Positions 1 through 37,893 of a DNA stretch of 37,893 nt are shown piece after piece. Source of the stretch: Clostridia bacterium (GTDB lineage: Bacteria; Bacillota; Clostridia; Oscillospirales; Acutalibacteraceae); NCBI GenBank assembly GCA_017466365.1, contig JAFTUG010000005.1, forward strand, positions 1 through 37,893, written 5' to 3'. The position numbers were made by a program, and so were the translations under genes. Position 1 is the stretch's first letter; each line of letters begins with the position of its first letter. The notes under the pieces are model-generated. The model was not told where the DNA came from. It saw nothing but the letters and a program-made list of their open reading frames with translations, and made no database searches.

Positions 1-160
1 AGAGCTCAATCGCTCGTGATGTCCATCTGACATCTTGTTTCTCGTTTTTACCGAGAATTACTGCTGTACTTGAAGTACATACTCAAATTAATCTTCAAGG
101 GTTTTTCTATCAATCGTTGTTTAATTTTCAAGGTGCGTCGCACACCGTTCTTGCGGAGTG
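1..160 (-). other. Probable pre-rRNA leader of an rRNA operon lying off the left edge
   Basis: Read on the minus strand, this stretch follows a consensus promoter (168-196). It carries a CCTTGAAAATTAAACA element (118-133) like the boxA/leader sequences of clostridial rRNA operons. Two short inverted repeats follow, one around 41-56 and one at 65-79 (TGTACTTGAAGTACA), of the kind seen in rRNA processing stems. No mature rRNA sequence is visible, so the 16S gene would begin to the left of position 1. A tRNA or 5S operon is the alternative. Confidence 0.55.
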
Positions 161-167
161 CTTGACT

Positions 168-196
168 AATATATCACAACATAACGAGTTTGTCAA
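168..196 (-). promoter_or_regulatory. Strong sigma-A promoter, probably driving an rRNA operon
   Basis: On the minus strand a perfect -35 TTGACA (191-196) is separated by exactly 17 nt from a -10 TATATT (168-173). It points out of the left edge. The near-consensus hexamers and the boxA-like leader downstream suggest an rRNA promoter. Confidence 0.7.
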
Positions 197-340
197 CACT
201 TTTTTTGAGAGATTTTTATCCAACTTGTCAACTTCGCCGTGTGTTTCCTGCTCTTCATTTCAGGGGTGTATATTTTATATATTATGGTAATTAATATTTT
301 TTATTTTGCTATTTTGTGTTTCTTTATTCATATTGATTTT

Positions 341-949
341 TCAGCTTTTAAATTTCAGTTTAATTTCTTCTATTATTTCAACTATCTTAAATCTCATTTC
401 ATATTTCACAGGGCTGCTTATTATTTCTGCACCGTCTTTTCCGAGTACAACTTCAGTTTCTGCTTTCTTTGTTGCGGCAGGCAAACACAACGGAGGAAAC
501 ATAACACACCACCAGTTTTGACCCTTGCCGTTCCCGAGAATAACTTTCAGCGCAAGATATTCTCCTGCCGGCAAAGTAAAATTTTCATATTCACGGGTTT
601 CAAAATATTCCTCTGTCAGATATACTTCTGCCTTATAGTTAAATCCGTTTTTTGAAAGAACTTCATTTGCTGTTTTGACAAGCAATGCTTTTTCTTCGGA
701 AAGACACATCTCGGCATTATCCTTATTCACCGTACCGCTGAATATTTTACTTCCGCAATCAAGGAGTGCATCCCTTACTGATATTTTTATTTGTTGGTCG
801 GCATCGCTGTCCGAATTTGCAAGTATATGAAGCCTTATAACATTGTTTCTTATCCCTTTGCATTCCGCACCAAAGCTTACTACAGAAAATACAATTGATA
901 CTATCAGACCGATTGCCACGGAAATTTCCGCCATTTGATATTTCTTCAT
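341..949 (-). CDS. spoIIR: Stage II sporulation protein R (SpoIIR)
   Basis: SpoIIR is the secreted forespore signal that triggers the SpoIIGA protease to process pro-sigma-E in the mother cell. The 202-residue product has an N-terminal hydrophobic signal/anchor (about 10-27). It then has the family signatures VIRLHILANSDS (37-48), an ISVRDALLD stretch, and NWWCVMFPPLC (145-155) near the C-terminus. Length and motif order fit the family. It is the last gene of a minus-strand block after mreB. Its Shine-Dalgarno AAAAGGA lies inside a hairpin (954-994). SpoIIR genes are known to be forespore sigma-F dependent, but I could not find a convincing sigma-F promoter; it would lie inside the end of mreB. 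Confidence 0.9.
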   Translation of the reverse strand: MKKYQMAEISVAIGLIVSIVFSVVSFGAECKGIRNNVIRLHILANSDSDADQQIKISVRDALLDCGSKIFSGTVNKDNAEMCLSEEKALLVKTANEVLSKNGFNYKAEVYLTEEYFETREYENFTLPAGEYLALKVILGNGKGQNWWCVMFPPLCLPAATKKAETEVVLGKDGAEIISSPVKYEMRFKIVEIIEEIKLKFKS

Positions 950-953
950 AAAT

Positions 954-994
954 AAACCGTCCTTTTATGTTGTATCAACATTCTTGGACGGTTT
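954..994 (-). promoter_or_regulatory. Hairpin between mreB and spoIIR that includes the spoIIR Shine-Dalgarno
   Basis: A 9-bp outer stem (AAACCGTCC at 954-962 with GGACGGTTT at 986-994) and a 6-bp inner stem (ATGTTG at 967-972 with CAACAT at 976-981) are separated by a T-rich internal loop. On the minus strand the AAAAGGA ribosome binding site of spoIIR is formed by bases 960-966, partly in the stem. No good U-tract follows, so it is either a weak mreB terminator or a structure that limits spoIIR translation from read-through transcripts. Confidence 0.6.
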
Positions 995-1002
995 AATAAA
1001 TT

Positions 1003-2046
1003 TTATTCAGTCTGAAGGTCAAGTCCTCCGATTTCATCACGCGCTTTGAACACATAACCGTTCTGGCTTAAAATATCGATATGAGAAAGAGCTTCACCGG
1101 TTCCAAGCGCAACACAGTTAAGCGGTGATTCGGCAACAGTGGTTTTGACTCCCGTTTTCTTTTCAATCATCTCATCTATGCCTTTAAGCAGCGCACCGCC
1201 GCCCGTTAAACGAATTCCTGATTCGGCTATATCGGCAGAAAGCTCGGGAGGAGTAAGTTCAAGAACGGAACGAACGGTTTCAGCTATTGTTTCAAGGTGG
1301 GGACGCATTGCAAGATATGCTTCGGTTGAGCTGACCTCAATGCTTACGGGCATATTTGTTATAAAATGCTTACCCTTAACTGTAAGACCGAGTTCAACAT
1401 CGCGAAGATAAGAGCAGCCTATTTGTTTTTTTATAAATTCACCCGTTTTATCGCCGAGAATGACATCTCTCTCTCTTCTTATTTGACGAACAATTGCTTC
1501 ATCGAGAGCGTTTCCCGCAATTTTAATGGAACGGGAAACAGAGATGCAGCCCATTGTTATGACGGCAATATCAGTTGTTCCGCCGCCTATATCAACAATC
1601 ATTGTGCCTACCGGTCTGTTACTGCCGAGACCTGCACCGAGCGCTGCTGCAAGAGGTTCTTCAATCAGGCATGCTTTTGCAGCACCTGCTGCAGTTACAA
1701 GGTCAAGAATCGTTCTTTTTTCAAGACTTGTTGCCATCGAAGGGACGCACACAACAACATTGGGCTTAAACACCATGTTCTTACAGATTTTTGAAAGAAC
1801 ATAGCGAAGAATATGCTTCGTTGCGGTAAAATCGGACACCACGCCATGAAGCATCGGCTTTACAACACGGATTGAATCGGGATTTTTTCCTATCATATCC
1901 CACGCACGCTTACCGACACCTATAAGCTTACCGCTCTCTTTTTCATAGGCGGCAACACACGGCTCGGTCATAACTATACCTTTACCTTCAACATATACAA
2001 CAATGGAAGTTGTTCCGAGATCTATTCCTATGTTTGCACCGAGCAT
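1003..2046 (-). CDS. mreB: MreB/Mbl-family rod shape-determining actin homologue
   Basis: This bacterial actin polymerises under the membrane and directs lateral wall synthesis. The 347-residue protein has the actin-fold phosphate-1 loop GIDLGTTS (7-14), a connecting segment with EEPLAAALGAGL, the phosphate-2 loop VDIGGGTTDIAV (151-162), and an adenosine motif TGGGALLKGI near residue 285. Length equals that of MreB, Mbl and MreBH, which sequence inspection alone does not separate; Mbl is as likely as MreB. There is no mreC or mreD next to it, which is common for the extra paralogues in Firmicutes. The ATG start has an AAGGTGGTGAG ribosome binding site. It lies 18 nt after comF and before spoIIR on the same strand. 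Confidence 0.88.
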   Translation of the reverse strand: MLGANIGIDLGTTSIVVYVEGKGIVMTEPCVAAYEKESGKLIGVGKRAWDMIGKNPDSIRVVKPMLHGVVSDFTATKHILRYVLSKICKNMVFKPNVVVCVPSMATSLEKRTILDLVTAAGAAKACLIEEPLAAALGAGLGSNRPVGTMIVDIGGGTTDIAVITMGCISVSRSIKIAGNALDEAIVRQIRRERDVILGDKTGEFIKKQIGCSYLRDVELGLTVKGKHFITNMPVSIEVSSTEAYLAMRPHLETIAETVRSVLELTPPELSADIAESGIRLTGGGALLKGIDEMIEKKTGVKTTVAESPLNCVALGTGEALSHIDILSQNGYVFKARDEIGGLDLQTE

Positions 2047-2064
2047 GGTCTCACCACCTTATTC

Positions 2065-2784
2065 TTAAATGTGTTTATTATTTCTCTTCTTATATAGAGT
2101 TAATGCAAGCGCAACGCAGTACACTTCTTTTGCACCGTGAAGCCACAGCATTTTTGCGCACTCATTAAGTGTTTCTCCGGAAGTTGAAATATCATCACAA
2201 AGCAAAACAGTTTTATCTTTTACGGCAGATGAATCCGAAATATCAAAAACACCGGTAAGATTTCCTTTGCGAAGATAATATGTTATTCCGTGCTGTTTCT
2301 TTGTTTCATAAAGCTTACAAATCACATCGGATTTATGCTCAATTCCGAGCCTTTCGGATATTCCCTTTGCAAGATAGAAGCACTGGTTATATCCTCGTTT
2401 TTTCCTGCTTTTCTCCGTCATGGGAACTTCGGTTATAAAATCAAAAGAAACATTTCCGAATCTTTCTTTAACAGCATCTGCCATTTCAAGAGAATATGCC
2501 TCATAATTTCTTAAACCTTTACGGAATTTGAAAATATGAACACCGTGTCTGACGCAGCCGTCATAATAAAACGGAGCAGCAATTGAACTGAAATAATTTT
2601 CCGCACCTTTGCATGTACACTTATCCTTTTCTCTTCCGCACTTACGGCATACAGTCCCGCTTATTCTCGGAAGCTCGTTTTCACACTTACTGCACATAAA
2701 ACGGCTTGACGCTATAACCTTTCCGCAATACGCGCACCGCTTCGGAAACAAAGAAATAATAAGGGACTCTATGGATTTTTTCAA
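2065..2784 (-). CDS. comF: ComF family protein (zinc-ribbon plus phosphoribosyltransferase-like domain)
   Basis: ComF proteins are linked to uptake of single-stranded DNA in competence and to DNA metabolism; the biochemical role is not settled. The 239-residue product has a cysteine-rich N-terminus (C17/C20, C31/C34, C46/C49, C56/C58) consistent with zinc binding. It ends with a PRPP-binding-like loop, VLLCDDISTSGETL, at about 194-207, typical of type I phosphoribosyltransferases. The start is a TTG whose first bases overlap the TGA stop of recD2 in the sequence TTGA, with GGTGAAG upstream inside recD2. This implies translational coupling to the helicase. Confidence 0.87.
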   Translation of the reverse strand: MKKSIESLIISLFPKRCAYCGKVIASSRFMCSKCENELPRISGTVCRKCGREKDKCTCKGAENYFSSIAAPFYYDGCVRHGVHIFKFRKGLRNYEAYSLEMADAVKERFGNVSFDFITEVPMTEKSRKKRGYNQCFYLAKGISERLGIEHKSDVICKLYETKKQHGITYYLRKGNLTGVFDISDSSAVKDKTVLLCDDISTSGETLNECAKMLWLHGAKEVYCVALALTLYKKRNNKHI

Positions 2785-4982
2785 TTTTCTTCACCAAGCA
2801 TTATAAAACTTTTCAGAGCGGAATAACGTTTTGCTTTGCTGTTATTGCTGACCATTCGCTCAACGGTATTTCTTGAACCGACAAGAATCATCATTTTCTT
2901 CGCTCTTGTTACCGCCGTATAAAGCAAATTACGATATGCCAGCTGTTCAACAACACCCGTTACGGGCATTATAACCGCCTCAAACTCGTTGCCCTGACTT
3001 TTATGAACCGTTACAGCATAGGCATGTTCAAGCTCCGTGCTTCCTTCAAAAGGATATTCGGCAAGCTTGTCATCAAAACGGACATACAGTATATGGGCAA
3101 CTTCATCTATTTTATCGAGAATACCGATATCGCCGTTAAAAACACCAAGACCGTCTTTGTCCGATGATGACCAAGGAATATTATAATTATTTTTTATCTG
3201 CATAAGCTTATCGCCTTCACGGAACATCCGTTGACCGAAAGCATGCTCGCGCTTATGCCTTGCAGGAGGATTGATTGCCGCCTGCAGATATTTATTAAGA
3301 TTTACCGTTCCCGCCTCGCCTTTTCTTGACGGACAAAGAACCTGAATATCATCTGTGGGAGAATATTTATAAGCATTCGGAAGCCTTGTTGCGCAAAGCT
3401 CCGTAACAGTTTTTGCCGCAGAAGCAGGCTGAATTCTTTCCATGAAGAAAAAATCCTTATCCGTTCTTGTTATTTCAGGAAATTCACCCTGAACAATTTT
3501 ATGGGCATTCGTTACTATAAGGCTCTCCATCGCCTGACGAAAAACCTCTTTAAGCTCTACAACGGGTAAAGCCTTTGAATTTATCATATCATGCAGCACA
3601 TTTCCCGCACCTACCGGGGGAAGCTGGTCGGAGTCACCGACCATTACAAGCCTGCAGCCAATGGGAAGCGCATCAAGAAGACTTGAAAAAAGAACAATAT
3701 CAACCATAGACAGCTCGTCTATAATTACCGCACCCGCACTTAAAGGATTACGCTTGTTGCGCTGAAAAACAGGTCTGTCGTTTCTGTCCCATTCAACCTC
3801 AAGTAAACGATGTATGGTCTGGGCTTCTCTGCCCGTGAGCTCGCTCATTCGCTTTGCTGCTCTGCCCGTAGGTGCCGCAAGAGCAACCTCAAGTCCTTGA
3901 TTTTCAAAAACCTTAAGTATACCTCGAAGGGTTGTTGTTTTACCCGTACCCGGTCCGCCAGTCAAAATGAGTATTCCTCTTTCAACGGCAAGCTTTATTG
4001 CAAGGCGCTGCATATCGTTATAGCAGACACCGCCGATAAGCTCGGCATGATTTATTTGTTCTTCGATATTATCAAGACATTTCGGAGCAAAGCGTTTCAT
4101 AAAAAGGACAGTGTTTGCCGCTCTTTTCTCCGCATCATAAATTTCCGGTAAAAATATGAACTCTCTGCTGTAAATCACATCTGAAACAAGCTGTTTTTGT
4201 TCGACAAGCTTATCTATCCGGATTTCAACATCATCCTGCGAGCATCCGAGAAGAGACAAGCAGGGCTGAATAAGCTTTTCACGGGGAAGGCAGGTATGAC
4301 CGTTATATAGATTATGCCTTACAACATAAAGAATACCTGCTGCAACTCTGTATTCATCCGCCGGTGGCACGGGAAGTCGCTGTGCAATATTGCAAGCTTT
4401 TTCAAATGTTATGCCTATTCCCTCGGAACAAAGCAGATAAGGGTTTCTTTCAACGGTTTCAACAGACCTTGAACCGAACAGCTTAAAAACCTTAAGGCAC
4501 TCTGCAGTAGTCATTCCGTACTTTTCAAGAGAAATGAGTGCCTCTCTTTCTGCAGCTCGTTTTCTGAATTCTTCAGATATTTCCTTTGCTCTTTCGCGTG
4601 AAATACCCTTGATTTCAGAAAGACGGTTAGGTGCATTTTCTATAATGCTGAATGTTTCTTCACCAAAGCGTTCAACAATTTTTTGAGCTGTTTTTTCTCT
4701 TATTCCTTTGATAATACCCGATGAAAGATACGAAAGCATTTCCGCGGCGGTTTCAGGCATTTCACGAACACAGCCCTCTATTTTGAGCTGTTTACCGAAA
4801 GTGGGATGCACCGACCATTTTCCGGTAAAAGTTACTCTTTCTCCGCAGTAAAGATCACCTATGTTACCCGTAGCCGTAAAAAGGTCACCGTCACTTGAAA
4901 ACTCAAGAACAGTGTAGCCGTTTTCGGTATTTTGGTATGTTATATATTCCACAACACCCGTTACAGTAACAAATTCTTCCAT
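2781..4982 (-). CDS. recD2: RecD2-type SF1B ATP-dependent DNA helicase
   Basis: RecD2 is a stand-alone 5'-3' helicase acting in DNA repair and replication fork maintenance. The 733-residue protein has an N-terminal OB-like region (1-70) and tandem helix-hairpin-helix segments (about 85-145, around GIIKGIREKTA and EIKGISRERA). Walker A is GGPGTGKTT (342-350), Walker B IIDELSMVD (420-428), motif III GDSDQLPPVG (449-458), motif V TVHKSQGNEF near 655 and motif VI YTAVTRAKK near 685. I chose the ATG at 4982. A TTG nine bases upstream is possible; neither start has a clear ribosome binding site. It lies just downstream of rnpB on the same strand and overlaps comF. Confidence 0.93.
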   Translation of the reverse strand: MEEFVTVTGVVEYITYQNTENGYTVLEFSSDGDLFTATGNIGDLYCGERVTFTGKWSVHPTFGKQLKIEGCVREMPETAAEMLSYLSSGIIKGIREKTAQKIVERFGEETFSIIENAPNRLSEIKGISRERAKEISEEFRKRAAEREALISLEKYGMTTAECLKVFKLFGSRSVETVERNPYLLCSEGIGITFEKACNIAQRLPVPPADEYRVAAGILYVVRHNLYNGHTCLPREKLIQPCLSLLGCSQDDVEIRIDKLVEQKQLVSDVIYSREFIFLPEIYDAEKRAANTVLFMKRFAPKCLDNIEEQINHAELIGGVCYNDMQRLAIKLAVERGILILTGGPGTGKTTTLRGILKVFENQGLEVALAAPTGRAAKRMSELTGREAQTIHRLLEVEWDRNDRPVFQRNKRNPLSAGAVIIDELSMVDIVLFSSLLDALPIGCRLVMVGDSDQLPPVGAGNVLHDMINSKALPVVELKEVFRQAMESLIVTNAHKIVQGEFPEITRTDKDFFFMERIQPASAAKTVTELCATRLPNAYKYSPTDDIQVLCPSRKGEAGTVNLNKYLQAAINPPARHKREHAFGQRMFREGDKLMQIKNNYNIPWSSSDKDGLGVFNGDIGILDKIDEVAHILYVRFDDKLAEYPFEGSTELEHAYAVTVHKSQGNEFEAVIMPVTGVVEQLAYRNLLYTAVTRAKKMMILVGSRNTVERMVSNNSKAKRYSALKSFIMLGEEN

Positions 4983-5010
4983 ATCAACCAATCATAAATT
5001 TAATATAACC

Positions 5011-5045
5011 GCTTTTCAGACGCAGATTACATATATCTGAAAAGC
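5011..5045 (-). terminator. Hairpin downstream of rnpB
   Basis: There is a perfect 10-bp stem (GCTTTTCAGA at 5011-5020 with TCTGAAAAGC at 5036-5045) just after the RNase P RNA 3' end. On the minus strand it is followed by GGTTATATTAAATTT rather than a clean U-tract. It may be a partial terminator or 3' processing structure, letting transcription continue into recD2. Confidence 0.5.
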
Positions 5046-5049
5046 CGCA

Positions 5050-5406
5050 ATGTGCCGAGTGAATCTGTAAGCCGAGTTCTGTCATTTAAGGCAATCATCT
5101 GTCTACGCCGTACATTGCTGCACGTCTTTAGCCACCCTTCGGAGTATCGCCGAGCAAGCGACGGAATAAATCCTCCCCCAATCGGTGTTGCTTCGGATAG
5201 GGTTTGCAGGGCCGTGCGGTTCCCCGCACGCCGGTGAGCTCTTACCTCGCCTTTCCACCCTTACCTGCAAAGCAGGCGGTATATCTCTGTTGCACTTTCC
5301 CTAAGGTCACCCTCGGCGGCCGTTAGCCGTTATCCTGCTCTGTGAAGCTCGGACTTTCCTCACGCAGCTTGAAGCTGCCCGCGACTGCCCAACTCACTCG
5401 GCACAT
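5050..5406 (-). ncRNA. rnpB: RNase P RNA, bacterial type A
   Basis: This is the catalytic RNA of RNase P, which matures the 5' ends of tRNAs. On the minus strand the ends pair as helix P1: GTGCCGAGTGA near the 5' end (5394-5404) with TCACTCGGCAC at the 3' end (5052-5062). The conserved core is present: a GAGGAAAGTCCGAGCTTC-like P3/P4 entry, CAGGATAACGGCTAACGG, GGTGACCTTAGGGAAAGTG, GGTAAGGGTGGAAAGGCGAG and, near the 3' end, ACAGAACTCGGCTTACAG, the P4 3' strand region. The overall pattern and length of about 355 nt fit the ancestral type A, not the Bacillus type B. Ends are estimated to within a few bases. Confidence 0.95.
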
Positions 5407-5414
5407 ACGTTTTT

Positions 5415-5443
5415 ATTTTAAATCACCTTTTATTAAAAGTCAA
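5415..5443 (-). promoter_or_regulatory. Sigma-A promoter of rnpB
   Basis: On the minus strand a -35 TTGACT (5438-5443) and a -10 TAAAAT (5415-5420) are separated by 17 nt. The expected transcription start falls at about 5405-5408, right at the P1 helix of the RNA. Confidence 0.75.
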
Positions 5444-5544
5444 ACAAAATATATATTTGTTTTAAATAATTTACAATTTGACTATTGTATATCGTGAAAA
5501 CTTGCGTTAAAATGGTGAATAACGATTACCGAAAGGATAAATTT

Positions 5545-6597
5545 ATGGAAGACATATATATTTCAAAGAAAAGGCGGCAGCCCGAAGAGATTGATTTTGT
5601 TTTTTTGGATGAACCTGCTCCCCCTCAAATTCCGCAGGATGAAGAGCCGCCGAAACGCAAAAAAAAGAAAAAACACCGTTTTCTGAAATTTATTGCAACG
5701 GTGCTTATAATTGCATTTTTATTCGGCTCTGCATTTATTTTTGTTTTCGCTGCAATGTCGGGCTACACAAGAGACGACCTTGAAGCCAATGAATATGTTT
5801 CATCCTTTGAACTTGAGAGCAGTCCGTTTGTTTCAAACATACTTCTTCTCGGAGTTGACGGAAGCGCAGATTCTTCTTCACGCTCCGATTCGATGATACT
5901 CGTTTCAGTAGACTTTGCCCATATGAAAATAAAGCTTACATCCTTTCTTCGTGACAGCTGGGTTGAAATCCCCTCAAAAGGCAAAAAAGCAAAGCTTAAT
6001 TCAGCTTGTTCATCAGGCGGTCCGCAGCTTGTTGTTGATACAATCGAGTATAACTTCGGCGTGGATATTGACCATTATGTTATGGTTGACTTTGATATGT
6101 TCACGCAGATAATCGATTCGCTCGGCGGAGTTACCGTTGAGGTTACCAAAAAAGAAGCAAAGTTTATAAACAGCACCACAAGGCAAAAAGTTGAAAGCGG
6201 AGAAAATGTTACTCTTAACGGTGATGAGGCTCTTGTTTACTGCAGAATCAGAAAACTCGATTCCGATTACATGAGAACCTACAGACAGAGAAAGGTTATT
6301 TCCGCCCTCATAAATCAAGCAAAGAAAGCCGGTATTTCGGCATTGATTGAAACCATGAACAATGTTTTTCCGCTTATTAAAACAGATATGTCCGCTCTTG
6401 AAATAACAGGGCTTGCTTATAAAGCGGGAATAGGCATTGTTGCATTTGATATTGAGCAAAACAGAGTTCCGATTGATGAGCACATGGAGGTCGGAACCAA
6501 AAACGGTCAATGGGTTGAAGTGGTTGATATTGATGCTGCAAAGGAATATCTGCAAGATTATATTTACACAAATAAAATAAAGATTGAGGAAGAATAA
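5545..6597 (+). CDS. LytR-CpsA-Psr (LCP) family wall-polymer ligase
   Basis: LCP enzymes transfer undecaprenyl-linked anionic polymers such as teichoic acid or capsule onto peptidoglycan outside the membrane. The 350-residue protein has a charged, proline-rich cytoplasmic N-terminus with a KRKKKKKHR patch and one membrane segment (about 46-71). The LCP domain (about 97-265) holds the expected LLGVDG, RSDSMILVSVD, SFLRDSWVEIP and MRTYRQRKVI motifs with conserved Arg/Asp residues. The ATG at 5545 is chosen because GAAAGGA sits 7 nt upstream; the reading frame stays open to 5485 but without such a site. It is divergent from rnpB, and the acetyltransferase start follows its stop by one base. Confidence 0.92.
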   Translation: MEDIYISKKRRQPEEIDFVFLDEPAPPQIPQDEEPPKRKKKKKHRFLKFIATVLIIAFLFGSAFIFVFAAMSGYTRDDLEANEYVSSFELESSPFVSNILLLGVDGSADSSSRSDSMILVSVDFAHMKIKLTSFLRDSWVEIPSKGKKAKLNSACSSGGPQLVVDTIEYNFGVDIDHYVMVDFDMFTQIIDSLGGVTVEVTKKEAKFINSTTRQKVESGENVTLNGDEALVYCRIRKLDSDYMRTYRQRKVISALINQAKKAGISALIETMNNVFPLIKTDMSALEITGLAYKAGIGIVAFDIEQNRVPIDEHMEVGTKNGQWVEVVDIDAAKEYLQDYIYTNKIKIEEE

Positions 6598-6598
6598 A

Positions 6599-7054
6599 AT
6601 GGAAGTTACCTTCAGAAAATTCAGAACCGAGGACAGAGATGCTTTCTTTTCCATGGTCAAAAAATTCTATGCACCGCCTGCCGTGCTTCATTTCCCTTCG
6701 GATGAAGTTATGATGTCGAGCTTTGATGCCGCACTTGAAATTCCCGAGCTTGTAAAGGGATATATTTTTGAATGTTGCGGAAAAGCCGCAGGATATGCCA
6801 TTGTTTCAATGAAGTTTGAAACGGAAGTCGGCGGAATGGCGGCATGGATTGAGGAGCTTTTTGTTGAAGAAAAATTTCGTTCATGCGGCATAGGAAGTGC
6901 ATTTTTTGAAAATCTAAAAAAAGAGCTTTCAGGAAAAATCAAGCGTATACGTCTTGAGGTAGGCGATGAAAATGACGGTGCTAAACAGCTCTATAAACGG
7001 CTCGGCTTTGAGATGCTTGACTACCGTCAGATGGTTATAGATAAAGAATTTTAA
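6599..7054 (+). CDS. GNAT family N-acetyltransferase
   Basis: A predicted acetyl-CoA dependent acetyltransferase of unknown acceptor. The 151-residue protein shows the GNAT order: an N-terminal FRKFRTEDRDAF strand-helix, a central WIEELFVEEKFRSCGIGSAF segment whose R-x-x-G-I-G (94-99) is the acetyl-CoA pyrophosphate loop, and a C-terminal LYKRLGFEMLDYRQMV segment. The ATG begins one base after the LCP stop, with GAGGAAG in the LCP 3' end as ribosome binding site, so the two are co-translated. Spermine/aminoglycoside-type GNATs look similar; no substrate can be assigned. Confidence 0.88.
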   Translation: MEVTFRKFRTEDRDAFFSMVKKFYAPPAVLHFPSDEVMMSSFDAALEIPELVKGYIFECCGKAAGYAIVSMKFETEVGGMAAWIEELFVEEKFRSCGIGSAFFENLKKELSGKIKRIRLEVGDENDGAKQLYKRLGFEMLDYRQMVIDKEF

Positions 7055-7071
7055 TTTAAAGGAGAACCGTT

Positions 7072-8475
7072 ATGAAAAAAATATTTTCGTTTATACTTTC
7101 GTTTATCATCCTTTTCCCCTCTTATTTATTCAGCTTCATACCAAAAAACATTGATACCGATTTCAAATTCAAAAACGGATATACAGACGAAAAAATCATG
7201 CTTTGCGATGAATATGCTCCCGTTGAAATAAGCGGAGAATTCAAAAAAGGCAGTGCACTCGTTTATAATTTCGGCGAAGCGGAATGTGATTGGTTTAACT
7301 ATTTCGGAATAAAATACAATACCGATGCTTACGCAAAGGGAACAATCACCTACACAAGAAACGGTGAAAATTACAGCGAGGAATTTTTCCTTGAACCAAG
7401 CGAAAGCGGAAACTTTTACAGCTTCATTGACGGCATGCTTGATAAGTATAAATCCAACAAACTTTGTTCGGTAGCCATTGAACCTCTCAATAAAGAAAGC
7501 GGTTCATTTACACTTGAAGGAATCGGAGTATTCAACCGTGAAATTCCCGAAAGAGAAGTGTTTATCCGGAACGGTGAATATAAGCTTGGCGTCGACCTTT
7601 TATGGGGCGGTGCGTTGAGTTATCTTGAGGATTTGAATTCAAATGTTCAGGCAGTCAAGGTTGACGGCAGAATTTACGTTGATTCAAATGCATCGGAAAG
7701 ATACAACGCAAAATCCGTTAACGACAATGTTAATCTTATCAACAGATTTGACCCCGGCAGACTTGTTCAGCAGTCATATTACAGCATTATCAAAGACGGA
7801 TATGAGTCAGGCGAATTCATGGGAAACACATGGAATTATAATCCGGTTCAGGGCGGTAATCAGTTTGGCGAAAGCAGTAAGATTGTTGACGTTATCACAA
7901 CCGACAGCTCACTTTATATCAAGTGCCGTCCCCTTGACTGGGCAAAACCTGCCTCGGATATCACTCCCTCATACATGGAGGCAACCTACACATTAAAAGA
8001 CGGTCTTGTTGATGTTTCATGCAGATTCGTTGATTTTTACGGCTTCAAGAGTGAAAGCACAACACAGGAAATGCCTGCATTCTATTGCATCGAGCCTTTC
8101 AACAGATTTGTATATTACGGTGGTGATTCACCGTGGACTAACGACCCGAATCTCTCCTATGAAAACGAACTGATTTTCTGGCCCGATGCAGGATATCCCA
8201 ATTTCTCAACAACCGAAAGCTGGGCAGCATTTATCGGAGAATTCGATGACAGCTTCGGAATAGGAATTTATGTTCCGAGCAAACCTTCATTCCTTGCAGG
8301 TGTTTACGAAAGAGAAAAAACCACAAACGCCGATCCCTCAAAAGACGGAACAACATCCTATATCGCCGCCGTTGAATGGGTCGAGTTGGCAAGCTTTGAA
8401 CCGATTGAATATAACTACAGCATTTCAACAGGAACAATCTCAGAAATGAGAAATGCATTTGCAACCGTAAAATAA
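7072..8475 (+). CDS. Secreted protein of unknown function
   Basis: I do not recognise a named family with certainty. The 467-residue product has a cleavable-looking signal peptide (MKKIFSFILSFIILFPSYLF, hydrophobic core about 5-24) and no further membrane segment. It looks like a beta-rich extracellular protein with many Tyr, Trp and Asn residues. Notable stretches are NRFDPGRLVQQSYYS (about 224-238) followed by WNYNPVQGG, and WAAFIGEFDDSFGIGIYVP near 384-402. Such aromatic/glycine-rich loops are common in carbohydrate-active proteins, but that is inference. It has an AAAGGAGAA ribosome binding site, lies 17 nt after the acetyltransferase gene and ends at a bidirectional terminator. Confidence 0.75.
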   Translation: MKKIFSFILSFIILFPSYLFSFIPKNIDTDFKFKNGYTDEKIMLCDEYAPVEISGEFKKGSALVYNFGEAECDWFNYFGIKYNTDAYAKGTITYTRNGENYSEEFFLEPSESGNFYSFIDGMLDKYKSNKLCSVAIEPLNKESGSFTLEGIGVFNREIPEREVFIRNGEYKLGVDLLWGGALSYLEDLNSNVQAVKVDGRIYVDSNASERYNAKSVNDNVNLINRFDPGRLVQQSYYSIIKDGYESGEFMGNTWNYNPVQGGNQFGESSKIVDVITTDSSLYIKCRPLDWAKPASDITPSYMEATYTLKDGLVDVSCRFVDFYGFKSESTTQEMPAFYCIEPFNRFVYYGGDSPWTNDPNLSYENELIFWPDAGYPNFSTTESWAAFIGEFDDSFGIGIYVPSKPSFLAGVYEREKTTNADPSKDGTTSYIAAVEWVELASFEPIEYNYSISTGTISEMRNAFATVK

Positions 8476-8480
8476 AAATT

Positions 8481-8514
8481 TACCGCCACAGAAAAATCTG
8501 CGGCGGTATTTTTT
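8481..8514. terminator. Bidirectional rho-independent terminator between convergent genes
   Basis: An 11-bp stem (TACCGCCACAG at 8481-8491 with CTGCGGCGGTA at 8498-8508) has a 6-nt loop. A T-rich tail lies on both sides: TTTTTT on the plus strand and AATTTTTATTTT on the minus strand. One position is A/C on plus and G/U on minus, so the minus RNA stem is fully paired. It serves the secreted-protein gene and xylB. Confidence 0.85.
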
Positions 8515-10039
8515 ATAAGCTTGCAAGCTCTTTATAATTATATTTAAGCGATAAATAAAGCTTTGAATATAGAGCAAAATTCTTTGAATATTTTTCGCTG
8601 TTTTCTGAAACAGGAAGATACTCCTTCTCGCTGTATTTCACCATTGTATCGGCAGCTTCATAAATATCGTTATAAAGTCCTGCACCGACTGCCGCAAGAA
8701 CGGCAACTCCGAGTGCAGGGCCTTCCTTCGACTGAATGGTTTTTATATTCAGACGGAACATATCGCCGAGCATTTCTTTCCAAAGCTTCGATTTTCCTCC
8801 GCCACCCGTAACAAGCATTGACTCGGGATTTATCTCCATTTCATCAAGCACCTTAAGGCAGTCCATAAGCGAATAACCTACACCCTCCATAACGGCACGG
8901 ATAAAATGCGCTCTTGTATGCATGGCGGAGATGCCGAAAAATACACCTCTGCAATCAGGGTCAAGATGGGGTGTTCTTTCACCCATGAGATAAGGAAGAT
9001 AGAAAAGACTTTCTGCACCTATCGGAATGCTCGCTGCCTTTTCATCGGTAATTTTATAAACATCCTCACCCTTTGCAAGACTTTCTTCGGTTTCTGCAAG
9101 GCAGAACTGATTTTTAAACCATTGAAGAGAAAGACCTGCCGCCTGGGTAACACCCATTACATGCCACTTGCCGGGCACAGCGCAGCAGAATGTGTGTACT
9201 CTGCCCATGGGGTCGATTTTCGGTTCATCGGTATGAACAAAAACGACACCCGAAGTTCCTATTGTTGTAAACGCTTTGCCGTCACGGATGACCGCAGTGC
9301 CTACTGCAGCTGCAGCATTATCGCCTGCACCTGCAACAATAAGAGTTTTTTCCGAAAGACCTGTTTCAGCCGATGCTTCTGCACTAACATGGCCCGTAAC
9401 CTCAACAGATTCATAAACCTTTGCAAGCAGAGATTTATCAATTCCGAGCTTTTCGCAAACCTCGTCCGACCAGCAACGGTTTTTAACATCAAGAAGCTGC
9501 ATACCCGAAGCATCTGATACATCTGTTGCGAAATCTCCCGAAAGTCTGAAGCGGAGATAATCTTTAGGCAAAAGAATATGTCTGCATTTATCAAAATTCT
9601 CTTTTTCGTGCTTTTTGACCCACATGATTTTGGATGCGGTAAAGCCCGTAAGAGCAGGATTCGCGGTTATTTCAATAAGCCTTTTCTTGCCGATTATGTT
9701 GGTTATATCGTCACATTCTTCACCCGTTCTCTGGTCACACCAGAGAATTGCGGGGCGGATAACATTGCAATTTTCATCAAGCATAACAAGCCCATGCATC
9801 TGTCCCGAAATACCGAGAGAAAGTATATCCTCGCAAGGAATATTACTGCTTTTCAAAACCTCATTTACGGTTTCCTTGGCAGCAATCCACCAAATCTCGG
9901 GGTCCTGCTCTGCCCAACCGTTTTTTGGTTGAGAGAGCGGATATTCTCTGTAAGCCGATGCAACCGCATCGCCCTCACGGCTGAAAATAACGGTTTTCAG
10001 ACCCGTAGTGCCTAAATCTATACCGATAACATATTTCAT
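8513..10039 (-). CDS. xylB: Xylulokinase
   Basis: Phosphorylates D-xylulose to xylulose-5-phosphate, feeding the pentose phosphate or phosphoketolase route. The 508-residue FGGY kinase begins with the ATP-fold loop GIDLGTTGLKTVIF (5-18). It has the xylulokinase-like GWAEQDPEIWW and SGQMHGLVMLDE segments, ILWCDQRTGEEC, and a C-terminal FGGY_C domain with LVTGGGGKSKLWKEML near 410-425. It follows xylA with a 4-nt gap, and the GGGTGAAAA ribosome binding site spans the xylA end. Its stop lies in the T-tract of the bidirectional terminator. Confidence 0.95.
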   Translation of the reverse strand: MKYVIGIDLGTTGLKTVIFSREGDAVASAYREYPLSQPKNGWAEQDPEIWWIAAKETVNEVLKSSNIPCEDILSLGISGQMHGLVMLDENCNVIRPAILWCDQRTGEECDDITNIIGKKRLIEITANPALTGFTASKIMWVKKHEKENFDKCRHILLPKDYLRFRLSGDFATDVSDASGMQLLDVKNRCWSDEVCEKLGIDKSLLAKVYESVEVTGHVSAEASAETGLSEKTLIVAGAGDNAAAAVGTAVIRDGKAFTTIGTSGVVFVHTDEPKIDPMGRVHTFCCAVPGKWHVMGVTQAAGLSLQWFKNQFCLAETEESLAKGEDVYKITDEKAASIPIGAESLFYLPYLMGERTPHLDPDCRGVFFGISAMHTRAHFIRAVMEGVGYSLMDCLKVLDEMEINPESMLVTGGGGKSKLWKEMLGDMFRLNIKTIQSKEGPALGVAVLAAVGAGLYNDIYEAADTMVKYSEKEYLPVSENSEKYSKNFALYSKLYLSLKYNYKELASL

Positions 10040-10043
10040 ATTT

Positions 10044-11360
10044 TCACCCGAACATTATGTTGTTAATTACACTTTCAAGATATTCCTGCTTGCCCGAACC
10101 GGGATTTGCAGGCTTACCCATAGCGCATGCGTAATCGGAAAGCTCTTCAAGAGTAACGTTGCCGCTTCTGATTTTCTGACCGATTTCGCTGTTGAATGAA
10201 GAATATTTATCTGCAACAAAGCCGTCAATTCTGCCGTCTTCAATAATTTCTGCCGCTTTGATAAGACCGAGAGCAAAGGTATCCATTCCGAGAATAAAGC
10301 CGAGGAACATATCCTCATGGGTGTTGCTCGGTCTACGGTTTTTGGCATCGAAATTAAGACCGCCGTTTAAAAAGCCGCCGCTTTTGAGAACTTCGTACAT
10401 GCACATTGTTGCTTCATAAACATCGAACGGGAATTCATCGGTATCCCATCCGAGAAGAAGGTCGCCCTGATTTGCGTCAATGCTGCCAAGCATACCATTG
10501 ATTGCACTTATGCGAAGCTCATGCTGGAAGGTATGACCTGCAAGAGTTGCGTGGTTTGCTTCGATATTCATTTTGAAATCCTTATCAAGACCGTACTGCT
10601 TAAGGAAACCGATAGCTGTTGAAGCATCAAAATCATACTGATGCTTCATGGGCTCTTTCGGCTTGGGTTCAATATAGAAATCGCCGTCAAAACCGATTTT
10701 TCTGCCGTAGTCGATTGCAAGACGCATAAGACGAGCAATATTTTCCTGCTCAAACTTTACATCGGTGTTAAGGAGAGTTTCGTAGCCCTCTCTGCCGCCC
10801 CAAAAAACATATCCCTTACCGCCAAGCTTTACGGTTAAATCAAGAGCCTTTTTAACCTGTGCAGCTGCGAAACAGAAAACGTCCGCAGAGTTTGTGCTGC
10901 CTGCACCGTTCATAAAACGGGGATCGGAGAACATGTTAGCCGTACCCCAAAGGCACTTGATGCCTGTTTCATTCATTTTTTCAAGAATATAGTCGGTGAT
11001 TTCGTCAAGTCTTTTGTTTGTTTCTTTGATATCATCCGCTGCCGGAATAATATCGGCGTCATGGAAGCAAAAATATTCAACACCGAGCTTTGACATAAAT
11101 TCAAAGCCTGCATCAACCTTCGCCTTTGCATGCTCCATTGTACCGGGAACCGCACCGAAGGATTTCTCTGCAGTATCTCTGCCGAACATATCAGTTCCGC
11201 AAGCACAGAGATTATGCCACCATGCCATGGCAAATTTGAGATGCTCACTCATCTTTTTGCCCATGATTACACGGTCTTTATCATAATATTTAAAAGCAAG
11301 AGGATTTTTGCTTTTCGGTCCTTCATATTTAATTGCAGGAACATTAAAAATTTCGCTCAT
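10044..11360 (-). CDS. xylA: Xylose isomerase
   Basis: Interconverts D-xylose and D-xylulose in the cytoplasm using two divalent metal ions. The 438-residue TIM barrel is the long class II type. Seen in order: [15 protein letters not shown], the catalytic [10 protein letters not shown] (His100, Asp103), [14 protein letters not shown], the metal-ligand region [24 protein letters not shown], and [17 protein letters not shown], then [11 protein letters not shown]. The ATG has an AAGGAG site 10 nt upstream and a consensus promoter 38 nt upstream. It forms an operon with xylB; no xylR or xylose transporter is adjacent. Confidence 0.97.
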
Positions 11361-11397
11361 TTTTGTTACTCCTTTTTATACAATATATGATATGTTT

Positions 11398-11426
11398 ATT
11401 ATATCAAATGTTTTCTGCCTTTTCAA
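11398..11426 (-). promoter_or_regulatory. Sigma-A promoter of xylAB
   Basis: On the minus strand -35 TTGAAA (11421-11426), a 17-nt spacer, and -10 TATAAT (11398-11403) preceded by TGA, making an extended -10. I see no convincing XylR or catabolite-repression operator next to it. Confidence 0.8.
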
Positions 11427-11441
11427 TAAGATTATTAACAA

Positions 11442-11470
11442 AATACCGTCGGCACAACGCCGACGGTATT
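11442..11470 (-). terminator. Rho-independent terminator after the 65-residue gene
   Basis: A perfect 12-bp stem (AATACCGTCGGC with GCCGACGGTATT) around a 5-nt loop. On the minus strand a TATTTTGTTAAT tail follows. It insulates the small-gene pair from the xylAB promoter immediately downstream. Confidence 0.85.
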
Positions 11471-11472
11471 CA

Positions 11473-11670
11473 TCATTTGCTTTCGATTTCTTTTTTCAAT
11501 CTTTCTTTCGCTTCTTCAACGGTTTCGCCGTCTTTTGTCAGAAAATTATCAACAAAACCGTCCTCAATTTTTGTGTAGGCACCCACAACGGTATCTTCGA
11601 TTTTCTTGTAACCGTCGGTGAACTTTTCGGCGATTTGTTCGCTGACCTTAACAATTTTTGATTTAGCCAT
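11473..11670 (-). CDS. Small charged helical protein, 65 residues
   Basis: Not a family I can name. It is a highly charged, probably all-helical soluble protein with repeated EKF/KIED/YTKIEDGF patterns and an acidic-basic C-terminus. The pattern recalls small stress-type or phasin-like proteins, but no function is assigned. It has a strong GGAGG ribosome binding site 9 nt before the ATG, sits 17 nt after the four-TM protein gene and ends at a strong terminator. Confidence 0.8.
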   Translation of the reverse strand: MAKSKIVKVSEQIAEKFTDGYKKIEDTVVGAYTKIEDGFVDNFLTKDGETVEEAKERLKKEIESK

Positions 11671-11687
11671 ATTTCAAAACCTCCGTA

Positions 11688-12059
11688 TTATTCTTTTATT
11701 CCTTTGCAAACGGGAATGAGGGATAAAAGCAAAACGATGCCCACAATACCTATAAGCACACCTGCAACAAGTTTATTCCATACCATGCAGAAGCACATTC
11801 CTACCCCGAGTAATAACGCACCCGCAATGCTTAAAATAATAATGCCTACTGATTTTCCGCTGATTTTAACAGGTGCCTTATGTTCCATTTTCCGCCATAC
11901 AATTACGGTGATAAGGCAAAGCAACAAACCGATGCTTCCGAAAATAATTCCTTGCTTAAATGCATTCCATTCGGGAAGAAGAGCCATACACATTCCGAGA
12001 GCAAACAACACTCCGCTCACCGTGCCTAATACAAGGGCAACAAAACTGCTTTTTTTCAT
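11688..12059 (-). CDS. Small four-TM membrane protein
   Basis: The 123-residue product has four hydrophobic segments: VALVLGTVSGVLFALGMCMA, a glycine/leucine-rich GIIFGSIGLLLCLITVIVW, GIIILSIAGALLLGVGMC, and GVLIGIVGIVLLLSLIP. A basic loop rich in Lys and His (KMEHKAPVKISGK) lies between TM2 and TM3. The two halves resemble each other, each with a GMCM or GMCF motif, suggesting an internal duplication. I chose the ATG at 12059 because AAGGAG lies about 10 nt upstream; the ATG at 12068 directly abuts that site. Function unknown; it is co-transcribed with the 65-residue gene. Confidence 0.78.
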   Translation of the reverse strand: MKKSSFVALVLGTVSGVLFALGMCMALLPEWNAFKQGIIFGSIGLLLCLITVIVWRKMEHKAPVKISGKSVGIIILSIAGALLLGVGMCFCMVWNKLVAGVLIGIVGIVLLLSLIPVCKGIKE

Positions 12060-12163
12060 AAATTTCATTCTCCTTTTCTTTTGTTGCCGTTATATTATCA
12101 GGCGAATATTTTAAAAATATGGTTGAAATATTATTAAATTTTCATTTTTTTGTTATAAAAATG

Positions 12164-12203
12164 TTTAAGACACCTGAAGCATTAACTCTTCGGGTGCCTT
12201 AAA
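12164..12203 (-). terminator. Terminator of the transporter-LRR-isomerase operon
   Basis: 16-nt arms (12164-12179 and 12188-12203) pair over TTTAAG.CACC.GAAG and its complement with two G-U or mismatch positions. The minus-strand tail is AACATTTTTAT. It lies 12 nt after the stop of the TIM-barrel gene. Confidence 0.7.
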
Positions 12204-12214
12204 TTGAATTGATA

Positions 12215-12976
12215 TCAGGTTGTACCGTAAATTTGTGTTAAAAAAGTTTTCAAAATTTCGGCGTCTTCTCTGAATTGTTCAAGGCTGTCTCCTTTTACAA
12301 ATTCAAGGATATAATCCTCATCAGGGCTGTTGTTTTTCAGATGATCAATGTACTTTTTCCAATCATCCGCACCCTCACAAAGTCTGCACCGTATTCCTGA
12401 TTTTTTCCAATGAAAAACATGAACTCCGTTAACATGCGGTGCGACGGCTTTAAGATTTTCAAAGTCGTTTTTTGTTCTTAAGGGCTGCCAATAGGTAGCA
12501 ATATTATCACGGTTTACAGCTTTTAGAAATTCAAGTGAGGATTTGCCGTTATCATTTAATGTTCCTTCATGGAATTCAAAAGAAAGAGTAATGTCCTTTT
12601 CTTTTGCCATATCGCAAAGCTTTTGCGTTTCTGATTTAAGCAGATTAAAAAGCACTGAATCTGTTTCGGCACTTGAAGCCTCACCAAGCCAAAGACGGAT
12701 TCTTTTGCAGCCGATTTTTTGGGCAACGGTAAGAATTCTTTTGAACAGTTCAAAATCCCTTTGACCTACCCTGTAATAACTGCCGTAGGAAATTGCCTTT
12801 ATACCGTATTTATTCTGCAAACAGATTACCTCTTCAAGAGCCTTTTCATCATCGGGAGGAAGATGAACATCCCCTCCCCACTCTATATATTCAATGCCGT
12901 TTTCATTGGCGGCAATGCAAATTTCTTCTCTTGAAAGCTTGCGAAAGGTAACACTTGTAAATCCAATTCTGTACAT
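12215..12976 (-). CDS. Sugar phosphate isomerase/epimerase-like TIM barrel protein
   Basis: Belongs by appearance to the xylose isomerase-like/AP endonuclease 2 TIM-barrel superfamily (IolE/IolI, sugar epimerases). The 253-residue protein shows IGFTSVTFRKLSREEIC at the N-terminus and a GIEYIEWGGDVHLPP strand. RIRLWLG, LSFEFHEGT (a probable metal-binding Glu and His) and VNGVHVFHWKK follow. The substrate cannot be read from sequence; oxidation or epimerisation of an imported sugar is a reasonable inference from the transporter in the same operon. The ATG at 12976 begins one base after the LRR gene stop. A start at 13006 would overlap that gene by 29 nt without a ribosome binding site. Confidence 0.82.
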   Translation of the reverse strand: MYRIGFTSVTFRKLSREEICIAANENGIEYIEWGGDVHLPPDDEKALEEVICLQNKYGIKAISYGSYYRVGQRDFELFKRILTVAQKIGCKRIRLWLGEASSAETDSVLFNLLKSETQKLCDMAKEKDITLSFEFHEGTLNDNGKSSLEFLKAVNRDNIATYWQPLRTKNDFENLKAVAPHVNGVHVFHWKKSGIRCRLCEGADDWKKYIDHLKNNSPDEDYILEFVKGDSLEQFREDAEILKTFLTQIYGTT

Positions 12977-12977
12977 A

Positions 12978-14192
12978 TTATTTTCTTTCAGCCGAATAGG
13001 CAACATTTATGCTCTTTTTAAACAGAAGATAGTCATACTGCGGTCTCCAGCTGTTACCTGTTTCAACATTATTCTTGAAATCTTCTTCGGAAAGAGCAGT
13101 GTTAATTTCGGCAACACCCTTAAGCTCATCGCCTTCTTTATATACGGTATCCCAGAAAGCATGATGTCCGATATGAGTTACGCTTGCAGGAATATAAACA
13201 TAGGTCATCGCCTGATTATAGCTGAAAGCATCCGAGCCGATATATTCAAGACCCTCGGGAAACGAATTATAGACATCGCCGAGTACCGATTCATCAGTAA
13301 AATGCGTATCGGTTACTTCGCCCGCAGGCTTATAGCTGTATACTCCTTCAAGAAGAGGAATTTCAAAGAAGCCGAGTGTTTCAATTGTTTTAAGACCTTC
13401 GGGAAGATAAACATTCTTCATGTTGGCATAGTTAAAGCAAAGCTGACCGATTTTTTCAACCGATGAGGGAACAACATATGTAAGAACATCTTTTACATAT
13501 TGCTCATAGCTTGCATCTTCGGGAGCCGGTTCGATTCTGTAGCCGTTTTCATCATACTTTGCATGGCCGTATTTTTCGGCAAGGTAAGTATCATGGTCGC
13601 AGGGACGGCAGATGATTTCGGTTTTATCCTTGTTGAAAAGCACGCCTTCAACATCGCAGTAGTTGGGATTGTTTTCATCAACCCTGATTTCCTGCAATGC
13701 CCAACAGGAATAGAAAGCTTTCGGGTCAACATTCTCAACCCCTGCTCCGATATTGATAACCTTGACCTTTTCATCACAGTTGAGCGCATATGCACCGACC
13801 GAAACAACCTTTTTTGATTCGTCTTTGATAATTTTGAAATTGGTATTTACATCGGGATTCTCACGGTCATATTCAACACTTGAAACATAGTCTATATCAA
13901 GTGTTGTCATATATCCCGTGTTACTGAATTTTGAAAGCTCGATTCCGACCTTGGTCTGATCATATTCAAAGGTATCCTTCTGAACGGTTCTTACACTGAA
14001 ATAGCAGGAAATCGAAACCGCAACAATTATTACGAGAGCAAAGATTACCTTCTTTATTCCATAATGCTTATAGGGCTTATTAATATGAGGCGCCGCAAGA
14101 CCTTCTACTCTGTAAGTCCATATTTCTTCCTCGGGAATATCGAGATGAATGGGTTCTTCAACAGGAATTTGTTTCTTTTCTTTTTTGCTCAT
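12978..14192 (-). CDS. Membrane-anchored BspA-like leucine-rich repeat protein
   Basis: The 404-residue protein has a cytoplasmic acidic N-terminus (EEPIHLDIPEEEIWTY), one membrane segment (about 49-68, VIFALVIIVAVSISCYF) and an extracytoplasmic region. Several LRR_5/BspA-type repeats are visible, for example VVSVGAYALNCDEKVKVINI, VEKIGQLCFNYANMKNVYLP, and LEYIGSDAFSYNQAMTYVYI followed by VTHIGHHAFWD. These repeats normally mediate binding to proteins or glycans at the cell surface. It sits between a transporter and a sugar isomerase-like gene (13-nt and 1-nt gaps), so a substrate capture or sensing role is possible but unproven. The ribosome binding site is GAGGGGTGA. Confidence 0.85.
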   Translation of the reverse strand: MSKKEKKQIPVEEPIHLDIPEEEIWTYRVEGLAAPHINKPYKHYGIKKVIFALVIIVAVSISCYFSVRTVQKDTFEYDQTKVGIELSKFSNTGYMTTLDIDYVSSVEYDRENPDVNTNFKIIKDESKKVVSVGAYALNCDEKVKVINIGAGVENVDPKAFYSCWALQEIRVDENNPNYCDVEGVLFNKDKTEIICRPCDHDTYLAEKYGHAKYDENGYRIEPAPEDASYEQYVKDVLTYVVPSSVEKIGQLCFNYANMKNVYLPEGLKTIETLGFFEIPLLEGVYSYKPAGEVTDTHFTDESVLGDVYNSFPEGLEYIGSDAFSYNQAMTYVYIPASVTHIGHHAFWDTVYKEGDELKGVAEINTALSEEDFKNNVETGNSWRPQYDYLLFKKSINVAYSAERK

Positions 14193-14205
14193 ATTATCAC
14201 CCCTC

Positions 14206-15960
14206 TTATCCTAAATAGCCGCCGGAAACGGATACGCCTTCTTCTTCCGCCTTCTTTTCGGTAACCTCTGCACGGCGTTTGAGAACTTCCATAACCATGT
14301 TCTGCTTTTTGCTGTCATAATCCCAGAAAAGATAGGGAATTGTCATAAGAGCAAAACCGATAACGTCAACAATTATGGGAATAACAATTATGCTTCTTCT
14401 CGAATCATCAATAAAGAGAACATCCCAGTTGCTGTTGAAGCCGTATTTGAGAAGCATAAGCGGAATGATAAGACCTACAAATGAGGTTATGGGACCTGTA
14501 AACCAGCCGAAAACGCCCGAAAAGCTTTCAAGACGTTCACCTGAAAGATACATCTGATAGTCGCCGATACGGACATTCATATCGTGACCCGCAGTGGTAG
14601 GCACGGTCTTTGTCATTTCCATGAAGAAAAGAACAACAACACAGATTGTGCCACAAAGGGTAAGATTATCGCCGCAGAACCACATAGCAGCAGCAATAAG
14701 TCCGTAGCCGATTGCTCTTGTAAGCTGATAGAAAATCATAATCTGCTTATAAGAAAATCTCTTAAGGAAATAGGGTGAGAGCAAATCGGGCGGAGTTCCC
14801 GCAAATGAAATCAGCATAACGATAAGGCTGTAGGGAAGTCCGCTTAAACGGAAGGTGTAGAAATAAAGGATTGTAACAAACGGCAGCATACCGTTTCCGA
14901 GCGAGTCGATAAGACCGACTATTGTGTTAATAAGCAAATACTTATTGTGAAGAACTCCGAACATGCCGTCCCAGAATTTAATCTGAACCTTCTTTTCAAC
15001 GGGCGGCTGGGGAATTCTTTCTTTTACTCTGCCCGCAAAAATCATTGTAAATGCGGCAAGAGTGCAGAATGTTATGGGGATAACATATTTGTAAACATTG
15101 ATATCTGCCCACTCATAACGAAGCATTCCGATAACGGCAGGAATAATAATACCGACAATGGTATTAAAGAAATGAGAAAGCTTTACGGGATAGCTTCTTA
15201 CATAAATTCTTTCCTGAAGATTGGGGCTGATGCTTCTTGTGCAGGTTTCAAGGTTATTGGCAAAGCCGAAAACATTATAGGTTGCAAAAAGAAGGTTTGC
15301 CACCCACACTCTTGTTGCAACATCGGGAATGTTGTAAACCGGAAGCCAGCCGATAAGGATAACCATTATACACTTAGGCACAACGTCGCAATAAAGCGAA
15401 TATTTATATCTGCCGAATTTCGGAAGAAGCTTTTTACGCCAGAAGATGTTTCTTGCACCGACCCAGCCCGTATAAAGGAAATGAGTACCGAAGGTTTTGA
15501 AGCAAGCCGTGGCGTTCATGCCTTCAAGACCGTTGAGATATGTAATAAACGGACTGGTTTGGTTAAACAACAAGGAATAATCAAACAGTATTGTTGATAT
15601 TCCGAACAGCATCATAAGAACATAAACAAGATAGAATTTTCTTTCGGTTTTCTTCGGAAGAAATCCGAGATTATCGCAGACAAACCACCACATCAGCGCT
15701 GAAATATAGCCGAGAGGCATATTCAGAATGCCGATAACGGAGAATGTAAGATAAGGCAGCTTATAGTGGTGCATGATAAGATAGCAGGATGAGAAAAATC
15801 CTATATATTCAAGCACCTTCGAGCCTGCGTAGTTGCTTCCGACAGCAAAAAGAACGTCCCTGTATTCTTTATAGGGAACGTACTTGCCTTCGGCGGGGGT
15901 ATTCCAATGCGTTTTGATTTCGGTAAACAGCGATTGTACTTTGGCAATCAAACCGTTCAT
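14206..15960 (-). CDS. MFS/GPH-like sugar transporter, 12 TM
   Basis: The 584-residue integral membrane protein has about 12 hydrophobic segments in two halves. Charged loops carry motifs like the major facilitator/GPH (glycoside-pentoside-hexuronide:cation symporter) group, such as GLIDSLGNGMLPFVTILY and FVGLIIPLMLLKYGF. The charged C-terminal tail (RRAEVTEKKAEEEG) is cytoplasmic. The ATG at 15960 has a strong AAAGGAGGA site; the frame is open further upstream to 16059 but overlaps the YolD-like gene. It heads an operon with the LRR and isomerase-like genes and has its own promoter. Substrate unknown; a plant oligosaccharide or uronide is a guess from the neighbours. Confidence 0.85.
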   Translation of the reverse strand: MNGLIAKVQSLFTEIKTHWNTPAEGKYVPYKEYRDVLFAVGSNYAGSKVLEYIGFFSSCYLIMHHYKLPYLTFSVIGILNMPLGYISALMWWFVCDNLGFLPKKTERKFYLVYVLMMLFGISTILFDYSLLFNQTSPFITYLNGLEGMNATACFKTFGTHFLYTGWVGARNIFWRKKLLPKFGRYKYSLYCDVVPKCIMVILIGWLPVYNIPDVATRVWVANLLFATYNVFGFANNLETCTRSISPNLQERIYVRSYPVKLSHFFNTIVGIIIPAVIGMLRYEWADINVYKYVIPITFCTLAAFTMIFAGRVKERIPQPPVEKKVQIKFWDGMFGVLHNKYLLINTIVGLIDSLGNGMLPFVTILYFYTFRLSGLPYSLIVMLISFAGTPPDLLSPYFLKRFSYKQIMIFYQLTRAIGYGLIAAAMWFCGDNLTLCGTICVVVLFFMEMTKTVPTTAGHDMNVRIGDYQMYLSGERLESFSGVFGWFTGPITSFVGLIIPLMLLKYGFNSNWDVLFIDDSRRSIIVIPIIVDVIGFALMTIPYLFWDYDSKKQNMVMEVLKRRAEVTEKKAEEEGVSVSGGYLG

Positions 15961-15987
15961 GCGTATCAGTCCTCCTTTTTCAAAATA

Positions 15988-16016
15988 ATAATAACATAAA
16001 ATACTATTCTTGGCAA
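15988..16016 (-). promoter_or_regulatory. Promoter of the transporter-LRR-isomerase operon
   Basis: On the minus strand -35 TTGCCA (16011-16016), 17-nt spacer, -10 TATTAT (15988-15993) preceded by TGT (extended -10). It lies between the YolD-like stop and the transporter start. Confidence 0.7.
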
Positions 16017-16021
16017 CTAAA

Positions 16022-16450
16022 TTATATTGTTTTATCAAAAATCTCTCCGCGGATATCACTTACCGAATCAACGGGAATTACGGTTTCGTTATTCATTATA
16101 ATTTCACGCCTTAAAATATTGACTCTCTTTATATATCCGTTGACGGTTATATATGCGCCTCCGGATTTCTTTTCATCAGGCTTGAAATAAATCACGGTTA
16201 CTTCGGGCTTTTCATCAATAAAATCCATAAGCATATGCATTTTTGCATCAAGAATTTCTTTTTCGTCCTCATCAAGTTCAACAAAAGTATCGGTAAGCCT
16301 TGCTGTTTCATCGAGTGCCGCATTATGACCCGTCAGCGCCGCAAAAGGGCTGAATTGCGCCGCACGGTCAATCATTGACATATGCGGTTTGGTTTCGGAA
16401 ACATGATGAGGGAGATTGATTATCTCCGCATATTTACTGTCACGATTCAT
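16022..16450 (-). CDS. YolD-like family protein
   Basis: YolD-like proteins are small partners of Y-family UvrX/DinB-type polymerases in Firmicutes and are thought to play an UmuD-like role. The 142-residue protein carries the clostridial version of the signature, MIDRAAQFSPFAALTG followed by ETARLTD (residues about 26-54). A beta-rich C-terminal half holds GGAYITVNGYIKRVN. It lies 750 bp downstream of a Y-family polymerase on the same strand, with a HAD gene inserted between. This supports the link and a common SOS response. Confidence 0.88.
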   Translation of the reverse strand: MNRDSKYAEIINLPHHVSETKPHMSMIDRAAQFSPFAALTGHNAALDETARLTDTFVELDEDEKEILDAKMHMLMDFIDEKPEVTVIYFKPDEKKSGGAYITVNGYIKRVNILRREIIMNNETVIPVDSVSDIRGEIFDKTI

Positions 16451-16476
16451 TTTTTCACCTTATTGCCGATAATTTT

Positions 16477-17178
16477 TCATAGAATACTGCGTATTTCTTC
16501 TAACTTATTTATTACACAGTCAATGTGTAAACCGTTGGTTTCACCACTTCTGTTTCTGTCAAAAAAGCATGTTTTTAATCCTGCAGAAGCTGCCCCTGCA
16601 ATATCCGACGTAAGCGAATCACCTATCATAATTATCTCGTGAGGCTGTATTTTCTCTTCGCTTTTCGCTACCGAATTAAGTTCATGCAGACAATGCATAA
16701 AGAAACTTTCGGACGGTTTTGAAGCACCTATCTTTTCGGAAATAAAAAGCTTTGAAAAACACGGAAGCATTTTAGCTTTCTTCAGTCTGTTAATCTGCTG
16801 ACCGTAAGGGCCGTTGCTTGCAGCGCATACGATATATCTTTCTTTCAGATATCCAAGAATATCAACAGCACCCTCAATGTGTATTGCACTTTCAAAAAGC
16901 CTGCTTTTAAAATACTCTTCAAACCTGCAGCCGTCAAAAGAAATATTCAGCTCTGAAAAAATTCTGTTCCATCTGGTTTTCAGCAGTTCATCATATGTCA
17001 GCTCATTCCGCTCAATCTGCCGCCACATCTCGTAATTGATTTTCACAAAAACCTCATACATATATTCCTCATATGCAGTTAAGCCAAACTCTGCAAAGCC
17101 CTCTTTCATGGTTTCTTTAACATATTCATCAAAATCCAGTAAGGTGTTATCTATATCAATTAAAACCGCTTTAATCAT
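16477..17178 (-). CDS. HAD-family hydrolase, YjjG-like (pyrimidine 5'-nucleotidase type)
   Basis: The 233-residue protein has HAD motif I DIDNTLLDF (8-16) with two aspartates, a helical cap, motif II in CAASNG, motif III Lys in KIGASKPS, and motif IV MIGDSLTSDIAGA. The order and length fit the YjjG/HAD_2 group, members of which remove phosphate from pyrimidine nucleotides, including damaged or non-canonical ones. Its place between a translesion polymerase and its YolD-like partner would fit a pool-cleaning role; that is inference. Confidence 0.87.
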   Translation of the reverse strand: MIKAVLIDIDNTLLDFDEYVKETMKEGFAEFGLTAYEEYMYEVFVKINYEMWRQIERNELTYDELLKTRWNRIFSELNISFDGCRFEEYFKSRLFESAIHIEGAVDILGYLKERYIVCAASNGPYGQQINRLKKAKMLPCFSKLFISEKIGASKPSESFFMHCLHELNSVAKSEEKIQPHEIIMIGDSLTSDIAGAASAGLKTCFFDRNRSGETNGLHIDCVINKLEEIRSIL

Positions 17179-17205
17179 AATCTTCTTCTCCGGTAAAATG
17201 ATTTG

Positions 17206-18711
17206 TCAGGCTTTGTGACCTCCGATTTGCCTGTTTCGGTCCTTTGCAGTTGCGCCTTCTTTGAAATTCATACCCTTAAGAATGGCATTCTTGCCGTATT
17301 TGTTCTTGATTTCAACGAGTGTATCCTGCATTCTGCGCTCACGTTCAAGAGAGGCTTCAAGCTCCGCTTTTTTTCTTTCCTTTTCTTCGTAATCCTCAAA
17401 AAAATTCAACTGTTCGGGAGCTTCTTCACTTTCAATATCGCATTCTCTGATAACGTTGCACGCGGTAAGATTAATTCTGCGTATAAGTAGGTTTTTATCA
17501 ACTATACGTTCATAAAGCTCCGTTACGGCATCGGTAATAAAACGTGTTGAGGAGGTCTGCCTTCCGATATTTGCAGTTCCTCTTGCATGCTTCGGGACCT
17601 CTCTGCCGTAGAAATCCGTTTTTATTTCTCCCGAATATGCCTTCCTTCTGCCGATATCCGTGAGATTTTCAATATCATAGCCGATAACAAGCACAAGCTG
17701 ATTTGTTACAAGCTTTTTTTCAACAAGCTCAAGAGAAAGGTTATCTGCCATTTCCTTTGTTATAAGTTCAGCCTTATCAAAATCATAAGGCATCTGCAAA
17801 ACCTGACCCGTGCTTATGCTGTTGGTCTGCGGCTTATATGCTTTGATTTCGGCTATGGTGCACGGCTCCCAGCCCCATGCGTGGTCAATAAGAAGCTCGG
17901 CGTTCACCCCGAAGAGTCTGTAAAGCAAATCTTCGTTTTTAACAGAACACTCGGCAACATCGCCCATGGTAAGCATGCCGTGTTTTTCAAGCTTTTCGGA
18001 TATTCCCCTGCCCACTCTCCAAAAATCGGTAAGCGGTCGGTGACTCCAAAGCTTTTCTCTGTAGCTCATTTCATCAAGCTCCGCAATTCTGACTCCGTCC
18101 TCATCGGCAGGTATATGCTTTGCGGTTATATCCATGGCAACCTTGCAAAGATAGAGATTTGTTCCTATTCCCGCAGTTGCGGTAACTCCCGTTTCCGCAA
18201 GCACCTCTTTTATGAGCATACGAGTAAAATCATGCGCTGACATTTTATTGAGCTTAAGATAATTCGTTGCGTCAATAAAAACCTCATCAATGCTGTAAAC
18301 ATGAATATCCTCGGGTGCTATATAGCGCAGATAAACCTGAAAAATACGGGTGCTGTATTCAATATAAAGCGCCATTCTCGGAGGCGAAACAATATAGTCA
18401 ATTTCAATAGACGGATCCTCTCTCAATTTATCGGCATCATAAGATTTACCCGTAAATTTTTTGTTCGGAGCATTCATTTTACGCAGTGCATTTGCGCTTT
18501 TTACCTGCTGAATAAGCTCAAACATTCTTGCTCTGCCCGAAACACCGTAGCTTTTCAGGCTTGGCGAAACAGCAAGGCAAATTGTCTTTTCTGTTCTCGA
18601 AGGGTCAGCAACAACAAGATTTACTTTCATCGGGTCAAGCCCTCTCTCGGTTGCCTCAACACTTGCATAGAAGGACTTAAGGTCAATTGCAATATAAACT
18701 TTTTCGCTCAT
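17206..18711 (-). CDS. Y-family DNA polymerase (UvrX/DinB-type translesion polymerase)
   Basis: Error-prone polymerase that copies past damaged bases. The 501-residue protein opens with the catalytic IDLKSFYASVEA (Asp10). It has YSIDEVFID near 120-128 with the second catalytic Asp-Glu pair, a helix-hairpin-helix GVGRGISEKLEKHGMLTMGD-like thumb, and a little-finger region. A charged coiled-coil-like C-terminal tail (FFEDYEEKERKKAELEA) follows. It resembles the plasmid/phage-type UvrX/YqjW branch that pairs with YolD. The ATG at 18711 has GGAGG 9 nt upstream. A consensus promoter and a LexA box upstream indicate SOS control. Confidence 0.92.
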   Translation of the reverse strand: MSEKVYIAIDLKSFYASVEATERGLDPMKVNLVVADPSRTEKTICLAVSPSLKSYGVSGRARMFELIQQVKSANALRKMNAPNKKFTGKSYDADKLREDPSIEIDYIVSPPRMALYIEYSTRIFQVYLRYIAPEDIHVYSIDEVFIDATNYLKLNKMSAHDFTRMLIKEVLAETGVTATAGIGTNLYLCKVAMDITAKHIPADEDGVRIAELDEMSYREKLWSHRPLTDFWRVGRGISEKLEKHGMLTMGDVAECSVKNEDLLYRLFGVNAELLIDHAWGWEPCTIAEIKAYKPQTNSISTGQVLQMPYDFDKAELITKEMADNLSLELVEKKLVTNQLVLVIGYDIENLTDIGRRKAYSGEIKTDFYGREVPKHARGTANIGRQTSSTRFITDAVTELYERIVDKNLLIRRINLTACNVIRECDIESEEAPEQLNFFEDYEEKERKKAELEASLERERRMQDTLVEIKNKYGKNAILKGMNFKEGATAKDRNRQIGGHKA

Positions 18712-18741
18712 CCCTACGCACCTCCGAAAAATTATGTTATT

Positions 18742-18770
18742 ATTATACCAAATCAAATTACATTTTTCAA
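18742..18770 (-). promoter_or_regulatory. Sigma-A promoter of the translesion polymerase operon
   Basis: On the minus strand -35 TTGAAA (18765-18770), 17-nt spacer, and a perfect -10 TATAAT (18742-18747), 31 nt before the ATG. Confidence 0.8.
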
Positions 18771-18779
18771 TATATTTTT

Positions 18780-18791
18780 GAACATTTGTTC
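18780..18791. promoter_or_regulatory. LexA (SOS) box
   Basis: GAACATTTGTTC is a perfect GAAC-N4-GTTC dyad, the core of the Firmicutes LexA/DinR operator, extended on one side to CGAAC. It lies 9 bp upstream of the -35 of the Y-family polymerase promoter, a place typical of SOS-repressed genes. Confidence 0.8.
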
Positions 18792-18804
18792 GCTAAAAAG
18801 CTGT

Positions 18805-18839
18805 AAAAAATCGGAATGCACAAAGCACTCCGATTTTTT
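18805..18839 (-). terminator. Terminator after the PerM-like gene
   Basis: 15-bp stem (AAAAAATCGGAATGC with GCACTCCGATTTTTT) and a 5-nt loop. On the minus strand the single mismatch becomes a G-U pair and a T6 run closes the stem. Confidence 0.85.
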
Positions 18840-18843
18840 ATTT

Positions 18844-20001
18844 TTATTCCGATTGTTCAGGATCTTCATTGCATACTTCCCGAACCGCTTCAACCTTCGG
18901 CTGACGATTCACCTCTTCTTTTACAAGTCGGTAAACAGCCGCCGCCATGGGAACACCTACAAGCATACCCCAGATTCCCATAACACCGCCGCCTACGGTT
19001 ACCGCCGCAAGCACCCAGATACCGGGCAATCCGATTGATGAGCCGACAACCTTCGGATAAATAAGATTTCCTTCAAGCTGCTGAAGAACAACAATAAAAA
19101 CAAGGAAAATCAAGGCTTTCATCGGCGACTCCATAAGAATCAGGAAAGCACCTACCCCCGCTCCGATAAACGCGCCGACAATGGGGATAAGAGCCGTAAA
19201 TGCTATAAGTGCGCCTATCATTGCAGCATACGGCAATCTCAAAATCGCCATACCGATTGTACAAAGAGAGCCGAGAATAACTGCCTCCGTGCACTGACCG
19301 ACAATAAAGCGATGAAAACTGTCATTGATAACACCGAGAATATGAGTTGCTTTTGAAAGCCAACGCTCGGGAACATATTTTTCGGTTACTTTTTTCAACT
19401 GACGGACAAGGCGGTTTTTATCAAGAAGAAGATAAAGAGCAAATATAAGACCGAGAACAAGGTTTGCAACAACAGAGAAAATCGAGGTTACTGCGGTAAC
19501 AGCCACATTCATGGCACTGCCGAGACCCGAAGTTACCGTTTCGATTATATCGTTTATTCTCGATTTCCAATCAATTGAAGAAAGAGTGTTAATCAAATCC
19601 TTTGAGATAAAATCAATTGTTTTGAGCTTTTCAACAAGCATGTTAATCGCATCTGGCACCTCTGCAACCAGAAGCTTGATACAGTTAACAAGCTGGGGTG
19701 CAACAAGGACTACTATGAGTGATATAATGCCGATAACCGTAAGTATTGAGCCTGTAAGGCATACGGGTCTGCGGCTTTTTTCCGCAATTTTCTTTTTGGA
19801 ATTCGGGAACCAATGTCTTTCATAAAAATTCATAAGAATATTAAGCGGATACGAAATGACAAAGCCGAACAAAAGCGGTGCGGCTGCGGAAAATACCGTT
19901 CCGACTGCACCGGAGATGCTTGTCCAATAATGAATCACAAGATAAAGACCCAATATGGAAAGTCCAATTTTTATAAGCGTTTTATTTTCAATCTTCTTCA
20001 A
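18844..20001 (-). CDS. AI-2E family transporter (PerM-like permease)
   Basis: The 385-residue membrane protein fits the AI-2E transporter/PerM family. It has hydrophobic segments at the N-terminus (IGLSILGLYLVIHYW) and at LLFGFVISYPLNILM, and a long soluble loop with VAEVPDAINMLVEKLKTID. A C-terminal cluster holds ALYLLLDKNRLVRQLKK and the family-typical GALIAFTALIPIVGAFIGAG with a Pro-Ile-Val-Gly motif. Family members export quorum signals or act as ion antiporters; the role here is unknown. The start is TTG at 20001, supported by GGAGGG 7 nt upstream; no ATG lies near. Not obviously in an operon. Confidence 0.9.
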   Translation of the reverse strand: MKKIENKTLIKIGLSILGLYLVIHYWTSISGAVGTVFSAAAPLLFGFVISYPLNILMNFYERHWFPNSKKKIAEKSRRPVCLTGSILTVIGIISLIVVLVAPQLVNCIKLLVAEVPDAINMLVEKLKTIDFISKDLINTLSSIDWKSRINDIIETVTSGLGSAMNVAVTAVTSIFSVVANLVLGLIFALYLLLDKNRLVRQLKKVTEKYVPERWLSKATHILGVINDSFHRFIVGQCTEAVILGSLCTIGMAILRLPYAAMIGALIAFTALIPIVGAFIGAGVGAFLILMESPMKALIFLVFIVVLQQLEGNLIYPKVVGSSIGLPGIWVLAAVTVGGGVMGIWGMLVGVPMAAAVYRLVKEEVNRQPKVEAVREVCNEDPEQSE

Positions 20002-20106
20002 ATTTCACCCTCCGTAAGCCCTATTATAAATGTGATTATATAGTATATTTTTGAATAAACTGTTAACAAAAAGATTTTATTTGAAAATTAAGCAAATAAA
20101 CAAAAA

Positions 20107-20123
20107 AGCTGCATCAAGCAGCT
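20107..20123 (-). terminator. Short terminator after the Veg-like gene
   Basis: 6-bp GC-rich stem (AGCTGC with GCAGCT), 5-nt loop, followed on the minus strand by a TTTTTTG tail, 7 nt after the gene stop. Confidence 0.75.
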
Positions 20124-20129
20124 CTTTTA

Positions 20130-20372
20130 TCACAGCAATTCAATTATCTCAATTTGTTTTGTCAGAACATCGGTATACTGAAGTGTATGGCATTTCGGCA
20201 CACCGCTGCTGACCTCTTCAATTCTGAAAACATGCGGGTAAACTCCCTTTATGGTTACCGGGTCATTTCGCAAGCTTATTTTCGGATGAGTTACGGATAT
20301 ATTTATGTGGATATCCGAGTTTGTTTCGTAAAGATTCTTTATGCGGCTTTTTATTGTTTCGAGTGCTGTCAT
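20130..20372 (-). CDS. Veg-like small protein
   Basis: The 80-residue product resembles the short Veg family (a small DNA/RNA-associated regulator linked in Bacillus to biofilm gene expression) in length and layout. It has an N-terminal helix TALETIKSRIKNLYE, then a beta-rich core with GVYPHVFRIEE, like the family's YPSVFVV segment, and a C-terminal YTDVLTKQIEIIEL. The match is by pattern only. The ATG at 20372 has GGAG 7 nt upstream, better than the upstream in-frame codon at 20435. A -10-like TATAAT (plus strand 20452-20457) lies upstream without a clear -35. Confidence 0.7.
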   Translation of the reverse strand: MTALETIKSRIKNLYETNSDIHINISVTHPKISLRNDPVTIKGVYPHVFRIEEVSSGVPKCHTLQYTDVLTKQIEIIELL

Positions 20373-20537
20373 GTTTAATCTCCATTTTCTTAAATTCGGC
20401 TGCCGTCGGAATAAAAACGGGGTTAAATACTTCACGCAGCTTTGCCTTTACATTATAATTACAGCAAATTTTTCCGAAAAAATCATGCAAAAATTTTTAT
20501 GTTTTCAAATTATTTTTTCTTTTAAAACATGCCGATA

Positions 20538-20566
20538 TTGATTTTTGTTCAGCGTTATGATATGCT
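20538..20566 (+). promoter_or_regulatory. Promoter of the metallophosphoesterase-WYL operon
   Basis: -35 TTGATT (20538-20543), 17-nt spacer, -10 TATGCT (20561-20566) preceded by TGA (extended -10), 29 nt before the start codon. Confidence 0.65.
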
Positions 20567-20595
20567 GATTTTATAAATTTTCGGGAGTGTTTTTT

Positions 20596-21720
20596 ATGAG
20601 TAAAATCATCAAATCCTTTCTTGCAGGTCTTGCCCTTCCCTGCCTTGCAGCCATGGGAATGCCGCATAAATTCAAATCAGCAAAATTCAAAAGAGAAAAC
20701 CCCGAGCCGCTCAAATTCGGAGCTGACGGAAAATTCAGAATTCTCCATCTTACGGATATACACGATGTTGAACCGATAATGGACGATGATGAAAACAGAG
20801 AAATACCCGAAAGCCGAGACAAAGAAACGATAAACGTTATCGAAAAAGCCGTTGCAAAAACCAATCCTGACCTAGTCGTTTTCGGCGGTGACAACATAAG
20901 CGGTTATTGGGAAGAATTCACATATGACTATGTTCAAAGCACAATTCAGAAAATAACGGAGCCGATAAAAAAAAGAAACATTCCGCTTTGCGTTGTTTTC
21001 GGCAATCACGACGGCGAAGAGGGCTTTCACACGGAATTCCAGATGATGCAGTATATGGAATATCCGAACTGCCGTTCAAATCTCAACGATGCAAATGTTT
21101 ACGGCTGCGGCAACTGCTGCGTAACAATAAAAAGCAGCGACGGCAAAAAGGATGCCTATGCAATATGGCTGATTGATTCAAACGATTATCAATACAATTC
21201 AGAAGGCGGTTTATCATACGACTGTGTTCACGATGACCAGATTGACTGGTATGAAAAAAGAGCTGAAGAGCTTAAAGAAGCAAACGGCGGCAAGCCTCTG
21301 CCTGCCATTCTCTTTCAGCACATGCCCGTTCAGCAGGAAAACGACGGTTTCAAAGAAGTTACCGCCGATGATGACTACACCTTTGAGCGTGACGGAAAAT
21401 ACTTCAAGTTCGGGCATAACATCATCGAAGGCAGAATCAGAGAAACCCCCTGCCCTCCCAATCTTGAAAACAACCACAGAAGACAGTTTGAAAGCTGGAA
21501 AAAGACAGGAGATATTGTTGCGGCATTTTTCGGTCACGACCATGTAAACGATTTCCATATAAATATCGATGGCATCAATCTTTTTCAGACCCTCGGTGCA
21601 GGATATTTTACATACGGAAAAGAGCACGGAGGCAGACTCATTATTCTTGATGAAAACAATCCGACTCAAATATATTCGGAATCATTTGAAATTGAAAGAA
21701 TAACCGACACGGAAATATAA
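20596..21720 (+). CDS. Calcineurin-like metallophosphoesterase, probably exported
   Basis: The 374-residue protein carries the full metallophosphoesterase motif set in order: LTDIH (about 52-56), GGDN (about 97), GNHDG (about 135), QHMP (about 232) and GHDH (about 309). These bind two metal ions and hydrolyse phosphoesters. A weak signal or anchor segment at the N-terminus (SFLAGLALPCLAAMG) suggests export or membrane association. The closest fold relatives are purple-acid-phosphatase-like enzymes acting on phosphomonoesters. The ATG at 20596 follows GGGAGTG; the GTG at 20587 would overlap that site. It forms an operon with the WYL regulator 22 nt downstream. Confidence 0.9.
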   Translation: MSKIIKSFLAGLALPCLAAMGMPHKFKSAKFKRENPEPLKFGADGKFRILHLTDIHDVEPIMDDDENREIPESRDKETINVIEKAVAKTNPDLVVFGGDNISGYWEEFTYDYVQSTIQKITEPIKKRNIPLCVVFGNHDGEEGFHTEFQMMQYMEYPNCRSNLNDANVYGCGNCCVTIKSSDGKKDAYAIWLIDSNDYQYNSEGGLSYDCVHDDQIDWYEKRAEELKEANGGKPLPAILFQHMPVQQENDGFKEVTADDDYTFERDGKYFKFGHNIIEGRIRETPCPPNLENNHRRQFESWKKTGDIVAAFFGHDHVNDFHINIDGINLFQTLGAGYFTYGKEHGGRLIILDENNPTQIYSESFEIERITDTEI

Positions 21721-21742
21721 AATCCGAAAGGAATGGGCATTC

Positions 21743-22738
21743 ATGGCAAAATCACCTAATCAAAAGCTCAAGCTTCTTTACCTTGTTAAATTTCTCATGC
21801 AGAATTCGGACGAAGAGCATCCTGTAAGCACAGCGCAAATTATCGAAGAGCTTGCAAAAAATAACATATCGGCAGAAAGAAAGAGCATTTACGATGATAT
21901 AGAGGCTCTGAAACTTTTCGGTCTGGATATTATACAGTTAAAAGGAAAAAACGGCGGATATTATATCGGCGAACGTGACTTTGAGCTGCCCGAGCTTAAG
22001 CTCCTTGTTGACAGCATTCAATCTTCAAAATTCATAACGCAGGATAAAACATACAAGCTTATAAAAAAACTTGAAAATCTTGCGAGTGTTTATGACGGTC
22101 AGCTTCTGCAAAGGCAGGTATATGTTACAAACCGTGTTAAAAGTATGAATGAGAGCATTTATTACGCCGTTGATGTTATTTCCGATGCGATTACCCGAAA
22201 CAGAAAAATCCGCTACAAATATTTTGAATATACCGTTGAAAAAACACGGCGTTACAGACATGACGGAAAATTCTACGAAGTAAGCCCCTTTGCATTGATA
22301 TGGGACGATGAAAACTATTATATGCTTGCATGGGATTCCGATGCCGAAACCATGAAGCATTACCGTGTTGACAAAATGGAGAAGGTTTCTCTCACAGATT
22401 CCGAGCGCGAAGGCACAGCGGAATTTGAAAAAACAGATATGTCCGCTTATACCAAAACAGTTTTCGGTATGTTCGGAGGAAACGAGCAGAAGGTTAAGCT
22501 CCGTTTTGCAAACCACCTTGTAGGTGCCGTGCTTGACCGCTTCGGCAGAGACACCATTATCATTAAAGACGGCGATGAGCATTTTACTTTTACGGCAAAC
22601 GTTGTTGTAAGCCAGCAGTTTCTCGCCTGGGTTTTCGGCTTCGGAACGGAAGCAGAAATAATTTCGCCCGAAAATGTTCGGGAGGAAATGAAAAAACAGG
22701 CAAATCATATTGAAGAATTGTATTTTCATAAGCAATAA
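21743..22738 (+). CDS. WYL-domain transcriptional regulator with DeoR-type HTH
   Basis: The 331-residue protein has an N-terminal winged helix (about 5-75: KLKLLYLVKFLM then STAQIIEELAKNN and RKSIYDDIEALKLFG). A central WYL domain (about 145-225) includes RKIRYKYFEY, YEVSPFALIWDDENYYMLAW, and HYRVDKMEKV. A WCX-type C-terminal domain is around FLAWVFGFGTEAEI. WYL regulators sense nucleic-acid-derived or other ligands. Co-transcription with a phosphoesterase suggests it may control that gene. Ribosome binding site AAAGG about 10 nt before the ATG. Confidence 0.9.
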   Translation: MAKSPNQKLKLLYLVKFLMQNSDEEHPVSTAQIIEELAKNNISAERKSIYDDIEALKLFGLDIIQLKGKNGGYYIGERDFELPELKLLVDSIQSSKFITQDKTYKLIKKLENLASVYDGQLLQRQVYVTNRVKSMNESIYYAVDVISDAITRNRKIRYKYFEYTVEKTRRYRHDGKFYEVSPFALIWDDENYYMLAWDSDAETMKHYRVDKMEKVSLTDSEREGTAEFEKTDMSAYTKTVFGMFGGNEQKVKLRFANHLVGAVLDRFGRDTIIIKDGDEHFTFTANVVVSQQFLAWVFGFGTEAEIISPENVREEMKKQANHIEELYFHKQ

Positions 22739-22770
22739 TCAAATAAAATTATCGGTTCTATAAAAACGAA

Positions 22771-22816
22771 AAGCAGCTTGCATTGAATTTTTCTCTGCAA
22801 ACTGCTTCTTTTTATT
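22771..22816. terminator. Bidirectional terminator between the WYL gene and the giant surface-protein gene
   Basis: 12-bp stem (AAGCAGCTTGCA at 22771-22782 with TGCAAACTGCTT at 22796-22807) with a 13-nt loop. Plus tail is CTTTTTATTTTG, minus tail is TTCGTTTTTATAG. The stretch from here to 22972 has no gene besides possible remnants of the giant ORF's 3' end. Confidence 0.8.
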
Positions 22817-22874
22817 TTGTTTTCACTTGATAAAATTCAAATCAACGACTTCAAGAGCCAAACAGAACTTGGAT

Positions 22875-22890
22875 TTTTGACATGTCAAAA
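22875..22890. repeat. Perfect 16-bp palindrome
   Basis: TTTTGACATGTCAAAA is a perfect inverted repeat in the spacer between the WYL gene and the giant gene. It could be a repressor operator or recombination-related site; no gene starts next to it. Confidence 0.6.
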
Positions 22891-22972
22891 TATTAATTCT
22901 TGCGTATTTTTTCTAATTCATCAAGCTTTATATAGCTTTCTTTTTGATTATATGGTTGGTACTTTGTTAAGT

Positions 22973-25900
22973 TCAAAATCTGAAAAATTGCGAGAAAATC
23001 CAACGAATGCCGTTACATTTCCAATTGAGGCAATCCCAAATGAAATAGAAGAATCGGCAGGATATATATTCCTTAGGAGTATTGATAATCTCAATCAGCT
23101 TTTCGGTCTGCTCCTTATATTCATTGAGCTTTGCTTTTTCTGCTGTGCTGATATTCTCATCCGCAAGGAGTTCATCAATCTTTGCTTTGAGAGATTCAAT
23201 ATCATCTTCCCAGAATTTTGTTACTCTGTTTTCATCGAACATTCCGATTTCAACACCGATATCTGCAACGGATTTTTCTGCGGCAGCAATATCATCAAGG
23301 AGAGCTTCAAGAGATTCCCTGATTTCTTTATATTCAGCCTTCTGCTCTTCAGTGAGATTATCGGGATTAACGGCATCGATTTCGGCAATCTTATCTTCGA
23401 TAGCCGATTTATCGTCACTTGTTACCTTTTCGGGGTCATAGCCGTTTTCGATATCTGCGATTTCTTCAAGCTGTTTTTCGATTTCTTTAATCTTGTCTGT
23501 GAGAGCATCTGCATCAGCATTGGTATCTTCAAGACCCGCAATCTCTTCTTCGGTCACATTGCCGCTGTCGACAAGAGTCTGAATATCTTCTTTGAGCTTC
23601 TCAACAGCTTCCTTATCGGTCGACTTGATTGTTTCTTCATCATAGCCTGCAACTTCATCATTTATACGATCAATTTCAGCCTGTGTTTCATCAATCTTAT
23701 CTGTGAGAGCATCTGCATCAGCCTTGATATCTTCAAGAGCTGCAATCTCTTCTTCAGTCACATTGCCGCTGTCGATAAGAGTCTGAATATTATCTTTGAG
23801 GTTGTTGATTGCTTCTTCATCAGAGGATTTAACGGTCTCTTCGTTATAGCCGTTTACCGCATTTTCAATTCTTTCGATTTCCTTTGCAGTATCGTCAATC
23901 TTTGCTTTGAGCTTTTCAATTCCGTCAAGGATATCTTCAAGCTTCTTTGCCTCTTCGTCGGTGAGGTTGAAGCCGTATCGGTCCTTGATTTCATTTACTT
24001 TGCTGACAAGCTTATCAAGAGCAGGAACGTCGCTTGATTTTACGGTTCCGATATCAAACTCTGCATAGTCTTCTTCAACGTCCGCAATGAAAAGTTCAAT
24101 GCTGTTGATGATACGAAGCATATCTTCACAAGATTCCTTGATATCTGCCCATTCGTTCTTCTTGTCATCATCAGCAATATCTGTTACTGCGTTGTCAAGC
24201 TGGGCAACAACGTATTCAAGACTTTCTCTGTCGGTTGATTTGACGTTCCACTTCATCTCACCGTTATCTTCTACACGGTCGAGGTGAGAAATGCAGTTGT
24301 CATCAAGTGCAATTTCATAAGCAAGCTTTGCTTCGCCGGTGAAGTTGCCCGTTCCTGTTACTGTGAGCAGATATACACCGACATTTGTTGCCTTGTTACC
24401 GTTTACGGTGTAGGTTACTTCAGAAGCTGTGCCCGTTGCAACAACCTTTTCAACAGTCTGTGTCTGCTCTTTGCCGTTATAGGTGAGAGCTTCGCCGAGA
24501 ATGATGAATCCGTCGGAGATATCCTTGGGAAGAATGTTGGCTTTGGTCATAACAGTATGTTTTGCTTCAGGAACGGTCACCATTCCGTATTCAAGATCAT
24601 AATTGTTTGAACTTTCTTCGTCAACATCATAAGATATCGCAACATTAATATTTTCACCTGCATCAGCCTTTAAATATGAACCGCCAAGAACTTCGTATTC
24701 AATTGTGTCGCTGTCAGCAAGTCCGTCAAAAGTGACAGTAACCTTTGAAAGGTCAAGATTGATTGTTCCGTCATAAACCTTATCGGGAGCGGTTGCGGTG
24801 ACGGTTACGGGTTTCTTGGCGATTGTGAAATCTGCGGTTGCCTCGGTAGAATTAATCTTGTCTGTTTCGGCAACTGTGATTCTGACCGTGTATTCACCTG
24901 CATTCACGGGAGCTTCGGCAGTGTAAGTGCTGTCGTCTGCGCCCTTAACCTTGAATTCAACGCTTTCGTTATAGTCAATGTTGCTTACTACAGGTGAGGA
25001 ATCGCTTGACTTGCTGATTTCATATTCTGCGGTTACGGGCTTACCGTCATAAGTCTTTCCGAAACCGTTGATTTCAACTGTCACATCAGCCTTTTTAACC
25101 GTAAGAGGAATTGTTACCTCTGCAGGTGCATCGCCTTCGGCAAATGCTTCACCCATGGGATTAACGCCGACTGTGATTACATATTCACCTGCTGTGAGAT
25201 TTTCAAGAACCTCTGCTGAAACAAATACCATGTTGTCGAGAACTTCGTAATCCTCTGCTCCGAGGACGGTTTCGTCAATCATAACATAAGCAACAGTGTT
25301 GCCGTTGAGATTGAGGGTGAAGGACTGCTCTGCGTTCTTGGTCAGAACATAGACAACTTCCTCCTTAACCGATGTATCGAGCGTACTGTCGGTATAAACT
25401 ACGATACCGTCGGAATTAACGATAACGTATCTGCCTGCGTTATCGGTCGCCTTTGCATAGATTATATTCTTTGAATCAGGTTCAATGGTGAATGCTTCGG
25501 TATATTCAATCCATTCTGCGTTTTCAAAATCGGTTATTTCTTCGGTTGCAACAATATACTCTGTCTTTGCAAGTTTGCTTGTTTCATCGGATGCAGTGAT
25601 TGTTACTGACTGCGTTTCTTTGAAGAATTTACCGAACGTAACTGTGTTGATGAATGAATTCCATTTATTTTCAGCCAATACGATTTCGGCTGTAGGGTCT
25701 GCAAGGTCGGACTTGAGTTCGCCAAGCTCAAACTTTGCGATATATCCGGTTTCTGCCTGCTTGAGGTAACAAACTGCATTTTCTTCGTTTTCAAAGGTAA
25801 CTGACTGTGAATATTCCCCGTCAACAGTCTTGCCAATTTCATAGTCTGCGGGAGCAGTTACGGTTACTGCACTTGTGTACCAACCGTTTTCACCCTTTGT

Positions 25901-28900
25901 GCCGCTTACGGCTGCATCGGGTGCACCGTCATACCACTTAATTTCGTAGACATGATTTATAGTTGCACCGTTTACAATGTAGTTGGAATCCTCAACCGTT
26001 GCGGTTGCAATATAATTGCCGATTTCGGTGTTGGTTTCATTCTGTGTGATTGCTGCAGGAATTTCATTGCCGTTTACATCAATGTAATTTGCGGTTACTG
26101 TGCAGGGATTGCCCGTGTAATAGAAGCTGTCGCCCTCCCAGATAATATCAACGGTTGCAGGAGCGATATTGTATTTCCTTGTTACCTCACCCGTGTAGCT
26201 GCCGTCTGAATCAGCGGTGACAGTTACGGTTGCAAGACCTGCGTTGACATTGTCTTTGTATGCGAGAGTATAATCCTTGCCTTCGATGAGGGCTTTGCCG
26301 CCGACGGTAACGATAACCGTGGGGCTGATTTCGTCGCCGTTATAGGTAAACTCTGTATTATCAATAGTGATAATCGCTTCTGAAATGTCAGCACCCTTGG
26401 TTACCTTTACGTAGCCGTCAATAACTGTTGCATCATCTGCAACTTCAATAATCTTGCCGTCTGCATCACGGAAGTGATAACCGTCTGCGAGAATGGAATT
26501 TACGGTATAGTCCAGAATTCCGTCATTTGTAACAGAGAAACCGTTGGGATATTCACCGCCCTTAACTGTTATTTTGCCGTCACTGTTTTCTATTGTATTT
26601 GCATCGGTGAATATGCCGCCGTTTATTTCAAGAACTGATTCGTATGAAGTGTTGACATTTTTTATATGGGTCAGCGTGCCACCGTTAACGGTAACTTTAC
26701 CGTTGTTGGTGATATAACCGTGCATATCGCCATCAACAATTTTTACAGTTCCGTAATTATAGACAGCACATGATGCATCAATGATGCCACCGTTAATTGT
26801 CAATGAACCGTCATTTAAGAAACAGAACATATTGCCGAAAATTTTACCGTCAGAAGCTGAATCAACAACAGTCAATTCGGCAGATGAACCTATTTCAATA
26901 CCATTAGGATTCATAAGTGTATTTCCGTTTAGGTCAAATGTAAATTTGCCCGAATTGATTTCAAGAATATCTGTGAGAGTAACATCATCAAGAAGAGTGA
27001 GTGTGCTGTTTTCGCTTGCGGATGCTGCTGCGATTGCATCTGCAAGAGTTTTATACGGTGAGCCTTCAAGAGCATTGCCGTCTGTATCGGTTACCTTTGC
27101 GGCATAATTAAGCAGAGTAAACTGAACACTCGCCGTTACACCGCCGACTGTTACGCTTGCGGTGTAAGTGCCGGAATTTGTTGGGGCGTTACCGTCTGCG
27201 GTTGAATATGTAACATTAACTGCAACCGAAGTGTCAACAAGGTTGTTTTCAACAGTTGCTTCCTTTGCGGTTGTGCCGTCTGCATAAAGTTCTGCAGGTG
27301 CAGAGATTATGAGTGTGCCGCCGTTTGTGTCGGAGCAGCCTGTATCTGTGTTGGCACAAGTTGCGGTTATTGTGTCACCATTTGCAGAATAAATCCAATC
27401 GTGCTGGTGTGTTATGATAGTGAACTTTGTACTTCCGCTTACATTATAGTTTCCACCTGCATTGTCGGTGATTGTTATCGTTGCTTTACCGGCATCTGTA
27501 TTATCACTGTAGACTACTGTGTATTCGCTATCGGAAATTACATTTCCTTTATCGTCCTTTAATGTAAAGTCAGGTTTTATTTCGTTGCCGTTATCGTAGA
27601 GATAGGTTTCCTGCAAGCCTTGAAAATCAGGATTGCTTACTTCTCTGGGGGCGATTGTGAATGCTACAGGACTTATTGTTTTTGAATTATAATGTTCCGT
27701 TGCGGCAATAACTGCTCCGATATAATATGTGCCTGCATAACTTGGAACACCGCCTTCTGTTTCTGCACCGTTAGCAGATCCGGTCATAACCGGACGTCTG
27801 CCGGTGGAAATATAATAAGTGTATGTCACTTCAGCATTTTCGGGATTATTTGTAACATAGGGTTCGTTGGGAGTATCAAGATAATTCCAACTCTCAAGTA
27901 TTAATTGAGTGCTGAGAGAACCCTTGTTGATTTTCCAATATTTCGTAACCGTTCCGATATAGTTGCCTTTACCTGTTACGGTAACAGCATAACCGTCACC
28001 CGTGCTGATTTCTGTTGCAGAGGTTGTGCCTGTGATTTCATAGTCTACGGAAGCGGTGAGTGTTGTATTTGTATCATACTTAACGGTAACAGTTGTACTC
28101 TGTTCGGTTCCGTTATAGGAAACTGATGTTTTGGAAAGTGTTACCATTGAAGCAATGATTTCACAGGGCTGAATCTGATAGCTAACACTTGCTGTTGCTT
28201 CTCCCGCAGTAACAGAAGCAACTATATTCTGACCGGTAACATTTGTGCGGTCAATATCATTATAGATGATTGCGGGTTTACCGGGTTTCCATTCATTATA
28301 GGTGCAATCAGCATCTTTGGAGGTGCCGTCATAAACAAGTTCAGCAGGAGCAACAATAGTCATACTGCCGCCGTCATTATTATCAAGGTCACAGCCTGCA
28401 TTTACGCATTTTGCCTTAATGGAGTCTGTTCCGACCAAGGAATATTCCCACTTATGCATATGACGCTGTTCAAGAATGGGATACTCACTATGCTGATACC
28501 ATACAGTTTCGCTGTTGCCTGCATTAAGCTTAGCGGTAATTGTTCCGTCAGCAAATTCTTCTCGGGTGCTTCCGACAGTGATAGCATCGAAGTTTGATGC
28601 AGCTCCCTTCGTATCAAGATAAGGGCTGACATATGATGCCTCAACATTGCCCTCAATGGCATGGTTGTTGATAAGCTTATCCGGACCGGGCCAGACACCT
28701 GAACTGTAGCCTACGATAGGAGCACCTACGTTACTGGAAACGATCTTTGCGTAGTTGTGGCAGTTTTCGATAATGCAATTGCCTTGTTCACCCGCAATGC
28801 CGCCTGCTTTTGAAGTGGCATTTACATCACCTGCATTGTAGCAGTTAAGAATTTTATCAGAAGCATTATACGAACCAGAGGCAGCAATACCGCCGGCAAT

Positions 28901-31051
28901 GCCGCCGGTAATCGCGCCTTCATTGTAGCAAAGGGAGATATTTACATATGCTGATGTATTATCATAACCGGAAATACCACCGGCATAACCACCCTTGATA
29001 TCACCCGAGTTAAAGCATTTAATTACCTGCACCGATGCTCCGCTGCTATCACTTGGGGCAGCTACAATACCTGCGGCGGCATATATTACCGTAGAACTGC
29101 TTTCTGCGGTAACATCTGCGTTATTAGAGCACTCTCTAATCGTGCCTGCACCTGAACGCACACAAATACCGCCTGCATGTGAATCGTAGTTTTCTGTATG
29201 AACTGCCTTTACTGTGCCTGAAACAACATTACATTTTTCGATAGTTCCGGTATTTAAATACACGATACCTGCTGCAGCTGATTTACCTGCAACAGTAATA
29301 TTAGTTGCCGTACAGTTGGTTACCGTACCCCTATTCGTACCAATCATAGCAGAACTTGTACTGCCGATAATGGTTATATCCGATACTGCACAACCAGAAA
29401 CCGTACCGTTATTGTTCTCAACCAAACCAACTGCCGGAGTAGAGCTTATATAGTTGACGGTAGCACCGGAAAGTGTCAGATTTTTCAGTTCACCGCCACT
29501 TCCGATAGTATCGAACAACGGCAGTTCCATCTGTGGCAGTCCGCTGACGGTATAGCCGTCACCGTCAAAACTGCCGGTGTAGGCATCATCCTCACCAATA
29601 CGGTAATCACCGATTTTATCGGAAATCACCGCAGAAAAATCAATATTGTCTGTCAGAATGCCACTGATCGTAGGGTCTTCCTTTGACTTTTTGGCAAACT
29701 TATACCAGTCGAGTCTGTCAGCAATTTCATAAATACCGTCCTCATTGGGTTCGTAATCTGCCGCGGCATCACCGTTGTAATAACGATATCCGTCCTCTGC
29801 ATCAGGGTCATCTTCACGATATACAATATAATCCGCATTGTTATCAGCATTCCACACGGGATACTCATCTTCGCCGATTTTCTGTCCCCATTGTGAGTAA
29901 GCATTAGTGCTGCTTGAGGTTGAATTTGCAAGGTAATACGCAGCAACACCGGATTCGATTTCCGTTGTTGTATAGCTTTTACTGCTCGCATAATTTATTG
30001 CTTCGCCATAAACCGTGCTGTCATACGCACTGGCATAGGCATTGCCTGAAGCACCATAAAAAGGTCCCTGCTTTGTTGGTGCAGAAACTTTTGCACTGCT
30101 GAAGCTGGAGTATATTGCTGCATAATAACCAACGATACCACCTGCATTTTTTGTTGTAGCAGTAACATCTGTACCATAGTTGCAACAACCGCTGATATAG
30201 GTGTAGCTTAAGCTGCCACCACGTCCGAGAATACCGCCAACATCATAGTCACCGGTTACACTACTATCGGTAACAGCACAAAGTCTGATATACGATTTAT
30301 TACTTGAATTGTTACCTCCTGCCGAGCCTACAATACCGCCTATCTTGTCAGCAGTACCCGATATTTCGCTTTCAGATGTATGACAATTCGTTAAAGTTAC
30401 ACCGGCCGCAACATAACCGACGATGCCACCGACAGAACCTTTGCCGCTTACAATGCTTCCTGTTAGTTTACAGTTTTCAATGCTACTTCCGGAAGCAGCA
30501 CTTCCCGCAATAGCACCAAGGGAAGTGTTTGTACTGTAAAAGTAAGAATCTGCTATGGTCAGATTTTTTACCGAACCGCCTAAATAACCAACAAAACCTC
30601 TATAAGTTACAGTGTCATTAACATAAAGACCGCTGATGGTTTTATTATTACCGTCAAAGTGACCTTTGAATTGAGAAGTTGAGCTGAAGCTTTTCCCAAT
30701 AGCCGTCCACACAACCAAATTTGATATGTCAGTAGTCAGTGCGCCATCGACGATCACATTCTCGTTTACCGTGATGTTGTTTATCAGTATGGCATTGGCG
30801 GAGTTGTTCTTCGTAACACCACTTAGTGTGCCGTTGACAAGTCCGGCAAACCAATAGAGTTCTGATGCAGTTGTAATTTCGTAAACCGCATCCTTTGTAT
30901 CATCACCGTTTACATCATACTTGTCTGTCGTCAATGTCGGTTCTGTCGGAGTTATCTCTGCTGCCGCACTTGTAATAAAGCTGAGCGGTGTAACTGACAG
31001 TAGCATTGCCAATACAAGCAGTATGCTTATGAGTTTGTTTGTTTTTTTCAT
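22973..31051 (-). CDS. Giant secreted multi-module surface protein (GLUG, MBG-like and helical-repeat regions)
   Basis: The 2,692-residue product starts with a signal peptide (ISILLVLAMLLSVTPLSF, cleavage likely near AAAE about 32). GLUG-motif repeats fill about 150-780, for example VGGIVGYVAAG, AGGISGYDN and AGGIAGE. MBG-like modules begin near 905, 975, 1560, 2015, 2105 and 2200 (YDGTS, YNGTEQ, YNGDEI, YDGKPV, YDGTINLD, YNGKEQ). A beta-helix-like stretch spans about 1324-1514. An HxHxW plus CxxxxC segment occurs twice (about 866 and 1230). The C-terminal part (about 2254-2660) is charged, helical and built of 68-residue repeats. Such modules are typical of Clostridia adhesins or carbohydrate-contacting surface proteins. 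No LPXTG, SLH or dockerin anchor is visible, and the last about 30 residues look out of frame. ATG follows AAAGGAGGAAA and tetR lies 42 nt upstream. Confidence 0.88.
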   Translation of the reverse strand: MKKTNKLISILLVLAMLLSVTPLSFITSAAAEITPTEPTLTTDKYDVNGDDTKDAVYEITTASELYWFAGLVNGTLSGVTKNNSANAILINNITVNENVIVDGALTTDISNLVVWTAIGKSFSSTSQFKGHFDGNNKTISGLYVNDTVTYRGFVGYLGGSVKNLTIADSYFYSTNTSLGAIAGSAASGSSIENCKLTGSIVSGKGSVGGIVGYVAAGVTLTNCHTSESEISGTADKIGGIVGSAGGNNSSNKSYIRLCAVTDSSVTGDYDVGGILGRGGSLSYTYISGCCNYGTDVTATTKNAGGIVGYYAAIYSSFSSAKVSAPTKQGPFYGASGNAYASAYDSTVYGEAINYASSKSYTTTEIESGVAAYYLANSTSSSTNAYSQWGQKIGEDEYPVWNADNNADYIVYREDDPDAEDGYRYYNGDAAADYEPNEDGIYEIADRLDWYKFAKKSKEDPTISGILTDNIDFSAVISDKIGDYRIGEDDAYTGSFDGDGYTVSGLPQMELPLFDTIGSGGELKNLTLSGATVNYISSTPAVGLVENNNGTVSGCAVSDITIIGSTSSAMIGTNRGTVTNCTATNITVAGKSAAAGIVYLNTGTIEKCNVVSGTVKAVHTENYDSHAGGICVRSGAGTIRECSNNADVTAESSSTVIYAAAGIVAAPSDSSGASVQVIKCFNSGDIKGGYAGGISGYDNTSAYVNISLCYNEGAITGGIAGGIAASGSYNASDKILNCYNAGDVNATSKAGGIAGEQGNCIIENCHNYAKIVSSNVGAPIVGYSSGVWPGPDKLINNHAIEGNVEASYVSPYLDTKGAASNFDAITVGSTREEFADGTITAKLNAGNSETVWYQHSEYPILEQRHMHKWEYSLVGTDSIKAKCVNAGCDLDNNDGGSMTIVAPAELVYDGTSKDADCTYNEWKPGKPAIIYNDIDRTNVTGQNIVASVTAGEATASVSYQIQPCEIIASMVTLSKTSVSYNGTEQSTTVTVKYDTNTTLTASVDYEITGTTSATEISTGDGYAVTVTGKGNYIGTVTKYWKINKGSLSTQLILESWNYLDTPNEPYVTNNPENAEVTYTYYISTGRRPVMTGSANGAETEGGVPSYAGTYYIGAVIAATEHYNSKTISPVAFTIAPREVSNPDFQGLQETYLYDNGNEIKPDFTLKDDKGNVISDSEYTVVYSDNTDAGKATITITDNAGGNYNVSGSTKFTIITHQHDWIYSANGDTITATCANTDTGCSDTNGGTLIISAPAELYADGTTAKEATVENNLVDTSVAVNVTYSTADGNAPTNSGTYTASVTVGGVTASVQFTLLNYAAKVTDTDGNALEGSPYKTLADAIAAASASENSTLTLLDDVTLTDILEINSGKFTFDLNGNTLMNPNGIEIGSSAELTVVDSASDGKIFGNMFCFLNDGSLTINGGIIDASCAVYNYGTVKIVDGDMHGYITNNGKVTVNGGTLTHIKNVNTSYESVLEINGGIFTDANTIENSDGKITVKGGEYPNGFSVTNDGILDYTVNSILADGYHFRDADGKIIEVADDATVIDGYVKVTKGADISEAIITIDNTEFTYNGDEISPTVIVTVGGKALIEGKDYTLAYKDNVNAGLATVTVTADSDGSYTGEVTRKYNIAPATVDIIWEGDSFYYTGNPCTVTANYIDVNGNEIPAAITQNETNTEIGNYIATATVEDSNYIVNGATINHVYEIKWYDGAPDAAVSGTKGENGWYTSAVTVTAPADYEIGKTVDGEYSQSVTFENEENAVCYLKQAETGYIAKFELGELKSDLADPTAEIVLAENKWNSFINTVTFGKFFKETQSVTITASDETSKLAKTEYIVATEEITDFENAEWIEYTEAFTIEPDSKNIIYAKATDNAGRYVIVNSDGIVVYTDSTLDTSVKEEVVYVLTKNAEQSFTLNLNGNTVAYVMIDETVLGAEDYEVLDNMVFVSAEVLENLTAGEYVITVGVNPMGEAFAEGDAPAEVTIPLTVKKADVTVEINGFGKTYDGKPVTAEYEISKSSDSSPVVSNIDYNESVEFKVKGADDSTYTAEAPVNAGEYTVRITVAETDKINSTEATADFTIAKKPVTVTATAPDKVYDGTINLDLSKVTVTFDGLADSDTIEYEVLGGSYLKADAGENINVAISYDVDEESSNNYDLEYGMVTVPEAKHTVMTKANILPKDISDGFIILGEALTYNGKEQTQTVEKVVATGTASEVTYTVNGNKATNVGVYLLTVTGTGNFTGEAKLAYEIALDDNCISHLDRVEDNGEMKWNVKSTDRESLEYVVAQLDNAVTDIADDDKKNEWADIKESCEDMLRIINSIELFIADVEEDYAEFDIGTVKSSDVPALDKLVSKVNEIKDRYGFNLTDEEAKKLEDILDGIEKLKAKIDDTAKEIERIENAVNGYNEETVKSSDEEAINNLKDNIQTLIDSGNVTEEEIAALEDIKADADALTDKIDETQAEIDRINDEVAGYDEETIKSTDKEAVEKLKEDIQTLVDSGNVTEEEIAGLEDTNADADALTDKIKEIEKQLEEIADIENGYDPEKVTSDDKSAIEDKIAEIDAVNPDNLTEEQKAEYKEIRESLEALLDDIAAAEKSVADIGVEIGMFDENRVTKFWEDDIESLKAKIDELLADENISTAEKAKLNEYKEQTEKLIEIINTPKEYISCRFFYFIWDCLNWKCNGIRWIFSQFFRF
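23065..24060 (-). repeat. Tandem 68-residue (204-bp) coding repeats
   Basis: Five or more units, each beginning with a pattern like GYNEETVKSSDEEAI and ending in NVTEEEIAALED, LTDKIDE and helical tails, occupy the C-terminal part of the giant protein. Two adjacent copies (starting at about 23490 and 23694, offset exactly 204 bp) are nearly identical in DNA over about 100 bp, so they are recently duplicated. The others have diverged. Confidence 0.8.
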
Positions 31052-31093
31052 AGGGTTTCCTCCTTTGTATGTAAATACAAATTATTAACGTAA

Positions 31094-31756
31094 TTAAAAA
31101 GCATTTTCTTTTTCAACGTATTCTTTGAACTCGTTGAAAATGCGTTTGCCGATTGTACGGTAATCCATTGCAAGAACCTTATCAATCTTTATTCTGCGGA
31201 TTTCTTCGGGCACGTTGTAAATTGTCATAATGGCATTCAACGCTCCCGAAATACGTGTTTCAAGCGGTACGGTTTTATCAATGGCATTTAGAGTTGCGTG
31301 TTCAATGCCTGCAACAAGAATTTCCGCTTCTCTGAACTGCTCGTCTGTCCAGTCGGAACAGTATTCCGCAAAGACTTCTTTTGCACGGGCGGTATCGTTA
31401 TTATGGATAATTTCAAGGCACTTCGGGCTCTGATAAGTCGAAACGAAAAAGTCTTTCGCAACCTCACTTTCTTCACAAGCCGATGCCATTGACATAAGTT
31501 CAAGGCAGATTGAAAGGAGCGAGCTCATTCCTTCGCCAGCCTCATACTCCATAAGTTTCCATTGAAACTTGCACAGCAAATCCGTGAGCACCGCAAGAAT
31601 GTCATCCTTTGATGAAAAGTAAAACGTGTAGTTACCTTTACTTATTTCAAGCTCATCACAAACCATTTGAACTGTTGTTGCCGAATATCCGTGTTCAAGA
31701 AACATTCGGGTTGAAACACGGATTATTTTATCTTTTGTTTTCTCTTTCTTCGCCAT
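31094..31756 (-). CDS. TetR family transcriptional regulator
   Basis: The 220-residue protein has the TetR N-terminal DNA-binding domain (about 7-55: KTKDKIIRVSTRMFLEHGYS followed by VCDELEISKGNYTFYFSSKD) with the helix-turn-helix ending in YFSSKDDIL. A helical ligand or dimer domain follows, with cysteines at SICLELMSMASACEE. Its start has GGGAGG upstream. Its promoter overlaps a 37-bp inverted repeat, so it probably represses itself and the giant surface-protein gene 42 nt downstream on the same strand. No ligand can be assigned. Confidence 0.93.
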   Translation of the reverse strand: MAKKEKTKDKIIRVSTRMFLEHGYSATTVQMVCDELEISKGNYTFYFSSKDDILAVLTDLLCKFQWKLMEYEAGEGMSSLLSICLELMSMASACEESEVAKDFFVSTYQSPKCLEIIHNNDTARAKEVFAEYCSDWTDEQFREAEILVAGIEHATLNAIDKTVPLETRISGALNAIMTIYNVPEEIRRIKIDKVLAMDYRTIGKRIFNEFKEYVEKENAF

Positions 31757-31777
31757 AGTGCCTCCCTAAAAGAATAT

Positions 31778-31814
31778 CTGCACATGTACTAAATATAATT
31801 TAGCACATGTGCAG
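31778..31814. promoter_or_regulatory. 37-bp dyad operator, probably bound by the adjacent TetR protein
   Basis: 17-bp arms (31778-31794 and 31798-31814) are complementary except for one position (CTGCACATGTACTAAAT with its near-complement) around a central ATA. The dyad covers the tetR -10 and most of its spacer. Confidence 0.85.
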
Positions 31815-31825
31815 ATTAGTGTCAA
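31797..31825 (-). promoter_or_regulatory. Promoter of tetR and the giant gene
   Basis: On the minus strand -35 TTGACA (31820-31825), 17-nt spacer, -10 TAAATT (31797-31802) preceded by TGC (extended -10). The -10 and spacer fall within the right half of the dyad operator, a layout typical of autorepression. Confidence 0.75.
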
Positions 31826-31849
31826 TATTTTTTTATAAATAAAGCCGCT

Positions 31850-32983
31850 GCAAGATGAAAGAGAGAGCATCTTGCCCATATAGTCATAGTAATTATCGAG
31901 TCCGTCGTGGTTGTGATAGCCGAAATTATCAAGCAGATTTTTATTTATCAGCTCTGCGGATTTCTGATAAAAAACAAGGTTGCTTTCTTTTTCTGCAACA
32001 GCAAGTCCGCCCGAACAAGCGTATGATGACGGATTTTCTGTTTTGATTATTGTTGCGGTTTTTTCAAGAAGTGAAAAATATTCTTCGGGAGTGCCTGCGA
32101 AGAAAAAATAGTTCGGCTCGTTCCATATTTCCCACAGAATGTCGGGGTTAGCGGCGTAGTGCACTGCAACCTTGCCTGCAAAATCAGACCATATATCTTC
32201 ATCAGGAGGGTAAGTCCAACCGATTGATTCATCGTAATTCTCTTTGTATTTATCAGCTGCAGACCATTTGCCTACGTTGAAGCCGAAAAGCCAGTTGTAT
32301 TTCATGCCACGCTCGTTGACTTTACTGACAAGCAAATCCTACACGGAGAAATCAACGTCGCCGAAAGCCTCGCTCTGCATTGCGCCCCAACCTACGCTGT
32401 CTTCACGAACAAGATTCACGCCGAGATAATCTGCAGCATCAAGAATTCTGTCAACGGATTCTTCTGCGGCGTAATTCGGAAGCTGAAAGCCTTCGCCCCA
32501 AGTATATGCACGGGTTATATACGGCTGAATGCCGTAATAAAAGCCGTCGCTTGCCTGTGCATTTTTCGGAAGAACACCGACGCTGAAACTGTATTCGGTT
32601 GCATCGGAAAGCTTGATTGTAACGGTAAAAATACCGTTTTTATCGGATGAAAAAGCAAAGGTGTTATACGGTAAAGAGGAATCAAGCGTAACATATCCAC
32701 GCTTGTCAAAGCCCGTCTGCTCGCTATTGACGGAGATTTTTGATTTTGTGCCGTCAAGGGATTCGTCGAGGCATTCAATAACAACCCTGATTTCTTCATC
32801 AGGCTCAAACAGATTGCCATTGCCGATAACACCGAAACGCAAGTTATCGCTTTCACCGTTTATGTAGTACTCGGCTTTGGTGTCCGTTTGTGTGATAACA
32901 ATTTGTTTTCAGGGAATAATCCAATGAAAAACATATCAATCGCAAACACAACGGACAGCAAAAAATGAAATGATTTGTGTCAT
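31850..32983 (-). pseudogene. Decayed secreted glycoside hydrolase (clan GH-A, GH39/GH5-like), truncated
   Basis: A start at 32983 with AGGAGAAAAT upstream would encode a signal peptide (MTQIISFLLSVVFAIDMF). It requires a one-base loss in a T6 run (plus 32960-32965). A second frame break follows near 32899-32910. An in-frame TAG stop at 32339-32341 then interrupts the enzyme: DVDFSV, stop, DLLVSKVNERG. Readable pieces include a beta-rich N-terminal domain (32339-32860) and a barrel part with WEIWNEPNYFF (acid/base Glu) and GYHNHDGLDNYYDYMG. Sequence homology stops near 31850, before the second catalytic Glu would appear, so the enzyme is inactive. It follows the beta-helix gene at 33029 by 45 nt and was probably its operon partner. 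Homopolymer sequencing error could explain a frame break but not the stop plus the truncation. Confidence 0.85.
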
Positions 32984-33028
32984 ATTTTCTCCTTTAATGT
33001 CTGTTATACAAATCGGAATTTATCTATA

Positions 33029-34303
33029 TTATTTCATAAAGCATATTTTTATCGGATGCTTTGGGGTGGCTTGTATAGTGTTATCATTAAAAACAACATT
33101 TTCTGTATTTATCTCAACTTCCGGATAAATGATTTTATCAGCTTTCGGTACGGTATCAAAGCAAAGCTTTGAGTTTTTGAAATCTATGTTTTTAAGCGTT
33201 ATGTTTTCCGAAGGATAAGTTGAATATAACAGAATATCAACATCATTTTCAAGAACGATGTTATCAAGTGTGATTCCGCTTTGAGGTGTGCAAACACAGC
33301 CGGAGTAATAGCTTCGTGCATAGGTGTCGTAATTAAGACTTATCGCAATTCCTATGTTACGCTTTTTCTGAAGTGAGCAATTTCGTATTATTATGTTGCG
33401 ACAACCGCAGTCCAATTCTTCTGTATCACGCACAGCAACCCAATTTATACCGTCATATTCCGCAATTCCTTTTTCGTGGCAAGGCGGAGTGTGGGAAGTA
33501 TAAAGCTTCCCGTCTTTCGGATTCATCAGAACACGGTATGTTTTACCGTTAACCGCAACGGTGTCCGAGTGCTGAACCTGCATTCCGTTGTGCCATCTGC
33601 ACCAGGCACCGCCAAGAATTCTGCAGAAAAAGCCTGTTGTTGTATTATCGTCAAGATCAACGCAGTTTTCAATTATTCCGTTTTCAATCCAGCCTATGTG
33701 AGTGTTGGAGGTGGCGTAATCAAAAGCATTGAGAGCAATCGGGTCATCGAACGTGCGGAATCTGCCGTTACTGATAACAAATCCGTCGCCCCACCCCAGA
33801 TGAACGCCGTCTTTATTTCCTGTTATGTACAAATCATTGAGAACGATGTTTCTGAATGCGCTGACCTGAATTGCATAGTCTTTTTCAAGTAAACCGTGGC
33901 ACTCAAATTTATCAATTTTCAAATCTTCAACGTAAATCATTGCAACCTGTGCACGCAAGCCTGCAATACGGCTGTCAACACCAAAGTCTTTGCTTTCGAT
34001 GCCGTTACATTCAAGATGCAACCCGATGATTTCGATATTACGGTTGTATTCGCCCTTAAGCGCACCTTTATTGATAAATGCATTGCCGTTAATGCCAGTC
34101 ACGCTTGCCTCACGCTGAAGAATAACTCCTTCACGGAACACAAGCTTTGTGTTATCACCGATTTCAATTTGTTCGGAAATTTTATAAATACCGGGAACAG
34201 TTACTTGAATAACTCCTCCCATATTAACCGCTTTCTGTAAAGCTTCAGAGTTTTTATATGCGTTGTTTTCAGGTAAAAAACCGTATTCGTTAGCATTAAT
34301 CAT
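33029..34303 (-). CDS. Right-handed beta-helix protein, GH28/pectate-lyase-like fold
   Basis: The 424-residue protein has no signal peptide, so it is predicted cytoplasmic. It has a pectin-enzyme-like start (ANEYGFLPENNAYKNSEALQ, then VTVPGIYKISEQIEI and LVFREGVIL), as in GH28 and related beta-helix enzymes. Many rungs with repeated Ile/Asn patterns (GLHLECNG, NDLYITGNKDGVHLGWGDGF, IENCVDLDDNT) follow. GNKDGVHLGWGDGF is close to a polygalacturonase-type active region but is not a strict match, so the activity is uncertain. ATG at 34303 is preferred because AGGA lies 9 nt upstream; the ATG at 34312 abuts that site. It has its own promoter and is followed by the decayed GH-A gene. Confidence 0.82.
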   Translation of the reverse strand: MINANEYGFLPENNAYKNSEALQKAVNMGGVIQVTVPGIYKISEQIEIGDNTKLVFREGVILQREASVTGINGNAFINKGALKGEYNRNIEIIGLHLECNGIESKDFGVDSRIAGLRAQVAMIYVEDLKIDKFECHGLLEKDYAIQVSAFRNIVLNDLYITGNKDGVHLGWGDGFVISNGRFRTFDDPIALNAFDYATSNTHIGWIENGIIENCVDLDDNTTTGFFCRILGGAWCRWHNGMQVQHSDTVAVNGKTYRVLMNPKDGKLYTSHTPPCHEKGIAEYDGINWVAVRDTEELDCGCRNIIIRNCSLQKKRNIGIAISLNYDTYARSYYSGCVCTPQSGITLDNIVLENDVDILLYSTYPSENITLKNIDFKNSKLCFDTVPKADKIIYPEVEINTENVVFNDNTIQATPKHPIKICFMK

Positions 34304-34334
34304 AGCCTTCATTCCTACAAATTCAGTTTACTAT

Positions 34335-34363
34335 ATCATATTTGATTAACTTAATATTTTCAA
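34335..34363 (-). promoter_or_regulatory. Promoter of the beta-helix gene
   Basis: On the minus strand -35 TTGAAA (34358-34363), 17-nt spacer, -10 TATGAT (34335-34340), 32 nt before the ATG. Confidence 0.7.
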
Positions 34364-34443
34364 GATTGATTTTCTAATTTGTTTTTTGTGTGGTGTTGTA
34401 TTTGAAGTTTGTTCAAGATTTCACTCTCAAAAAATGTCAATAT

Positions 34444-34588
34444 TTTGTCAACAAGTCAGGATATTGGAACTTTTTGGGGGTCGGTTACAAACTGCGGCAA
34501 GTTACGGCAAATGCCTTTTTATTGACTTTTTGCCCGTTTGTCAACATCAAACTGAGCGATTTTACAGATTACGGCAGGTTATGACAAG
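34444..34588. repeat. Imperfect direct repeats in a noncoding spacer
   Basis: The 375-bp gap (34313-34687) holds no credible gene. It has TTTGTCAACA twice (34444-34453 and 34537-34546). A 27-bp pair, 34485-34511 and 34562-34588, matches at 20 of 27 positions by my alignment, and all 7 differences are transitions. The first copy has an inner CGGCAA-GTTA-CGGCAA repeat. Purpose unknown; a decayed regulatory or mobile-element end is possible. Confidence 0.5.
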
Positions 34589-34655
34589 CAAAAACAAGAT
34601 ACTTTAATCACACTCAAGTTCTCAAAGAACGATTGAAAACAACAGATAAAGCTAA

Positions 34656-34685
34656 GGCGGCAAGATTATCCCTGCCGCCATTTTT
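34656..34685. terminator. GC-rich hairpin, possible terminator after the 56-residue gene
   Basis: 7-bp stem GGCGGCA (34656-34662) with TGCCGCC (34673-34679) and a 10-nt loop. The plus side is followed by ATTTTTAATC; the minus side has only TTAGCTTTAT. It sits just after the small minus gene. Confidence 0.55.
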
Positions 34686-34687
34686 AA

Positions 34688-34858
34688 TCATCCTGAAACA
34701 GATTTTGTTTCCGGATGATTAATCAAAGGTATCGGTTCTATACCACCGCAGTCTTCAAGTCTATCTTCTGAATATTCGCAGAATTTATGCTTTTTACGTA
34801 TTTCTTCAGGAAAATAATCAGCCGACTCGGAATATGAGATTTTCTTATTATCATCCAT
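34688..34858 (-). CDS. Small acidic protein, 56 residues, downstream of the von Willebrand A gene
   Basis: The ORF reads MDDNKKISYSESADYFPEE at the start and ends in INHPETKSVSG. It is acidic, soluble and contains two cysteines (CEYSEDRLEDCGG). A very strong AAGGAGG site lies 11 nt before the ATG, so it is likely real. I do not know a family. It lies 79 nt after the VWA gene on the same strand, so it is likely its partner. Confidence 0.7.
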   Translation of the reverse strand: MDDNKKISYSESADYFPEEIRKKHKFCEYSEDRLEDCGGIEPIPLINHPETKSVSG

Positions 34859-34937
34859 ATCAACAAACCTCCTTATTTACCCCTTCTGGTCTTCATACGG
34901 TGTGTTTTCATTGCTATGGCTATATGAAAACCTATCT

Positions 34938-35594
34938 TTATCTGTTGTTTTTTCCTCTGCGGATATAATCTTCATTGATTTCGTCGCTCCAGCTTGAATC
35001 AAGACAAGCCTTTGCTCTGACGTTGCAGACAGCTTTTGCGACGGATTCATAAACGATGCTTGTGCCTTCTTTATCGGCATTGTAGTTAACTGCTCTGTCT
35101 GCGCCGATGCCGTATTTTGCAGCAGTTTCAACCGCATCGATATTTGCGCCGATGAAAAGGAATTCCCAGCCGTATTTTTCTTTCTGTCTTTCAATCATCG
35201 ACTTTACTTTATCGCTCGAATAACGGCGGCTTGCATTTTCCATGCCGTCGGTTGTGATGATAAACATTGTGTGCTCGGGCACATCTTCGGGTCTTGCGTA
35301 CTTGTGAACGTTGCCGATGTGGTGAATTGCACCGCCGATTGCATCGATGAGGGCAGTGCAGCCTCTGACGGTATAGTCACGGTCTGTCATAGGTCTGATT
35401 TCGGAAAGCTTCACTCTATCGTGAAGCACTTCGGATACATTATCGAAAAGTACGGTTGAAACGTAGCATTCGCCGTCCTGCTTTTTCTGTTTTTCAATCA
35501 TGGCGTTGAATCCGCCGATTGTGTCGCTCTCAAGTCCTGCCATTGAGCCGCTTCTGTCAAGGATAAATACGAGTTCTGTGATGTTGTTTTTCAT
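34938..35594 (-). CDS. von Willebrand factor A (VWA) domain protein
   Basis: The 218-residue protein is a near-complete VWA domain with the metal-ion-dependent adhesion site (MIDAS) residues DRSGSM (13-18, the DxSxS pattern), a Thr region around VRGCTALIDAI, and IITTDGMENAS with the second Asp. It has no signal peptide, so it acts in the cytoplasm. It resembles TerY-like or tellurium-resistance-cluster VWA proteins; the wider cluster is absent. ATG at 35594 is supported by GGAGGACG; the frame extends upstream to 35651 without support. The region upstream has an inverted-repeat operator over a -10 TATAAT. Confidence 0.88.
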   Translation of the reverse strand: MKNNITELVFILDRSGSMAGLESDTIGGFNAMIEKQKKQDGECYVSTVLFDNVSEVLHDRVKLSEIRPMTDRDYTVRGCTALIDAIGGAIHHIGNVHKYARPEDVPEHTMFIITTDGMENASRRYSSDKVKSMIERQKEKYGWEFLFIGANIDAVETAAKYGIGADRAVNYNADKEGTSIVYESVAKAVCNVRAKACLDSSWSDEINEDYIRRGKNNR

Positions 35595-35617
35595 TCTTTC
35601 GTCCTCCAAAAATAAAA

Positions 35618-35657
35618 ATGTGGTTGTTTGGTTTCTCAACCTTACAACCACATTATA
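35618..35657 (-). promoter_or_regulatory. Dyad operator overlapping the VWA gene -10
   Basis: ATGTGGTTGT (35618-35627) pairs with ACAACCACAT (35644-35653), with inner GGTT and AACC also paired. The -10 TATAAT (35652-35657) is at its upstream edge, and no good -35 hexamer is visible. This suggests an operator or leader hairpin controlling the VWA gene and the 56-residue gene. Confidence 0.6.
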
Positions 35658-35770
35658 GCGAAGTATTAAATTGATTTGGTCGCTTGACGGGAGACTTTTA
35701 AATTTGTCTATTTAAATTCTAAATAATTTTGTCTGATTATTTTTATAATTCCGAACCAACCTCATAAATT

Positions 35771-37408
35771 CTATTCAGAAGTTACTTCACAATACTTGCC
35801 GATGATGAACCTTGTTTTCGGGTATCGCAGTTTCCTTCCGTGAGCGGTTATACCTTCAAGTTCAACCTGAACTGTATTTGTGCTGCTGTCAGTACCTGCA
35901 ATTTTCGGTTTCATATATGAAGTGTAAGAAATGTTCTTGAATATTATGTTTTTAATCTCAAAATTCTCCGCTTGTTCATCATAAATCTTCACAAGTATCG
36001 GTCTGCCTTCGTCACGGAATATCTCAATATTTTCAAAAAGAACTCCGTCAATACTGCCTTCAGTCTGCTCTGCCACAACAACAAGTGAGCCGATCCTGTC
36101 ATTATCCCATATACCGTCACGGTAAATTACGGCACAGTTACGGAAAGCTACATCGGAAATCTTCTTGTTAACTTCGCCCGTGATGCCGAAGCATCTTGCG
36201 TATCCGCCCCAGGCAATGCAGTTTGTGAATGTGATATTTTTGCTGTCCATTGTGCCGCCGAGCGCTTTTACTTCAAACGTATCGTCTGCCACTCTTGCAA
36301 AGCAGTTGTCAACGGTAACGTTATGGCTGTTGCAGATTGCAAAGCCGTCACAGTTGCCGCGGTTGCCAATGATATCTACATTGTCAATGCTGACGTCGGT
36401 ACAGCAATAAGAGATAAATGACCATTCAGGCGAGTTTATGATTTTTATGTCGCTGACGTTTACGTTTTTGCAGTTGGTGAAAACAACGCCCCTTCTTTCT
36501 CTTCTGTCAAGTCGGGTCATATCTATAATACCTCTGCCGGTGAGGGTTACGTTGTTGCAGTTGTAAAAATTTATAAACGGATATCTTGTAAGCCCGAATG
36601 CATTGTCGCCCGGTGCAGTCGGCTCAAGATATTTGTTTTCGTCTTCGGAACAATCAATATCGTGAAGATGGTTTGCTATAACGTAAGCACCTTCACGAAG
36701 ATAAATTACAAGATTTTCATTTCCGACGAGGTTGACGTAGTCGTACTGATAAACACCTTTATCAAGCACCCATACGTTGTCTTCGCCGTATTCTTCTATG
36801 TATGCCGCAATTTCTTTATCCTCATCAACCTTTTCGCGCACCATAAGCGTGTAACCGTAATATTGGTTTGCGCCGTTGAAAAGGAAGGTGTAAACACCTG
36901 TTTTGTTGATAGATGCGGTTACGGTGTTATCTCTGCACTGTGCCTTTATACCGTGTGATTCAGGTAACACAATGGCATCTTTCAGCTCGACGTCAGCACC
37001 TGTTATCTCAATGTTGAATGAAAACTCCTCGCTTGAATCAACATAGATTTCGGAGAAGGAGTGGAGCGTACCCGTATCGTCAACACGAATGAAAACTACT
37101 GAAGCATAAACGGGGATTTCCTTTCCGCTCACCTTTGCAGTGTAATACGGAGAAACCGTTATGCCGTTTATATCGTCATATCCGCCCGACTGAACATATT
37201 CGGGAAGTTCAGCCGAAGCGCGCCCGACAAGCTCCTGCTCGGTAAGACCTGCTTCCTCAAGAGTGACAATTGCTTCATCGGGATATTCAAGATATGAAAA
37301 ATCAAAATTCTCACTTTCGGGATAAACCGTTGCAGGAAACAACAGATTTGAACAAAAAATTGTAATGGTTGTGAAAATTGTAAACAAAGATTTAAAAATG
37401 GTATGCAT
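35771..37408 (-). CDS. Secreted GH28-like right-handed beta-helix glycosidase
   Basis: The 545-residue protein has a signal peptide (MHTIFKSLFTIFTTITIFCS, cleavage likely by about 28-32). An N-terminal beta-domain of about 200 residues is followed by a parallel beta-helix. It carries GRGIIDMTRLDRRERRGVVF (close to the GH28 N-terminal signature), IINSPEWSFISYCCTDVSID, and GNRGNCDGFAIC with DNCFARVADDTFEVK. The NCDG, ADDT and FEVK positions match the order of GH28/GH49-type catalytic sites, though the residues are divergent. Probable role is pectin, dextran or related polymer cleavage outside the cell. Ribosome binding site GGAGG before the ATG at 37408. Confidence 0.87.
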   Translation of the reverse strand: MHTIFKSLFTIFTTITIFCSNLLFPATVYPESENFDFSYLEYPDEAIVTLEEAGLTEQELVGRASAELPEYVQSGGYDDINGITVSPYYTAKVSGKEIPVYASVVFIRVDDTGTLHSFSEIYVDSSEEFSFNIEITGADVELKDAIVLPESHGIKAQCRDNTVTASINKTGVYTFLFNGANQYYGYTLMVREKVDEDKEIAAYIEEYGEDNVWVLDKGVYQYDYVNLVGNENLVIYLREGAYVIANHLHDIDCSEDENKYLEPTAPGDNAFGLTRYPFINFYNCNNVTLTGRGIIDMTRLDRRERRGVVFTNCKNVNVSDIKIINSPEWSFISYCCTDVSIDNVDIIGNRGNCDGFAICNSHNVTVDNCFARVADDTFEVKALGGTMDSKNITFTNCIAWGGYARCFGITGEVNKKISDVAFRNCAVIYRDGIWDNDRIGSLVVVAEQTEGSIDGVLFENIEIFRDEGRPILVKIYDEQAENFEIKNIIFKNISYTSYMKPKIAGTDSSTNTVQVELEGITAHGRKLRYPKTRFIIGKYCEVTSE

Positions 37409-37427
37409 TGACTTTCCTCCTGTTCTT

Positions 37428-37445
37428 TAAGCAAAAATTTGCTTA
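37428..37445. promoter_or_regulatory. Palindrome in the leader of the GH28-like gene
   Basis: TAAGCAAAAATTTGCTTA is an almost perfect 18-bp inverted repeat in the 5' untranslated region, 20 nt upstream of the start codon of the GH28-like gene. Possible operator. Confidence 0.45.
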
Positions 37446-37473
37446 TATATGCAAATTCTTGTTTGTAGGGCTG

Positions 37474-37502
37474 ATTATATCACACATAATCTGAAATTAC
37501 AA
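37474..37502 (-). promoter_or_regulatory. Extended -10 promoter of the GH28-like gene
   Basis: On the minus strand -35 TTGTAA (37497-37502), 17-nt spacer, a perfect -10 TATAAT (37474-37479) preceded by TGA. The leader to the ATG is about 60 nt. Confidence 0.7.
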
Positions 37503-37530
37503 TCGGGGGCGGGTGTCCTTATAAAATGGA

Positions 37531-37731
37531 ATATAGCTACGCCATATGAAATAATCCTGACGGATTATGAAATATTTTGCCTATAGCAAAATGTGAAATA
37601 AATTTCGCCCATAACATTTGCGAAGCAAATATTTCATACGCGTCAGCGTATTTCACAGCGAAGCTATTTCATTCGCCGAAAGGCGAATTTCATTGAAAAG
37701 GAAAGACACGCTGTTGCGTGTCTTTCTTTTT
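37531..37731. repeat. Array of short hairpins with complementary linkers
   Basis: Eight or nine small inverted repeats lie end to end: 37531-37547 (weak), 37551-37568, 37574-37592, a half-hairpin near 37599-37610, 37616-37630, 37636-37651, a 3-bp one at 37657-37665, 37671-37688, and a terminator-like 11-bp stem at 37701-37725. Left-half linkers read TGAAATA (three times, at 37547, 37568 and 37594). Right-half linkers read ATTTCAT or ATTTCAC (four times, at 37631, 37650, 37666 and 37687). The two linker types are reverse complements, so the whole element is a nested, multi-branched inverted repeat. See findings. Confidence 0.7.
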
Positions 37732-37772
37732 CTGGAGGTACTTCCCTGAAATGAACCATTGTTTATTTCTGT

Positions 37773-37893
37773 TTAAATCTCCCACTCAGCAAGCCATTCT
37801 GCAAATTCTCTGTAAATAGCTTCCATTTCTTTTTCGTATGTATCAGCATTATTCATCTTATACTGACTTCTGCCATCACCAAATGAACCGCTG
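37773..37893 (-). CDS. 3' end of an unidentified gene, cut by the window edge
   Basis: The last 39 codons of a minus-strand ORF run off the right edge, including SGSFGDGRSQYKMNN and ending with REFAEWLAEWEI. The end is acidic and helical with several Trp residues. The frame is open across the whole 120 nt, while the other frames carry stops. No family is recognised. Its stop lies about 42 nt before the terminator-like hairpin that opens the hairpin array. Confidence 0.5.
   Translation of the reverse strand, partial: SGSFGDGRSQYKMNNADTYEKEMEAIYREFAEWLAEWEI

Follow-up and report, generated by a model that had tools for sequence, protein, structure and literature searches.

A Gut-1 RNA array in a Clostridia genome as a probable solo copy of a small mobile element found with S23 genes behind tRNAs

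The window, i.e., the whole stretch of 37,893 nucleotides analysed from a Clostridia bacterium, carries a compact array of small hairpins at positions 37531-37731. The array lies between a gene for a glycoside hydrolase of family 28 (GH28; 35771-37408, minus strand), which belongs to the host flank and is outside the element, and the end of a reading frame cut off by the contig boundary. No tRNA gene adjoins it, and it sits behind a protein gene. Elsewhere in the window, a bacterial class A RNase P RNA (RF00010) was found at 5052-5400 on the minus strand, and one open reading frame of 2692 residues, by far the longest of the window, occupies 22973-31051 on the same strand.

On the minus strand the array is led by a terminator-like hairpin, H0 (37695-37732; 94% complementary), which corresponds to the strong closing stem reported in an initial annotation of this DNA. 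The private hairpins and complementary linkers described there were also recovered by reading the sequence and checking its complementarity. Behind H0, four TGAAAT linkers (37687-37692, 37666-37671, 37650-37655, and 37631-37636), which are the ATTTCA linkers of the right half when the forward strand is read, alternate with four private hairpins: TCGCC-TTTC-GGCGA (37673-37686), AGC-TTC-GCT (37657-37665), ACGC-TGAC-GCGT (37638-37649), and ATTTGC-TTC-GCAAAT (37616-37630). After a central strand (37600-37610) come three facing linkers, ATTTCA on the minus strand and TGAAAT in the left half of the forward strand (37594-37599, 37568-37573, and 37547-37552), together with a fifth hairpin (37574-37592) and a sixth, AATCC-GTCA-GGATT (37553-37566). 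Loops are mirrored between the halves as had been claimed, with TGAC at 37553-37566 and GTCA at 37638-37649 on the forward strand. By eye, a decayed last hairpin with an outer linker (37520-37545) forms the outer end of the unit, which is blurred; homology of the flank to the two longest-matching relatives stops at 37465 and 37483. We call this two-armed arrangement of linkers and hairpins a comb.

The segment at 37599-37610 had been read as a stem that lost its partner arm through decay or rearrangement. This reading is refuted, as the segment forms the central strand, whose complement is the first linker plus hairpin arm (37682-37694), and is a regular part of the design that recurs in relatives: centre and start were complementary over at least 8 nt in 25 of 72 of their elements vs. 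6 of 1440 shuffles, and over a shorter stretch in the remaining 47. As RNA, the region 37500-37760 folded with a z of -8.4 against dinucleotide shuffles; with the terminator excluded (37519-37694) values were -6.0 for RNA and -6.3 for DNA, and none of 200 shuffles was equally low. Concerning the comb-like fold proposed initially, hairpins and linkers are present, whereas the lowest-energy fold pairs the two halves along much of their length and is not a clean comb.

The array is a member of the Gut-1 RNA family (RF01706), a motif present in Rfam although the initial annotation did not recognise it. The match on the minus strand (37626-37695) scored 60.3 bits, above the gathering threshold of 50, and the facing half gave a weak match on the plus strand (37489-37578) below that threshold (36.9 bits). 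Alignment with the window array showed that the family consensus consists of three TGAAAT-linked hairpins; the Rfam model covers one half of a comb, whereas the comb described here is part of a unit with an S23 gene, a tRNA gene, and H0. At the gathering threshold, Gut-1 and RNase P were the only Rfam families in the window, in agreement with the earlier view that the array is not a CRISPR, a REP element, or a riboswitch; these three readings were dropped as being without support. A sub-threshold Leu_leader match over H0 was taken as chance. In the 2010 paper on Gut-1 (PMC2864571), the motif is regarded as certainly an RNA, probably not cis-regulatory, and most likely a free noncoding RNA, and is reported from human gut only. 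Matches to RF01706 over threshold in gut MAGs from water buffalo (L131), roe deer (L142), and yak (L144) depart from that description, and the larger unit described below occurs in many ruminant gut MAGs.

Copies in related Clostridia, the first check suggested for the array, were frequent. With 64 candidates scored per genome, Gut-1 matches (E ≤ 1e-3) were obtained in 44 of 60 genomes, that of the window copy included, and were over the cut-off in 38 of the 60, with up to 48 matches per genome; among control genomes, one of 14 had a match, below the cut-off. The genome of the window copy displayed a second, sub-threshold match at C12 (43.3 bits), with the linker GCGATAT as judged by eye. Many matches were close to contig ends, as happens with repeats, and copies were located behind protein genes and not only behind tRNA genes. 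Within the genome with 48 matches (G059), the copies were dispersed and 90-95% identical, H0 and comb being common to them while the flanks diverge; dispersed, near-identical non-coding copies with different flanks are a trait of MITEs. Two combs of this genome (L043, 946-1240 and 5286-5576) were 94.6% identical and carry, by eye, a piece resembling the 3' end of tmRNA beside H0.

The full unit of the relatives, in the direction of Gut-1, is composed of the 3' end of a tRNA or tmRNA, H0, the sequence AAC.AAAT, the left half, the centre, and the right half, followed at several loci by a promoter-like sequence and an S23 gene. An H0-type hairpin with an A-run and a T-run also stands directly after the tRNA CCA in relatives. 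The S23 product matched PF05635 (E = 4.7e-25), its nearest solved structures being 2rld and 2gsc. The promoter-like sequence of S23 was identified by eye behind the comb, so that an mRNA started from it would lack the comb.

Nine comb-linked proteins were used to scan for S23, and the best 80 of 573 confirmed stretches (MAGs and one isolate, from Clostridia or close to it) plus one viral contig gave 81 loci, 77 of which (76 from genomes and one from the viral contig) had at least 300 nt upstream. A comb (score ≥ 5) was found in all 77 loci of this set, which is query-biased since the query was built from comb-linked proteins, vs. 5 of 1540 shuffles. In the same best-80 set, a tRNA gene was present upstream on the same strand in 61 of 77 loci within 700 nt and in 51 within 300 nt, 14 tRNA types being used, and an opposite-strand tRNA in none of the 77. 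A small control of 76 kb chosen without regard to tRNA or S23 (L078-L096) contained no tRNA. A sample unselected for combs was also formed from 89 of the 96 S23 matches in the 60 genomes (L017, L021, L042, L050, L063, and two others being left out), 83 of them with at least 200 nt upstream. Comb scores ≥ 7 were obtained in 37 of these 83 loci, including three (L269, L281, and L282) that rest on pyrimidine-rich words and are perhaps not combs, vs. 1 of 332 shuffles; combs seen by eye at L109, L115, and L124 scored 6, under this cut. A tRNA lay within 500 nt upstream in 19 of the 37 comb-scoring loci and in 13 of the 46 others.

Other S23 clades (L098, L102, L103, L112, L122, L252, L253, L256, L257, L263, and L264) presented, by eye, short repeats of GCGGAAT type or AT-rich upstream in place of clear combs; seven of these loci lie 130-200 nt behind a tRNA gene. 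At five further loci (L129, L132, L152, L158, and L185), inspection by eye revealed a tRNA 3' fragment only before H0 and an inverted T-arm-like sequence farther upstream, an arrangement that resembles a further insertion in tRNA genes or an attachment site that has been displaced. At about 1200-1400 of L022, part of a tRNA-Thr gene is duplicated ahead of the gene, the duplicate being broken up by other sequence, again by eye.

Besides TGAAAT, ten linkers were classed, e.g., GTGAAGT, AGTTATATT, AGCTAAAT, TGAATTG, ATGATAT, GCGATAT, and TATATCATC. Every class had its reverse complement in the opposite half, a property that detection required and that was rare in shuffles. On a tree of 58 S23 proteins (38 rows from the comb-unselected set, 12 from the best-80 set, and 8 chosen comb-free), the 12 classes, "no comb" counted as one, needed 13 changes, with a minimum of 11 and a shuffled mean of 40.0, and none of 200 shuffles was as low; linker labels were assigned by hand after both linker and protein had been viewed. 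GTGAAGT alone needed four changes, arising in more than one S23 clade, and one S23 clade had no comb. The S23 clades span several host families, and a single genome (G023) held three of them with three linkers. Linker class follows S23 clade, and therefore linker and S23 travel together and share descent. This concordance fits specific recognition, but plain co-transmission as well.

Empty sites and target duplications had been named initially as signs to be looked for. Empty sites were encountered in relatives at three tRNA loci, where filled and empty versions were compared, each time within one genus; inspection of the filled sites by eye showed no target duplications. Between tRNA-Glu and thrS, the site was filled in G006 (comb and S23) and in G063 (a partial comb and another small gene) and empty in G033 and G031, with thrS on the far side in each filled and empty genome. 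Two of 22 monocistronic tRNA-Gly loci were filled, with two different linker families (L300 and L316), and a third family was found at tRNA-Gly of G010 (L036); comparing G010 with the empty G060, and G008 with the empty G025, the next gene was common within each pair, by eye. Readable combs of three linker families occurred in five of the 30 tRNA-Thr loci read, and two further loci held remnants.

At the tRNA-Thr locus of G036, the sequence after S23 matched the sequence that follows CCA, i.e., the native terminator, in the empty genomes G002, G011, G032, and G033 (alignment scores 60, 60, 50, and 56, respectively; the best of 81 control S23 ends reached 36). Since the native terminator is behind S23, H0, comb, and S23 entered between CCA and terminator. 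At tRNA-Gly of G021 the likeness of the post-S23 sequence to native terminators was weak (best 39 vs. controls up to 36), and the sequence is only suggestive of a unit ahead of the native terminator. We had considered H0 to be the native terminator itself, because orthologous terminators look alike; this was rejected for tRNA-Thr of G036 and for the solo copies of G059. H0 is consequently part of the unit. Nearly identical H0 preceded three different combs at tRNA-Thr (L329, L335/L348, and L350), implying that H0 and comb are exchangeable or that H0 can remain behind.

These loci also bear on whether comb and H0 could be a regulatory tRNA trailer or attenuator, acting on tRNA maturation or on a downstream operon. 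The fixed position behind tRNA genes, the terminator-like H0, and the coupled downstream genes would agree with such a role, but the structure was absent at the same tRNA in most congeneric species, as the monocistronic tRNA-Gly count illustrates, a promoter of its own for S23 seems, by eye, to lie behind the comb, and there are copies behind protein genes; we regard it as very unlikely. For the window locus, GH28 orthologues were read in eight relatives, and their upstream sequence differs from that of the window and in each relative, so that this locus provided no clean empty-site comparison.

Taken together, the array is probably a non-coding, solo representative of a small mobile element that inhabits Clostridia of gut and rumen. 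The full element, which stands behind tRNA CCA, consists of H0, a comb with about three to four private hairpins on one linker and about three to four on its reverse complement, a promoter-like sequence, a gene for an S23/IVP four-helix-bundle protein, and often a translationally coupled small gene. It inserts directly behind the tRNA CCA and ahead of the native terminator, which H0 would replace, so that the host tRNA should still end properly. S23 would serve the element as its own factor for mobility or maintenance and may read the comb of linkers and hairpins, most likely as hairpins of single-stranded DNA, one strand per half; solo combs would be moved in trans or be remnants. PF05635 gave no match in the genome of the window copy (79.6% complete, 20 contigs), and we infer that this copy derives from an S23-comb element. 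Of the options listed initially, a small non-autonomous mobile element fits best. The initial interpretation held as regards the mobile element, its copies, and its empty sites, and failed on the Rfam identity and the "lost arm"; the S23 and tRNA partners, by which the element is defined, were outside its view.

Three protein families were searched as candidate helpers. S23 was present in 11 of the 12 genomes with at least nine Gut-1 matches, several of which are incomplete, vs. 29 of the 48 others; corresponding values were 6 of 12 vs. 19 of 48 for RT and 5 of 12 vs. 21 of 48 for Y1 transposase. Mobility driven by RT or Y1 was rejected, as the presence of neither tracks comb number. In G059, S23 was present and neither RT nor Y1 was found; Y1 was absent from the sequences of this genome and of the window copy's genome, both incomplete. 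RT matches of the 60-genome search were never on the same contig as an S23 match. S23 is the best candidate helper among the three families, and solo combs would be served in trans or be leftovers. One genome listed as 100% complete (G007) had 21 Gut-1 matches and no S23 found. This genome, together with the many copies, the inverted architecture, and the S23-free solo copies, would be accounted for if the comb were a classical MITE or REP-like repeat that owes its spread to a transposase unrelated to it, Y1/RAYT or another, with S23 as a passenger. Such an origin is unlikely, given that Y1, the transposase family searched, was not found in the genome with most copies and was no commoner in comb-rich genomes, that the linker tracks the S23 clade across host families, and that insertion takes place at the 3' end of many tRNA types.

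Loops of the private hairpins (at least four pairs) were surveyed in 95 elements of the TGAAAT family, with 118 distinct segments in the left half and 199 in the right half. Hairpins were formed by 78 and 159 segments, respectively, as compared to 5 and 14% in shuffles. With closure by C-G, TN(N)C predominated in the left half (53 of 78 hairpins; GN(N)A 0, others 25) and GN(N)A was frequent in the right half (73 of 159 hairpins; TN(N)C 1, others 85), so that loops of other kinds occur in about half of the right-half and a third of the left-half hairpins. The other linker families, represented by 30 elements, gave TN(N)C in 13 and GN(N)A in 3 of 31 hairpins in the left half, and GN(N)A in 12 and TN(N)C in 2 of 40 in the right half. 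RNA tetraloops favour GNRA. When GNNA tetraloops were read on the strand that carries them, their third base was a pyrimidine in 36 of 72 cases (26 of 45 in the right half and 6 of 17 in the left half of the TGAAAT family, and 4 of 10 in other families). Ratios of G.T to A.C mismatches were 10:0 in the right half of the TGAAAT family and 0:2 in that of other families, and 0:2 and 0:0 in the respective left halves, counts too few to decide. In DNA, mini-hairpins with a GNA or GNNA loop (any N) are extraordinarily stable (PMC4686876). With GNA/GNNA as the commonest loops in one half and their complement in the other, each half seems adapted to folding as single-stranded DNA of its own strand; the loop rule hints at single-stranded DNA rather than one RNA.

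These data have to be weighed against Gut-1 being an independent structured noncoding RNA, the adjoining S23 gene and tRNA being incidental. The Rfam model, the view published in PMC2864571, and the strong RNA fold of the window copy argue in its favour, and the frequent position behind tRNA genes would permit read-through transcription. Conversely, the unit is present in some species and absent in others at the same site, the S23 linkage was complete in the 77 loci (a query-biased set), the mirrored loop types leave no single RNA strand with one loop type, the pyrimidines of GNNA run against the GNRA rule, and the promoter-like sequence of S23 lies, by eye, behind the comb. We therefore consider an independent RNA quite unlikely and retain the mobile element as the preferred interpretation.

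S23/IVP proteins have been known for decades from broken 23S rRNAs. Elements of this kind, the 23S rRNA IVS, share PF05635 with the present units, and both are located at stable RNA genes; we rate them as the nearest known system. The IVS with S23/IVP has been termed a selfish element (PMC4990558). Differently from it, the units found here are mostly behind tRNA CCA and not inside 23S rRNA helices, and add H0, a two-armed comb, a promoter-like sequence, and many copies; the window copy, moreover, has no S23 match in its genome and lies between protein reading frames, not in 23S rRNA. PF05635 has been reported to resemble the DGR accessory protein Avd (PMC10053308); the units depart from DGRs in that RT and S23 shared no contig and that 6 of the 12 comb-rich genomes gave no RT match. 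Like integron cassettes and tRNA-targeted integrative elements, the present units combine a constant head with variable small genes that follow it, insert at tRNA 3' ends, and form tandems; they differ in using many tRNA types and in that, within the loci read, their genes were S23 and variable second genes only. The window motif was already known by name, whereas no description of an S23-comb-tRNA element was found in print among titles of the open-access PMC literature. The orphan RNA family Gut-1 gains a context, orphan S23/IVP proteins gain a directly testable candidate nucleic-acid partner, and the paired linker and S23 clades are ready-made specificity controls. A mobile unit without a recognised transposase that lands behind many tRNA types would represent a new insertion specificity.

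The units might even be a new class of mobile element with the mature tRNA 3' CCA as landing site and S23 as the sole constant encoded factor, a proposal that we put forward tentatively and hold to be rather doubtful. The RNA or cDNA of the unit would be joined to the 3' end of any tRNA, and the tRNA-unit chimera would be copied into that tRNA gene by homology; the A-run of H0 at CCA would be a reverse copy of the U-tail of the terminator. The comb, as DNA mini-hairpins, would be the recognition platform of S23, and the insertion of IVS into rRNA would be the same phenomenon with a different stable RNA as target. The junction CCA|GAAAAAAG, the many tRNA types, and the likeness between PF05635 and Avd suggest, as speculation, that movement includes a step with RNA or cDNA at the ends of mature tRNAs. 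Half of the comb-rich genomes gave no RT match, which disfavours a resident RT for this step.

Genes behind S23 varied among loci. Within the best-80 set plus the viral contig, the S23 stop overlapped the start of the next gene by four bases in 27 of 81 loci (25 ATGA and 2 GTGA), and 31 of the 81 had no second reading frame within 45 nt. Six of ten second genes checked matched Pfam above cut-off (two GNAT acetyltransferases, a WapI-like immunity protein, an ASCH domain, an AAA domain, and a pyrophosphatase), and homologous second genes were common to five locus pairs, one of them inside a single MAG. Two conserved tails appeared after coupled genes, one with ..CCGGAAGATAGCGG..ATCATCGCCAAGGGATAAG.. 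and the other with repeated TTTGGTTACTCTT; they were located downstream of the cargo at L143, L187, and L196 and upstream of H0 at L145 and L197, and matched no Rfam family in the 12 loci searched. Right behind such a tail another H0 and comb can start, which results in tandem units.
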